Positions 1 through 52,201 of a stretch of DNA of 52,201 nt are shown here, piece by piece; position 1 is the stretch's first letter; each line of letters starts with the position of its first letter. The translations under genes and the position numbers were made by a program. The notes under the pieces were generated by a model. That model was given only the letters and a program-made list of their open reading frames with translations, was not told the DNA's origin and searched no databases. The stretch lies in contig JAFGFU010000016.1 in the NCBI GenBank assembly GCA_016930915.1, positions 1 through 52,201 of the forward strand, in the 5' to 3' direction. The stretch comes from Campylobacterales bacterium (GTDB lineage Bacteria; Campylobacterota; Campylobacteria; Campylobacterales; Sulfurospirillaceae).

Positions 1-1352
1 ATTTTATCGTACCATGAAAAGAAAGCATAATTTTGTGAAGGACCCGTTAGATTGAGCCCTGGACCAATATTTCCTACCATCGCAAAGGCTGTACTAAAAG
101 AGGTTAAAAAGTCGAATCCTCTAGCATACAAATAGAGCATCAGCAAGAATGTGGTGAGAATGAACAGTGCAAAAAAACCAAAAATAGAGTTAATAATAGA
201 ACTTTTAATTTGCTTTCCATCGACAAAAATAGAGGTAATGACATCAGGTTGAATGGTACGCTTAATCTCTAAAGCAATGTTTTTAAAGAAGAGAATGTAG
301 CGAATCATTTTAATACCACCTGAGGTTGAGCCCGTATTAGCACTCATCATCATCGCAAGTATGGTAATGACTAAGGCAAATTGTCCCCATTTTTCATAAT
401 CAAGTGAAGCAAATCCAGTCGTTGTGGCTAAGGTGGTCACTGTAAAAAAAGCGTGTTTGAGAGAGTCATAAAAGGAGTCATCACTGCTTTGGGTATGAAT
501 CAGCGTTAAAATAAGTGACAAAAGAATAATCAAACCCACATACCATTTTGTCTCTTCCGTATTGTAACACTGACGATCCCCTTTAAAAAAACGAATATGT
601 GCTAAGAAGTTGATACCTGAAATAATCATAAAAAAAGTCGTTGTCCAAATGACACCATCACTAAAAGCACCAATTGAGCTGTTCTTTGTAGAAAATCCTC
701 CTGTAGAAATCGTTGAAAAAGCATGATTAAGCGCATCAAACCAGTTCATACCAAAGAGCATTAAAAGCACGAAATTGAGTAGTGTAAAAAGAATATAGAC
801 TGCCCAAATACGATTGGCAGTGTCTTTAATTTTAGGGGTGATTTTATCCATAGATATCCCTGTGGACTCTGCTTTAAAGAGGCTAAGTGAGCCACTTGGA
901 TTAATCAAAGGTAAAAGACCAACTCCCAAAACGATAATTCCAATACCGCCAATCCAATGCATCAGGCTTCTGTGAAAAAGAATCGATTTTGGTAAAATTT
1001 CAACGTCCCTATACGCACTAGCTCCTGTGGTGGTAAAACCACTAATGGCTTCAAAAAAAGCACCTGCTGGGTCAATGTTTGTATAAAGTACCATAGGAAT
1101 AGCACCACCAATACCTAGCAAAATCCAAATAAAATTGACAGAAATAATGCTCTCTTTGATCCCCAAATGCATTTCATCATTTTTAAGAATAAGGTAAATA
1201 GCTAGATTAACAACAAAAAGAGAAAACATGGCAAGCAAATAGACAAAAACATCCTCACTGTAAAAAAAGCCTACGATGGGAGGTAAGAGAAGAATAAAAA
1301 AAACAACCAATCCAACAGCGGAAACAAATTTTAAAATACTCTTAATACTCAT
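1..1352 (-). CDS. trkH: TrkH-type potassium uptake membrane subunit (3' end cut by window edge)
   Basis: Integral membrane K+ translocating subunit that works with the cytoplasmic regulator TrkA. Translating the minus strand from the ATG at 1352-1350 gives an uninterrupted hydrophobic protein of about 450 residues running off the window. All four selectivity-filter loops of the TrkH/KtrB family are visible: SGFTTTGAS, STISTGGFST, TTLATTTGFAS and VGNIGPGLN. Only a few dozen C-terminal residues should be missing. The gene starts 14 bases after the trkA stop, so the two form a trkA-trkH operon on the minus strand. Family assignment is firm; ion specificity is from family knowledge. Confidence 0.93.
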   Translation of the reverse strand, partial: MSIKSILKFVSAVGLVVFFILLLPPIVGFFYSEDVFVYLLAMFSLFVVNLAIYLILKNDEMHLGIKESIISVNFIWILLGIGGAIPMVLYTNIDPAGAFFEAISGFTTTGASAYRDVEILPKSILFHRSLMHWIGGIGIIVLGVGLLPLINPSGSLSLFKAESTGISMDKITPKIKDTANRIWAVYILFTLLNFVLLMLFGMNWFDALNHAFSTISTGGFSTKNSSIGAFSDGVIWTTTFFMIISGINFLAHIRFFKGDRQCYNTEETKWYVGLIILLSLILTLIHTQSSDDSFYDSLKHAFFTVTTLATTTGFASLDYEKWGQFALVITILAMMMSANTGSTSGGIKMIRYILFFKNIALEIKRTIQPDVITSIFVDGKQIKSSIINSIFGFFALFILTTFLLMLYLYARGFDFLTSFSTAFAMVGNIGPGLNLTGPSQNYAFFSWYDK

Positions 1353-1366
1353 GGCGCTCTTTTAGT

Positions 1367-2707
1367 TTAGGAATTTTGCTGTAGCCATTTTGAAACAGGT
1401 TCAAAATCGGATTCTTTGATAAATGCAACAATGACATCATCTTTTTCAAAAGCAGGAATCAGTCTGTATTCGTAAATGTCATTTTCTCGTAGAATAACAA
1501 AATGCCCTTTGTCATCTATTTTTTCGGGTAAAACGAGCTTTTTATCAAGTAGTGGGGATGTTTCGTCAATTTTTCGCATTAAGATAGAGCCTTCTCCTCC
1601 ACAAAACTTTTTTTGTATAAAAAGATTGTTCGAATGAATACGCTCTAAAATCGAGTAGTAAGCATTAATTTTTTCACCACGCACCACTTCAATATTAAGA
1701 TTTCGCATTAAAGAGGAGTAGGCAATGTCATTATTAATCCCTATGATTTTTTTAATCCCTTTTTGTTTGGCTTCAATGCATTTGGTAATGTTGTATTCAT
1801 CGTTTTTGGTTGCGGCAATAAACATATCGGTGTCAAAGCGATTTTTAGTGATAATGTGATCAGCATCATAGGTGGTTTTTAAAACGGTTGCTTTGTTTTT
1901 AAGTTCAATATTGGCTTTACGACACAGTTCAATATTCTTATCCATAATTTGAACTTCAATGCCTTTTTTAAGGAGTACTTTTGCAATTTCAACCCCAAGA
2001 GAGTCTGCTCCAAAAATCACACAGTTTTTAATGGGTGTCATAGGTTCAGTCATCTCACAGACGAGACCACGCAATGAGACAATGGCATTAGGAAAAGCTA
2101 GAAAATAGACTAAATCATTAGGCAGAAGCGTTTCGACAGGTTTGGGAACAAAAAATTCTTTCTTACGCTCCATTCCCGCTACTGCCACTTCACCATTAAG
2201 CTCACCAATAAAGGTTGAAATCATACGAGGTTGAAAATCTTCTCTTAGGCGAACAGAAACTAAAAGCGCTTTGGTATAGGTAAAGGCTTTTGCATTATAA
2301 GCATGAGAAAAATCAACAAGATATTTAAAAGGTTGTGCTGCTTCGACGGAGGGGACAATAGTCTCATGAATATTTAGTTTTGTCTTAACTTGCTCACTCG
2401 CAAAAAAGGTGTTTTTGAGGCGAATAATTTTACGTTTGACGTTTGCAATATTGTCAATAATGAGAGAAGAGAGAAGATTGACTTCATCTGAATCCGTTAC
2501 AGCAATAAAAAGATCAATCTCTGGGTCAATTCCAAAATAGGTATGTGGATTTTCAATATTGCCACAAATACCTAAGACATCAAGATTCTCTTGAATATTT
2601 GAAATAGCATACTCGTTTTGATCAATAACGGTTACATTGTTGTTATGCATCAGATGTTTTGCAACATTGTAACCTACTTTTCCAGCACCTGCGATAATAA
2701 CTTGCAT
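1367..2707 (-). CDS. trkA: TrkA, regulatory NAD-binding subunit of Trk potassium uptake
   Basis: Peripheral cytoplasmic protein that gates TrkH in response to nucleotides. The 446 residues match the usual two-repeat TrkA length. An N-terminal Rossmann fold begins with GAGKVG (residues 7-12). A second nucleotide-binding lobe begins near residue 230 (FGADSLG). An RCK_C-like domain follows each lobe. It is first in the minus-strand operon with trkH. The 129-base gap upstream holds the terminator of the preceding exported-protein gene. Confidence 0.93.
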   Translation of the reverse strand: MQVIIAGAGKVGYNVAKHLMHNNNVTVIDQNEYAISNIQENLDVLGICGNIENPHTYFGIDPEIDLFIAVTDSDEVNLLSSLIIDNIANVKRKIIRLKNTFFASEQVKTKLNIHETIVPSVEAAQPFKYLVDFSHAYNAKAFTYTKALLVSVRLREDFQPRMISTFIGELNGEVAVAGMERKKEFFVPKPVETLLPNDLVYFLAFPNAIVSLRGLVCEMTEPMTPIKNCVIFGADSLGVEIAKVLLKKGIEVQIMDKNIELCRKANIELKNKATVLKTTYDADHIITKNRFDTDMFIAATKNDEYNITKCIEAKQKGIKKIIGINNDIAYSSLMRNLNIEVVRGEKINAYYSILERIHSNNLFIQKKFCGGEGSILMRKIDETSPLLDKKLVLPEKIDDKGHFVILRENDIYEYRLIPAFEKDDVIVAFIKESDFEPVSKWLQQNS

Positions 2708-2824
2708 ATATTGTGTCTCTTATTGTGATGTTTTATGAACGTAGAAAAAGTATTGTATCACATTCTTGAAAAAAAGAGGCAAAGGGTAAAAAGAAGGAAG
2801 AGAGGGTTAAAAAACATAGCATTT

Positions 2825-2851
2825 GGTAGCCAAAAATTATTGTTGGCTACC
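2825..2851 (-). terminator. Stem-loop terminator with the stop codon of its gene inside the loop
   Basis: The sequence contains a perfect 9-bp inverted repeat, GGTAGCCAA and TTGGCTACC, with a 9-base loop. On the minus strand it is followed after about 10 bases by a T-run (GTTTTTTAA). It ends the 161-residue exported-protein gene. The TAA of that gene (2839-2837) lies in the loop, and the last sense codons form one arm of the stem. Confidence 0.6.
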
Positions 2852-3322
2852 TGATTCGATGTATTGTTTCATGTCTTGCATATAGTCATCACGTAAACGA
2901 TTAATATACGCAGTGGCTCTTTTGATATCCGTGATAGTAATCAGCGCTTCATCTCCAAATTTATCACTAATTTTAGAGAGTTCATTGGCATATTTTGTTT
3001 TTTCATTGAGTTTGCTTAGTGCTTTAAAAAAAGCTTCATCTAGCTCTTTATTTTTAAGTTTATCGTTTTGATAGAGATAAATAGCTACTTTGTAGACTTC
3101 GTCTTTGTCTGTGCTGTAAACTTCAATAAAATCAACAGCATTGTCTAATGTTTTAATATTAAAATAATTTTGATCTTTGGTGACACAAGAAAACTCTGTG
3201 CATTTAAAACCATTTTCTTCTAAATAAATACGATCTTTTCCAATGAGAGTATCTAAAAAACCTGCGAAAAGAGTCACGTGAGAAACGAGGCCTAACACCA
3301 AAAGTGTTTTTTTCATTTTCAT
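2837..3322 (-). CDS. Small exported protein of unknown function
   Basis: I do not recognise a family. The 161-residue protein starts with a classical signal peptide (MKMKK followed by about 14 hydrophobic residues, likely cleavage near LFAG, residue 20), so it is probably periplasmic. The mature part is charged, has two cysteines close together (about residues 41 and 46) that could form a disulphide, and is largely helical towards the C-terminus. ATG at residue 3 is an alternative start that also keeps the signal peptide. It has its own terminator downstream and sits between a tRNA gene and trkA, so it is probably monocistronic. Confidence 0.7.
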   Translation of the reverse strand: MKMKKTLLVLGLVSHVTLFAGFLDTLIGKDRIYLEENGFKCTEFSCVTKDQNYFNIKTLDNAVDFIEVYSTDKDEVYKVAIYLYQNDKLKNKELDEAFFKALSKLNEKTKYANELSKISDKFGDEALITITDIKRATAYINRLRDDYMQDMKQYIESGSQQ

Positions 3323-3362
3323 ACCTTTGTATCATCCTAAAAATTAAAAATCTGAAGAAGCA

Positions 3363-3439
3363 TGGTGGGTCCTGAGTGGCTCGAACACTCGACCACCCCG
3401 TTATGAGCGGGGTGCTCTAACCAACTGAGCTAAGGACCC
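3363..3439 (-). tRNA. tRNA with CAU anticodon (elongator Met or Ile2)
   Basis: The minus strand gives a complete 77-nt cloverleaf. The acceptor stem GGGTCCT pairs with AGGACCC. The D-arm is AGCTCAGTTGGTTAGAGC. The anticodon stem CCCCG/CGGGG encloses the loop CTCATAA, and the T-arm carries GTTCGAG. A73 and CCA are encoded. The acceptor lacks the features of an initiator tRNA, because G1 pairs normally. CAU could mean elongator Met or, if lysidine-modified by TilS, Ile2; the sequence alone does not settle this. Confidence 0.93.
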
Positions 3440-3454
3440 ATTTTAAAGAGTGGA

Positions 3455-3460
3455 ATTCTA
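3455..3460 (-). promoter_or_regulatory. Candidate -10 box for the tRNA gene
   Basis: On the minus strand TAGAAT lies 15 bases before the 5' end of the tRNA, preceded by an AT-rich stretch. No good -35 hexamer is visible, as is common for Campylobacterota sigma-70 promoters. Confidence 0.45.
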
Positions 3461-3521
3461 CCCTTTTAATTGTTAAAATAATATAAAAAATTAAGGTCTA
3501 TAGAAGCGTAGGAATAGGCAT

Positions 3522-4628
3522 TTAGAGAGAATATTTAATGGAACGATACGTTGGGTCGAAACGAAAGGCGAGTAAATTTTCCAAAATACCAAACAGGGCA
3601 AAAAAGGTAATAAAACTACTCCCTCCATAGCTGTAAAAAGGAAGAGGAACACCTACGACGGGTGCAAGACCAATTGTCATTGAAATATTAACTCCCATAT
3701 AAAAAAAGATCATCAAAGAGATTCCACTCGTGATGACTTGTGTAAAATAGTCTTCTTTGAGTTTATAGTTGAGAGTTATGAGATGAATAATTAAAAGCGC
3801 ATAACAGGTAATCAGCCCTAGTGCTCCCCAAAAACCAAGCCTTTCTACTGTATAGGCAAAAATAAAATCACTCGTAGCAATAGGCAGGAATTTATAATGT
3901 GTTTGTGTCGCCTCATCGCGATCTTTTCCCGTTAATCCACCTGAACCAATAGCAATAATGGATTGTTTAACATGATAACTAGGTGTCTCGGAGAGAAAAT
4001 CGGAAATACGTTTTTTTTGATAATCGTGCAAATTATTGTACAGCACAGGACTGCTAATGCCTATAATGATGGCAAGGGTAAACCAAATTTTTTTATGAAC
4101 ACCTATCACAAATAAAATGCCATATCCTAAAAGCAATAAAATGAGCGCTGTCCCTAAATCAGGCTCTTTTGCAATTAAAAGAAAAGGAAGAAGAATGTAG
4201 AAGCTTAGTTTAAAAAAGGATTTCCAGCCATAACCATTGTGTTCAGGAGGATTGTGTTTAATTAAATAGGCTAGCATTAAAATAAAAGCGGGTTTGAAAA
4301 TTTCAGAGGGTTGAATGGTGAAGTGAACAAAAGGAATTTCAAGCCATCGTTTCGCGCCCAATTTAGAAATACCAAAGATATCCACACTAATTAAAAGTGC
4401 AATAGTCAGCCAGTAAAAAAAAGGAATGACCCACTCTATCTTTTTGATAGGAATGATAAAGAAAAAGGCAAAAGCACAAAAACCAACAAGGTAATAGACA
4501 ATTTGTTTATTAGCTAACGTACTGTTGGCTTCAGAAATGAGATAATAAGAGAGGGCAATGATAGGAAAAACCAATATAGGAATTAAAAAATCAAAATGTG
4601 TTAAGATTCGCCTATCGATTTGGAACAC
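3522..4628 (-). CDS. rodA: RodA, SEDS-family peptidoglycan glycosyltransferase for cell elongation
   Basis: Polytopic inner-membrane enzyme that polymerises lipid II during elongation together with PBP2, whose gene lies at 32659-34482. The 368 residues contain about ten membrane spans and typical RodA signatures: QPSEIFKPAFILMLAY in the middle, KEPDLGTALI, and TSDFIFAYTVERLGFWGALG near residue 250, with the conserved Asp. A C-terminal VGVPLPFYSYGGSS motif is typical of SEDS proteins. It is transcribed divergently from the pseudouridine synthase gene. The order matches the mrdB region of C. jejuni. Confidence 0.93.
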   Translation of the reverse strand: MFQIDRRILTHFDFLIPILVFPIIALSYYLISEANSTLANKQIVYYLVGFCAFAFFFIIPIKKIEWVIPFFYWLTIALLISVDIFGISKLGAKRWLEIPFVHFTIQPSEIFKPAFILMLAYLIKHNPPEHNGYGWKSFFKLSFYILLPFLLIAKEPDLGTALILLLLGYGILFVIGVHKKIWFTLAIIIGISSPVLYNNLHDYQKKRISDFLSETPSYHVKQSIIAIGSGGLTGKDRDEATQTHYKFLPIATSDFIFAYTVERLGFWGALGLITCYALLIIHLITLNYKLKEDYFTQVITSGISLMIFFYMGVNISMTIGLAPVVGVPLPFYSYGGSSFITFFALFGILENLLAFRFDPTYRSIKYSL

Positions 4629-4688
4629 AACACTCCCTTGGTTATTTGTTATGATGATTTCTCGTTCTTTTGCAAGAATAGAAGATTT

Positions 4689-4694
4689 TAGAAT
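4689..4694 (+). promoter_or_regulatory. Candidate -10 box for the plus-strand run beginning at 4727
   Basis: TAGAAT sits 33 bases before the GTG start of the pseudouridine synthase gene and is followed by a purine-rich GGGAAG. It is the best -10 match in the 98-base gap between divergent genes. Confidence 0.35.
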
Positions 4695-4726
4695 TTAAAA
4701 GGGAAGTATATCAAAAAATAGAGAAA

Positions 4727-5716
4727 GTGGGTTGGATGGAGTTTACATGTAAAGAGTTAAAACGCTTAGATGCTGCGATGAGCGAAGCACTGAATTTACC
4801 ACGAAATCAGATAGAAAAATTGATTAAAAATGTGGGTGTTTATGTAAATGAACGTTTAACACACAAATGCAGTCTGAAACTTCAACCCTTAGATGTGGTA
4901 CGTTATGAATTTGTACAAGCAGTGGAATCTTCAAGTCCCTATGATGTTGATTTTGATGTGCCCATTTTGTATGAAGATGATGATATTTTAGTGATTAATA
5001 AGCCACCGTTTTTAACGGTTCATGGTGCACCGAGTGTTAAAGAAGCTACATTGGTTGATTGGTTACAAAAACGAGGAATTTCACTCTCTACGATTAGTGG
5101 AGAAGAGCGTCATGGTATTGTGCATCGCATTGATAAAGAGACAAGTGGTGCATTGGTGATTGCTAAAAACAATGAGGCACATGTTGCGCTTGCAGCTCAG
5201 TTGGAAGATAAAAGTATGGGGCGTTATTATCTCGCACTGATTGATGTGCCTTTAAAAGAGAGTGTGGTTGTAGATTTACCTATAGGAAGAAATCCAAACC
5301 ATCGTTTAAAGATGGCAATACACAAAGAAGGCAGAAGTGCCAAAAGTGCTTTTTGTAAATTAGCCTGTTCAAAAGATGATAAAAAAGAGTTGATTTCTGC
5401 GAAGCTCTTTACGGGACGCACACATCAAATACGTGTGCATTTAGGTGCGCTTTCTAGGCATATATTGGGTGATAGTTTATACGGCTTTAAGAGCCATCAT
5501 GATACAATCTCCCGCGTTATGTTACATGCTTACATTTTATATCTCAAACATCCACGCAGTGGAAATATGTTACAAATACATGCTCCGTTGTGGGACGATT
5601 TTGATGATTATTTAAGACACCACTTTAAAAAGGATGAAATTGATGAAACAATCACTTTGGATCACGTTATTAATGGCTTTGACTCTCATAATGAGTGGTT
5701 GCACAAAAACACTTGA
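4727..5716 (+). CDS. RluA/RluD-family pseudouridine synthase
   Basis: Converts uridine to pseudouridine in 23S rRNA. An N-terminal S4 RNA-binding domain covers roughly residues 5-65. The catalytic domain carries HGIVHRIDKETSGALVIAK (catalytic Asp136) and later RTHQIRVHLGALSRHILGDSLY. Length 329 is normal for RluD-type enzymes; the exact target uridines cannot be read from sequence. The open frame begins at GTG 4727, but ATG at 4736 (MEFTCKE) is equally plausible. The FTCK at residues 6-9 is encoded by a copy of the recurrent 12-bp palindrome. The 3' end overlaps the following lipoprotein gene. C. jejuni has the same pair (Cj1280c-Cj1279c). Confidence 0.9.
   Translation: MGWMEFTCKELKRLDAAMSEALNLPRNQIEKLIKNVGVYVNERLTHKCSLKLQPLDVVRYEFVQAVESSSPYDVDFDVPILYEDDDILVINKPPFLTVHGAPSVKEATLVDWLQKRGISLSTISGEERHGIVHRIDKETSGALVIAKNNEAHVALAAQLEDKSMGRYYLALIDVPLKESVVVDLPIGRNPNHRLKMAIHKEGRSAKSAFCKLACSKDDKKELISAKLFTGRTHQIRVHLGALSRHILGDSLYGFKSHHDTISRVMLHAYILYLKHPRSGNMLQIHAPLWDDFDDYLRHHFKKDEIDETITLDHVINGFDSHNEWLHKNT
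4742..4753. repeat. Palindrome TTTACATGTAAA, copy in pseudouridine synthase gene
   Basis: Perfect 12-bp palindrome at the 5' end of the gene, read in frame as FTCK. Confidence 0.95.
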
Positions 5717-6902
5717 AACACCTAAAGAGCCTGTTATTGATGCTTCATTGCCTTTAGTTGAAAACGTAAGAACGTTAGCCAGTGGTACAGATATTGGTTT
5801 TGAGTGGACGCCTATTTATAATAATCATATAGAAGGCTATTACCTTTACCGTTTAGAGGGTGGACGTATGAAAAAAATTGCCACCATTAAAGATAAATAC
5901 GTCTCTCATTATGTTGATACAAAATTAAATCCAAATACAACGTACTCATACCAAATGAGTACGTATTCTTCTAGTAAACACGAATCAGCCCCTAGTATGC
6001 GAGTGAGTGCGACAACAGGCGGAACAGTTGTTAAAAAGCCTACCGTAGGTGCTGTAGAACCTGTTTCTTTTATTACAGCTATTGCGGATCTCCCTGCTCG
6101 TGTCAAAATTATTTGGAGACCTCATACAGCAGAAAATGTTGAATATTATATCATTGAACGTAATGAATATAAATCAACGTCCTGGGATGAAGCGGGAAAA
6201 GTTGAAGGACGATTGAGCGCTGAATTTATGGATAAAGAGTTACAAGATAATTATGTTTATCGCTACCGTGTCAAGGTTAAAACACACGATGGTGTAATCT
6301 CTGCGCCAAGTCAAATAGTAGAGGCACGCACGAAACCTGCTCCAAAAAGTATTATGGGTGTTAAAGCGACTTCTGACTTACCTAAGAAGATTTTATTATC
6401 ATGGGAAGCAGCTACGGATAGTGATTTTGCATACTATAAAATTTATCGTTCTCCCACATCACGTCTCTTTTACAGCTTTCATGGCAAGACGCAAAGTACA
6501 GAATTTGAAGATTTAATTAATGATAATGGCAAAATGTATTATTACAAAGTTGTGGCTGTGGATAAAGATGGTTTGGAGTCTAAACAGTCTGAAAATCCTG
6601 TCGTTGGAATGACACGTCCTATTTTAGGTGCTCCTTTAGTTCATTCTGTTAAACATGATGGCCGTTCCATTTATCTCACATGGAATGGTAATGAAAATGC
6701 CATTAAGTATACGATTACCAAAGAGTTTAAAAGTGCTGGAGAAACAAAAAAACAGAGTTTTACAGGTATTTTTGAAAACAATTTCCAAGATACAGATACC
6801 CTTCCAGGGGTTGCTTATAAGTACAACATTATTGCTATTGATAAATTTGGTATTGCATCCAATCCTTCTGATAGCGTTATGATTACAATACCAAAGGAAT
6901 AG
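5634..6902 (+). CDS. flpA: FlpA-like fibronectin type III lipoprotein
   Basis: Outer-membrane-anchored lipoprotein. The start gives a signal peptide ending in the lipobox IMSGC (Cys23). Three or four fibronectin type III-like domains follow, marked by repeated Y-x-Y-R/K strands and a WTP/WRPH/WEA/WNG tryptophan at about residues 58, 161, 260 and 349. In C. jejuni, FlpA (Cj1279c) binds host fibronectin through a WRPHP segment near residue 160; this protein has WRPHT at 161-165. The gene overlaps the upstream synthase gene by 83 bases. ATG at 5643 is an alternative start that also keeps the signal peptide. In a free-living species the ligand may not be fibronectin. Confidence 0.85.
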   Translation: MKLMKQSLWITLLMALTLIMSGCTKTLETPKEPVIDASLPLVENVRTLASGTDIGFEWTPIYNNHIEGYYLYRLEGGRMKKIATIKDKYVSHYVDTKLNPNTTYSYQMSTYSSSKHESAPSMRVSATTGGTVVKKPTVGAVEPVSFITAIADLPARVKIIWRPHTAENVEYYIIERNEYKSTSWDEAGKVEGRLSAEFMDKELQDNYVYRYRVKVKTHDGVISAPSQIVEARTKPAPKSIMGVKATSDLPKKILLSWEAATDSDFAYYKIYRSPTSRLFYSFHGKTQSTEFEDLINDNGKMYYYKVVAVDKDGLESKQSENPVVGMTRPILGAPLVHSVKHDGRSIYLTWNGNENAIKYTITKEFKSAGETKKQSFTGIFENNFQDTDTLPGVAYKYNIIAIDKFGIASNPSDSVMITIPKE

Positions 6903-6911
6903 AAGTCGTTT

Positions 6912-8090
6912 ATGCCAAATTTTCATACGAGCACTCTTAAAAAACTTAGCTACCCTTGCACCTTTGGTGAAACAACTTTTTTGTATGAAGCACACTCTGC
7001 AAGAGGAAATATTTTAGTGATGGCTTCTATGGGTGGTGAGCCGATGCTTATTCGTATTCACCCAAAAAAAGAGGGTGGTTTTTTAGTGAAGGGCGATAAA
7101 GTGACCCGTCCCACCCAAGCCTCTTTTTTGCAAAAAGTATTGATAGACTTTAGAGATGCAAGTGAAGCAAAAGAGATTTTTTCCAATATTGAGCCTAAAA
7201 AGTTTTTACATGTAAAGCCATCACCTTTTCTCAAAGAGATTAATTTTTTTGCCAATGATTTTAGGGTAGAGCGTGAAATTTGGGTTGAAATTGGTTTTGG
7301 AAGTGGCAGGCATTTATTGCATCAAGCTAAAAAGAATCCGCACATTCAATTTATTGGACTTGAAATTCATAAACCTTCTATTGAGCAAGTTTTAAAGCAG
7401 TGTGAACTTCAAAAGATTGAAAATATTTTAGTGGTTGATTATGATGCGAGACTGTTTATGGAATTTTTACCTTCGAATGTTGTGGGTCGAATTTTTGTCC
7501 ATTTTCCCGTCCCGTGGGATAAAAAACCTCACCGACGTGTTTTCTCAGCAGCCTTTATTGAAGAAGCCCTTAGGGTTTTACATGTAAAGGGTACGTTAGA
7601 ATTAAGAACGGATAGCCCCGCATATTTTGAGTTTTCGTTTTCACAGATGATGCAACTTTTTAAAGCAGAAGTTTCTGTAAAGAAAAATGCTGAACTTGAA
7701 ATTACGAGTAAGTATGAAGATCGATGGCGAAAAATGGAAAAAGATATCTACGATGTAGTATTAACCAATGAAATAGATTCACAAGAGATTACGCGCTTGG
7801 GAACACTTTGTTTTGAAGAGTGTGTTGATTTTTCAAAAATTCGTAATGCTTTTAAAGAAGAGCTTTTAAGAGGGGATGGTTTTTTTGTACACTTTGAAGA
7901 GTTATTTGAAATTGATGATACCAATGGTCTAATTCGTCTCTCTTTTGGTGCTAATGAGCGTAATGAAAAATGTTACCTTTGTATTCATAATGGAATGATT
8001 TCCTATTTACCTAATGCTATTTTGGCAACGAAAAGTAATGCAGCAGCACATAACTTAATGAAAGAGTGGTTTAATGGAATATGTCATTAG
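6912..8090 (+). CDS. trmB: tRNA (guanine-N7-)-methyltransferase, long form
   Basis: Methylates G46 of tRNAs to m7G using S-adenosylmethionine. The SAM-binding loop VEIGFGSGRHLLHQA lies at about residues 125-139. The TrmB hallmark VHFPVPWDKKPHRRVFS follows near residue 197. At 392 residues it is much longer than the usual 210-250: about 120 extra residues precede the methyltransferase fold and about 100 follow it, as in campylobacter homologues. It holds two copies of the 12-bp palindrome, both read as LHVK (residues 99-102 and 223-226). It ends inside ftsE with a 17-base overlap. Confidence 0.92.
   Translation: MPNFHTSTLKKLSYPCTFGETTFLYEAHSARGNILVMASMGGEPMLIRIHPKKEGGFLVKGDKVTRPTQASFLQKVLIDFRDASEAKEIFSNIEPKKFLHVKPSPFLKEINFFANDFRVEREIWVEIGFGSGRHLLHQAKKNPHIQFIGLEIHKPSIEQVLKQCELQKIENILVVDYDARLFMEFLPSNVVGRIFVHFPVPWDKKPHRRVFSAAFIEEALRVLHVKGTLELRTDSPAYFEFSFSQMMQLFKAEVSVKKNAELEITSKYEDRWRKMEKDIYDVVLTNEIDSQEITRLGTLCFEECVDFSKIRNAFKEELLRGDGFFVHFEELFEIDDTNGLIRLSFGANERNEKCYLCIHNGMISYLPNAILATKSNAAAHNLMKEWFNGICH
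7205..7216. repeat. Palindrome TTTACATGTAAA, first copy in trmB
   Basis: Perfect copy read as LHVK before the methyltransferase fold. Confidence 0.95.
7577..7588. repeat. Palindrome TTTACATGTAAA, second copy in trmB
   Basis: Perfect copy 372 bases after the first, read as LHVK. Confidence 0.95.
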
Positions 8091-8745
8091 AGCCAATGGC
8101 TTAAATCTGAGTTATGGAAGAGATGAGCCTATTATTACAGATGCAAGCATGCAAATTAAAGCGCAAGAGTTTGTTTTTATTACAGGGAAAAGTGGTAGTG
8201 GAAAATCGACAATTATTAAATCCTTGTATGGAGAACTTTTCCCAAATATGGGTGAACTTAGCGTTTGTGGTGTGGATATTAAAAATATTAGTAGCTCAAA
8301 ACTGAATATTTTAAGACGTTATTTAGGGGTTGTTTTTCAAGATTATAAGTTAATTGATGAATGGACTGTAGAACAAAATGTTATGTTGCCCTTGATTATT
8401 GGCGGTTTTTCAAAAAGTGTTTGTATTAAGCAAGCGCATAAATTGTTAAAACATGTTAAATTATTGCATAAAATCAATAAGTATCCGTATGAGCTTAGTG
8501 GAGGGGAACAGCAACGTGTTGCAATGGCTCGAGCCTTAGCGCATAATCCCATTTTGATTCTTGCTGATGAGCCCACTGGAAATCTTGATAGCTATTCAAG
8601 TGAAGTGATTTGGAATTTACTTAAAGGAGCGAAAGAACATTTGGGCACAACCGTTTTAGTTGTTACACATAATATTCCTTCAACATTAGGTATTGACTAC
8701 AAACATTATTTTCTAGAAAGTGGCGTATTGCATGAAGTCAATTAA
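8074..8745 (+). CDS. ftsE: FtsE, cell-division ABC-type ATPase
   Basis: Cytoplasmic ATPase of the FtsEX complex, which uses ATP hydrolysis to switch on septal peptidoglycan hydrolysis. Walker A is GKSGSGKST (residues 38-46), the signature is [15 protein letters not shown], and Walker B is [10 protein letters not shown]. Length 223 is typical. The start ATG lies within the end of trmB, and its 3' end overlaps ftsX, so translation is probably coupled. Confidence 0.94.
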
Positions 8746-9541
8746 TAGTCATTTTTCTATTATCATTTCCGTATTTATTTTACTTTTTTCGTTTCAATTT
8801 ACGAAGATGGTAAATACAATTGTGAATGATTATTCTATAAAAATAGTCAACGATTATTCTATTGTTTTGGTCGCCTCTTCTGAGCTTAAAGAGGAAGAAC
8901 TCAAAAGGCAGATTCCAGAAATACACGTATTAACTGAAATTAGCAGTAAAAAAATTTTAGATCGTCTCAAAAATGATATGTCTTCAAAAAATTTAACTCT
9001 TTTACAAGTTGCTCTTCCAAAGTTTTATTCTTTAAAACTTGAAGCCATGCCCAATCAGAAACGTTTGGAGATGATTCGACAAAAACTCTCTGGTTTAAGC
9101 TCAATTACCCGTGTTGAAACATTTGCAAAAACACATGAAAAAGTTTTCAAAATGTTTTTGCTTTTACAATCGATGGTATATGTTTTTGCATCTTTTGTTG
9201 CGCTTGTTGCTATCTTGCTTATTTTTAAACAAATTCGTATTTGGACATATGAGCATAATCGCAGAATGTCCATAATGACGCTTTTTGGAGCCTCCTTTTT
9301 TATGAAAAGTGCTATGTTGTACCGTATGACATTAGTTGACACATTTTTAAGTGCTGTGGCAGTATGTGCGGTTTATGTCATTGCACCGCAACTAACTGTG
9401 GTGCAGAATTTTGCATTAGAATTGGATATTGTTATCCCTAAATTTAATATTTTAAGTGAAGGGGGAATGCTTCTTGGTTCTTCACTCATTTTTGCTTTTA
9501 TAGCTGTAAGTATTGTATCTCGTAAGATTGGACGTGTATGA
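8732..9541 (+). CDS. ftsX: FtsX, cell-division ABC-type permease
   Basis: Inner-membrane partner of FtsE that passes the conformational signal to periplasmic activators. From ATG 8732 (MKSINSHF) it is 269 residues with the FtsX layout: one N-terminal membrane helix (about 8-28), a periplasmic domain of about 110 residues, then three C-terminal helices. A frame open from GTG 8720 is also possible, but the ATG gives the usual N-terminus. Residues 30-37 and 38-45 are a near-exact tandem repeat of IVNDYSI just after the first helix. It overlaps ftsE by 14 bases and the next gene by 4 (ATGA). Confidence 0.9.
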   Translation: MKSINSHFSIIISVFILLFSFQFTKMVNTIVNDYSIKIVNDYSIVLVASSELKEEELKRQIPEIHVLTEISSKKILDRLKNDMSSKNLTLLQVALPKFYSLKLEAMPNQKRLEMIRQKLSGLSSITRVETFAKTHEKVFKMFLLLQSMVYVFASFVALVAILLIFKQIRIWTYEHNRRMSIMTLFGASFFMKSAMLYRMTLVDTFLSAVAVCAVYVIAPQLTVVQNFALELDIVIPKFNILSEGGMLLGSSLIFAFIAVSIVSRKIGRV

Positions 9542-10758
9542 AAAATTGGCTTTTTGTCATTTTTTTTGTACTTCTTGTTCAAAGTTTATGGGCCAATACT
9601 GCGCAAAAAATCAGTGAGAAATCAAAAACCTTAGAATCTAAATTAGAGACTGAAAAAAAAATTCATGGTAAATTGCAAGATATTGCTAACGATATTGTTG
9701 AAGAAGAAAAGAATATTGAAAAAATAAAAGAAAAAATAGAAAATCTGAGTAAAAATATTAATGATTCTCAAGAAGTTATACAGCGCAAACAAGAGTATCT
9801 TGAACGTATGGTAAAAGATACACAAGTACTTTCACTAAAAAAGAAAGATTTAGAACACAAATTAATTAAAATCATCGCCGAAGATTTTTCTTTTTATTTA
9901 ATTTCAGATGGCGAATATTTAGACAATGAAGATGGTGTCTTGGTTGATGAGGTCTTGCAAAAAATGGATATCATTATGCGTAAAGAGTTAGGACAACTTG
10001 GTAATGAATATAAACAAATTAGTGAGCAGATTTCTTCTCAAAGTAGTGAAATTAAACTTATTCATAGTGAAATTCAAAGTGCTAAAAATAAAAAAGATGA
10101 ATTACTTGCACTAGAGAGAAAAAAAGAGAGTTCTATTGTAGCTTTAAATAGTAAAAAAATAGGCTATAAAAAACAATTGGATGATATTGCTAAAGAGCGT
10201 GAGGAAATTAGAGCAACTTTAGAAAAACTGCAAATTATTAAAGTGGAAGAAGAAAACAAACGTTTAGCAGAGCAAAATGCCAAAAAACAAAAAGAACAGG
10301 CTCGCGTGGCTGGCAAGTCTGACATTCGTCAAATAGGATCTTCTTATCAAGATAGTAAGGTTAAAAAATATGTGGGAGAAAAAACTATCGCACCTTTAGA
10401 TAATTACAGTGTTAAACGGCGTTTTGGCGATTATATTGATCCTATTTATAATATTAAAATTTTTAATGAATCTGTTGTGCTCTCCTCTCGTACGCCTGAT
10501 GCTGTTGTCAAAAGTGTTTTAAGTGGAAAAGTTGTTTTTGCTAAAGATACGGCATCCATGCAAAAAGTTGTTATTGTTGAAAATAGCGATGAAATTCATA
10601 CGATTTATGCCCATCTCTCTAAGATTGCTCCAACGATTCAAGTAGGTCAAAAAATTAAAAAAGGGTATGTCCTTGGTCGTGTCGATAATGACCTTACTTT
10701 TGAAGTGACACAAAAGAATTTTCACATTAATCCGTTGGAACTTATTGGTGCAAAGTAA
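9538..10758 (+). CDS. EnvC-like protein: coiled coil plus degenerate LytM (M23) domain
   Basis: Periplasmic protein, 406 residues, with an N-terminal signal peptide ending at LWA. A long charged coiled coil runs from about 25 to 265, and a LytM/M23 domain occupies about 290-406. The LytM catalytic residues are mostly absent. The first zinc motif HxxxD is replaced by NIKIF. The last HxH is replaced by DLTFEV. Only the middle histidine (IYAHLS) remains. The same pattern is known in E. coli EnvC, a non-enzymatic activator of amidases recruited by FtsX. With ftsE-ftsX directly upstream and an amidase gene at 16249, an activator role is the best inference. Some databases would label it 'M23 peptidase'. 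Confidence 0.85.
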   Translation: MKNWLFVIFFVLLVQSLWANTAQKISEKSKTLESKLETEKKIHGKLQDIANDIVEEEKNIEKIKEKIENLSKNINDSQEVIQRKQEYLERMVKDTQVLSLKKKDLEHKLIKIIAEDFSFYLISDGEYLDNEDGVLVDEVLQKMDIIMRKELGQLGNEYKQISEQISSQSSEIKLIHSEIQSAKNKKDELLALERKKESSIVALNSKKIGYKKQLDDIAKEREEIRATLEKLQIIKVEEENKRLAEQNAKKQKEQARVAGKSDIRQIGSSYQDSKVKKYVGEKTIAPLDNYSVKRRFGDYIDPIYNIKIFNESVVLSSRTPDAVVKSVLSGKVVFAKDTASMQKVVIVENSDEIHTIYAHLSKIAPTIQVGQKIKKGYVLGRVDNDLTFEVTQKNFHINPLELIGAK

Positions 10759-10808
10759 CTTTTTAGGTCTTTTAGGGTAAAATGAAGAAGTTTTTTATGC
10801 CTAAAAAG
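10759..10808. repeat. 9-bp inverted repeat upstream of pyrH
   Basis: CTTTTTAGG (10759-10767) and CCTAAAAAG (10800-10808) are perfect inverted copies separated by 32 bases and fill the gap between the LytM gene and pyrH. The long loop and missing T-run argue against a simple terminator. The spacer includes GGGTAAAAT, a possible -10 box for pyrH. Confidence 0.35.
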
Positions 10809-10817
10809 AAAGGTTAA

Positions 10818-11543
<726 letters not shown>

Positions 11544-11552
11544 GGAAAAAAA

Positions 11553-11768
11553 ATGCAAAGAACAGAAGAAATTACAGCAAAAGCTTTACAACTTGTAGGA
11601 CAAGATCGTTATAGATTGGTTATGATGGTTTCAAAAAGAGCAGATCAGCTTTCAAATGGTGCTGAACCGTTAATTAAAGCGGATAAAAACAAACAAAAAT
11701 TTACTGATATTGCACTTTTGGAAATTGCAGAAGGTAAAATTAGATTAGATTCTATCACTGACTGTTAA
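11553..11768 (+). CDS. rpoZ: RNA polymerase omega subunit
   Basis: Small subunit that supports assembly of RNA polymerase. The 71 residues contain the omega core: RYRLVMMVSKRADQLS followed by KFTDIALLEIAEGKI. A clear AGGAAAAAA ribosome site precedes ATG 11553. It lies 9 bases after pyrH and 10 bases before the (p)ppGpp synthetase gene, a pairing of rpoZ and spoT common in proteobacteria. Confidence 0.93.
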   Translation: MQRTEEITAKALQLVGQDRYRLVMMVSKRADQLSNGAEPLIKADKNKQKFTDIALLEIAEGKIRLDSITDC

Positions 11769-11778
11769 GTAAATTCTT

Positions 11779-13935
11779 TTGGAAGAGTTAGTTGAGATTG
11801 TAAAAGAGTGCAAAAGCTCTGATAGTGCGGTTGAACTCTTATACAAATATATTAAACCAACACCAAATATTGAAAAAGCAATCGCTTTTACAATTTCTAA
11901 ACACCAAGGGCAATATCGTAAAAGTGGTGAAGCATATGTTGTTCATCCCCTTTTAGTGTGTGTATTTGTTGCTTATTTGGGTGGTGATGAATCGATGATT
12001 GTTGCTGGTTTATTACATGATGTTGTGGAAGATACCTCTTGCTCTGCTGAAGAGATTAGAGCAATGTTTGGTGAAGAAGTTGGACATTTAGTTGATGGTT
12101 TGACTAAAATTGTTGAAATTAGAGATGTTGAATTAATTCCTTCTTACTCAAATGACAAGTTGGTCGCTTCTGCATTAACGTTTCGTAAAATGTTAATTGC
12201 TTCTATTCGTGATGTTCGCGTTTTGGTCGTAAAATTGTGTGATCGATTACATAATATGTTAACACTTTCTGCTTTGGATGCTATGAAACAGAAACGTATT
12301 GCGGAAGAAACTTTAGTTGTTTATGCTCCGATTGCTCACCGTTTAGGTATTTCCTCAATTAAAAACCTTTTGGAAGATTTAAGTTTTTGTTATGTTATGC
12401 CTAATGAGTATCATAAAATTGATACCTACATTAAAGAACATGGACAACAACTTCAGCTTCGTCTTAATCATTTTATTTCAAAAATCAAAAATCATATGAT
12501 TAAAGAGGGATTTATTGAGAATGATTTTACAATACAAAAACGTGTCAAACACTACTATTCCATTTATTTGAAGATGCAACGTAAGGGTGTCAGTATTGAA
12601 GAGGTATTAGATCTTTTAGCTATTCGTATTATTGTGAGAACACCCATTGATTGTTATAGGGCATTAGGTATTGTACATCAACACTTTAGACCACTTATTT
12701 CTCGTTTTAAAGATTATATTGCAATACCCAAAGAAAATGGTTATCAGACGATTCATACGACAGTGTTTGATGATAAATCAATTATTGAGTCTCAAATTAG
12801 AACATACGATATGAATAGAACAGCAGAGTATGGTGTTGCTGCACACTGGAAGTATAAATCAGGAGGACTTAATCCAAAATTGGACTGGCTGAATGATCTT
12901 AATACCCAAAATGAAGAGATTGATAATATTGAAGATTTTTATGCCATTGCTAAAGACAATCTTTACAGTGAAGATATTGCCGTTTTCTCTCCTAAAGGAG
13001 ACATCTTTACCTTACCTAGGAGTGCTACGGTTTTAGATTTTGCATATGAAGTGCACACCGAAGTTGGTATGTATGCGGATGAAGCTTATGTTAATAAGCA
13101 AAAAGTACCTTTGCTTACAGAACTTAAAAATGGTGATATTGTACGTATTGTGACATCTAAAGAGCCAAAATATCGTTGTACTTGGGTGAATAGTGTTAAA
13201 ACGGGAAAAGCAAAAACCACCATTCAATTTCATTGTCGGCAGAAAATTAAAGAAATTAATCATAAAGTCGCACTTAAAATTCTTTCACATGTTTTTAGCG
13301 TTTCTCAAAATAAAGTTGAGTCATGGGTTGAGCAAGAGCACGCTTTGAAAAAAATTTTTAAAGTCGCAACCGATTCAATCTATTTACAAGATATTGCTAA
13401 TACGTTAAAACTGTATGCCTTGCAAGATACATTGCTTTTTCCTCTTTTGAAAAAAGATCGTTATCGCATTAAAAAACAAAAATTTGAAAATATTGTTATT
13501 TATTCTAATCATAATGTGTCAAATGTTTATTTTGACTACTGTTGTCATCCTAAAAGGGGTGATGATATTGTTGGATTTAAAAAAGGGAATGACGTTTTTG
13601 TGCATCATAAATTGTGTGAACGTGCTGCTTCTTTGATGGAGCAAGATGAGCCAATGGTTTTTGTAAAATGGACACGTGAAGCACCGGATCGTTATAAACT
13701 TATTGTGAGTCTGGATAACAAAAAGGGCTCTTTAGCCTCATTTTTAGCTTATTTGGCTAAAATGCAGATTAATCTTGTGACGATTGAACTTGGAAAATCT
13801 GAAGAAGAGGGGCATGCGGATTACTTTGAAATGATTCTTGAATTACCTGATAAAAATATCAGTGCTGTACGAGAAAATCTTAAAGGAAAATACCGTGTGA
13901 TTGAACTTATTTCAGTCAATGATGCTTATAAATAA
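11779..13935 (+). CDS. spoT: Bifunctional (p)ppGpp synthetase/hydrolase (Rel/SpoT family)
   Basis: Makes and degrades the alarmone (p)ppGpp. The N-terminal hydrolase domain keeps HD at 80-81 and ED at 84-85 (GLLHDVVEDT). The synthetase domain carries LLAIRIIV, then RFKDYIAIPKENGYQTIHT near residue 310, and EYGVAAHWKYK. The RFKD form of the loop is the type seen in bifunctional enzymes, whereas RelA-only enzymes have ExDD. A TGS domain (FSPKGDIFTLPRSATVLDFAY) and a C-terminal ACT domain follow. Length 718 is typical. The likely start is TTG 11779 with a weak ribosome site, so translation may depend on upstream rpoZ. C. jejuni has one such enzyme. Confidence 0.94.
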   Translation: MEELVEIVKECKSSDSAVELLYKYIKPTPNIEKAIAFTISKHQGQYRKSGEAYVVHPLLVCVFVAYLGGDESMIVAGLLHDVVEDTSCSAEEIRAMFGEEVGHLVDGLTKIVEIRDVELIPSYSNDKLVASALTFRKMLIASIRDVRVLVVKLCDRLHNMLTLSALDAMKQKRIAEETLVVYAPIAHRLGISSIKNLLEDLSFCYVMPNEYHKIDTYIKEHGQQLQLRLNHFISKIKNHMIKEGFIENDFTIQKRVKHYYSIYLKMQRKGVSIEEVLDLLAIRIIVRTPIDCYRALGIVHQHFRPLISRFKDYIAIPKENGYQTIHTTVFDDKSIIESQIRTYDMNRTAEYGVAAHWKYKSGGLNPKLDWLNDLNTQNEEIDNIEDFYAIAKDNLYSEDIAVFSPKGDIFTLPRSATVLDFAYEVHTEVGMYADEAYVNKQKVPLLTELKNGDIVRIVTSKEPKYRCTWVNSVKTGKAKTTIQFHCRQKIKEINHKVALKILSHVFSVSQNKVESWVEQEHALKKIFKVATDSIYLQDIANTLKLYALQDTLLFPLLKKDRYRIKKQKFENIVIYSNHNVSNVYFDYCCHPKRGDDIVGFKKGNDVFVHHKLCERAASLMEQDEPMVFVKWTREAPDRYKLIVSLDNKKGSLASFLAYLAKMQINLVTIELGKSEEEGHADYFEMILELPDKNISAVRENLKGKYRVIELISVNDAYK

Positions 13936-13947
13936 TTGTAGAAGGAA

Positions 13948-15168
13948 ATGGACGTAATCATGGATATGAAAATTAAGAATGCGTTAAATGAAATTAAACG
14001 AGGTATTAGTGAAATCATTGATGAAGAGCGCATTATTGCATTACTTAAAAATTATTTTGAAAAGGGTGAGACATTCTTAGTCAAGGCTGGGTTTGATCCA
14101 ACGGCTCCTGATTTGCACTTGGGACATACCGTTTTGCTTCAAAAAATGGCTCTACTTCAAAAGTATGGTGCGATTGTACAATTTTTAATTGGTGATTTTA
14201 CGGGAATGATTGGTGATCCAACAGGCAAAAATGAGACACGTAAAAAACTGACACGTGAAGTAGTTTTAGCAAACGCTGAAACCTATAAAGAACAAGTATT
14301 TAAAATTTTAGATCCCCAAAAAACGATTGTTATGTTTAATTCTGCATGGTTGGGGAGTATGAGTGCAAGTAGCCTGATTGAACTTACAACAACGTTTAAT
14401 GTTGCTCGTATGTTAGAGCGTGAAGATTTTGAAAAACGTTACAAATCTCAAATGCCTATTTCTATTAGTGAGTTTTTGTACCCATTACTTCAAGGTTATG
14501 ATAGTGTTGCAATGAAGTGTGATATTGAAATGGGTGGAACAGATCAAAAATTCAACTTATTGATGGGGCGCCATTTACAACGTGCATATAGTGTGGGTAA
14601 AGAACAAGCTGTTGTGATGATGCCTTTGCTTGAAGGCTTAGATGGTGTGAACAAAATGAGTAAATCATTGGGAAATTATATTGGAGTAACAGAAGATCCT
14701 TCTTCTATGTTTGGGAAGGTACTCAGTATTTCAGATGGTTTGATGTGGCGTTATTATGAACTTTTAAGTGCAAAAAGTTTAGAAGAAATTGCTACACTTC
14801 AAAAAGATGTTGAAATAGGAAATGTTCATCCAAAACATGCCAAAGAGATGATTGCAATGGAAATTGTGGCACGTTATCATGGTCAAGAAGAAGCACTTTA
14901 TGCCCAAGCTGAGTTTAATCGGGTACATGCCCAAAATGAAATTCCAATGGACCTTGAAATCTTTACATGTAAAGCACCTATTTGGATTGCTAAAGCGCTC
15001 GTTGATTGTTCTTTGGAAGAGTCGACATCTCAAGCAAGACGTGATATTAAGCAAGGCGCTGTGAAACTCGATCAAGAAAAAGTTGAGGATGAACAGTTAC
15101 AATTAGAATGTGGCGAATATATTCTGCAAGTCGGTAAGCGAAAATTTGCTAAGTTAAAGGTTCAATAA
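13948..15168 (+). CDS. tyrS: Tyrosyl-tRNA synthetase
   Basis: Class I enzyme charging tRNA-Tyr. HLGH is at residues 57-60 in the [16 protein letters not shown] block, KMSKS is at 236-240, and a C-terminal S4 domain covers roughly 340-406. Length 406 fits the TyrRS type lacking long insertions. GAAGGAAATG precedes the first ATG; ATG codons at residues 5 and 7 are alternatives. One palindrome copy (14962-14973) is read as FTCK near residue 340, at the linker to the S4 domain. The stop overlaps the next start (TAATG). Confidence 0.95.
14962..14973. repeat. Palindrome TTTACATGTAAA in tyrS
   Basis: Perfect copy read as FTCK, before the S4 domain. Confidence 0.95.
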
Positions 15169-16265
15169 TGTCACTAAAACCTCTTAAAATTGGAAAATAT
15201 ACGATTGATTATCCCATTGTACAAGGCGGGATGGGACTTGGAATTAGCTGGGATAAACTTGCCGGTACAGTGAGTTTAGAAGGCGGTTTAGGTGTCATTA
15301 GTTCTGTAGGAACGGGCTACTATAATCAAAGTCATTACAGTAAAAAAAATATCAATACACGCCCTTTTGAGACAGATAATTTTTATTCCAAAGACGCCCT
15401 TAGTGCTATTGTTAAAAATGCGCGCAAAATTTGTGGCTCAAAACCTTTAGCTATGAATATTCTCTATGCTATTAATGATTACGAAAGAGTCATTAAAGAT
15501 TCATGTGAAGCAGGGGTAGATATTATTATCACAGGAGCAGGTTTACCTACCAATATGCCTGAGTTTACCGCAGACTATCCTGATGTAGCGTTAGTTCCTA
15601 TTGTCTCCTCTGCAAAAGCTCTTAAAATTATTTGTAAGCGTTGGACACAACGTTATAATCGTTTACCTGACGCCATTGTTGTAGAAGGACCTTTAAGCGG
15701 AGGACATCAAGGCTTTACATATGAACAATGTTCTCAAGAAGAGTATCAGTTGGAAAATCTCATCGCTCCTATTTTAGAAGAGATTAAAGTATGGGGTGAT
15801 TTTCCTTTGATTGCAGCAGGCGGTGTGTGGGATCATAATGATATTTTAAAAATGATCTCTTTAGGTGCGCAAGGGGTACAAATGGGAACACGTTTTATTG
15901 GTACCCATGAGTGTGATGCGGATCAAAACTTTAAAGAAGTGATTCTTCGCTCCACCAAAGAAGACATACAGCTTTTTAAATCTCCTGTTGGATATCCTGC
16001 TCGTGGTGTCAAAACGAATTTAATTCAAATGGTTGAAAAAAGAGAAGGTCCCGCCATTCGTTGTATTAGTAACTGTGTGAGTCCTTGTCATAGAGGTCAA
16101 GAGGCAAAGGCTGTTGGCTATTGTATTGCAGATCGTTTAAGCGATGCCTATTTAGGAAAAGTAGAGACAGGACTCTTTTTTACAGGTGCGAATGGTTATA
16201 AATTGAATGAAATTATTAGTGTTAAAGAGCTTATGGTAAAGTTGGTTCATGGAGAAGAACATTAG
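15168..16265 (+). CDS. NMO/2-nitropropane dioxygenase-family flavoprotein
   Basis: FMN-dependent TIM-barrel protein of the nitronate monooxygenase family. Visible family features are the N-terminal YPIVQGGMGLGISWDKLAG, the central IIITGAGLPTNMPE, EGPLSGGHQGF near residue 170, and AAGGVWDHNDI followed by GAQGVQMGTRFIGTHE near 225-250. Length is 365. A Cys-rich C-terminal patch (CISNCVSPCHRG) is notable and typical of the campylobacter subgroup (Cj1270c position). True substrate unknown; FabK-like or nitronate oxidation are both possible. It overlaps the amidase gene by 17 bases. Confidence 0.85.
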   Translation: MSLKPLKIGKYTIDYPIVQGGMGLGISWDKLAGTVSLEGGLGVISSVGTGYYNQSHYSKKNINTRPFETDNFYSKDALSAIVKNARKICGSKPLAMNILYAINDYERVIKDSCEAGVDIIITGAGLPTNMPEFTADYPDVALVPIVSSAKALKIICKRWTQRYNRLPDAIVVEGPLSGGHQGFTYEQCSQEEYQLENLIAPILEEIKVWGDFPLIAAGGVWDHNDILKMISLGAQGVQMGTRFIGTHECDADQNFKEVILRSTKEDIQLFKSPVGYPARGVKTNLIQMVEKREGPAIRCISNCVSPCHRGQEAKAVGYCIADRLSDAYLGKVETGLFFTGANGYKLNEIISVKELMVKLVHGEEH

Positions 16266-17850
16266 ACTGTTTTTCTTTTTAGTGTTTATAAATATGGCGC
16301 TTTTTGGAGCGCCTAATTATATGCAACAGCTTAAAGAGTATGATACACAAATGGCAAATGCAAATCATGATGAAGTTTTACGTATTTATCATGGATTAAA
16401 AGCAGTCTATATTCAGTCTATCATTAAAGGGGATGATTCTCTTAAAAAAGAGACTCTTTTACGGCTTATTCCCATTTCAAAGCAACTAAAGCTTGATAGT
16501 GCTAAGTATGAATCTGAACTTTCCACAATGGAAAAAAAGGTGAAAGATTCTTCCTTAAAGACGCAGGTTTCTCCTCCTGCAAAAGAAGATCATTTTTCTG
16601 AAACTGATTCACCCATAAAGAAGACAGTTTCCCCTGAAGTATCAGCTTTTTCCCCTACTATAAATAAAAAAGAAACAGCAAAAATTAGCTCCTCAAATCA
16701 ATCATCTATAACACTGCCAAAAAGTTTTAAGGGAAAGAATGTTTTGCAGGGAATTTCTACGAATGAAGAGGAGATTATTCTTGATTTTGGCTCTTCTGTG
16801 GCAGAAAAAAGTGTCAAAGTTTTTGTACTTAAAAGTGCGGGTAGTTATAAAAAAGTTATTGATATCCCCGCAGTTATTTTAAATGCACCTTTAACCATTC
16901 AAACACCAAAAAAATTAAATCACTTGCGTATTTCTCAATACAATAATGAATTAATTCGTATTGTTTTGGACGCTCCTGCTTCTTTTGAAACGTATGTGAG
17001 TGTGTTAAATAATCAAGTGATCCTTTCGCTGGAAAAAGAACCTATTTTAACGCAAGCCAAACCTAAAAAAGAGTCTGTTGAAAAGATAAGTAAACTGATA
17101 GCAGAGAAAAAACAAACGCCACAACCCTCCAACGTATCTCCACCTGTGGTTCAAACAACCTCCTTAAATCGTCATAAAATCATTGTGATTGATGCAGGGC
17201 ATGGTGGAAAAGATGCTGGTGCTATTGGTTACAAAAAAAAGATGGAAAAGCATTTGGTTTTAGATATGGCTTTACAGTTAGGTACGGAGTTAAAACGCCG
17301 AGGATATAAGGTGTATTATACACGTCAAAGGGATGTTTTTATTAATTTACGTGATAGAACCAAAGTTGCAAATGATAAAAATGCAGATTTATTTATTTCA
17401 TTGCATGCAAATGCTGCTCCCAATGAAGCTAAAAAACTCTCGATGAAGGGCTTAGAGACTTTTTTTCTTTCTCCTGATCGTTCTGAACGTTCTAAAAATG
17501 TTGCTGCACTAGAAAATAAATCAGATATTGAAGAGATGGATTATTACTCTAAAGAGACTTTTTTAAATGTATTTAATCGAGAAAAAATTATTCTCTCTAA
17601 CAAGGCAGCCATTGATATACAATCTAATATGTTGAAAAGTGTAAAGCAACACTATTCTGTTGATGATGGTGGCGTAAGAGAGGCCCCTTTTTGGGTTCTT
17701 GTTGGAGCAACAATGCCTTCTGTATTAATTGAGATTGGTTATATAACGAATCCTGAAGAGTCAACGAATATGCATAACCCTCAATATCAAAAATTGATTG
17801 TTCAGGGTATTAGTGAGGGGCTTGAACAGTATTTTACAAACAATCCTTGA
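16249..17850 (+). CDS. amiC: N-acetylmuramoyl-L-alanine amidase with AMIN-like domain
   Basis: Zinc enzyme that cleaves the stem peptide from peptidoglycan, needed for daughter-cell separation. A signal peptide (residues 1-21, ending LFGA) is followed by a low-complexity linker, an AMIN-like domain (about 155-265) and a second linker. The Amidase_3 domain covers about 305-530, with DAGHGGKDAG, the Glu of KMEKHL, SLHANA and the catalytic IEIGYITN. Between SLHANA and IEIGY there is a long helical insertion (about 410-465) like the one that blocks the active site in EnvC/NlpD-dependent amidases. That fits control by the LytM protein at 9538. Its 3' end overlaps the convergent cinA-like gene by 17 bases. 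Confidence 0.9.
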   Translation: MEKNIRLFFFLVFINMALFGAPNYMQQLKEYDTQMANANHDEVLRIYHGLKAVYIQSIIKGDDSLKKETLLRLIPISKQLKLDSAKYESELSTMEKKVKDSSLKTQVSPPAKEDHFSETDSPIKKTVSPEVSAFSPTINKKETAKISSSNQSSITLPKSFKGKNVLQGISTNEEEIILDFGSSVAEKSVKVFVLKSAGSYKKVIDIPAVILNAPLTIQTPKKLNHLRISQYNNELIRIVLDAPASFETYVSVLNNQVILSLEKEPILTQAKPKKESVEKISKLIAEKKQTPQPSNVSPPVVQTTSLNRHKIIVIDAGHGGKDAGAIGYKKKMEKHLVLDMALQLGTELKRRGYKVYYTRQRDVFINLRDRTKVANDKNADLFISLHANAAPNEAKKLSMKGLETFFLSPDRSERSKNVAALENKSDIEEMDYYSKETFLNVFNREKIILSNKAAIDIQSNMLKSVKQHYSVDDGGVREAPFWVLVGATMPSVLIEIGYITNPEESTNMHNPQYQKLIVQGISEGLEQYFTNNP

Positions 17851-18571
17851 TTGTTTTTCCTGCTTTTTTTATTTCATCTCGAAAAAATGAACTCCATTGA
17901 TAGAGAAATTTTGGATCATGATGGGCAAGATAGATTTCTACCGTGCGTTTTTCCCCCACAAAGCGAGGTAAAGATGAAAAATGAAGCTCTGGGGGAAGGG
18001 CTTGCATAATCTCTATTAAATCATTTTCTGGTGCTTCTACAATAAAAGAATCACTTAGAAGTTTTTCTTGAGAAGGAAAGTATTTGTTGAGTGCTTCTTG
18101 TACCATTGGCCATGCCATAGAGGGAAATCCTGGGGTAAAAAAGAAGCGATTAAAAAGGCTAAAGCCAGGAACATTGTTAATAACATTGGCTAAGAGATCA
18201 GCATCTGGTGGGAGCATCGCCATAGTAATACGATGAGGATATGCCTCTTTTCCAAATTGAGATTCAATGAGCTCTTTTGCTTTTACATGTAAAGATAATT
18301 CCTGTCCCGTAAAGACTTCACTGGCAATTGCTCGTGTCAAATCATCAGGTGTTGCGCCGATGCCTCCAAAACAGAACATCACGCTTTTAGGGTCTTGTAA
18401 AATCATATTAAAACAGTTTTGAATTAAGAAAGGAGAATCTTCGATGATGAAGTTTCCTACATGTAAAAGTCCACGCTCACGTAGCTCTTGGTTAATGAAA
18501 GCAAAATGTTTATCTACTCTGCGACCATTGAGCAGTTCCGTGCCAATGATAACAGAGTAGAAGTTGTACAT
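17834..18571 (-). CDS. CinA-like molybdopterin-binding-domain protein
   Basis: The N-terminal part matches the MoCF/CinA domain: IIGTELLNGRRVDKHFAFI, then MFCFGGIGATPDDLTRAIAS with the family's GG-x-G-x-T-x-DD-x-T motif. It is 245 residues, shorter than full CinA (about 410), and has no C-terminal nicotinamide-nucleotide amidase domain. Function is uncertain; standalone MoCF-domain proteins exist in many genomes. Its start abuts the adk stop with no gap, so it is probably co-transcribed with aspS-adk. It contains one perfect palindrome (18282) and one partial copy (18456), both read as LHV. Confidence 0.75.
   Translation of the reverse strand: MYNFYSVIIGTELLNGRRVDKHFAFINQELRERGLLHVGNFIIEDSPFLIQNCFNMILQDPKSVMFCFGGIGATPDDLTRAIASEVFTGQELSLHVKAKELIESQFGKEAYPHRITMAMLPPDADLLANVINNVPGFSLFNRFFFTPGFPSMAWPMVQEALNKYFPSQEKLLSDSFIVEAPENDLIEIMQALPPELHFSSLPRFVGEKRTVEIYLAHHDPKFLYQWSSFFRDEIKKAGKTIKDCL
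18282..18293. repeat. Palindrome TTTACATGTAAA in cinA-like gene
   Basis: Perfect copy read as LHVK; a partial copy (CCTACATGTAAA) lies at 18456 in the same gene. Confidence 0.95.
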
Positions 18572-19144
18572 CTAAATATGACCTTTAACGAAAGCTTCCA
18601 TCTCAGAGACAATCTCTTCAATGCTACGCTCACCATTAATTTTATGAAGAAGATTTTTTGCTCCATAAAAAGCTTGAATGCCTGCTAAAGGCTCTGTGTA
18701 GACTTTCATGCGGTTGTTGAAGACTTGAACGTTATCGTCCGCTCCACGAGCCCGTCCTAAAACGCGATCACACGCTACTTGTTCACTCACTTCAACTTCA
18801 ATAACAGAAACGAGTTTAACGGTTGTTTCATGTGCAAGAATAGCATCTAAAGCCTTCATTTGCTCGTCTGAACGAGGAAAACCATCAATGAGAATAACAT
18901 CTTTAGGACTGTTTTTAATAGCACCTACAATGGTGTTGATAACAATATCCAAAGGTACAAGATTGCCAGCACTGACAAACGAATCAATCGTTTTACCGAG
19001 CTCACTACCACTTGCCACTTCATCACGAAGCAATTCACCTGTTGAGTAATGCGCAATACTATCGCTATTTTTTTCAGCAATTAAACTTGCATCGGTTGTT
19101 TTGCCACTTCCTGGTGCACCAATAATTAAAAACAGTTTTTTCAT
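18572..19144 (-). CDS. adk: Adenylate kinase, short-lid form
   Basis: Interconverts ATP + AMP and 2 ADP. The P-loop GAPGSGKTT lies at residues 9-17, [10 protein letters not shown] binds AMP, and [14 protein letters not shown] is the typical central motif. At 190 residues it lacks the long zinc lid of the 214-residue enzymes. It follows aspS by 12 bases; the aspS-adk order is conserved in C. jejuni. Confidence 0.94.
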
Positions 19145-19156
19145 ATAGTTTCTCCC

Positions 19157-20905
19157 TTATTTTGATTTTTCTCGAAGTCTAATACCTAAATCTCGAAGCT
19201 GGTCATTCTCCACTTCGCTTGGGGCACGGGTGAGTAAACATTGTGCTTTTTGCGTTTTTGGGAAGGCAATAACATCACGAATGCTCTCACTTTTGGTAAT
19301 AAGCATCATAAGTCTATCTAAACCAATTGCCAAACCACCGTGTGGTGGTGCACCGTATTTAAGAGCATCGAGTAAAAACTCGAACTTCTCGTGCGCCTCT
19401 TCGTCCTCAATGCCTAAGAGTTTAAAGACTTTTTGTTGAATCTCTTTTTTGTGAATCCTAATACTTCCACCACCCAGTTCCACACCGTTTAAGACGATGT
19501 CATAGGCAATAGATTCCATCTCATCAATGGGCGTGTTGTCGATGTCGCGCGGCATGGTAAATGGATGGTGTAAGGCTTTGACTTTACCATTTTCAACTTC
19601 AAACATCTCAAAATCAACCACCCAAACAAACTCAAACACATCTTTAGGAATGATGTTCATCTGCTCCGCTAAAAAGATACGGAAGCGTCCCATATAATCT
19701 AAAACAATCTTTTTTTCACCCGCACCAAAGAAAATAGCATCGCCTACATGTAAATCTGCGGCATCCACAATTTTTTGCAAATCAGCTTCATCGAAGAACT
19801 TGGTTAAAGGACCTTTAAGACCATCCTCTTTCATTTGAAAATAGCCTAAGCCTTGTGCACCAAATTTGCGAACATACTCTTCAAAACTTTGCATTTGACG
19901 TTTAGAGAAGATGTTGTCGCCATTAGGAACTTTAAGCGCTTTAATGCGGTTTTTCTTGGTATCTTTAGCGATGTTGCTAAAAATTTCATTTTTACAGTTT
20001 GCAAAAATATCCATCACATCAATCATGCTAAGATCATAACGAAGGTCTGGTTTATCTGAGCCATATTTTTCCATCGCTTCTTTAAAACGAATACGATTAA
20101 AAGGAATGCTTATCTCATGACCACATGCCTTAAAGACATCACGCAATAAATTTTCGGTTACTTTCATGACATCTTCTTGATCACAAAAGCTCATTTCAAT
20201 ATCAATTTGTGTAAATTCAGGTTGACGATCAGCCCGTAAGTCTTCATCCCGAAAACATTTTGCCACTTGAAAATAACGATCAAAACCCGCACACATTAAA
20301 AGCTGTTTGAAAAGCTGAGGGGATTGGGGAAGGGCGTAAAATTCTCCATTGTGAACACGGCTTGGTACCAAATAATCCCGTGCACCCTCTGGGGTTGATT
20401 TGGTCAAAATGGGTGTTTCAACCTCTAAAAAGCCTTGTGCATCCAAAGAGTTTCTTACCGCAACAGTGGCTTTGCTTCTAAGTTTAAAAATTTCATAAGC
20501 TTTGGCATTACGAAGGTCTAGGTAACGGTATTTTAGACGGACATCTTCACCCACATTGTTATCGCCAATCACAAAAGGAACCGTTTCGCTGGCATTTTCA
20601 ACAATCAGTTCATCGACTACAATTTCAATTTTACCTGTTTTTAGGCGTGGGTTTTCAAGTCCTTCACCTCTGGCTCTCACACGGCCTTTTGCTTTAAGCA
20701 CAAATTCATCTCTGATAGATGAAGCAATCTCATGCGCTTTTGTGCTATCTTCTGGGTCACACACCAGTTGTACAAGTCCTGATTTATCACGAAGGTCAAT
20801 AAAAATGACACCACCGTGATCTCTATGACTATTTGCCCAACCACACACTTCTACGATCTCGCCGATGTTGGCAACATCTAAATCTGTACAATAATGACTT
20901 CTCAA
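19157..20905 (-). CDS. aspS: Aspartyl-tRNA synthetase
   Basis: Class II enzyme of the bacterial type (582 residues). An OB-fold anticodon-binding domain begins with [23 protein letters not shown] in the first 50 residues. Class II motif 2 is [18 protein letters not shown] near 215. The bacterial GAD insertion sits in the middle. Motif 3 is [11 protein letters not shown] near residue 540. Translation probably starts at TTG (20905-20903), with AGGA eight bases upstream on the minus strand. In organisms using GatCAB the enzyme can be non-discriminating; I cannot decide that here. A partial palindrome (19743) is read as LHVG. Confidence 0.94.
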
Positions 20906-20923
20906 TGTTTATTCCTAAGTGAA

Positions 20924-20938
20924 GGGTTGAAAGAACCC
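20924..20938 (-). promoter_or_regulatory. Small hairpin in the aspS leader
   Basis: GGGTT and AACCC flank a 5-base loop, 19 bases upstream of the aspS start codon on the minus strand. It could influence message stability or initiation; no T-box-like elements are visible. Confidence 0.3.
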
Positions 20939-20964
20939 CTTTAGTTGTCGTTTTTTAAAGGATG

Positions 20965-20970
20965 AGTATA
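20965..20970 (-). promoter_or_regulatory. Candidate -10 box for aspS-adk
   Basis: TATACT on the minus strand lies 59 bases before the aspS start codon. The palindrome AAAGCTAGCTTT (20974-20985) lies just upstream of it and could be an operator. Confidence 0.35.
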
Positions 20971-21023
20971 GCTAAAGCTAGCTTTTCTTTAGTTTATTTA
21001 GAGTATCTTGTTATTTTTTGTGC

Positions 21024-21029
21024 TACAAT
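21024..21029 (+). promoter_or_regulatory. Candidate extended -10 box for the diguanylate cyclase gene
   Basis: TGCTACAAT gives a TGn-extended -10 element about 40 bases before ATG 21070. A T-rich tract precedes it, which is typical for this phylum. Confidence 0.45.
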
Positions 21030-21069
21030 CTTTTCGCATCGCAAAAAAATCTTTTAATTTTGGGGTTAT

Positions 21070-21909
21070 ATGTATTCATTTCTTTTCCTATTTGAGCTTT
21101 TACTTTTGGGTGTGGGTGTTGTTTTTTTAGTTCTCTCTCTTACGCCAATTAAGCAGTTGATTTCAGAATTTCCTGAGGGAAAATTAAAAGCAAAATGGAA
21201 GATCTTGCGTTTATTGATTTTTGTGTTTATTGTAGGATATTTTCTTTTTGAAGGAACACTTTGGATGTTTCGTGATTCTCTTGGCATACTCTCTTTGATA
21301 CCCAGTTTACTTCTTTTTTTAGGAGGAATTTTTGTTTTTTTTGTGGGTCAACTTGCACTTAAAACAACCAATGATGTTAAAGATTTAGCCGTTTTAAAAC
21401 AAGAAAGCATTACTGATGCTCTTACAGGACTTCGTAACAGACGCTATTTTGATCAGCGTATTAGTGAGGAAGTGGCGCTTTCAACACGTTATAAATTACC
21501 CTTAACCCTTATGCTTATTGATGTTGATCATTTTAAAAAAATTAATGATACATACGGTCACACCGTAGGCGATGAAGTGCTACAAACACTTTCAAAAATC
21601 ATTCAAAATGTCGTGCGTGATAGTGATATTGTGGCACGTTATGGGGGTGAGGAAATTGTTATTATTACTCCCAATACAACAAAAGAAGAAGCTGCTATTT
21701 TAGCAGAGCGTTTGCGTGAAAAAGTTGAGCAGACGAAAGTTGCAACGATTGCAACAACGCAAGAAGTCGTTCAAGTGACTATTAGTATAGGGCTTTGTTC
21801 GTTAAGTCCTATTATTACGGACAAAGAAGCTTTATTAGAAGAGAGTGATCAATCGCTCTATTTAGCAAAAAAATATGGAAGAAATAGGGTTGTAGTGAGC
21901 AATTGGTAA
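21070..21909 (+). CDS. Membrane-bound diguanylate cyclase (GGDEF)
   Basis: Makes cyclic di-GMP. Three predicted membrane helices occupy about residues 1-105 (two hairpin-like N-terminal spans and one near 78-100), without a large sensor domain. The GGDEF domain (about 115-279) has DALTGLRNRRYFDQRI, LIDVDHFKKINDTYGH and the active loop RYGGEE near 195. An inhibitory site RxxD (RDSD) sits exactly five residues before the GG, so product inhibition is likely. It is monocistronic, ends in a shared terminator, and is an addition compared with the C. jejuni aspS-nadK interval. Confidence 0.92.
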   Translation: MYSFLFLFELLLLGVGVVFLVLSLTPIKQLISEFPEGKLKAKWKILRLLIFVFIVGYFLFEGTLWMFRDSLGILSLIPSLLLFLGGIFVFFVGQLALKTTNDVKDLAVLKQESITDALTGLRNRRYFDQRISEEVALSTRYKLPLTLMLIDVDHFKKINDTYGHTVGDEVLQTLSKIIQNVVRDSDIVARYGGEEIVIITPNTTKEEAAILAERLREKVEQTKVATIATTQEVVQVTISIGLCSLSPIITDKEALLEESDQSLYLAKKYGRNRVVVSNW

Positions 21910-21932
21910 AGAGGAATGAATATTCCTCTTTT
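21908..21932. terminator. Bidirectional rho-independent terminator
   Basis: AAGAGGAAT and ATTCCTCTT form a perfect 9-bp stem with a GAAT loop, flanked by A's and T's. It separates the convergent diguanylate cyclase and lipoprotein genes and can serve both. Confidence 0.75.
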
Positions 21933-21939
21933 AAGTCTT

Positions 21940-22506
21940 TTACATACGAGTTAAACGTAAAACAATTTGGTCAATACTGTCTGCAAATAAGGAGTATAAG
22001 AAGGGTTCTAAGTCCTTAGAACTGTAAGAAGGTGCGATCCATTTACTTCCTTTTTGACGAAAGTTTTGGGTAATCACTTCGTCGCCTTTTCGTGCAATGA
22101 CTTCAATTTCAATTTCACCTCTTAGGTTTGCATCAAAATTTTTATCATTGTAAATGAGTTGAATGTCTTTAATGTAGATTTCAACCACTAAAGAGGCTTC
22201 ACTTTTGGTTGCATCGGTGTTAAAGCCTGCAAGATTAAGGGCATAGCCTAGACCTTCTGTATATTTTTCTGCAAAGTTTTCATTGCTAAAAAAATTGATG
22301 GTGTCTCCACCTTTTTGATCAATATACCCAATCGTATTTTTTTTCACACGCAGATCTTGAACAAAACGTACATAAATGGTTTTATTGTTACGTAACAAAG
22401 GGCCTTTGTATTCTGATTTGTAAGACGCGAGGGTCAATGGTTCATTTTTATACGCACATCCGCTAAAAAGTAGTAGGGAAAGAGCGATAAAAAAGAGGTG
22501 TTTCAT
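21940..22506 (-). CDS. Small lipoprotein, YajG-like
   Basis: The 188-residue protein has a signal peptide with lipobox LFSGC (Cys17), so it is membrane-anchored. The mature domain contains VRFVQDLRVKKNTIGYI, ending near residue 60, then a SLVVEIYIKDIQLIYN strand, reminiscent of YajG-type lipoproteins. That family link is tentative and the function unknown. It is monocistronic, with an AAGGAG ribosome site before the ATG. Confidence 0.7.
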   Translation of the reverse strand: MKHLFFIALSLLLFSGCAYKNEPLTLASYKSEYKGPLLRNNKTIYVRFVQDLRVKKNTIGYIDQKGGDTINFFSNENFAEKYTEGLGYALNLAGFNTDATKSEASLVVEIYIKDIQLIYNDKNFDANLRGEIEIEVIARKGDEVITQNFRQKGSKWIAPSYSSKDLEPFLYSLFADSIDQIVLRLTRM

Positions 22507-22604
22507 GATTTTTTCTCCTTAGATTTTGAACTCATTCAAAGTTCGTAATAAGGGCGAATTATAGCATAATCGTTGATTAATAAAAGACACGCTAGAATGA
22601 AATC

Positions 22605-23480
22605 ATGAAAATAACTCATCATACTCATCCTTTAACTGCTATTAAAACCGTAGGCCTTGTTTGCAAGCCCAATGATACCTCTTTACGGGGGTATGTTTGT
22701 GAGATTGAAACAGCATTAAAGCGCCATGGTGTGCAGATGCTCGTTGAAGAGAAGAGTGCTCGTATACTAGGAATGAAAGGTGTTTCTTTTGAATCGTTGT
22801 GTCTTGAAAGCGATTTGCTCATCTCTTTGGGTGGCGATGGAACATTGATTTCGCTCTGCCGTAGAAGTTTTGCGTACCATAAACCCGTGCTTGGAATTCA
22901 TGCGGGGCAATTAGGGTTTTTAACAGACATTCAGACGGATGAAATAAGCCATTTTATTGAAGAGTTGTTTTTGGGGAACTATCGAATTGATACACGAATG
23001 ATGCTAGAGATATCTTTACATGTAAAAGATAAAATTGAAAAAGTTGTAGCGTTTAACGATATCGTTCTCTCTCGCTCTAAGATATCACATATGAGTACCA
23101 TTAAAGCATATGTCGATGGTAAATTATTTAATTCTTATTATGGGGATGGACTGATTGTCTCAACGCCAACGGGCTCAACAGCTTACAATCTCTCCGCTGG
23201 AGGGCCTGTGGTATATCCTTTAACGGAAGCTTTGATTTTAACACCGATTTGTCCGCACTCACTTTCTCAAAGACCGCTGGTTTTGCCTGTTGATTTTGAA
23301 ATTGCGTTTGAGAGTGATGGGGATACGGTCATTGTGATAGATGGGCAAGATACGTATCAAATGAATGAGATTGAACGGGTTTGTGTACGCAGTGCGAAGC
23401 AAGGAGCTGCTTTGATTCATAGTTTGGATCGAGACTATTTTGACATTTTAAAAAAGAAATTACATTGGGGGCATGTGTGA
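22605..23480 (+). CDS. nadK: NAD kinase
   Basis: Phosphorylates NAD to NADP. The catalytic SLGGDGTLI motif lies near residues 74-82, with STPTGSTAYNLSAGGP near 185 and DGQDTYQM near the end. Length 291 is normal. A TAGAAT (22593-22598) directly before the ATG and the lack of a clear ribosome site suggest a very short leader or a start further upstream. A perfect palindrome is read as LHVK near residue 140 in a surface-type stretch (EISLHVKDKIE). It overlaps recN by 16 bases. The nadK-recN-cbrR-tatD order is as in C. jejuni. Confidence 0.94.
   Translation: MKITHHTHPLTAIKTVGLVCKPNDTSLRGYVCEIETALKRHGVQMLVEEKSARILGMKGVSFESLCLESDLLISLGGDGTLISLCRRSFAYHKPVLGIHAGQLGFLTDIQTDEISHFIEELFLGNYRIDTRMMLEISLHVKDKIEKVVAFNDIVLSRSKISHMSTIKAYVDGKLFNSYYGDGLIVSTPTGSTAYNLSAGGPVVYPLTEALILTPICPHSLSQRPLVLPVDFEIAFESDGDTVIVIDGQDTYQMNEIERVCVRSAKQGAALIHSLDRDYFDILKKKLHWGHV
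23015..23026. repeat. Palindrome TTTACATGTAAA in nadK
   Basis: Perfect copy read as LHVK. Confidence 0.95.
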
Positions 23481-25009
23481 TAGAGCGATTGTTGATTAAA
23501 AACCATCTTTCGTTTACAGAATGTGATCTTGAATTTGAAAACGGGTTGATTGTTTTTACGGGACCTAGTGGTGCTGGAAAATCTGTTTTACTCAATGGGT
23601 TGCTTTCATTATTTGGCTATGGCGATGTGCATGCAGATGTTATTGAGGCAAGTATTGCTAAAACATTAGGGCTTGAAACGTTTGGTTTTGAAGAAGAAGA
23701 CCCTAATGTGTTTAAAGCCCTTAAAGCAAAAAATGCGCGTTATTTTATTAATGCACAAACTGTTTCAAAAAGAGGGATGGTTGAGCTTTCACATCATTTT
23801 GTGAATTATCTCTCTGTAAAAGATAACAGTGAGTTTGAAAACAGTCGTCTTTTAAAGCTTTTAGATGGTGTGTGTGCGTCTAACAACTCTTTACATGTAA
23901 AGAATATTGAAGCGTTTGAGACGCTTTATATGTCCTATAAAACACTCAAAGAAGAGCTTGATATTATTGAAGCAGAAGAGCAAAAAATTGAAGACTTGAA
24001 AGAGTTTGCTCGCTTTGAAATTGCCAAAATAGATGAGGTTTCTCCTAAAATAGGGGAAGATGAAGAACTGATTAGTTTTAAAAAGTCACTCTCTAAAAAA
24101 GAGAAGATTGAGCAAGCTATGCAAAAAGCAGGTGCGATTTTTAATTTAGAGAGTAGCGTCAATGAAGTCTTAACACTTATTGAAGTAGATGGAAGTTTTT
24201 TTGATGCGTGCATGAATGACCTTAGGCTTTTATTTGAGAAACAAAATGAAACACTAGAAGCATTAGATGAAATTGATGTTGAATCTTTGTTAGATCGTAT
24301 TGAAAAAATTGCACAGCTCAAAAAACGCTATGGTTCTATAGAAGAAGCCTTAGAGCATAGGAAAAAACGGCAAGAAGAACTGGAGCGTTATGAAAATATT
24401 GCTTTTGAAAAGGCACAATTAGCTAAAAATGTATTGCTTCTTGAAAAAGAAGTGAATGAAGAGAGTGAAAAAATTTCACAAGCACGTGCGGCTTCTTTGC
24501 CTCTTTTAGAAGAGCGTTTAAATGACTATCTCTCTCAGCTTTATATGCCACCACTTCATTTGTCTTTAGAAAAAGGCAGTTTAACAGAGCACGGCTTTGA
24601 TATTTTACATGTAAATTTGGGAAAAGTGGATTTGAAAAAAATTAGCTCAGGCGAGTATAATCGTGTACGTCTTGCTTTTTTAGCGACACACAATGAATTT
24701 TTACTTTCAGAGGGAGGTGTGTTGATTTTGGATGAAATTGATGCAAACCTAAGTGGGAAAGAGTCGATGAGTGTCGCCAATGTTTTAAAAATACTCTCTA
24801 CGAAGTACCAAATTTTTGCCATTTCACATCAACCACAGCTCTCCTCACGGGCAAATCAGCATTTCTTAGTCACCAAAGATGATTTACATGTAAGTCGTGT
24901 TCACGTTTTAAAAGAGGAAGAACGCATTAGGGAGTTGGCACGTATGGTGAGCGGTGAAAATGTGAGTGAAGAGGCGATGGTTTTTGCAAAATCACTTCTT
25001 GAGAATTAA
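23465..25009 (+). CDS. recN: RecN-like SMC-family DNA repair ATPase
   Basis: Double-strand-break repair ATPase. Walker A GPSGAGKSVLLNG lies near residue 33. A long coiled coil covers about 155-370. The signature KISSGEYNRVRLA and Walker B GVLILDEIDANLSGKE lie near 395-435. At 514 residues it is slightly shorter than E. coli RecN (553), as in other campylobacters. Two perfect palindromes (LHVK and LHVN) and one near copy (24883, LHVS) fall in this gene, the densest cluster in the window. The start overlaps nadK. Confidence 0.92.
   Translation: MGACVIERLLIKNHLSFTECDLEFENGLIVFTGPSGAGKSVLLNGLLSLFGYGDVHADVIEASIAKTLGLETFGFEEEDPNVFKALKAKNARYFINAQTVSKRGMVELSHHFVNYLSVKDNSEFENSRLLKLLDGVCASNNSLHVKNIEAFETLYMSYKTLKEELDIIEAEEQKIEDLKEFARFEIAKIDEVSPKIGEDEELISFKKSLSKKEKIEQAMQKAGAIFNLESSVNEVLTLIEVDGSFFDACMNDLRLLFEKQNETLEALDEIDVESLLDRIEKIAQLKKRYGSIEEALEHRKKRQEELERYENIAFEKAQLAKNVLLLEKEVNEESEKISQARAASLPLLEERLNDYLSQLYMPPLHLSLEKGSLTEHGFDILHVNLGKVDLKKISSGEYNRVRLAFLATHNEFLLSEGGVLILDEIDANLSGKESMSVANVLKILSTKYQIFAISHQPQLSSRANQHFLVTKDDLHVSRVHVLKEEERIRELARMVSGENVSEEAMVFAKSLLEN
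23890..23901. repeat. Palindrome TTTACATGTAAA, first copy in recN
   Basis: Perfect copy read as LHVK before the coiled coil. Confidence 0.95.
24604..24615. repeat. Palindrome TTTACATGTAAA, second copy in recN
   Basis: Perfect copy read as LHVN; an 11/12 copy follows at 24883. Confidence 0.95.
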
Positions 25010-25023
25010 TTATAAGGGTCCGT

Positions 25024-26277
25024 ATGGCACGTGAAAAAATTTTAATGGTAGAAGATAACAAGGCACTTTCGAAGTTGATTGTTAAAAAAATGGAATCAAG
25101 TCTTGAATTTGAGGTCGATGTTGCTTACAGTTATGCTGAAGCCAAAGCGTTTCTTGAGAAAAACAGTGATTATTTCTTAGCACTTTTGGATTTAAATCTT
25201 CCCGATGCACCTGATGGTGAAGTGGTAGATATGGTCTTAGCGCACAAAGTTCCTTCCATTATTTTAACAGGCTCCATGGATAAAGAGGTTCGTGAAGCCA
25301 TTTTAAAAAAAGATGTGATTGATTATGTCTACAAAGGCAATATTGATGATGTCAATTATATTTTTACGCTCATTGAGCGTTTACATAAAAACCGTGATAT
25401 TAAAGTGATGATTGTGGATGATTCAATGTCAACACGTTCACAAATTAGAGCTTTATTACAACATCAAATGTTTAAAGTCATTGTAGCTGCACATGGTGAA
25501 GAAGCCTTAGTGTTTTTAGAAGACAATCCCGATATTAAACTCATTTTAACCGATTTTCAAATGCCTGTGATTAACGGTGTCGAACTGACCAAAGAGGTGC
25601 GTAAACGTTACAGTAAAAATGAACTCTCTATTATTGCCATGACAGGAACCAATACCGAACTCATTTCGGCAAAGTTTCTAAAAATTGGTGCCAATGATTT
25701 TATTAATAAGCCTTTTACACGAGAAGAGATTGCGTGTCGTATTAATAACTCGCTGGATGCCTTAGAATACATTGCTAAAATTCAAGATATGGCACAAAAT
25801 GATTTTTTAAGTGGTCTTGCCAACCGTCGTTACTTTTTTGATGCCATGCATGAGTATTTTAAAGAGGCAAACAAGCGTAATGAGCCTTTTGCTTTAGGAC
25901 TTATTGATGTGGATAATTTTAAACAGATTAATGATACGTTGGGGCATCGAGTAGGTGATACGGTGATTGTAGAACTTGCCAAGACGCTTAAAGAGCATCT
26001 TTTGCAGGATCATTTTATTGCACGTATTGGTGGCGATGAGTTTTGTTTAGTGCTTAAAGATATTGAGCAAAAAAAGGCTTTAGAATTTTTTCTAAAACTC
26101 AAAAGTGCGGTTAATCATATTCATATTAAAACAAAAGAGGGCGATTCTTTAACGGTAAGTGTTTCCATTGGGGTGACATTTGGTGATTTAGAGAGTGTTG
26201 AAGAGATGATTAATCAGGCGGATAAAGCCCTTTATATTGCAAAGAAAAATGGTAGAAATAGAGTAGAGGTAGCTTAA
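25024..26277 (+). CDS. cbrR: CbrR-like response regulator: REC-REC-GGDEF
   Basis: Two receiver domains (about residues 4-125 with phospho-acceptor in LLDLNLPD, and 130-250 with LTDFQMPVING) precede a GGDEF domain (about 255-417) with intact RIGGDEF near 340. The equivalent of the RxxD inhibitory site is LQDH, so allosteric product inhibition is probably absent, unlike the cyclase at 21070. The architecture and position (between recN and tatD) match C. jejuni Cj0643, CbrR, linked there to bile resistance. The partner kinase is not obvious from this locus. Confidence 0.88.
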   Translation: MAREKILMVEDNKALSKLIVKKMESSLEFEVDVAYSYAEAKAFLEKNSDYFLALLDLNLPDAPDGEVVDMVLAHKVPSIILTGSMDKEVREAILKKDVIDYVYKGNIDDVNYIFTLIERLHKNRDIKVMIVDDSMSTRSQIRALLQHQMFKVIVAAHGEEALVFLEDNPDIKLILTDFQMPVINGVELTKEVRKRYSKNELSIIAMTGTNTELISAKFLKIGANDFINKPFTREEIACRINNSLDALEYIAKIQDMAQNDFLSGLANRRYFFDAMHEYFKEANKRNEPFALGLIDVDNFKQINDTLGHRVGDTVIVELAKTLKEHLLQDHFIARIGGDEFCLVLKDIEQKKALEFFLKLKSAVNHIHIKTKEGDSLTVSVSIGVTFGDLESVEEMINQADKALYIAKKNGRNRVEVA

Positions 26278-26278
26278 T

Positions 26279-27079
26279 ATGATTATTGATACCCACTGCC
26301 ATTTGGATGATGAACGCTTTTGTAATGATGTAGATGAGGTGATTGCAAGAGCTTATGAAAAAGGGGTTAAAGGGATTATTATTCCTGGTGCTGACATTCA
26401 TGATTTAAAAAAGGCACAAGCACTTTCTCATCAATATGAACATGTTTTTTTTGCGGCAGGTATTCATCCGTATCATCATGAACAGTATGATGAAGATGTG
26501 CTTAGACCATTTTTGGCAGATGAAAAATGTATTGCTGTGGGTGAGTGTGGGCTTGATTATTTTCGTTTGCCCGAAGGTGAAAATGAAAAAGCTTTAGAAA
26601 AAAAAGCGCAACAAGCGATTTTTGCTAAACATATTGAGCTTGCAAAAGCATTTAAAAAACCTTTGATTGTGCATATTCGTGATGCGAATGAGGACAGTAA
26701 ACGTATTTTATTGGAACAAAATGCCTCAGAAGTCGGTGGCGTTTTGCACTGTTATAATGCTTCCAAACATTTGCTTGATTTGGCGACAAAAGGATTTTAT
26801 TTTGGCATTGGGGGTGTTTTAACCTTTAAAAATGCCAAGCAATTAGTAGAGGTTTTACCTTTAATTCCACGTGAAAAATTGCTGATTGAAACCGATGCCC
26901 CTTATCTCACGCCGATGCCTCACCGAGGAGAACGGAACCTTCCAGAGTACACAGTATTGGTGGCTGAAAAGATGGCGGAGCTTTTACATGTAAATGTAAC
27001 AGAAGTTCACACTATGACCACTCAAAATGCCCAAAAACTCTTTAAAGCTTTAGAAAAGATAAAATTAGGTACAATCTAA
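26279..27079 (+). CDS. tatD: TatD-family metal-dependent DNase
   Basis: Amidohydrolase-fold nuclease implicated in DNA repair and 3'-end trimming. The metal-binding start DTHCHLDDERF, the GECGLDYFR and VHIRDANED motifs, and ETDAPYLTPMPHRG near 205 are all present. Length 266 is typical. It follows cbrR after one base. One perfect palindrome near the 3' end is read as LHVN (residues 236-239). Confidence 0.93.
   Translation: MIIDTHCHLDDERFCNDVDEVIARAYEKGVKGIIIPGADIHDLKKAQALSHQYEHVFFAAGIHPYHHEQYDEDVLRPFLADEKCIAVGECGLDYFRLPEGENEKALEKKAQQAIFAKHIELAKAFKKPLIVHIRDANEDSKRILLEQNASEVGGVLHCYNASKHLLDLATKGFYFGIGGVLTFKNAKQLVEVLPLIPREKLLIETDAPYLTPMPHRGERNLPEYTVLVAEKMAELLHVNVTEVHTMTTQNAQKLFKALEKIKLGTI
26983..26994. 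repeat. Palindrome TTTACATGTAAA in tatD
   Basis: Perfect copy read as LHVN. Confidence 0.95.
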
Positions 27080-27105
27080 GCTAAATCTAATGGTAAAGGA
27101 GAGGC

Positions 27106-28344
27106 ATGTTTAAGGTTTTTATAACCCTTTTTTTTCTATTTCAGAGTCTCCATGCATTTTTAAATACTGACACAAACTACGAAAAACAGCTTATCGCTCT
27201 TAAAAATTTTGACCTTCCTAACACGTTTTTAAAAGATTCTATTTTCATTTCTATGAAAGAAGATGTGGAAATTTACAAAACAAAGCACTTTTTAAAAACA
27301 TTGGAAAATGGCGATAAATTTATCCCTATTTTACAAAAAATGATGCAAGAAGCCAATGTCCCTTCTGAATTTTTGTACCTAGCTATGACCGAGTCTAGTT
27401 TTGATCCATACTCATCTTCGTCGGCAAAAGCATCGGGTATTTGGCAATTTATTCCAGCAACGGCAAAGCGTTATGGGTTGGTTGAAAATGCTTATATAGA
27501 TGAAAGACGTGATCCTGTTAAATCCACACAAGCGGCTATTACGTACTTGAAACGGTTACATTCGATGTTTGGAAAATGGTATCTTGCAGCACTCGCATAC
27601 AATTGTGGTGAGGGTACTGTCACTAAAGCCATTGCCAAAGCAGGAACAGATGAAATCAGTGTGCTTTTAGATGAAAATCAAAAATTTTTACCTAAAGAAA
27701 GTCGTCTTTATATTCGTAAAATTTTAATGATGAGTGTGATTTCTAACAGTGCAGGTTTTATGCTTGATAATGGTTCAGAACATTTGCTAAATCGAGCCAA
27801 TAATGCAACGTTTGTGAAAGTGGATGTCAAAAGTGGAACATCTTTGAAGGATGTTTCTGAAAGTATTGGGGTGAGTGTCAAAGAGCTTAAAGCATACAAT
27901 CCTCATTTAAATTACACCTTTACGCCCCCTATGGGAACTGCGTCGTATCTTTATATTCCTCAAGATCGTCAAATTGCATTTAATCAAAATTTTGATACTT
28001 CAAAAGAACCAGAAAAATATGCTGTCTATACGATTAAAAAAGGGGATGCTTTACATAAAATTGCACAACATTATGGGATGAGTGCCAAAGCTTTGATGGA
28101 TCTTAATAATCTAAAAAGTGCAGCACTAAAGCCAAAGATGTCATTGATTGTCCCTTTTGGAAAAGCGCCTATGCCTTCTTCTCCCCTTCCAACTCGTGAA
28201 AAATTTTATGTGATTCAAACGGGTGACACCTTGCAAACTGTTGCAAAAAAGTATGATATGTCTGTTACCACATTAGTGAAAGCTAATAAAAAACGAAATA
28301 CACTCGTAAAAGTGGGAGAACGTCTTGTCATTCCAAAGAATTAG
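27106..28344 (+). CDS. mltD: MltD-like lytic transglycosylase with two LysM domains
   Basis: Exported peptidoglycan-cleaving enzyme. A signal peptide covers residues 1-17. The GH23 domain (about 70-240) has the catalytic Glu96 in MTESSFDP, then GIWQFIPATAKRYGL and ALAYNCGEGTV. Two LysM peptidoglycan-binding repeats follow near 305-350 and 366-411. A third LysM-like segment lies near 250-285. AGGAGAGGC gives a good ribosome site. It overlaps rlpA by 20 bases; the pair is conserved in C. jejuni (Cj0645-Cj0646). Confidence 0.92.
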   Translation: MFKVFITLFFLFQSLHAFLNTDTNYEKQLIALKNFDLPNTFLKDSIFISMKEDVEIYKTKHFLKTLENGDKFIPILQKMMQEANVPSEFLYLAMTESSFDPYSSSSAKASGIWQFIPATAKRYGLVENAYIDERRDPVKSTQAAITYLKRLHSMFGKWYLAALAYNCGEGTVTKAIAKAGTDEISVLLDENQKFLPKESRLYIRKILMMSVISNSAGFMLDNGSEHLLNRANNATFVKVDVKSGTSLKDVSESIGVSVKELKAYNPHLNYTFTPPMGTASYLYIPQDRQIAFNQNFDTSKEPEKYAVYTIKKGDALHKIAQHYGMSAKALMDLNNLKSAALKPKMSLIVPFGKAPMPSSPLPTREKFYVIQTGDTLQTVAKKYDMSVTTLVKANKKRNTLVKVGERLVIPKN

Positions 28345-29110
28345 TGCATATGGTTTTATCTTTATCGTTTTTTTGAGTTTAACGGGATGTTCTTCTAAGT
28401 CGTCTTACGCCCCTTCTTATTCTTCGGGGGGAGGTTCTTCAGGTTCAGGAAAAATTATTAATACACCCAATATGCATCGAGCAACGATGAGACCTTACAC
28501 TATTGATGGTAAAACATACACGCCAACGATGGTCAGTGTTGGGGATTATTTTAGTGGTATTGCTAGTTGGTATGGAAAGGATTTTCATGGCAAAAAAACT
28601 TCCAATGGTGAAATTTACAATATGTATGAAATGACTGCTGCGCACAAAACACTCCCCATGAATACAATGCTTAAAGTAACCAATTTAAAAAATAATAAAA
28701 GTCTTGTGGTTCGAGTCAATGATAGAGGTCCTTTTGTGGGAACACGGATTATTGATCTTTCTTACACCGCCGCAACACGTCTTGAATTGGTTGCAAATGG
28801 CACAGGCCCTGTTGGTTTAGAAGTCATTGGCTTTGCAGGGGTAGTCGCTCCTGCTGGTGCACCAAAAGAGAGTGTTGTTGAAACAGATTATTTGATTCAA
28901 ATTGGTGCCTTTAGAAATAAAAATGGTGCCACACGTTTTGCTCAAAGTAATTCAAATGTGAATAATCGATACAATGCAATTGTTAAAGAGGGAATATTTG
29001 AAAATGAGCCAATTTATCGTGTGTGGCTCAAAGGGTTTGGTAGTGAAGCAGAAGCCTCTGATTTTATAGCAAAAGGGATCTTTAAAGGCTCATTTATCGT
29101 AAGGGAATGA
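28325..29110 (+). CDS. rlpA: RlpA-like septal lytic transglycosylase lipoprotein with SPOR domain
   Basis: Outer-membrane lipoprotein that cleaves glycan strands lacking stem peptides. The likely start is TTG 28325 inside mltD. The lipobox is SLTGC, Cys22. The double-psi beta-barrel (about 75-165) contains GIASWYGKDFHGKKTSNGE and the catalytic-site VNDRGPFVG. A C-terminal SPOR domain (DYLIQIGAFRNKNGATRFA onwards, about 188-260) should target it to septal glycan. A Gly/Ser linker follows the lipobox. Confidence 0.9.
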   Translation: MSFQRISAYGFIFIVFLSLTGCSSKSSYAPSYSSGGGSSGSGKIINTPNMHRATMRPYTIDGKTYTPTMVSVGDYFSGIASWYGKDFHGKKTSNGEIYNMYEMTAAHKTLPMNTMLKVTNLKNNKSLVVRVNDRGPFVGTRIIDLSYTAATRLELVANGTGPVGLEVIGFAGVVAPAGAPKESVVETDYLIQIGAFRNKNGATRFAQSNSNVNNRYNAIVKEGIFENEPIYRVWLKGFGSEAEASDFIAKGIFKGSFIVRE

Positions 29111-29114
29111 TGAT

Positions 29115-29687
29115 ATGCAAACAGTACAAAGAGTCACAAAAGAGACAGATATTAATGTCACAGTGGATATAAAAGGAACAGGGAAAGCGGAGATTCATAC
29201 GGGGATCGGTTTTTTTGACCATATGTTAGAAGCTTTGAGTAAACACGCTTTAATTGATTTAAATCTTACATGTAAAGGTGATACGCACATTGATTTTCAC
29301 CACAGTGTTGAAGATGTAGGCATTGTTTTAGGACAAGCATTACGTGCAGAAATTTATCCCATTGAGCAGGTAGAACGTTATGGCAATGCGGTAGTCGTTA
29401 TGGATGAGGCTGCTGTTGAGTGTGCTTTGGATTTGAGTAACCGTGCTTATTTAGTTTATGATGTGGATATAGAAGGTAAAGTAGGTGAATTTGATGTGGA
29501 ACTTGCTGAAGAGTTTTTTAGAGCTTTAGTGAGCAATGCAGGATTAAGTGTGCATCTTGTTGCAAAGAGGGGTAAAAATAAACACCACCTTTTGGAAGCA
29601 ACATTTAAAGCATTTGCTGTGGCATTAAGACGTGCTTTAGCTAAAAATGAGCGTGCGGGTATCCCAAGTACAAAAGGTGTTTTGTGA
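29115..29687 (+). CDS. hisB: Imidazoleglycerol-phosphate dehydratase, monofunctional
   Basis: Sixth step of histidine biosynthesis. Length 190 corresponds to IGPD alone, without the histidinol-phosphatase domain fused in enteric and some campylobacter enzymes. Metal-binding motifs GFFDHMLEALSKH, HIDFHHSVEDVGI, and KRGKNKHHLLEATFKAFA are intact. It is isolated from other his genes, wedged between rlpA and kdsC, and overlaps kdsC by 4 bases. A near-palindrome (29265) falls in the segment LTCKGD just before the HIDFHH motif. Confidence 0.93.
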   Translation: MQTVQRVTKETDINVTVDIKGTGKAEIHTGIGFFDHMLEALSKHALIDLNLTCKGDTHIDFHHSVEDVGIVLGQALRAEIYPIEQVERYGNAVVVMDEAAVECALDLSNRAYLVYDVDIEGKVGEFDVELAEEFFRALVSNAGLSVHLVAKRGKNKHHLLEATFKAFAVALRRALAKNERAGIPSTKGVL

Positions 29688-30181
29688 TAGAATTATTGGT
29701 TTTTGATGTCGATGGTTGTTTAACCAATGGGGGCATTACCTATGGAAATAGTGATTCTGAAGAGTTTAAAACCTTTCATGTTAAAGATGGTTTTGGCATT
29801 GTTTCATGGATGAAATTAGGTAAAAAAAGCGCCATTATTACAGGGCGACACTCTCGTGTTGTAGAGCGTCGTGCAAAAGAGTTGGGCATTAGCTATTTGT
29901 ATCAAGATGTAAAAAATAAAAAGGCAGTTTTAGAAGAAATCCTCCTTAAAGAAGGATTGAAATTTGAAAATGTTGCGGCTATTGGAGATGATTTAAACGA
30001 TTTGGCATTGCTGCGTTGTGTGGGGCTCTCGTTTTGTCCTAAAGATGCCGTCTCTTTGGTTCAACAAGAGGTAGATATCATTTTAAGCAAAGAGGGTGGT
30101 AATGCTTCTGTGCGAGAGATGATTGATTGTGTGGTTGAAAAAGAAAATATGAGTGAGGCATTTGTAAACCTTTGGCTATAA
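29684..30181 (+). CDS. kdsC: KDO-8-phosphate phosphatase (HAD family)
   Basis: Releases KDO for LPS inner core. HAD motif I is FDVDGCLTNGG (residues 6-16), motif II is SAIITGRHS, and motif III is AAIGDDLNDLALL. At 165 residues and without a cap domain it matches KdsC. GTG (29684) is the start, within the hisB stop region. It leads directly into lptC with a 10-base overlap. Confidence 0.92.
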   Translation: MIELLVFDVDGCLTNGGITYGNSDSEEFKTFHVKDGFGIVSWMKLGKKSAIITGRHSRVVERRAKELGISYLYQDVKNKKAVLEEILLKEGLKFENVAAIGDDLNDLALLRCVGLSFCPKDAVSLVQQEVDIILSKEGGNASVREMIDCVVEKENMSEAFVNLWL

Positions 30182-30708
30182 GAATTTTAATATACACATC
30201 GCTTCTTTTTATCAGTATGATGTTCTTTTTGATTTTCAAAGAACCCTATGTCATTCATACGCTTGATAAAGAAGGTGATTTAATTCCTGAAATTGAACTT
30301 TTTCATGCCCAAAATTATCAGATAAAAGAGGGTAGTGTGGAGAGTATTGTTCGCTCTGAACGTGTGGCACGTTATCGTGATTTTGATAAACTCTATGTTA
30401 TTCATGCAGGGCATAAAACCAAAGAAGGTTTGCGTGGTGTTTTGGATTCTGATGAGGGTATTTTAAAAGATAATATTTTACATTTTAAAACCAATTCTCA
30501 TTATTTTAGAGATGATGGTGTCTCTTTGGATGGTGAAGATATTTTTTATAACCTTAAAACGGAAAATTTAAAGAGCGATAAGCCTTTTGTTTTTACGCAA
30601 AAGCAGAGTCGTACGTTGGGTGATTCATTTGTTTATCAGATGAAAGAAGGCACAATAAGCGCTACAAATATACACTCGTTTATACAGCAAGTAGGGAAAA
30701 ATAAATGA
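30172..30708 (+). CDS. lptC: LptC-like LPS export protein
   Basis: Single-pass inner-membrane protein of the LPS transport bridge. One N-terminal membrane helix (about 4-22) is followed by a beta-rich periplasmic part. The probable start is TTG 30172 inside kdsC. Sequence conservation is weak, as usual for LptC. The call rests mainly on topology, the 178-residue length and the kdsC-lptC-lptA order. Confidence 0.85.
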   Translation: MAIRILIYTSLLFISMMFFLIFKEPYVIHTLDKEGDLIPEIELFHAQNYQIKEGSVESIVRSERVARYRDFDKLYVIHAGHKTKEGLRGVLDSDEGILKDNILHFKTNSHYFRDDGVSLDGEDIFYNLKTENLKSDKPFVFTQKQSRTLGDSFVYQMKEGTISATNIHSFIQQVGKNK

Positions 30709-31169
30709 AAAAAAGTGTTCTATGGTGTTTTGTGCTTGGGGGAATGCTTTATGCCGCACAAGTAGAAATTATTGCCGATAAATTTTTTGCCGATGAGAAG
30801 AAAAAAATTAGTATCTTTGAGGGTAATGTCAAAGTGACTAAAGAGAGCGATAAAATTACAGCCAATAAAATTACGGTTGAATTTGATGACAATAAACAAC
30901 CCACACGTTATATCGCAACAGGCAATGCAAAAGCAAACTTAATCATGAATCAAAAGAAGTATTATGGTGAAGCGGAAAAAATGACGTATGAGCCTAATAA
31001 AAGTCTTTATATTTTAGAAAAAAAAGCATTCTTGCATGAACTTGATACGGATAAAAAAGTGTATGGCGATTTTGTACGTGTCAATCAACTAAGTGGGCAT
31101 TATGAAGTAGATGGAAAAGGCAGTGCCCCTGTAAAATTCATCTTCAAAGTTGAGGATAAAAAAGAGTGA
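30705..31169 (+). CDS. lptA: LptA-like periplasmic LPS transport protein
   Basis: Beta-jellyroll protein bridging LptC and LptD. A signal peptide (about 1-18, cleavage after LYA) is followed by OstA-type repeats, for example NKITVEFDDNKQPTRYIATGNAKA. At 154 residues it is a compact single-domain LptA. It overlaps lptC by 4 bases and engB by 4 bases. Confidence 0.88.
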   Translation: MKKSVLWCFVLGGMLYAAQVEIIADKFFADEKKKISIFEGNVKVTKESDKITANKITVEFDDNKQPTRYIATGNAKANLIMNQKKYYGEAEKMTYEPNKSLYILEKKAFLHELDTDKKVYGDFVRVNQLSGHYEVDGKGSAPVKFIFKVEDKKE

Positions 31170-31771
31170 TTAAGGTTAAAGATGCTTTTTTTGTTAAATC
31201 CGCTTCATCGCTAGAAGAAACAACTCCCGAGGGAGTCAGTGAGGTTGCTTTTATTGGTCGTAGTAATGTAGGTAAAAGCTCTATTATTAACGCACTTACG
31301 AACAAAAAAGGGTTGGCAAAAAGTTCATCTACGCCTGGTAAAACACGCTTAATTAACTTTTTTCATGTTGCGCTTGCGAATGAAGATAAAACGTTTAATA
31401 TACAGTTTGTAGATCTTCCTGGTTTTGGTTATGCAAGAGTCTCACATAGTATGAAGGAAGAGTGGCAAAAAAATTTAACACGTTATATTGAAAAACGTAT
31501 CTCGATTCGAGTGTTTGTCCATTTGATTGATTCAAGGCACCCTTTTTTAGAGAGTGATCAAGAAGTATATGCCTATTTAGAAAAGTTAGTACGACCTGAT
31601 CAGAAAATTTTACGAATTTTTACGAAATCTGATAAATTGAAACAAAGTGATGTTAGTGTGATTAAAAAACATTATCCAAATGCTCTTTTGGTTTCAAGTA
31701 GTAATAAAAAGGGAATTGAGAAGGCATTAAAGGCCATTTTTGAAACGTTGTTTGGAGTTGAGAATGATTGA
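31166..31771 (+). CDS. engB: EngB/YsxC ribosome-assembly GTPase
   Basis: GTPase needed for large-subunit maturation. G1 is GRSNVGKSS (about 32-40), the TPGKT switch I motif is present, G3 is DLPGFGYA, G4 is TKSDK and G5 is SSSNKKG. Length 201 is typical. It starts at GTG inside the lptA stop. Confidence 0.95.
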   Translation: MIKVKDAFFVKSASSLEETTPEGVSEVAFIGRSNVGKSSIINALTNKKGLAKSSSTPGKTRLINFFHVALANEDKTFNIQFVDLPGFGYARVSHSMKEEWQKNLTRYIEKRISIRVFVHLIDSRHPFLESDQEVYAYLEKLVRPDQKILRIFTKSDKLKQSDVSVIKKHYPNALLVSSSNKKGIEKALKAIFETLFGVEND

Positions 31772-32222
31772 GTATACTAAAGCAAAATTAAGTGATATTG
31801 TTTTAATGCAAGGAGTTGTTAAGCCTGAAGTAGAAAAAGGGATTATTCTTTTTCGCAGTTCTGATGAAATGGCGACGAATATTCGCTCGTATATTCTTGC
31901 AAAAAATGGCTCAGAGATTATTGGATTTGGAGCTTTACATTTTCATGCGGATAATTTAGCAGAGATTCGAAGTCTTGTCGTCAAAGAGGCTTTTCGAGGT
32001 CAAGGTGTTGGTAAAGGTATTATTCAAAATCTTCTTAAAGAAGGTAAAGAAATGGGGCTGAATGAAGTATTTACATTGACGTATCAAAGAAGCTTCTTTG
32101 AAGCCTTAGGTTTTCACGAAATTCCAAAAGAAAAGCTACCTCCTCATAAAATATGGGCTGATTGTATTAAATGTAAACATTTCCCAGTATGCGACGAAAT
32201 AGCACTGATCAAAACTATTTAA
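31764..32222 (+). CDS. argA: GNAT acetyltransferase, probable short-form N-acetylglutamate synthase
   Basis: A GNAT fold with the acetyl-CoA loop RGQGVGKG near residue 81. The C-terminal block (LPPHKIWADCIKCKHFPVCDE) with three spaced cysteines resembles short, kinase-domain-free N-acetylglutamate synthases, the first step of arginine synthesis. I choose ATG 31764 (MIEYTKAK), which overlaps engB by 8 bases. The upstream-extended frame from 31740 has no family support. Its location in an envelope operon is unexpected. A different acyl-acceptor cannot be excluded. Confidence 0.75.
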   Translation: MIEYTKAKLSDIVLMQGVVKPEVEKGIILFRSSDEMATNIRSYILAKNGSEIIGFGALHFHADNLAEIRSLVVKEAFRGQGVGKGIIQNLLKEGKEMGLNEVFTLTYQRSFFEALGFHEIPKEKLPPHKIWADCIKCKHFPVCDEIALIKTI

Positions 32223-32662
32223 AAATTTTTTGGCTCTCTTTTTGGTTGCTTCTAGGGCATATCCTCTCTGCCTTATATCCACTCATACCTCCTTTTGTAG
32301 GAGTCATTTTTTGTTATTTGTTGCTCAATGCTGATGAGCATGAAAAAAATGCCATTCCTTTAATGTTGGGTTTTTTGTATTTATGTTTGTATGATCTTAA
32401 CAAAGGGTTTTATCTTTTTTCGTATCTCATTTTATTTGTATTGGTTCATCAATTTGTTGTTCATAAGGTTCAGTCAACCTTTACATGTAATAACTGTATT
32501 TTGGCAGTCTATGTGATGATTGCTTATTTAGGGCATTTTGTACTCAATCTCTTTTTGGCTTATTTGGATAATGATACGTTTGCGTATTTCTCAAATTATT
32601 ATTTTTATTATATTGCGGTTGATTCTATTCTTTCGTTTATGCTTTTTAGGATTACACGGTGA
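32189..32662 (+). CDS. MreD-like small integral membrane protein
   Basis: The 157-residue protein has about five hydrophobic helices and begins within the acetyltransferase gene (34-base overlap). It immediately precedes and overlaps the PBP2 gene (4 bases), the position MreD takes in mreBCD-mrdAB clusters and the position of Cj0651 in C. jejuni. Sequence similarity to MreD is weak by eye, so the role in rod-shape control is inference from topology and neighbours. A near-palindrome (32480) encodes FTCN in the loop after the third or fourth helix. Confidence 0.65.
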   Translation: MRRNSTDQNYLKIFWLSFWLLLGHILSALYPLIPPFVGVIFCYLLLNADEHEKNAIPLMLGFLYLCLYDLNKGFYLFSYLILFVLVHQFVVHKVQSTFTCNNCILAVYVMIAYLGHFVLNLFLAYLDNDTFAYFSNYYFYYIAVDSILSFMLFRITR

Positions 32663-34482
32663 GAATCAAAATTGTTTTAAGCATAGTTCTTTTTATGTGT
32701 ATGGCCTTATTGGTTAGGGTTTATTATATTAGTATTAAATCGAATGCTTATTATGAAGAAATAGCCAAACAAAATGCTATTAAAGTTGATGAATTAGCTC
32801 CTTTACGAGGAGTCATTTTAGATCGTAATCTCAATCCTCTCTCTGTTAATCGTCTAGGTTTTTCTATTGGTCTTAAACCTCGAATGAGTTTGAAATCTCA
32901 GCGCGAATCATTGGATGAGGAAATTGCATTTCTCTCTTCGTTAATGCCTGAATACAGTATTGATAGTTTGACAAAAGCATATGTAAAAGCAGATTCTGCT
33001 TATAACCATGATTTTGTGGATGTGATTGATTTTGTACCGTATGATAAGATGATTCCTCATTTTGCCAAAATTGCGCAGCGTGAACATATGAGCATTAAAA
33101 TTACCTCAAAACGTCATTATCCGCACGGTGCTTTAGCTTCGCATATTATAGGGTATGTGGGAAAGGCAAATACGCAAGATGTTGCAGAAGATGAAATAAC
33201 AAAGCTAGTAGGATTTTCAGGAAAAACAGGCATTGAAAAGTATTACAATGCAATTTTACAAGGTGTGAAGGGTGAAAAAAAGACCAAAGTTACAGCCTTT
33301 AATCAACAAATTGAAGAGGTCAGTAAAACATTACCACAAAGCAATGATTTAATTTTAAGTCTTGATCTTGAACTTCAACACTACCTTGAAAAGGTTTTTG
33401 AAGAGGCCAGTGGTGCAGTGATTGTTATGAATGCAAAAAATGGTGAAATTCTAGCAGCTGCAAGTTTTCCAGAATATGATCTTAATACCTTTGTAGGGGG
33501 AATTTCTCAAGAAGAGTGGGCATTGCTTGCTAACGATTTAAAACATCCTTTTACCAATAAACTCGTGAATGGTTTGTACCCTCCTGGCTCTGTTATTAAA
33601 ATGGGTGTAGGCATGGCAATTTTAAATACAGGCATTATCTCGCCTTCAACATTAATTGAAAGTACGGGAGTAATGGAGCTTGGTGGTCGGTTGTTTCGTG
33701 ATTGGAAAAAAGAAGGGCATGGTATGGTGAGTTATGTGAGAGCCATTCAAAGAAGTGCTGATGATTATTTTTATAAAACCAGTTTGAAAGTAGGCATTGA
33801 CAATATTGCTCCTTTTATTAAAAAAATAGGTTTTGGTCAAAAAACAGGTGTGGATCTTCCCCGTGAATTTATCGGCATTGTTCCAAGCCGAGAATGGAAG
33901 AAAGAGCGTTTTGGTAAGGGTTGGTCACAAGGTGAAACACTGATTAGCTCGATTGGGCAAGGTTATTTTTTGGTCACTCCTATGCAAATTGCAAAGTACA
34001 CCGCTTTTTTAGCAACAGGCAATGGCGTTACCCCTCATTTTTTAAAAAGAGTCAATGATGTAGAAATTGAGTTTCCTGTTGATCCAAATATTGTGAGTGA
34101 AGAGGAAAAACGCTTTTTGAAGGTAACACGAGAAGGGATGTATGCCGTTGCGAATCTTCCAGGAGGAACGGCAATGAATTATCTTACACATACGGCACCT
34201 TTTAAAATAGCTGCAAAAACAGGAACAGCACAAGTGGTAGGCATTTCTCAAACCGATAAAAAAAGGATGCGTGAAGAAGATATGGAATATTATCACCGCT
34301 CACATGCGTGGCTGACAACCTACGCTCCTTATGATAACCCACAATATGTTATTAGTGTTTTGGTTGAACATGGTGGTCACGGTGGTAGTGAAGGAGGCCC
34401 TATTGCAGCTAAAATCTATGATAAACTCTACGAAATGGGTTATATTACCGTTGCCCCTGAGCCAAAAGAGAAGAAAAAATAA
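32659..34482 (+). CDS. mrdA: Penicillin-binding protein 2 (elongation transpeptidase)
   Basis: Class B PBP, the DD-transpeptidase partner of RodA. An N-terminal membrane anchor (about 3-23) and pedestal domain with RGVILDRN precede the transpeptidase domain. The active-site SVIK has Ser311. SADDYF is the second motif, and KTGTAQ near residue 519 the third. Length 607 is typical for PBP2. GTG start 32659 overlaps the upstream stop (GTGA). It ends the long plus-strand operon started at nadK and converges with ybeY. Confidence 0.94.
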   Translation: MRIKIVLSIVLFMCMALLVRVYYISIKSNAYYEEIAKQNAIKVDELAPLRGVILDRNLNPLSVNRLGFSIGLKPRMSLKSQRESLDEEIAFLSSLMPEYSIDSLTKAYVKADSAYNHDFVDVIDFVPYDKMIPHFAKIAQREHMSIKITSKRHYPHGALASHIIGYVGKANTQDVAEDEITKLVGFSGKTGIEKYYNAILQGVKGEKKTKVTAFNQQIEEVSKTLPQSNDLILSLDLELQHYLEKVFEEASGAVIVMNAKNGEILAAASFPEYDLNTFVGGISQEEWALLANDLKHPFTNKLVNGLYPPGSVIKMGVGMAILNTGIISPSTLIESTGVMELGGRLFRDWKKEGHGMVSYVRAIQRSADDYFYKTSLKVGIDNIAPFIKKIGFGQKTGVDLPREFIGIVPSREWKKERFGKGWSQGETLISSIGQGYFLVTPMQIAKYTAFLATGNGVTPHFLKRVNDVEIEFPVDPNIVSEEEKRFLKVTREGMYAVANLPGGTAMNYLTHTAPFKIAAKTGTAQVVGISQTDKKRMREEDMEYYHRSHAWLTTYAPYDNPQYVISVLVEHGGHGGSEGGPIAAKIYDKLYEMGYITVAPEPKEKKK

Positions 34483-34502
34483 GACATTTTTTTATTTCTC
34501 TT
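34467..34502. terminator. Possible bidirectional terminator between mrdA and ybeY
   Basis: AGAGAAG plus A-run, then T-run plus TTCTCT, form an imperfect AT-rich hairpin spanning the 3' ends of both convergent genes, which are only 9 bases apart. Confidence 0.4.
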
Positions 34503-34914
34503 CTGTTCGGACAATCAAGCTTTTAGGAAGAGCATAGTGTTCAATCAAGGCTTTTTCCCTCTCTCTCATCTCTCCATTATCGACTTCATGGTCATAGCCT
34601 AAAAGATGCAACATGCCATGAATAAAAAGTAGGGTGATTTCATCTTCCAAAGTGTGCCCTAATTCGTGTGCTTTCTCTTCTGCATATTCGTAATTAATAA
34701 CAATTGAACCCAAAGGTGCATGTGGAAAATCATCAACGGGGAAGCTGAGTACATCTGTTGTTTTATCCATTCCACGATGTTCTAAATTAAGATCATGCAT
34801 GGATTGACTATCAATAAGAAGAAGCTCAACTTCTTTGTCGGTATGCTCATGTACGATCTCTTCTAAAAGATTTACATGTAAAGATATATTGAATTCGTTT
34901 TCAATGAGTAACAT
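34492..34914 (-). CDS. ybeY: YbeY endoribonuclease (rRNA maturation)
   Basis: Metal-dependent RNase for 16S rRNA 3' processing and ribosome quality control. The zinc motif HGMLHLLGYDHE is intact near residue 107. I set the start at ATG 34914 (MLLIENEF), where AAGGA lies 5 bases upstream on the minus strand; that gives 140 residues, as expected. A longer frame to 35007 would run through the upstream gene's end. A perfect palindrome near the 5' end is read as LHVN (residues 11-14). Confidence 0.92.
   Translation of the reverse strand: MLLIENEFNISLHVNLLEEIVHEHTDKEVELLLIDSQSMHDLNLEHRGMDKTTDVLSFPVDDFPHAPLGSIVINYEYAEEKAHELGHTLEDEITLLFIHGMLHLLGYDHEVDNGEMREREKALIEHYALPKSLIVRTEEK
34871..34882. repeat. 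Palindrome TTTACATGTAAA in ybeY
   Basis: Perfect copy read as LHVN near the protein N-terminus. Confidence 0.95.
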
Positions 34915-34924
34915 AGAATTCCTT

Positions 34925-35938
34925 TTAAAATAAACTAGCGTGTTGTGTGTTTGTCTCTTTTTGTAAAAGTGGTTCAAAAAGCTCTTTAGATGCAACAATA
35001 AGCGCATAGGTAAAGGTTTCTGTTTTAAGTTGGATTAAAAGATCTTGAGGTGTTTTAAACCAAATACGCTCCCCTTCGAAGGGAAAGTTATAGTGTAGAT
35101 TTTCAGGTAAACACAAAAGAGCCTGTGGATGTTTAGATGATGAAAAAAGATGGGTACATAGCAGTGGTAAAAGTTCAAAGTTTGGCTCAAAAATAAGGAC
35201 TTTATCGCTCGTTCCAAACTCTTTTTTGTTAAGATTATGGCTCACATAGCATGGATAAAAATGCTCACAAAAATTCAAATGATCCAAGGTATAGGCAATG
35301 TTATGGCTACCACAAAAGTCAAGTAAAGCTAACAATGCCTCGACAAATAAAGAGGGTATTTTTTGTTCCGCATAAAAGCGTTCTTTATAGATAAATGAGC
35401 TTAAAAAAAGCCCTTTAGCCATAAGATATGGTTTTACATGTAAAGAACTCTCAACATGCTCTGCCATAGGTGCAATCTTTTTTATCAAGCGTTCATCACT
35501 CAAGAAAAAAGAGTCTTCCTCTTTGGCCATTAAAATCGTTTTGGTCATACTGATAAGATCACCTTTGAGGCGTTTGAATGTTTTTGGCGCAAGTTGAATC
35601 ATCTCAAAAAAGGCTTCTTGAACAGGAGAGAGCAGTAATACATCAAGTGATTTTTGGGTAATAGTATAACGCAGTAATTTAATAAGTGTCTGTTCAATAG
35701 TAGAGACTTCTATCCATGCACACTCCTCATCTTCGTTCACAAAAGGCAAAATACTCACTACAGCATAAGCCCCTTTTTCAAGGGCTTGATGAATCATCTT
35801 TCGTGAAGCAGTGGTGTCAATAAACAGATCACCATGCAAAACACGAGAGGGTTCAAAGCAGATACTCCCAAACGCATCAATAGGAGGCGTGGTGCTTAGC
35901 TTCCCATCAATGATGCGTACAAAGTTCTCTATTTTCAT
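34925..35938 (-). CDS. Protein with Mur-ligase N-terminal-like domain, no ATP-binding core
   Basis: The 337-residue protein begins like the N-terminal UDP-MurNAc-binding domain of MurE/MurF. Residues about 29-62 (EPSRVLHGDLFIDTTASR, then ALEKGAYAVV) follow the pattern DSR-x-V-x-x-GDLF ... A-x-x-x-GA-x-AVV. The central domain should carry GTNGKT, but no P-loop is visible anywhere, so ligase activity is unlikely. The rest is not recognised. It overlaps metG by 4 bases and lies 10 bases upstream of ybeY, in the position of Cj0837c. It contains one perfect palindrome read as LHVK near residue 168. Confidence 0.7.
   Translation of the reverse strand: MKIENFVRIIDGKLSTTPPIDAFGSICFEPSRVLHGDLFIDTTASRKMIHQALEKGAYAVVSILPFVNEDEECAWIEVSTIEQTLIKLLRYTITQKSLDVLLLSPVQEAFFEMIQLAPKTFKRLKGDLISMTKTILMAKEEDSFFLSDERLIKKIAPMAEHVESSLHVKPYLMAKGLFLSSFIYKERFYAEQKIPSLFVEALLALLDFCGSHNIAYTLDHLNFCEHFYPCYVSHNLNKKEFGTSDKVLIFEPNFELLPLLCTHLFSSSKHPQALLCLPENLHYNFPFEGERIWFKTPQDLLIQLKTETFTYALIVASKELFEPLLQKETNTQHASLF
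35433..35444. repeat. Palindrome TTTACATGTAAA in Mur-ligase-like gene
   Basis: Perfect copy read as LHVK, 562 bases from the ybeY copy. Confidence 0.95.
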
Positions 35939-37866
35939 CCAACAGAAGCGCCATTTTTACGTGGACTCTCAGGACGAATAAGGCAGAGTCCCTCTTTATC
36001 TTTGGCCGCCAACAACATTCCCTCAGAGAGTAGTCCTTTAATGGTGGCAGGTTTAAGGTTGGCTACGACACATACTTGTGTATTCACCAGTGTTTCGGGG
36101 CTATAATATTCACGAATTCCTGCAACAATCTGACGAAGTTTTCCCTCCCCTAAATCAACACTGAGTTTTAAAAGCCTATCACTTCCCTCTAAAATACTAG
36201 CTTCTATAATGGTTCCAATTTTAAGTGAGGTTTCAAAAAATTGCTCAATGGTAATGATGGACTCGATTTTTGCCTCTTTTTTGGAGTTTTTTACAGGGGC
36301 TACTTCTGCGGGTATAGGTTCAGAGTGTGCCATAAGCTCTTCTTCAATACGAGGAAAAAGAGGAGGCACTTTTTCAATGGTAAATTCCTCTAAAAAGCTT
36401 TTTCGCACAACCAATTTATCATAGTTTGCTGTCGTGATTTCAAATCCAAGGGCTTTGGCAATGGTCGAAGTTGTTTTAGGCATAATAGGGTGCAAAAGGA
36501 TGCTGACACGGGCTAAAATATTAGACACCAATGCCACAAGGGCTAAGGCTTGCTCGGTTTTTCCCTCTTTGATTTTGACCCATGGTTCATGCACCGTAAT
36601 GGCTTGATTGGCAATGCTGAGTGCTTTCCAAAGCTCTTCAAGATAGCGGTTGGTTTGAAGCTCCAAGAGGTTATTCTCAACATTTTTTAAAATCTCATCC
36701 ACTGCGTTTAATTCACTCTCATGAAAGGCGTTTACATCTTTGGAATTAACCACACCGTTGCTGTATTTACCACTCATGCCAATAATACGATTTAAAAGAT
36801 TACCCAGTTCATTTCCCAGATCGGAGTTAATGCGATCCATAAGCGCTTTTTGGCTAAAATCACCGTCTTGTCCAAAAGGAACTTCACGAAGCATAAAGTA
36901 TCTAAAGTTTTCTAGCCCATACGCATCAGCAACCTCTTTTGGATTGACCACATTGCCTTTGCTTTTACTCATTTTTTCACCATTGCGTGTCCACCAACCA
37001 TGTGCGGCAACATGCTTTGGAAGTGCTAAGCCAAGGCTCATTAAAAAGGCTGGCCAGTAGATGGCATGAAAGCGTAAAATATCTTTACCCACAAGGTGCA
37101 TAGTTGCAGGCCAAAACTCCATATTTTTTTCATCTGTTCCATAGCCAAGTGCTGTCGTATAATTTAAAAGAGCATCGAGCCAGACGTACATGACGTGTTT
37201 ATCATCGTTCATGGAAGCGGGAAGTTTCACACCCCAATCAAAGCTGGTACGAGTAATGGAGAGGTCACGAAGCCCTTGTTTCACAAAGCTAATCACTTCG
37301 TTTTTTTTGCCTTTAGGAAGGACACATTTTTCATCGCTGTTGTACCATTTAATGAGGTCTTCTTGATATTTTGAGAGTTTGAAAAAGTAGCTCTCTTCTT
37401 TCACAAGGCGTGTTAATTTTCCACAATCAGGGCATTTGTCCTCATCGACCAGTTGGGTATCGGTGAAAAACGTTTCACAACTGACACAGTAGTGCCCCTC
37501 GTACTCACCTTTGTAAATGTCACCTTTGTCAAACATCACTTGAAACGCTTTTTGTACGCCTGTTTTATGTTCAGCGTCTGTGGTACGAATAAATTTATCG
37601 TAGCTAATCTCAAACTCATCCCAAAGGGTACGAAACTTTCCGCTGATTTCATCGGCATAAGCTTGTGGGCTTTTGCCTCGCATTTTTGCAGCTTCTTCAA
37701 TTTTTTGACCATGCTCATCGGTTCCTGTTAAAAAGAAGGTTTCATAGCCTTTAAGGCGGTAGTAACGTGCCATCGTGTCAGCGATAATCGTCGTATACGC
37801 ATGTCCTATATGGGGGACATCGTTAACATAGTAAATTGGGGTAGTAATATAAGCTTTTTGGGACAT
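35935..37866 (-). CDS. metG: Methionyl-tRNA synthetase with C-terminal tRNA-binding domain
   Basis: Class I enzyme, 643 residues. HIGH is in DVPHIGHAYT near residue 20, a zinc knuckle CVSC...CPDC lies near 127-147, and KMSKSKGN near 298. The C-terminal OB-fold tRNA-binding domain (FFETSLKIGTIIEASILEGS to the end) aids tRNA capture and dimerisation. The gene lies in a minus-strand operon mobB-fbp-(small Cys protein)-metG. The start is preceded by AGGAAAAACA on the minus strand. Confidence 0.95.
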   Translation of the reverse strand: MSQKAYITTPIYYVNDVPHIGHAYTTIIADTMARYYRLKGYETFFLTGTDEHGQKIEEAAKMRGKSPQAYADEISGKFRTLWDEFEISYDKFIRTTDAEHKTGVQKAFQVMFDKGDIYKGEYEGHYCVSCETFFTDTQLVDEDKCPDCGKLTRLVKEESYFFKLSKYQEDLIKWYNSDEKCVLPKGKKNEVISFVKQGLRDLSITRTSFDWGVKLPASMNDDKHVMYVWLDALLNYTTALGYGTDEKNMEFWPATMHLVGKDILRFHAIYWPAFLMSLGLALPKHVAAHGWWTRNGEKMSKSKGNVVNPKEVADAYGLENFRYFMLREVPFGQDGDFSQKALMDRINSDLGNELGNLLNRIIGMSGKYSNGVVNSKDVNAFHESELNAVDEILKNVENNLLELQTNRYLEELWKALSIANQAITVHEPWVKIKEGKTEQALALVALVSNILARVSILLHPIMPKTTSTIAKALGFEITTANYDKLVVRKSFLEEFTIEKVPPLFPRIEEELMAHSEPIPAEVAPVKNSKKEAKIESIITIEQFFETSLKIGTIIEASILEGSDRLLKLSVDLGEGKLRQIVAGIREYYSPETLVNTQVCVVANLKPATIKGLLSEGMLLAAKDKEGLCLIRPESPRKNGASVG

Positions 37867-37917
37867 TGTTTTTCCTAATTCATTTTGATTAACTATATTA
37901 ATTGATGGTGTATAAAC

Positions 37918-38115
37918 TCAAAACTCAAAGCCGCCACCTTCGCCCTTTGCCATACTTTCATAGACGGCTTTGACGTAGGCTTTGCGGGTTTCACATTCAA
38001 ACATTTTTTCACACTCGCTGCATGTCGTTACTTTTTTTTCATCTTGACATGCTTGAAGGAGTCTTTTTTTTTCTTGTAAATTTTGCTCAAAAACATCACT
38101 CATATCATTACGCAT
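37918..38115 (-). CDS. Small cysteine-motif protein (Cj0839c position)
   Basis: About 65 residues, no recognised family. It has a helical charged N-terminus, then [10 protein letters not shown] (CxxC-x5-C), a possible metal site, and a glycine-rich C-terminal tail ending GGGFEF. From ATG 38115 (MRNDMSDV) it overlaps the fbp stop by 8 bases, with AAGAAG seven bases upstream. ATG 38103 (MSDVFEQN) is an alternative. The conserved position between fbp and metG in campylobacters supports a real gene. Confidence 0.7.
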
Positions 38116-38944
38116 AGCACTTCTTAACACGTTCTATTTCTACTTTGGAGCCAAAGAAGCAGGGTGTGGTATCGTGAGGGTGTGAGGGGCTAAGCTCTAA
38201 AATTCTTTGTTTACCATCAATAGCTTCTCCCCCTGCTTTTTCGTAGACAAAAGCAAAAGGGAAGACTTCAAAAATCATGCGAAGCTTTCCTTTTGGCACA
38301 TCTGAGGTTGCAGGATAGGAGAAGAGTCCACCACCTTTTAAAAGAATCTGATGCAAATCAGGTACCATGCCTCCAGAGTAACGTAAACGATACCCATCGG
38401 CAAAAATGGCATCAATAAGCGCTTTATGTTTAGGCTCCCAGCACATTTGTGTTGAGCCAGGCGCATTGAGTTTGCCTTTTTCTTTGAGTTCAATAGTTTT
38501 AATAAACACAAATTCACCGCTTTTATTCATGCGGTACATTTTCACATCTTGCTCTGCAATCACCAATTCTACACGAGGGCCATAGACGACGTAAACAGCC
38601 GCCTTGAGATTAGCGCCTGCGTAGCCACCCTCATAAATTCCAAAGATAGATCCCACACTGAGGTTGACATCAATCAGGCTTGAGCCATCGAGTGGGTCGT
38701 ATCCGACACCGTAAATCCCATTTACATGTAAAGGTGTTTTTTCCTCTTTTTCTTCACTAATAATCTCTTTAATGGAAGCAACTTTAGCAAACTCTTCTTC
38801 AATAATCTGGTCGCTTTTGATGTCCAATTTAAGTTGGGTATCGCCTGTAGAGTTGATGTGATTTGAATAGCCTGTATCGTCAAACTCAATTGCCTCTTTA
38901 ATGCGGATGGCAGAGCGCTTTATCGCTTCGTAAATTTCAGTCAT
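38108..38944 (-). CDS. fbp: Fructose-1,6-bisphosphatase, class I
   Basis: Gluconeogenic enzyme. The metal-binding [24 protein letters not shown] lies near residue 85 and the substrate region [18 protein letters not shown] near 188. At 278 residues it is shorter than the enteric class I enzyme (about 330), as in C. jejuni Cj0840c. One perfect palindrome (38721) is read as LHVN just before the GYDPLDGSS motif. It follows mobB after one base. Confidence 0.93.
38721..38732. repeat. Palindrome TTTACATGTAAA in fbp
   Basis: Perfect copy read as LHVN, next to the metal-binding motif. Confidence 0.95.
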
Positions 38945-38945
38945 G

Positions 38946-39443
38946 TTATTTCACTTTCTTTGCGTTTTTTTCTATCCAAGCCACGACGTGCTCAGGGTTA
39001 TTTAAATCTAAAATAGCAATATGCTCAGGAATAGTATAATCACTTAAACACACACTCTCATCCACAGCAATCGCATCGGAGCACTCAAAATAATCTTCAT
39101 TGAGTTTATTGCGAAAAATAGCGATACGAGGCAGGGGAAGATTTTTGAGTCCCTCAACCAATAAAAAGTCAAAATCACCGAGCATTTCAATAATATCATC
39201 CAAACTTTTTTGGCGTTTTGAAAAGAGTGTAGTACGTGTGGGGGATGTCACCACCACTTCAGCACCCGTTTGTGAAAATTTCCAGCTGTCTTTACCTTCA
39301 ACATCAAAATGAGCTTTATCACTCGGGTCATTTTTGATGATAGCAAGAGCGTACTCTTTTTTTAAGATATTTGCTACTTTGAGGATAAGTGTCGTTTTTC
39401 CACTGTCTGATGGTCCTGTGAAGGCAACTGCTAAGGATTTCAT
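38946..39443 (-). CDS. mobB: MobB, GTP-binding protein of molybdenum cofactor guanylylation
   Basis: P-loop GTPase that assists attachment of GMP to molybdopterin. Walker A is [10 protein letters not shown] (residues 10-19). [22 protein letters not shown] and [16 protein letters not shown] match MobB. Length 165 is typical. AGGA seven bases before the ATG is a good ribosome site. It is first in the fbp-metG-ybeY operon. A dyad (TTATTAT...ATAATA, 39462-39481) lies in the divergent promoter region. Confidence 0.93.
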
Positions 39444-39544
39444 TTTTTCCTGCTTTTTATGTTATTATCATGGCAATAATAGCAAAAAAAGATTTAGCTT
39501 TTGATGAGTTTATGAGATTTGAGGCTAAAAAATATGGAGTTTTG

Positions 39545-40021
39545 ATGCGGTATGTTGTGGTAACGTTTTTACTGTTTTTGATGAGCGGATGTGCTTCAAA
39601 ATTAGCACACAATGAGAGTGAAAAAGTATTAGATTATGGAATGACTCACAGTAAAAAAATAGAGATAAAACACTCAGAAACATCTCGAACTTTCGTTGTG
39701 ATTACTTACTTAAACCCTTTAAATCATGCGTTAGTAACGCAAGAGAGTGAAAAATTTATTGTAGGAACTTATATGGCGACAGGTGAGGCAGTTTCTACAA
39801 AAATGATGCTGGAATCGTTTGCCATTAACAAAAAGCATGATGAGGTGCGTGTAAGAGCACTTGCAAAAGATGACCCTTTATTAACATTGGTTTCTTCTGC
39901 AAATGCATGGACGGATTATCTTTTGGTGGAAGCACCCTACAGTGATACCATTGACATGGAGATTAGTTTCGAAACCGATCACTCGCAGAGGGTATCAGTA
40001 ACATTTCGAAAAGATTATTGA
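39545..40021 (+). CDS. Small lipoprotein of unknown function (Cj0842 position)
   Basis: I choose ATG 39545 (MRYVVVT), with GGAG five bases upstream. It gives a clean signal peptide and lipobox LMSGC (Cys16). The upstream-extended frame from 39470 would bury the signal peptide. The mature part (about 142 residues) is beta-rich with no motif I recognise. It is divergent from mobB. Its 3' end overlaps the convergent slt gene by 59 bases. Confidence 0.75.
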   Translation: MRYVVVTFLLFLMSGCASKLAHNESEKVLDYGMTHSKKIEIKHSETSRTFVVITYLNPLNHALVTQESEKFIVGTYMATGEAVSTKMMLESFAINKKHDEVRVRALAKDDPLLTLVSSANAWTDYLLVEAPYSDTIDMEISFETDHSQRVSVTFRKDY

Positions 40022-41603
40022 TTGAAACGGTATCGCCTAGTAATTGGCGATATACCACATAATTTGCCAGTACTTTCTTCCCGTATTCACGACTCTCTTC
40101 GTTCACCATTTTTTCCATACTCCAAAACGGTTCATACGCATTTTGTGAAAAAGCACCTCCTTGAAGGTGTCGTTTGGTAAATCCAATGCCACCATTGTAC
40201 GCATAAGCGACAAAGAGTGGGTGCATTAGGTTGCGTTCTAAAAAATCTAGATGTATATTTCCAAAAAGATAGGCAACGCGTGGGTCAAACATGGCACTGA
40301 TATCAAAACTATCAAGTTTTGTTTTTTTAGCGATATCTCGTGCCACAAAAGGTATAAACTGCATCATGCCTAGTGCATAAGAGGTTGAAACCACAGAGGG
40401 TAAAAAACGGCTCTCTTGGCGGGCAATCGCCAACATAAGCGCTTGTCTGTGAATGGAGTAATGTGCAATTTCCTCGGCATAAGGAATAGGGTAGTAATGC
40501 TTACTGTACCGTGTTGCTCGCTCCATTAAATAGCAATAATGTGGCAACGTATTGGCGTATTCGAAACTATGCGCAAACGCTTCCACCTCTTTTGTATTCA
40601 TGTTATAAACTTTATTCATCTCTTTTGCCCACGCAAAAGGATCACTCACATCAAAGCTGGGATGTTTCCCTTGAAGAAGCGGTGAAATAACATTTTTTAA
40701 AGGTATACTCAGTGTTTCAAACGCAAACAATGAGTAAATATTGATATCACTGCTTTGAGAGAGTTTTTGTAAATAGTGTGCATTATGACTTGTAAGGTAT
40801 TGCCAAAAGAGAGCTTTATCTTTCTCCTCTTGTTTACGGGCACGCTCAATGGAGTGTTCAAAAAAGGCAAGGGCTTTGCTTTTTTCATTGTATTTAAGGG
40901 CATTGAGTCCCAAATAAAAAAGTGATTTTGAGTTTACATGTAAAGACGGTGCAATAGACAAAAGTGCTTTTTGCATGGTCTCAAGTTTTTCATTTTGAAT
41001 GGTATTGTAAACCAATTGATTAAAGCGTGGATGATTGGAAAGCCTATTTAACTGCTCTTTTGGAGGGGTGTGTTGATTAAAATTGGCAAGTTTATAGGCA
41101 GTAATACTTCCATTATAGAGGCTTAAAAAGGTCTCAGTATCGCTTTTAAGGGCACTTTCATAGACATTTTCGCTCTCCATGAGGCTAATGAGCTTTGTTA
41201 AGGTTTTGTTTTGTATACGAGGTTTAATGTATGCCAGTTGGCTTTTAGGCAAAGAGGTAAGTTTTGCAGCGTTTATACCAATGTTTAAACACGCATCATC
41301 TTCTTTCATGAGGCTGGTAATATCAAGGTCAAGACACTGTGAGATTTTTTTAAATTCAGGATTATCCATTTTTTTAGCAAAAAGGTGGAAAAAACGAAGA
41401 TTCATGGTGTGAACCATGCCAAACAGCGCTTTGGCTTCGGCTGGTGTTGCTTTATCGCTTTGGAGATATTCGTACATGTAAAAATCTTTTGCTAAGGATT
41501 GGGGTTTGTCTTTAAAAAATGAAAAATCCACCCCTTCATTAGCAAGCAATGGGCTAAAGGCTAAAAGGCAAAAAAGCGTGCCAATGAGAAATTTACAGCG
41601 CAT
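39963..41603 (-). CDS. slt: Soluble lytic murein transglycosylase
   Basis: Periplasmic enzyme cutting peptidoglycan glycan strands. I set the start at ATG 41603 (MRCKFLIGTLFCLLAF), which gives a signal peptide ending LLA; the frame extends upstream without support. An alpha-solenoid occupies most of the protein. The GH23 catalytic domain lies at the C-terminus, with the Glu of IARQESRF, then YALGMMQFIPFVA and AYNGGIGFTKRHL. It overlaps yggT by 11 bases. One perfect palindrome (LHVN) and one partial copy (41471) occur. It corresponds to C. jejuni Cj0843c. Confidence 0.92.
   Translation of the reverse strand: MRCKFLIGTLFCLLAFSPLLANEGVDFSFFKDKPQSLAKDFYMYEYLQSDKATPAEAKALFGMVHTMNLRFFHLFAKKMDNPEFKKISQCLDLDITSLMKEDDACLNIGINAAKLTSLPKSQLAYIKPRIQNKTLTKLISLMESENVYESALKSDTETFLSLYNGSITAYKLANFNQHTPPKEQLNRLSNHPRFNQLVYNTIQNEKLETMQKALLSIAPSLHVNSKSLFYLGLNALKYNEKSKALAFFEHSIERARKQEEKDKALFWQYLTSHNAHYLQKLSQSSDINIYSLFAFETLSIPLKNVISPLLQGKHPSFDVSDPFAWAKEMNKVYNMNTKEVEAFAHSFEYANTLPHYCYLMERATRYSKHYYPIPYAEEIAHYSIHRQALMLAIARQESRFLPSVVSTSYALGMMQFIPFVARDIAKKTKLDSFDISAMFDPRVAYLFGNIHLDFLERNLMHPLFVAYAYNGGIGFTKRHLQGGAFSQNAYEPFWSMEKMVNEESREYGKKVLANYVVYRQLLGDTVSINNLFEMLLIPSASDRFRN
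40933..40944. repeat. Palindrome TTTACATGTAAA in slt
   Basis: Perfect copy read as LHVN in the solenoid domain. Confidence 0.95.
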
Positions 41604-41889
41604 TGGCAAGGGCAAATAAGAGTTTAACCGCAAATAAGTCAACAAATTGAAGGACCAAAATGACAATTAACGGGGCTAAATCGACTCCACCAATCAGCGT
41701 TGGAACGAATTTACGAATAAAAGCATAAACAGGGTTGGTTAAACGAAAGAGAATCTGCACAATGGGATTGTACGGATCAGGTCGTACAAAGGTAATCAGT
41801 GCTGCAATAATCACCACCCAAATATATATATTAATTAACGTATGTAAGATAGTGGCAAATGCCTCAATCAGGGTTGCTAAAACAATCAT
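41593..41889 (-). CDS. yggT: YggT-family integral membrane protein
   Basis: 98 residues with two membrane helix pairs and the YggT signature VRPDPYNPIVQILFRLTNPVY in the middle. Function of the family is poorly known (linked to osmotic stress and membrane organisation). It overlaps gltX-like upstream by 4 bases and slt downstream by 11. Confidence 0.9.
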   Translation of the reverse strand: MIVLATLIEAFATILHTLINIYIWVVIIAALITFVRPDPYNPIVQILFRLTNPVYAFIRKFVPTLIGGVDLAPLIVILVLQFVDLFAVKLLFALANAL

Positions 41890-43031
41890 CGAACAATCTC
41901 CTTAAGATAATTTTTAAGAAAAGGGTAGGTTTGAGCAAGGGCTAAACCACTCTTTTCTCCCATGAATAAAACGTGAAGCGGTGTGAAAAATGCTTCAGCT
42001 TTTAAAGCACTTTTTTCTGCCAAATAGGCTTCAAAAGCATCATAACTTTCAAAATAAGGCGCTTCTAAAATGAGTTTTTGAAGCGTTTTACTCTCCGTTT
42101 CAAACCCACATAAAGGCTCTTTTTTCGAAAAAATAGCGTCTATCTTTACTTTGATTTCAGCGGTAGTGTTTAGCGTATTGGTGTAAAGTTTTGCCAGTTT
42201 CCCAATGTTTTCACACGCATACCCTAAACGTTTTGAAAGCTCCATATCGCTGAGGTTTTGAATGCACTCTTTGTTCATGTGGCGCAGTGCTTCTTTCTCA
42301 AACGCCACAGCTGTGTTTGTTTGTTGCTCTTCGCAACTTTGCCATTCTGTGCCAAGTGCTAAAAGGTACTGTGTAATTGCTTCAGGCATAAATCCTTCAT
42401 CCAAAAGTGCTTTCACGCTCCATGTCTCAGCGTTTTCAAGGTTTGGAACGTAAAGATAGTTTAAAGCTTCTTCGTAGCTCAATGATTCCCTTACTAAGGT
42501 TTCTTTGACGGCATCTTCTTTATGCTTTGCCTCACGAATGAGGGTGCTGACACCTTGAAGCATATCATCACACGCCCTAGCAAATACAGACGTTGGGTAT
42601 TTGTCTCTTCGCATGATGGTAAAGCTATCGTTTGTTCTGGAAGAGGGTTTCATGCGAATCACAAAAGGGCTAGGATTGTTTAAAATCTCTTCATTACTTA
42701 AAGGTTCACAGGCTCCATCATAAGGAGAGGCTTTATCTTCAGCGCAAAAGCAGATAAAGGCTTTTTTTCTATCCAGCAGCGTGGAGGCAAATTGGAGATG
42801 GTATTTAAAGTTGTTGCTTTGATAGTAGATCTGCGTGTAAGAGATACTAAAAAGCGATAAAATCTCTAAAAGTTCATCTTCTCTTCTCTCCATCTCCTCG
42901 CTTCGTTTGCCATCTTCCATGCGTACAATCAACGGTAGGTTTTTTTGCTGGGCATAAAGAGCACTCAAAAGAGCGATGCGAAGTTCACTCACTAAAAGAG
43001 CATGGGTAGGCGCAACTGAAAATCTAACCAT
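41886..43031 (-). CDS. Glutamyl-tRNA synthetase paralogue without catalytic motifs
   Basis: A 381-residue relative of GltX that has lost its active site. The N-terminus aligns with RFAPSPTG-x-x-HIGN-x-R, but the HIGH position reads LVSE (residues 13-16). RIEDTD reads RMEDGK. The loop region that should hold KMSKR is deleted: after VSTLIRE the sequence runs to NYLYVPNLENAETWSVKALLDEGFMPEAI with no lysine motif. The C-terminal helical part is preserved. The frame is intact with no stops, so it is under some constraint or decayed recently. It lies in the gltX position of C. jejuni (Cj0845c), 8-base overlap with glnS. It is probably not an aminoacyl-tRNA synthetase; a tRNA-binding or regulatory role is conceivable. 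Confidence 0.85.
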   Translation of the reverse strand: MVRFSVAPTHALLVSELRIALLSALYAQQKNLPLIVRMEDGKRSEEMERREDELLEILSLFSISYTQIYYQSNNFKYHLQFASTLLDRKKAFICFCAEDKASPYDGACEPLSNEEILNNPSPFVIRMKPSSRTNDSFTIMRRDKYPTSVFARACDDMLQGVSTLIREAKHKEDAVKETLVRESLSYEEALNYLYVPNLENAETWSVKALLDEGFMPEAITQYLLALGTEWQSCEEQQTNTAVAFEKEALRHMNKECIQNLSDMELSKRLGYACENIGKLAKLYTNTLNTTAEIKVKIDAIFSKKEPLCGFETESKTLQKLILEAPYFESYDAFEAYLAEKSALKAEAFFTPLHVLFMGEKSGLALAQTYPFLKNYLKEIVR

Positions 43032-45273
43032 GGTTCAGCTTCTTTGAAATCAGTTCATTGACAATGGTTGGATTGGCTTTGCCACCACTTAGCTTTAAAA
43101 CTTGTCCCACAAAAAAGCCAAAAAGATTGCTATTGCCCGCTTTGTATTTGGCGACATTCTCAGGGTTCTTTGCCATGACGTCATCAATAAGAGGCTCAAT
43201 CACAGCAGGGTCGCTGATTTGTTTAAGTCCTTTGCTCTCAACGATGCTAAGAGGTTTTTCGCCTGTTTGAACCATCACTTCAAAAACCTCTTTGGCAATC
43301 TTAGAGGAAATAATTTCTGTATCGAGCATCCCCACCAGTTCAGCCACTTCGTGAGACGTAAATGTGAGAGGCACTTCTTTTTTAAGTTCACGTGCAACTT
43401 CGTTGGCAACGATATTAGCGATGCTTACAGGACTGTTTACATGTAAAAGGGTCGCGTCATAAAATGCAGAGAGTTTTTCATCACGAGCTAAGGTATTGGC
43501 AATTTCTGTGTTGAGGTTTAAGGTGCTTGTGTAGCGCTCAAAACGTGCTAGTTCTGCCTCATTCATTGGTACAACATCACCCTCAATATGTGCCTTTTTG
43601 GTTTCTATTTTAGGGGTGTTCTTTGGTGCTTCTGCTTTTTTAGCCCATGAATCTTTAAGCCCTACGATTTTATTAAAAACAGGTTTGGCATCGGTGTAGT
43701 CGATAGGGTCAGCGTAAAAATAGCCTTGCCTTTCAAACTGAAACCTGACATCGATTTTTTCACTGATAACAGCAGGTTCCACAAAGGCGTGAGTGTTTAC
43801 ATGTAAAGAATCTGGGTTTAAATCTTCAAGTCCATCGGGTGCATCAACTCTGTATAAACGCTCATACAGTCTGACCTCTATCTTTTTGGCATGTTTGGCA
43901 CTCACCCAATGAATCGCACTTTTGGTTTTAATGCCACTGGTGTCAGTGCCACTTTTAGAATTGGGGTGGTAGGTCGCTTTGAGCTCGATAACAGCGCCTT
44001 TTTTATCTTTGATAATCTCTTTACATGTAAGAATGTAAGCATGTTTGAGGCGCACGGATTGTGTGGGCATAAAGCGATTGTAGCCTTCCATTGGATGTTC
44101 CATAAAATCGTCTCGCTCAATGTAAATCTCTTTGGCAAAAGTAAGTTTTCGTGAACCAACTTTAGGCACATCGTGTGGGTAGTAAGAGGCTTCTATTTCC
44201 TCTTCCCCCTCGTAATTTTCAATGGTAACTTTTAGAGGGTCAAGTACGCACATCACACGAGGGACTTTTTGGTTTAAATCATCTCGGATACAAAATTCCA
44301 GTTGTGCGACATCGACCATGGAGTTTGCTTTGGCAATACCGATTTGCTCACAAAAGTTGATGATAGACTCAGGCGTGTAGCCTCTGCGTTTGTAGCCAGC
44401 AATCGTTGGAAGTCGTGGATCATCCCATCCGTTGACATAGCCACCATTAACCAGTTCTAAAAGCTTTCGCTTGCTCATCACCGTGTAGTTGATGCCAAGG
44501 CGTGCAAATTCGTGCTGATACGGACGAGGAGGCGTGAGCTCCAATGCATCTAGTACCCAGTCGTAAATATCACGGTTGTTTTCAAATTCGAGTGTACAAA
44601 TGGAGTGGGTAATGCCCTCAATGTAGTCGGATAAACAGTGCGCAAAGTCGTACATTGGGTAGATGCACCACTCATCACCCGTTCTAAAATGATGGGCGTG
44701 GCGAATGCGGTACAAAAGGGGGTCACGCATTTTCATATTTGCCGCACTCATATCAATTTTAGCACGTAAGACATGCTCACCGTCTTTAAATTCGCCTTGT
44801 CTCATGCGCTCCAAAAGCTCTAGGTTTTCTTCGATGCTACGACTTGCGTAGACACTACGACGTCCCGCTTCTGTGACACTGCCTCGGTACTCACGTATCT
44901 CTTCTTCGTTTAGGCTATCGACGTAAGCTTTGCCCATTTTAACCAGTTGTACGGCATAGTCATAAATTTTAGGAAAATAATCAGACGCATAACGAACCTT
45001 CCCATTCCATTTAAACCCAAGCCATGTCACCGCATCTTTAAGCGCTTCAACGTATTTTGTATCTTCGGTGGTAGGGTTGGTGTCGTCCATGCGGAGGTTA
45101 CAATGCCCCTCATAATCACGTGCAATGCCAAAATTGATACCAATAGACTTAGCATGTCCAATGTGCGGAAAGCCATTGGGCTCAGGAGGAAATCGTGTAA
45201 CAATGGTTTGATATTTGCCTGATTTTAAGTCCTCTTCAACTTTTACACGTAAAAAATCTTTACTCTCGCTCAT
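43024..45273 (-). CDS. glnS: Glutaminyl-tRNA synthetase with C-terminal YqeY domain
   Basis: Charges tRNA-Gln directly. HIGH is in PPEPNGFPHIGHAKS (residues 37-40), and VMSKRKL near 265 is the KMSKS loop. The two beta-barrel anticodon domains follow to about 560. Residues from about 575 to 749 are a GatB/YqeY tail-type domain, ending in FFVGQVLKLSGGKANPTIV. GlnRS-YqeY fusions are known from Deinococcus, where the tail binds tRNA. C. jejuni and H. pylori lack GlnRS and make Gln-tRNA by GatCAB, so this gene is probably a transferred addition. Two perfect palindromes (LHVN) and two near matches occur in it. It heads the operon glnS-gltX-like-yggT-slt. Confidence 0.93.
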   Translation of the reverse strand: MSESKDFLRVKVEEDLKSGKYQTIVTRFPPEPNGFPHIGHAKSIGINFGIARDYEGHCNLRMDDTNPTTEDTKYVEALKDAVTWLGFKWNGKVRYASDYFPKIYDYAVQLVKMGKAYVDSLNEEEIREYRGSVTEAGRRSVYASRSIEENLELLERMRQGEFKDGEHVLRAKIDMSAANMKMRDPLLYRIRHAHHFRTGDEWCIYPMYDFAHCLSDYIEGITHSICTLEFENNRDIYDWVLDALELTPPRPYQHEFARLGINYTVMSKRKLLELVNGGYVNGWDDPRLPTIAGYKRRGYTPESIINFCEQIGIAKANSMVDVAQLEFCIRDDLNQKVPRVMCVLDPLKVTIENYEGEEEIEASYYPHDVPKVGSRKLTFAKEIYIERDDFMEHPMEGYNRFMPTQSVRLKHAYILTCKEIIKDKKGAVIELKATYHPNSKSGTDTSGIKTKSAIHWVSAKHAKKIEVRLYERLYRVDAPDGLEDLNPDSLHVNTHAFVEPAVISEKIDVRFQFERQGYFYADPIDYTDAKPVFNKIVGLKDSWAKKAEAPKNTPKIETKKAHIEGDVVPMNEAELARFERYTSTLNLNTEIANTLARDEKLSAFYDATLLHVNSPVSIANIVANEVARELKKEVPLTFTSHEVAELVGMLDTEIISSKIAKEVFEVMVQTGEKPLSIVESKGLKQISDPAVIEPLIDDVMAKNPENVAKYKAGNSNLFGFFVGQVLKLSGGKANPTIVNELISKKLNHG
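43436..43447. repeat. Palindrome TTTACATGTAAA in glnS, YqeY part
   Basis: Perfect copy read as LHVN within the C-terminal domain. Confidence 0.95.
43796..43807. repeat. Palindrome TTTACATGTAAA in glnS, anticodon domain
   Basis: Perfect copy 360 bases from the previous, read as LHVN. Confidence 0.95.
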
Positions 45274-45315
45274 GTTATTAAAACCTTTTTTGATTGATAA
45301 CTCGTATGAATGTTT

Positions 45316-45321
45316 ATTTTA
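45316..45321 (-). promoter_or_regulatory. Candidate extended -10 box for glnS operon
   Basis: On the minus strand TGGTAAAAT forms an extended -10 element, 43 bases before the glnS start. It lies in the 87-base gap after the sensor kinase gene. Confidence 0.4.
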
Positions 45322-45360
45322 CCATGCACTTCATTAATTCAAATGTAATTGCTATTCCCT

Positions 45361-47172
45361 TTAGCGTTTGAACGAAATGGTAAAACAAGCGCCAAAATAG
45401 TCTTGATGATTGAGTGTAAAATGTTCATTTGTAATGCTAAGCTTTCCATGGAGATGCTCGCTAACAATTTGTTGTGCAATGTAAAGCCCAATGCCAGCTC
45501 CCTCTTTTTTGGTGCTAAAATGCGGGTTGAAAATACGATGGATGATTTTCTCAGGCACCCCTCCGCCGTTATCTTGAATGGTGATGCTAAACGCTTTATC
45601 GCTTTGATGGGTTTTTATAAGAATAATTTTTTCGCCATTTTTTTGATCGTTTAGAACATCTTTTGCGTTCATGAGGATATTGAGAATAACATGCTCAAAC
45701 TCTCCTTGGTAACTGTGCAATGTGCATGTGCTTTGCATCTGAGGGATGATTAAAATATCATCGAGTTTGAGGGTTTTTTCCATCAAGCGAATCATATGTT
45801 CAATGGATGTTACGATATCAAACGTATGTGTATTGTTTTTTATACTGAAAAAATTTTTAAAGATATCAATCGTATCTGCCATTTTTGCCATCAGGGTACG
45901 AGCAGCCTTCGTCTCTTTTTCAAGCAATTCGTGTGTCAGAAGATTTTTATGGTAAGCAAACTCAAATTTTTGCAAAACAAGCCCTAATTCATTCAAAGGC
46001 TGTTTCCATTGGTGCGCAATGGTGGCTATCATCTCACCCATAACGGCATATTTGGAGACATTGATAGCAGGGGTGAGAAGATTTTTAAAAACGAAAAAAC
46101 TATACAGACCAAAAAAGCCTAAAAGAGCCAATGCCAAAAGCGATGTCACATACTTAATCTCTTTAGAAGCGGTATCAAACTCCTCAAGATACGCAGACGA
46201 GACAACGTACCAGTTCAGTTCGGGGATTTGCTCTATCCATGCGATTTTATCGTAGTGATAATGCTCTGGATTTTCAGGTTTACTCCATTGATAAATCAAC
46301 TCTTTGGTCGTGGTGGCTTTTTCTATTAATTCATCAAAGATAAATTTGCCTGTGGTAGGATTTTTAATGGTTTTAAAATTTTCTCCCTCAAGCGTAGAAT
46401 TGGGGTTAATGAGCATCGTACCGTTTGCGTCAAAAAGGAAAAGATAGCCCGTTTTGCCGATGCGTGTTTTTTGGACAATTTCACTAAGCTGAAGCATCAG
46501 CGTTGCTTTTCGTTTATCAATCTCTGCTTGAATATCATCGATATACGCACCTGACATGACGACCATTTCCCACGGAGAAAAATCTTTAATAAACACCAAC
46601 TTTTCATGCCCAATGCTATCTTCGGGATTTTTTTTCCAAAAATACCTGTAAAAGCCCTCTCCGTACTCATTGATAATCGCATGAATGTCTGGGATGATTG
46701 CCTTACCTCTCATGTCGCCCATGTTACTCATATCCATGCTATTCATGTAAGGATGAGAAACCAAGACATTGTCATACGTACTAATGTAAAAATAGCCATC
46801 CCCACTATGGCGTAGTTTTGAAATGAGTTGCAAGACTTCTTTTTGATTGTTTTGGATGGCTTGTTGTGAAAGATTTTGCGTGGAAGATGCTTCATGTTTT
46901 GCTTGCAAAAGAGAGATGACCATATTGACCGCATTGGTTAGTTTGTCTTTATGCTGTTGGAGCGCTAACGCCTCATACATCGTCACATCTCTATGGGTAT
47001 TTTGCGCAAGGAGCACGACTTTTGAGAGCACTTCGTGCGCATTTTTTTCTTCTAGTTTTCGTGTGACATGGTGCATTTTTGGAAGAATAAACACATAAAT
47101 CGCTAAGGTGTAGAGAATAATCATACCCAAAACAGCAAGCATGGCTTTTAAAAAGAGTCTGGATTTAAACAT
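45361..47172 (-). CDS. Sensor histidine kinase with double Cache sensor
   Basis: Membrane sensor kinase. I start at ATG 47172 (MFKSRLFLKAMLAV), 603 residues; the frame extends further but overlaps the regulator gene and has no family support. A membrane helix (about 7-29) and a large periplasmic region with two Cache-type modules (GDGYFYISTYDNVLVSHP and KTGYLFLFDANGTMLINP) precede a second helix near 345-365. The kinase core has phospho-acceptor His in IAHQWKQPLNEL, an N-box near VILNILMNAKDVL, DNGGGVPE and GAGIGLYIA. It overlaps the regulator gene by 8 bases. Confidence 0.9.
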   Translation of the reverse strand: MFKSRLFLKAMLAVLGMIILYTLAIYVFILPKMHHVTRKLEEKNAHEVLSKVVLLAQNTHRDVTMYEALALQQHKDKLTNAVNMVISLLQAKHEASSTQNLSQQAIQNNQKEVLQLISKLRHSGDGYFYISTYDNVLVSHPYMNSMDMSNMGDMRGKAIIPDIHAIINEYGEGFYRYFWKKNPEDSIGHEKLVFIKDFSPWEMVVMSGAYIDDIQAEIDKRKATLMLQLSEIVQKTRIGKTGYLFLFDANGTMLINPNSTLEGENFKTIKNPTTGKFIFDELIEKATTTKELIYQWSKPENPEHYHYDKIAWIEQIPELNWYVVSSAYLEEFDTASKEIKYVTSLLALALLGFFGLYSFFVFKNLLTPAINVSKYAVMGEMIATIAHQWKQPLNELGLVLQKFEFAYHKNLLTHELLEKETKAARTLMAKMADTIDIFKNFFSIKNNTHTFDIVTSIEHMIRLMEKTLKLDDILIIPQMQSTCTLHSYQGEFEHVILNILMNAKDVLNDQKNGEKIILIKTHQSDKAFSITIQDNGGGVPEKIIHRIFNPHFSTKKEGAGIGLYIAQQIVSEHLHGKLSITNEHFTLNHQDYFGACFTISFKR

Positions 47173-47947
47173 GCATACCAATCTTATAACCAACACCTGA
47201 GAGGTTAATGATAATCTCTTTGGTGGTTTTTTTTCGGATGGACTTGACGATCGTGCGGACAAGCTCCAAGGAGGGGTTTTGGGTGGAGAGATGGTGCATG
47301 AGCGTTGCATAAGGGACAATCTCATTTTTATGGGTGATGAGATATTCAAGCAGTTCAATTTCTTGATTGCTTAACGTAATGGAGTGTTCTTCTGCTAAAA
47401 TCTTTTTGGTGTTAAAATCATAATGAAATAGATTGCAAAGGATGACTTTTTTATCTTTGGATGCTAACTCATCTAAAGCCACATCCAATGCTTTGGAAAA
47501 ATTGACCATGTCAAGCGATGTGATGGCACTCATTTTTGCAGATAAAAAAGAGAGCTGTTTTTGTTCATAAAGTCTCTCGCATGCAAGGCGTAGTTTTTCA
47601 AACAGAAGTGTGATATCCACAGGTTTAAGCACATAACTAAACACGCCTAGTTCTATAGCTTCAAGTAAATATTCTTGATCATTATGGGCGGTGGTGAGCA
47701 AGTAGGCAACGTTTGGGTTGATCTGTTTGATCTTTCGAATCATCTCAAGCCCATCCATCTTTGGCATATGAATATCACTCATAACCACATCAATCGTAGG
47801 TTCATTTTGGAAGAGCATGAGTCCTTCTTCACCCGTGGTCGCAACGAAAACTTTTTTGAAACTATTTTCCAAATAGTAACGAAGGTTGTTTCTCGTTCCT
47901 TCTTCATCTTCTACGTATAGAATGGAGAGATTTTCAAGATTTTTCAT
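47165..47947 (-). CDS. OmpR-type response regulator
   Basis: Receiver domain (residues about 4-118) with ILYVEDEE acidic pocket, VVMSDIHMPKMDG phospho-Asp and the Lys of VLKPVD. A middle helical stretch follows, then a C-terminal winged helix (about 185-258: TLSNQEIELLEYLI ... VRTIVKSIRKK ... INLSGVGYKI). I start at ATG 47947 (MKNLENLS); ATG 47977 is in frame but lacks a better ribosome site. It forms a two-component pair with the kinase downstream. It is divergent from the exoprotein gene at 48074, with a 126-base shared upstream region. Confidence 0.88.
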   Translation of the reverse strand: MKNLENLSILYVEDEEGTRNNLRYYLENSFKKVFVATTGEEGLMLFQNEPTIDVVMSDIHMPKMDGLEMIRKIKQINPNVAYLLTTAHNDQEYLLEAIELGVFSYVLKPVDITLLFEKLRLACERLYEQKQLSFLSAKMSAITSLDMVNFSKALDVALDELASKDKKVILCNLFHYDFNTKKILAEEHSITLSNQEIELLEYLITHKNEIVPYATLMHHLSTQNPSLELVRTIVKSIRKKTTKEIIINLSGVGYKIGMHV

Positions 47948-48035
47948 AGGAGAATGGTAACATAAAACTCTTTTCATTTGATGTCATTAATTATTTATTT
48001 TAAGCACTCTTCATTTTTTCTTCATTTTTTTTCAT

Positions 48036-48051
48036 TATGATTTTTTATAAA
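48036..48051 (+). promoter_or_regulatory. Candidate promoter of the exoprotein gene
   Basis: TATGAT (48036-48041) and TATAAA (48046-48051) lie 22-38 bases before ATG 48074, after T-rich tracts including TTCATTTTTT repeats. AAGAAAGAG is the ribosome site. This region is shared with the divergent response regulator gene. Confidence 0.4.
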
Positions 48052-48073
48052 AAAAGATAAGAAAGAGTACCCC

Positions 48074-51000
48074 ATGCGCAACACGTATCTACAAATGTGT
48101 GACTACACTTCACGTTTTAGAATCCTCAAAGGCGGAAAGATAAGCCTCGTGGTTTCAGCTTTCCTTGCAGGAGTAAGCTTGCTTCATGCCGCCCCTAGTG
48201 GGGGAGTAGTCACCAGTGGAACGGCAAATATCGCTCACAGTGGCAGTGTTACCACCATCAACCAATCTACCCAAAAAGCCTCGATTAACTGGCAGAATTT
48301 CTCGATTGGAGCTCACGAGAGTGTAAACTTTAAGCAACCAAACGCCTCTTCCATTACCCTTAACCGTGTCATAGGCAATGAAAAATCTATCATTAACGGA
48401 GCCCTTAATGCTAATGGTCAAGTGTGGATACTCAACTCCAATGGCGTACTCTTTAATGCCAGTGCCAAAGTTAATACCGCAGGACTCTTAGCCACCACAA
48501 TGCAGTTAAGCGATGAGGATTTTCAAAAAGGCGTTTATAGCTTTAAGGGTGACTCAACTGCTTCAGTGATAAACCTAGGAGAAATTACTATCCGTGATGG
48601 CGGATACGCTTCGCTTCTAGCAAATAGCGTTCAAAACGAAGGAAGTATTAAAGCCATTAAAGGAACCGTAACCTTAACAGGCGCAAGTGAAGCGACCATA
48701 AATCTCAATGGCAACTCTTTAGTCTCTCTCAAAGTCGATAAAGGTGTGCTTGATGCTTTGGTCGAAAACAAAGGTGCCATACTTGCCGATGGAGGAAATG
48801 TTTACTTAACCACCAATGCGGTGAATGAATTGCTTAAAGGTGTGGTCAATAACACAGGCATTATCGAAGCCAACTCCCTTGATGATGTTACAGGTGAGAT
48901 TATCCTTTATGCCCATGGGGGAGCTTTACATGTAAACGGCACACTTGAAGCCAAAGATGGGTTTATCGAGACTTCAGGGAAATCTTTACATGTAGAAGAT
49001 AGCACCATCATTAAAACCAAAAAATGGTTGCTTGACCCAGATAACATGACCATTGAAAACACGGGTGGTGCAAGTTTAACAGGAGAAAGTGTCAGTGCAA
49101 CAGCGGTTCAAAATGCACTTGGCAGTGCTGATATTGAACTTCAAGCAACCTATGACATCACCGTCAATGAAAACATTACATGGGCAACGGCTAAAAAACT
49201 GACCCTCACCGCAGGGTATGAGATTTATGTCAATGCCACGATAGAAAACACCAATACCACCGATGGGGGTGTGTACTATCGTGCAGCCAATACCTATAGA
49301 GTTATCTTTGGTACGAATGGTAAAGTCATTATCCATAACCCTTACCAACTCCAATGGGTCAATCAAGCCTTGCAAGGAACGTATGAACTAGGAAGCAATA
49401 TTGACGCTTCAGGAACGTCCTCATGGAACACTGGTGAAGGCTTTGTGCCGATAGGAACATTTGCAAACCCATTTAGTGGAAACTTTGATGGCAAGGGGTA
49501 TACGATTGATGGCTTGAAGATTAACCGCCCATCAACAGATAATTTAGGGCTTTTTGGAGTGGTCGACACAGGTGGAACAGTGAGTAACCTTGGGCTGACC
49601 AATGTTTCTATCACGGGTCAAGCGCATATTGGCGGATTGGTAGGAGCCAATAATGGAACCCTAAGCAACGTTTATGCTACGGGAAGTGTGAGTGGAAGTA
49701 GCCATGTTGGTGGATTGGTGGGACATAATGGTGGAATCCTAAGCAACGCTTATGCCACAGGGAGTGTGAGTGGACTTAGCCATGTCGGTGGATTGGTGGG
49801 AGGTAATTATGGAACCCTAACCAACGCTTATGCCACAGGGAGCGTGTTTGGAGGTTACAATGTCGGTGGATTAGTGGGAGGAAATTATGGCACTATTACC
49901 AGTAGTTACTGGGATACGCAGACCACAGGACAAACAACCAGTGCTGGTGGTACAGGGCTTACCACCGCACAGTTTGCCAACGCTTCAAACTTCAGCGGAT
50001 GGAACACCGCTGTATGGTCGTTTGGAGATGGCGATGCGGGAGAGGGATACGCAGTAGCCTTAAGACCCTATCTTAAAACAGTGACAGCAGAAGCCGATAA
50101 ATCAGTCTATACTCTTTTTAACAGCGGTTGGGGAACCGCTGGTTCTCCTTATACCATCACGAACTGGACACATTTACAAAATATCAACTACAACACCACG
50201 ACCCTTAGCAAATACTACGCCCTTTCCAACAACCTAAACACCACAACAGCAGGTTATACCAACATCAATAGTGGTGCAGGCTTTGTGCCGATAGGAACGA
50301 GCACAAAACCCTTTAGTGGAAACTTTGATGGGAACCATCATACTATTGATAGTTTAATGATTGACCGCTCATCAACAGATAATGTAGGGCTTTTTGGAAT
50401 GGTTGGCTCAGGTGGAACACTCAGTAATCTTGGGCTGACCAATGTTTTTATCACAGGTCATACTAATGTGGGTGGATTGATGGGATACAGTGTTGGAACA
50501 TTAACCAATGTTTATACTACAGGTAATGTGAGTGGAGAGAGCCGTGTTGGTGGATTGGTGGGATACAATTCTGGTGGAGTCCTAACCAATGCGTATGCTA
50601 CAGGGAGTGTAAGTGGTGAAGCTGGAAATTGGTATGTTGGTGGATTAGTGGGTGCCAATGATAATGGTGGAAGCCTAAGTAATGTTTATGCCACAGGGAG
50701 CGTGAGTGGAAGTAATGGTATTGGTGGATTGGTGGGAGGGAATATTGGTCACCTAAGCAACGCTTATGCCACAGGGAGTGTGAATGGAACTACTAATGTC
50801 GGTGGATTGGTCGGATACAATTGGAGCAGTGGCACTATCAGCAATAGTTACTGGGATACGCAGACCACAGGACAAACAAATGGAATGGGTTTAAACGATG
50901 GAGGTAGCATTACAAATGTAACAGGGCTTACCACCGCGGATTTTGCCAACGCTTCAAACTTCAGCGGATGGAACACCGCTGTATGGTCGTTTGGAGATGG

Positions 51001-52033
51001 CGATGCGGTAGCAGGATACGCAGTAGCCTTAAGACCCTATCTTAAAACCGTGACAACAGAAGCAGATGAACCAACACAGATACTTCTTTTTAACAGCGGT
51101 TGGGGAACCGTTGGTTCTCCTTATACCATCACGAACTGGACGCATTTACAAAACATCAACTACAACACGACGACCTTTGGCAAATACTACGCCCTTTCCA
51201 AAAACTTAAACACCACAACAACAGGTTATACCAATAGTGGCGAAGGTTTTATGCCGATAGGAACAGATGCAAATCGCTTTAGTGGAAACTTTGATGGTAA
51301 CCATCATACTATTGATGGCTTGAAGATTAACCGCTCATCGACAGATAATGTAGGGCTTTTTGGAGCGGTTGGCTCAGGTGGAACAGTGAGTAACCTTGGG
51401 CTGACCAATGTTTCTATCACAGGTCAGAATTTTGTTGGTGGATTGGTGGGAGAAAATGTTGGAACATTAACTAATGTCTATACCACAGGAAAGGTGCAAG
51501 GAACTGGTTTGGTCGGTGGATTGGTGGGAATAAACTATGGAAACTTAAGCAATGTATATGCTGCAGGGAGTGTGAGTGGAACTAATTTTGTTGGTGGATT
51601 GGTCGGATACAATGGGTTTGGCACTATTAGCAATAGTTACTGGGATACGCAGACCACGGGACAAACAAATGGCGTTGGTTTAGATAGTGGGGGTAGCATT
51701 ACAAATGTAACAGGGCTTACCACCGCACAAATGAAACAAAAAGTAAATTTCACAGGGTTTGATTTTGATACGATTTGGGTTATCTATGAGGGGCACACGT
51801 ATCCATTACTTCGTTCGTTACAAGCAGACCCAAATCCTCTGGTAATTTTTCCAAATGTCGCCCATATAGAAAACGGTACAGCAACGCATCCCCCGTTTTT
51901 TACTGTGCCTACGGATAGATTTAGTAGAGAAGCTGGGGGCATTTTTTTAGTGTTGGGGAAAATGAACTCTATGAGTGGGGGCATTCGCCTTCCTGAGGGT
52001 TTAGAAGAAGATTTACTTTTAGTACAACGATAA
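48074..52033 (+). CDS. FHA-type two-partner-secretion exoprotein (TpsA) with GLUG repeats
   Basis: Large exported protein, 1319 residues. The N-terminus is an extended signal peptide (MRNTYLQMCDYTSRFRILKG, then a hydrophobic core ending LLHAA near residue 40). A hemagglutination-activity/TPS domain (about 41-170) follows, with SINWQNFSIGAHESVNFKQP, VIGNEKSIINGALNANGQVW and LNSNGVLFNASAKVNTAGLL. About 12 GLUG-type units of roughly 24 residues (VGGLVG-x-N-x-G-x-LSN-x-YATGSVSG), in three blocks separated by two long near-identical spacers, make up the rest. It is probably an adhesin, substrate of the TpsB encoded next. Base composition looks higher in GC than its neighbours, suggesting transfer. 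Two palindrome copies occur only in its first third. Confidence 0.9.
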   Translation: MRNTYLQMCDYTSRFRILKGGKISLVVSAFLAGVSLLHAAPSGGVVTSGTANIAHSGSVTTINQSTQKASINWQNFSIGAHESVNFKQPNASSITLNRVIGNEKSIINGALNANGQVWILNSNGVLFNASAKVNTAGLLATTMQLSDEDFQKGVYSFKGDSTASVINLGEITIRDGGYASLLANSVQNEGSIKAIKGTVTLTGASEATINLNGNSLVSLKVDKGVLDALVENKGAILADGGNVYLTTNAVNELLKGVVNNTGIIEANSLDDVTGEIILYAHGGALHVNGTLEAKDGFIETSGKSLHVEDSTIIKTKKWLLDPDNMTIENTGGASLTGESVSATAVQNALGSADIELQATYDITVNENITWATAKKLTLTAGYEIYVNATIENTNTTDGGVYYRAANTYRVIFGTNGKVIIHNPYQLQWVNQALQGTYELGSNIDASGTSSWNTGEGFVPIGTFANPFSGNFDGKGYTIDGLKINRPSTDNLGLFGVVDTGGTVSNLGLTNVSITGQAHIGGLVGANNGTLSNVYATGSVSGSSHVGGLVGHNGGILSNAYATGSVSGLSHVGGLVGGNYGTLTNAYATGSVFGGYNVGGLVGGNYGTITSSYWDTQTTGQTTSAGGTGLTTAQFANASNFSGWNTAVWSFGDGDAGEGYAVALRPYLKTVTAEADKSVYTLFNSGWGTAGSPYTITNWTHLQNINYNTTTLSKYYALSNNLNTTTAGYTNINSGAGFVPIGTSTKPFSGNFDGNHHTIDSLMIDRSSTDNVGLFGMVGSGGTLSNLGLTNVFITGHTNVGGLMGYSVGTLTNVYTTGNVSGESRVGGLVGYNSGGVLTNAYATGSVSGEAGNWYVGGLVGANDNGGSLSNVYATGSVSGSNGIGGLVGGNIGHLSNAYATGSVNGTTNVGGLVGYNWSSGTISNSYWDTQTTGQTNGMGLNDGGSITNVTGLTTADFANASNFSGWNTAVWSFGDGDAVAGYAVALRPYLKTVTTEADEPTQILLFNSGWGTVGSPYTITNWTHLQNINYNTTTFGKYYALSKNLNTTTTGYTNSGEGFMPIGTDANRFSGNFDGNHHTIDGLKINRSSTDNVGLFGAVGSGGTVSNLGLTNVSITGQNFVGGLVGENVGTLTNVYTTGKVQGTGLVGGLVGINYGNLSNVYAAGSVSGTNFVGGLVGYNGFGTISNSYWDTQTTGQTNGVGLDSGGSITNVTGLTTAQMKQKVNFTGFDFDTIWVIYEGHTYPLLRSLQADPNPLVIFPNVAHIENGTATHPPFFTVPTDRFSREAGGIFLVLGKMNSMSGGIRLPEGLEEDLLLVQR
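48925..48936. repeat. Palindrome TTTACATGTAAA in exoprotein gene
   Basis: Perfect copy read as LHVN; an 11/12 copy (LHVE) follows 60 bases later at 48985. Confidence 0.95.
49952..50398 (+). repeat. Long internal repeat of the exoprotein gene, copy 1
   Basis: About 447 bases from ACAGGGCTTACCACCGC to GTAGGGCTTTTTGGA, encoding the block with FANASNFSGWNTAVWSFGD and TITNWTHLQNINYNTTT. It recurs with few changes at 50921-51364, 969 bases downstream. Confidence 0.8.
50921..51364 (+). repeat. Long internal repeat of the exoprotein gene, copy 2
   Basis: Second copy, about 444 bases, of the segment at 49952-50398. The high DNA identity, including silent positions, implies recent duplication or gene conversion within the gene. 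Confidence 0.8.
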
Positions 52034-52045
52034 GGAAAATAATAG

Positions 52046-52201
52046 ATGAAGAGCAACATCGTACTCGTATCACTTATAAGTGCCTCCTTTCTCTATGGCG
52101 CACCTACGATTGGAGATATAGAAAGAAACGTACAACCTCCCAAAGAGGTCGAACGTGGGATGAATAATACCATCCCAACACTTCCCACGCAAGAGCTAAA
52201 A
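52046..52201 (+). CDS. Start of a probable TpsB-type outer-membrane transporter (partial)
   Basis: The first 52 codons are in the window. ATG 52046 is preceded by AAGGA and starts a signal peptide (MKSNIVLVSLISASFLYGAP). The mature start TIGDIERNVQPPKEVE resembles the N-terminal segment of FhaC/ShlB transporters before the POTRA domains. Position 12 bases after the exoprotein gene makes this the expected partner; the barrel itself lies outside the window. Confidence 0.65.
   Translation, partial: MKSNIVLVSLISASFLYGAPTIGDIERNVQPPKEVERGMNNTIPTLPTQELK

Follow-up and report, generated by a model that had tools for sequence, protein, structure and literature searches.

Our analysis makes it likely that the locus closing the window, by which we mean the whole 52,201-nucleotide stretch studied here (the entire contig C26 of a Campylobacterales genome), is a type Vb operon and that the tpsAB cassette has repeatedly come under local, interchangeable two-component control. 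On balance, we would go further and regard the Campylobacterota tpsAB cassette as an output module that was connected on several occasions to unrelated two-component systems. Since each system would bring its own operator of similar geometry, nearly the same adhesin would answer different signals, and one genome could carry two copies on two sensors, with almost identical TpsB proteins. What is new here is the existence of tpsA-adjacent, apparently swapped sensor pairs with candidate operators; the secretion operon itself is ordinary.

The tpsA gene (48,074-52,033, forward strand) encodes a protein of 1319 residues, for which Pfam and NCBIfam indicate a TPS domain and three GLUG blocks. The N-terminal TPS secretion domain, as expected of a two-partner secretion exoprotein (residues 39-279; 48,188-48,910, forward strand), matches PF05860 with an E-value of 3e-32 and 112.8 bits for a cut-off of 33.5, and TIGR01901 is an additional NCBIfam match. 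The GLUG-repeat region, whose limits are approximate (49,628-51,673, forward strand), contains 11 stretches matching PF07581 (E 2e-29, 100.6 bits, curated cut-off 20.5), which makes TpsA a GLUG-repeat protein. By a count of [VI]GGL[VMI]G, the units number 12, grouped 4, 5 and 3 in the three blocks, which are 51-59% identical to one another. The sequence-only reading had described a TPS domain followed by about 12 GLUG units and had suggested a profile search for both, and on these points it was borne out. It had also announced an extended signal peptide: the segment preceding the hydrophobic core is indeed long by eye, but ESPR is absent from the Pfam matches of TpsA at E<=1, so that the term holds as a description only. 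A C-terminal GGIRLP motif (51,977-51,994, forward strand) begins 18 residues before the end of TpsA, and a similar motif, searched for with a pattern composed after inspection of the TpsA tails, is present in 20 of the 26 Campylobacterota TpsA proteins that are complete.

The structure model of TpsA is limited to residues 26-675, and parts of it are poor (mean pLDDT 71). The first GLUG block is modelled as a β-solenoid, and the secretion domain matches those of EtpA, HxuA (heme/hemopexin-binding protein) and HMW1 in both sequence and model. As in these proteins and in the FHA class, a TPS domain is present and tpsB adjoins tpsA, whereas the body of the window TpsA is made of GLUG blocks. By analogy, the most likely role of TpsA would be in adhesion. 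We consider it very unlikely that TpsA is instead a secreted effector or a protease. Such a function could be suggested by the Peptidase_M26_N match (Pfam, E 8e-15, best stretch residues 428-537) and by the GLUG part of the model, which resembles IgA1-protease-type proteins (3n6z, 274 columns, rmsd 3.1; a weak likeness to IgA1 protease 7jgj, E 0.05). TpsA thus has the M26_N and Glug profiles and the model likeness in common with GLUG-containing IgA1 proteases (M26), but it carries a TPS export domain in place of their protease domain, its best M26_N stretch reaches no further than profile positions 149-250, and no catalytic or toxin domain was found in it at E<=1 in Pfam and NCBIfam.

Twelve bases past the tpsA stop, as previously noted, a second gene starts at 52,046 and runs open into the contig end (52,046-52,201, forward strand, first 52 codons). 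Over these 52 residues, the gene product matches the beginning of full-length POTRA+ShlB proteins that relatives carry at the same position, POTRA_2 and ShlB having been seen in the one partner tested by Pfam, that of locus L033. Two tpsB 3' ends are located at contig ends elsewhere in this genome, on C28 and C36. In the assembly tpsB is incomplete, its middle being absent. Because of the N-terminal match and of these two 3' ends, the cut gene is, judging from homology and synteny, the tpsB that had been proposed, and comparison at the sequence level supports the two-partner secretion identity of the locus. The gene order here is tpsA then tpsB, unlike in this genome's C24 system.

The sequence-only reading had drawn attention to the association of a TPS domain with GLUG repeats, which it described as better known from other surface proteins. 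The idea that this association is rare was rejected, since the combination is common by tblastn; the original reason for interest is thus weak. A TpsA paralogue is present in the same genome. With the whole protein as query, some match was obtained in 190 plasmid records, 5 of these over at least 80% of TpsA, and 18 of the 20 matches listed stretch from before residue 45 to past residue 1100, with pieces joined in such a way that neighbouring genes may be counted in the coverage. A literature search found no paper treating GLUG together with filamentous hemagglutinin or two-partner secretion; the "GLUG motif" literature that was found concerns archaea.

Next to tpsA and divergent from it lies a kinase-regulator pair. 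The response regulator (47,165-47,977, reverse strand) has the receiver and the Trans_reg_C winged helix that define the OmpR/PhoB type, with Pfam scores of 85.9 and 40.8 bits, each above cut-off. The histidine kinase, with dCache_2 and HATPase_c domains, is listed as an open reading frame at 45,361-47,358 (reverse strand); its true start is probably further in, because the listed frame overlaps the regulator. As in BvgAS-type arrangements, a two-component system adjoins the TpsA gene.

OmpR/PhoB regulators typically bind paired direct half-sites, spaced by about 11 bp, in the promoters they act on, and PhoB sites show a class-II layout. The candidate operator of tpsA, two copies of CTTCATTTTTT with an 11-bp period (48,009-48,030, forward strand), has this geometry, although it is T-rich and was removed by a stricter complexity filter. 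It occupies the place expected for a -35 box, the start of its second half-site lying 16 nt from a candidate -10 box, TATGAT (48,036-48,041, forward strand). This candidate operator occurs only here in its own genome, even with up to two mismatches allowed, is exact in genome G027 and is also seen in G013. Inspected by eye, the window has a single step of 11 bp, followed by a 10-bp partial copy. A triple TTCAT pattern held to strict 11-bp spacing was abandoned, as no match to it came up in the window, in any of 131 loci or in the genome to which the window belongs. Neither the adjacent two-component system nor the candidate operator figured in the sequence-only reading.

Across the phylum, 20 of 31 Campylobacterota tpsA loci have a kinase or a regulator as one of the first two genes upstream; the same holds for 8 of 100 other genes of these loci and for 3 of 41 tpsA loci from other phyla. 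Genes were called by a simple longest-ORF script, phmmer searches with queries taken from this genome served to identify kinases and regulators, so that distant ones may be missed, and the surveyed loci are mutually related, a kinship that the p-values ignore. One scoring step took at most 58 candidates per genome. L045, L050 and L054, on the same contigs as L034, L032 and L038, were dropped, L042 (a weak match in G008) was unused, and L051, L059 and L062 had too little upstream sequence to enter the 31. Kinase inputs and regulator lineages vary among the linked loci; when 18 linked regulators were tested for Trans_reg_C, 2 gave no match at E<=1e-3 and another 3 stayed under the curated cut-off. 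A single clade of tpsA-specific regulators was rejected, with at least 3 label changes forced and 7 needed. Sensor type tracks the TpsA tree weakly at best (13 changes for a shuffled mean of 15.4, a value as low being reached in 15 of 200 shuffles).

The control set for operator-like repeats consisted of 110 upstream regions not shared with tpsA (first counted as 114). An 11-bp-period repeat was present in 12 of 20 linked loci versus 8 of 110 controls, and a 10-12-bp-period repeat in 17 of 20 versus 19 of 110, with only 3 of 11 among unlinked loci; L038 has the kinase-regulator pair and lacks the repeat. Since 11- and 12-bp repeats are commoner than other periods in control promoters too, such repeats are not peculiar to tpsA. 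In 17 of 23 loci, the second half-site has a -10-like hexamer at a distance of 14-18 nt, for a mean of 2.3 and a maximum of 9 with random anchors (5000 draws). The repeats for this test were hand-picked from the listing: those of L013 and L035 reach only 6 exact matches, for L056 the longest repeat gave way to a second one closer to the start, and 4 loci (L017, L053, L062, L064) fall outside the 20 linked ones. The five SBP-type loci have a half-site in common and regulators of one clade, although the TpsA tree places L057 and L066 far from L013, L033 and L034. A dedicated SBP-type operator was discarded: TCAAAC-N5-TCAAAC is found at tpsA in 3 of 3 genomes, yet also in 8 other places there.

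One could assume that this adjacency is a neutral by-product, abundant two-component genes and tpsAB gathering in variable loci while tpsA is otherwise controlled or constitutive. The genome does have 51 receiver-domain matches in 2.23 Mb, 11 of the 31 loci lack the pair among their first two upstream genes, and the linked regulators come from several lineages. We nonetheless find this explanation unlikely, given the excess over other genes of the same loci, the near-fixed distance of the repeats from the -10 box and the fact that half-sites follow regulator lineage. It is also rather unlikely, in our opinion, that the operator mainly autoregulates the kinase-regulator pair, with tpsA a passenger in divergent cases. 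Divergent loci do share their intergenic region, and G013 retains kinase, regulator and operator ahead of a DUF697 gene, without tpsA there, which indicates that the pair is not a regulator of the adhesin only. Against this stand co-directional loci (L013, L033, L034, L057, L066), where the repeat is located in the stretch separating the kinase gene from tpsA, and a -10-like box directed into tpsA follows 16 nt after the start of the second half-site.

Domain content, the order of the genes, the counts of adjacency, the geometry of the repeats, the agreement of half-sites with regulator lineage and the retention of the operator beside its regulator in G013 are observed, and they speak for local two-component control, the reading that we prefer. 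Under it, we infer secretion, adhesion, regulator binding, activation and signal as follows. TpsA would be exported via Sec, its TPS domain would dock on the POTRA domains of TpsB, and the protein would fold extracellularly into a long β-solenoid fibre acting most likely in adhesion, aggregation or biofilm. The divergent dCache kinase-regulator pair would switch tpsA transcription, the phosphorylated regulator binding the two head-to-tail 11-bp half-sites, the second of which would replace the -35 box, and recruiting polymerase to the -10 box. Within the phylum, the cassette would have come several times under different kinase-regulator pairs, every one of them bringing an operator of its own.

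A parallel can be drawn with Bordetella, where BvgS has SBP-type inputs. The bvgAS locus adjoins fhaB and is divergent from it, as in the window, and BvgA sites are described there as inverted heptamers (PMC2225982, in part); bvgAS controls fhaB (PMC5422565, in part). Here, on the other hand, we find OmpR/PhoB-type regulators, direct repeats and several unrelated kinases across the phylum, and the best reading is that of a similar layout built independently. In the sections consulted of a 2017 review, BvgAS is the best-studied tps regulatory pathway and few others are given; those sections report two-component control for PhoBR-pdtAB, RssAB-shlBA and EsrAB-ethBA and do not describe adjacency or exchange of regulators (PMC5422565). 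In the same phylum as the window, hecAB of Arcobacter butzleri is an FHA-type TpsA/TpsB pair named among putative virulence determinants, and the portion of the source that presents it mentions no GLUG repeats, operator or adjacent kinase (PMC2147049).

Many natural cassette-regulator pairings with visible operators would let regulator-operator specificity be read from sequence and would allow tests of the evolutionary rewiring of surface-adhesion genes. For many uncharacterised TpsA proteins, the survey also predicts regulators and the sites on which they would act; the two-partner secretion literature found for Campylobacterota deals with HtrA proteases.

The ORF at 48074-52033 (+) encodes a TpsA of 1319 aa. 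Pfam profiles identify in it a TPS domain, the GLUG repeats and a stretch of Peptidase_M26_N, and NCBIfam the FHA N-terminal domain; its nearest named relatives are labelled Sulfurospirillaceae and other Campylobacterota. The 12 GLUG cores lie in blocks of 4, 5 and 3 and, since the blocks are 51-59% identical to one another, the array has probably been expanded by block duplication. A structure model of residues 26-675 (mean pLDDT 71, mostly 88-98 across the first GLUG block) matches the EtpA, HxuA and HMW1 secretion domains and, over 274 columns with an rmsd of 3.1, the putative IgA1 protease 3n6z. The predicted architecture is a TPS domain followed by a beta-solenoid body. Taken as a secretion locus, the window locus belongs to an already known type, and we infer that TpsA is secreted and acts in adhesion. 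A C-terminal NGG[VI]xLP-like motif (51977-51994) is observed in 20 of the 26 complete Campylobacterota TpsA and in 10 of the 28 complete other TpsA, with 0 and 5 occurrences, respectively, inside the protein bodies; it could perhaps play a role in surface retention.

The tpsB gene starts 12 bases past tpsA, at 52046, and leaves the contig after 52 codons. These 52 residues align to the N-termini of full-length proteins encoded immediately 3' of tpsA in relatives (e.g. loci L032, L034, L035 and L033, the last from genome G013), and the L033 protein displays POTRA_2 and ShlB domains (Pfam). A homologous tpsA/tpsB pair is present on an Aliarcobacter cryaerophilus plasmid, with tpsB interrupted by an IS21 element. 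The window is one entire contig, C26 (52201 bases), of a genome of 2.23 Mb in 37 contigs. A tpsA paralogue lies on contig C10, which likewise ends within tpsB, and the final 87 bases of C26 and C10 are identical. The beginning of C28 likewise has 87 bases in common with the end of C36 (reversed), within the 3' end of tpsB, and synteny pairs C26 with C36 (via the related genome G027) and C10 with C28 (via G013). The simplest reading of these contig ends is that the genome has two tpsB genes, whose middle part, absent from the assembly, would be too alike to assemble. Both copies apparently fell into the gap between identical 87-base ends, which suggests that near-identical tpsB cores adjoin diverged tpsA genes; the two TpsA are 80% identical over their first 450 residues. 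C24 carries yet another TPS system (L044, 2890-9735), the third of the genome and distinct from the other two, which lacks GLUG and has the order tpsB then tpsA.

Divergent from tpsA, the window encodes an OmpR/PhoB-type regulator (47165..47977, -) and a dCache_2 kinase (ORF 45361..47358, -) (Pfam). Upstream of the C10 tpsA, and in its direction, lie a regulator gene and one for a kinase that combines SBP_bac_3, PAS and HisKA_2. As two-component genes lie upstream of both tpsA copies, we surveyed 31 distinct Campylobacterota tpsA loci having at least two upstream genes. A kinase or regulator was among the first two upstream genes in 20 of them, and all 20 linked loci have both within 5 kb upstream. 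The corresponding figures were 8/100 for other genes of the same loci (Fisher p 6e-10, uncorrected for kinship) and 3/41 upstream of tpsA outside the phylum. The kinase inputs vary (Pfam): SBP_bac_3 with PAS, 7TMR-DISM, dCache_2, NMT1 plus SBP_bac_3, or none recognised. At L055 (1133-2732) the kinase (SBP_bac_3, HATPase_c) appears split over two overlapping reading frames, perhaps by a frameshift. Among the 11 unlinked loci (L017, L036, L037, L039, L040, L043, L053, L058, L063, L064 and L067), a regulator is the third upstream gene in L036 and L053, a kinase lies about 3 kb upstream of tpsA in L063 and a kinase-regulator pair lies downstream in L067; others have upstream genes such as Mur ligase or LysE.

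The regulator tree comprises 22 linked regulators, L036 and L053 with their third-gene regulators included, plus 30 others encoded in the window's genome; the linked ones need 7 label changes, at least 3 of them forced by well-supported branches, and one clade of 11 (support 99/98) is entirely tps-linked. Sensor types lie scattered over the TpsA tree, with 13 changes vs a shuffled mean of 15.4, and the dCache-linked TpsA of the window groups inside SBP-linked TpsAs. Two-component regulation of tpsA is presumed, with bvgAS-fhaB (PMC5422565, PMC2225982) as the obvious parallel. In a narrow search of the open-access literature, repeated tpsA linkage to differing two-component systems with matching operators was not found for Campylobacterota.

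The 160 bases preceding tpsA were searched for exact direct repeats (7 bases or longer, periods of 7 to 20). Among the 20 linked loci, such repeats occur with a period of 11 bp in 12, of 12 bp in 3 and of 10 bp in 2, the only other periods being 9 bp (2) and 18 bp (1). A stricter complexity filter keeps the 11-bp repeat in 10/20 and removes both the T-rich repeat of the window and the copy of it in G027. Of 118 control upstream regions, 8 sharing sequence with a tpsA promoter were removed; the remaining 110 include 8 with a repeat at 11 bp and 19 with one at 10-12 bp (uncorrected p vs linked loci: 3e-7 and 7e-9), and the unlinked loci 2/11 and 3/11. The half-site is TCAAAC(GC) in the five SBP-type loci, AAAGTAACG with a 12-bp period in L047/L048 and TCACACT with a 10-bp period in L049/L060/L017, further, different half-sites each being confined to single loci. 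In 17/23 loci the second half-site has a -10-like hexamer at a distance of 14-18 nt (random anchors: mean 2.3, maximum 9 in 5000 draws). This spacing of the candidate tpsA half-sites is the layout of an activator site standing in for the -35 box, as with PhoB. The Aliarcobacter plasmid tpsA (L017, 7995-16120), next to the IS21-split tpsB, retains the TCACACT repeat of its chromosomal relatives, and no kinase pair was detected within 5 kb of it.

The candidate operator of the window, CTTCATTTTTTCTTCATTTTTT (48009-48030), has no other match in its genome when up to 2 mismatches are allowed; G027 has a single copy, exact and upstream of tpsA. With a cut-off of E<=1e-30, the window regulator is found in three genomes out of 44 of the family, namely its own, G027 and G013. 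The G013 stretch carrying kinase, regulator and operator shares 92.6% identity with window 45377-48055; the similarity stops 18 nt short of the tpsA start, and a DUF697 protein gene comes next after the operator. Because G013 keeps kinase, regulator and operator before this other gene, the candidate operator stays with its regulator while the cargo varies. The regulator match of G027 (contig C406, 8878-9678) contains one TAA within the aligned stretch.
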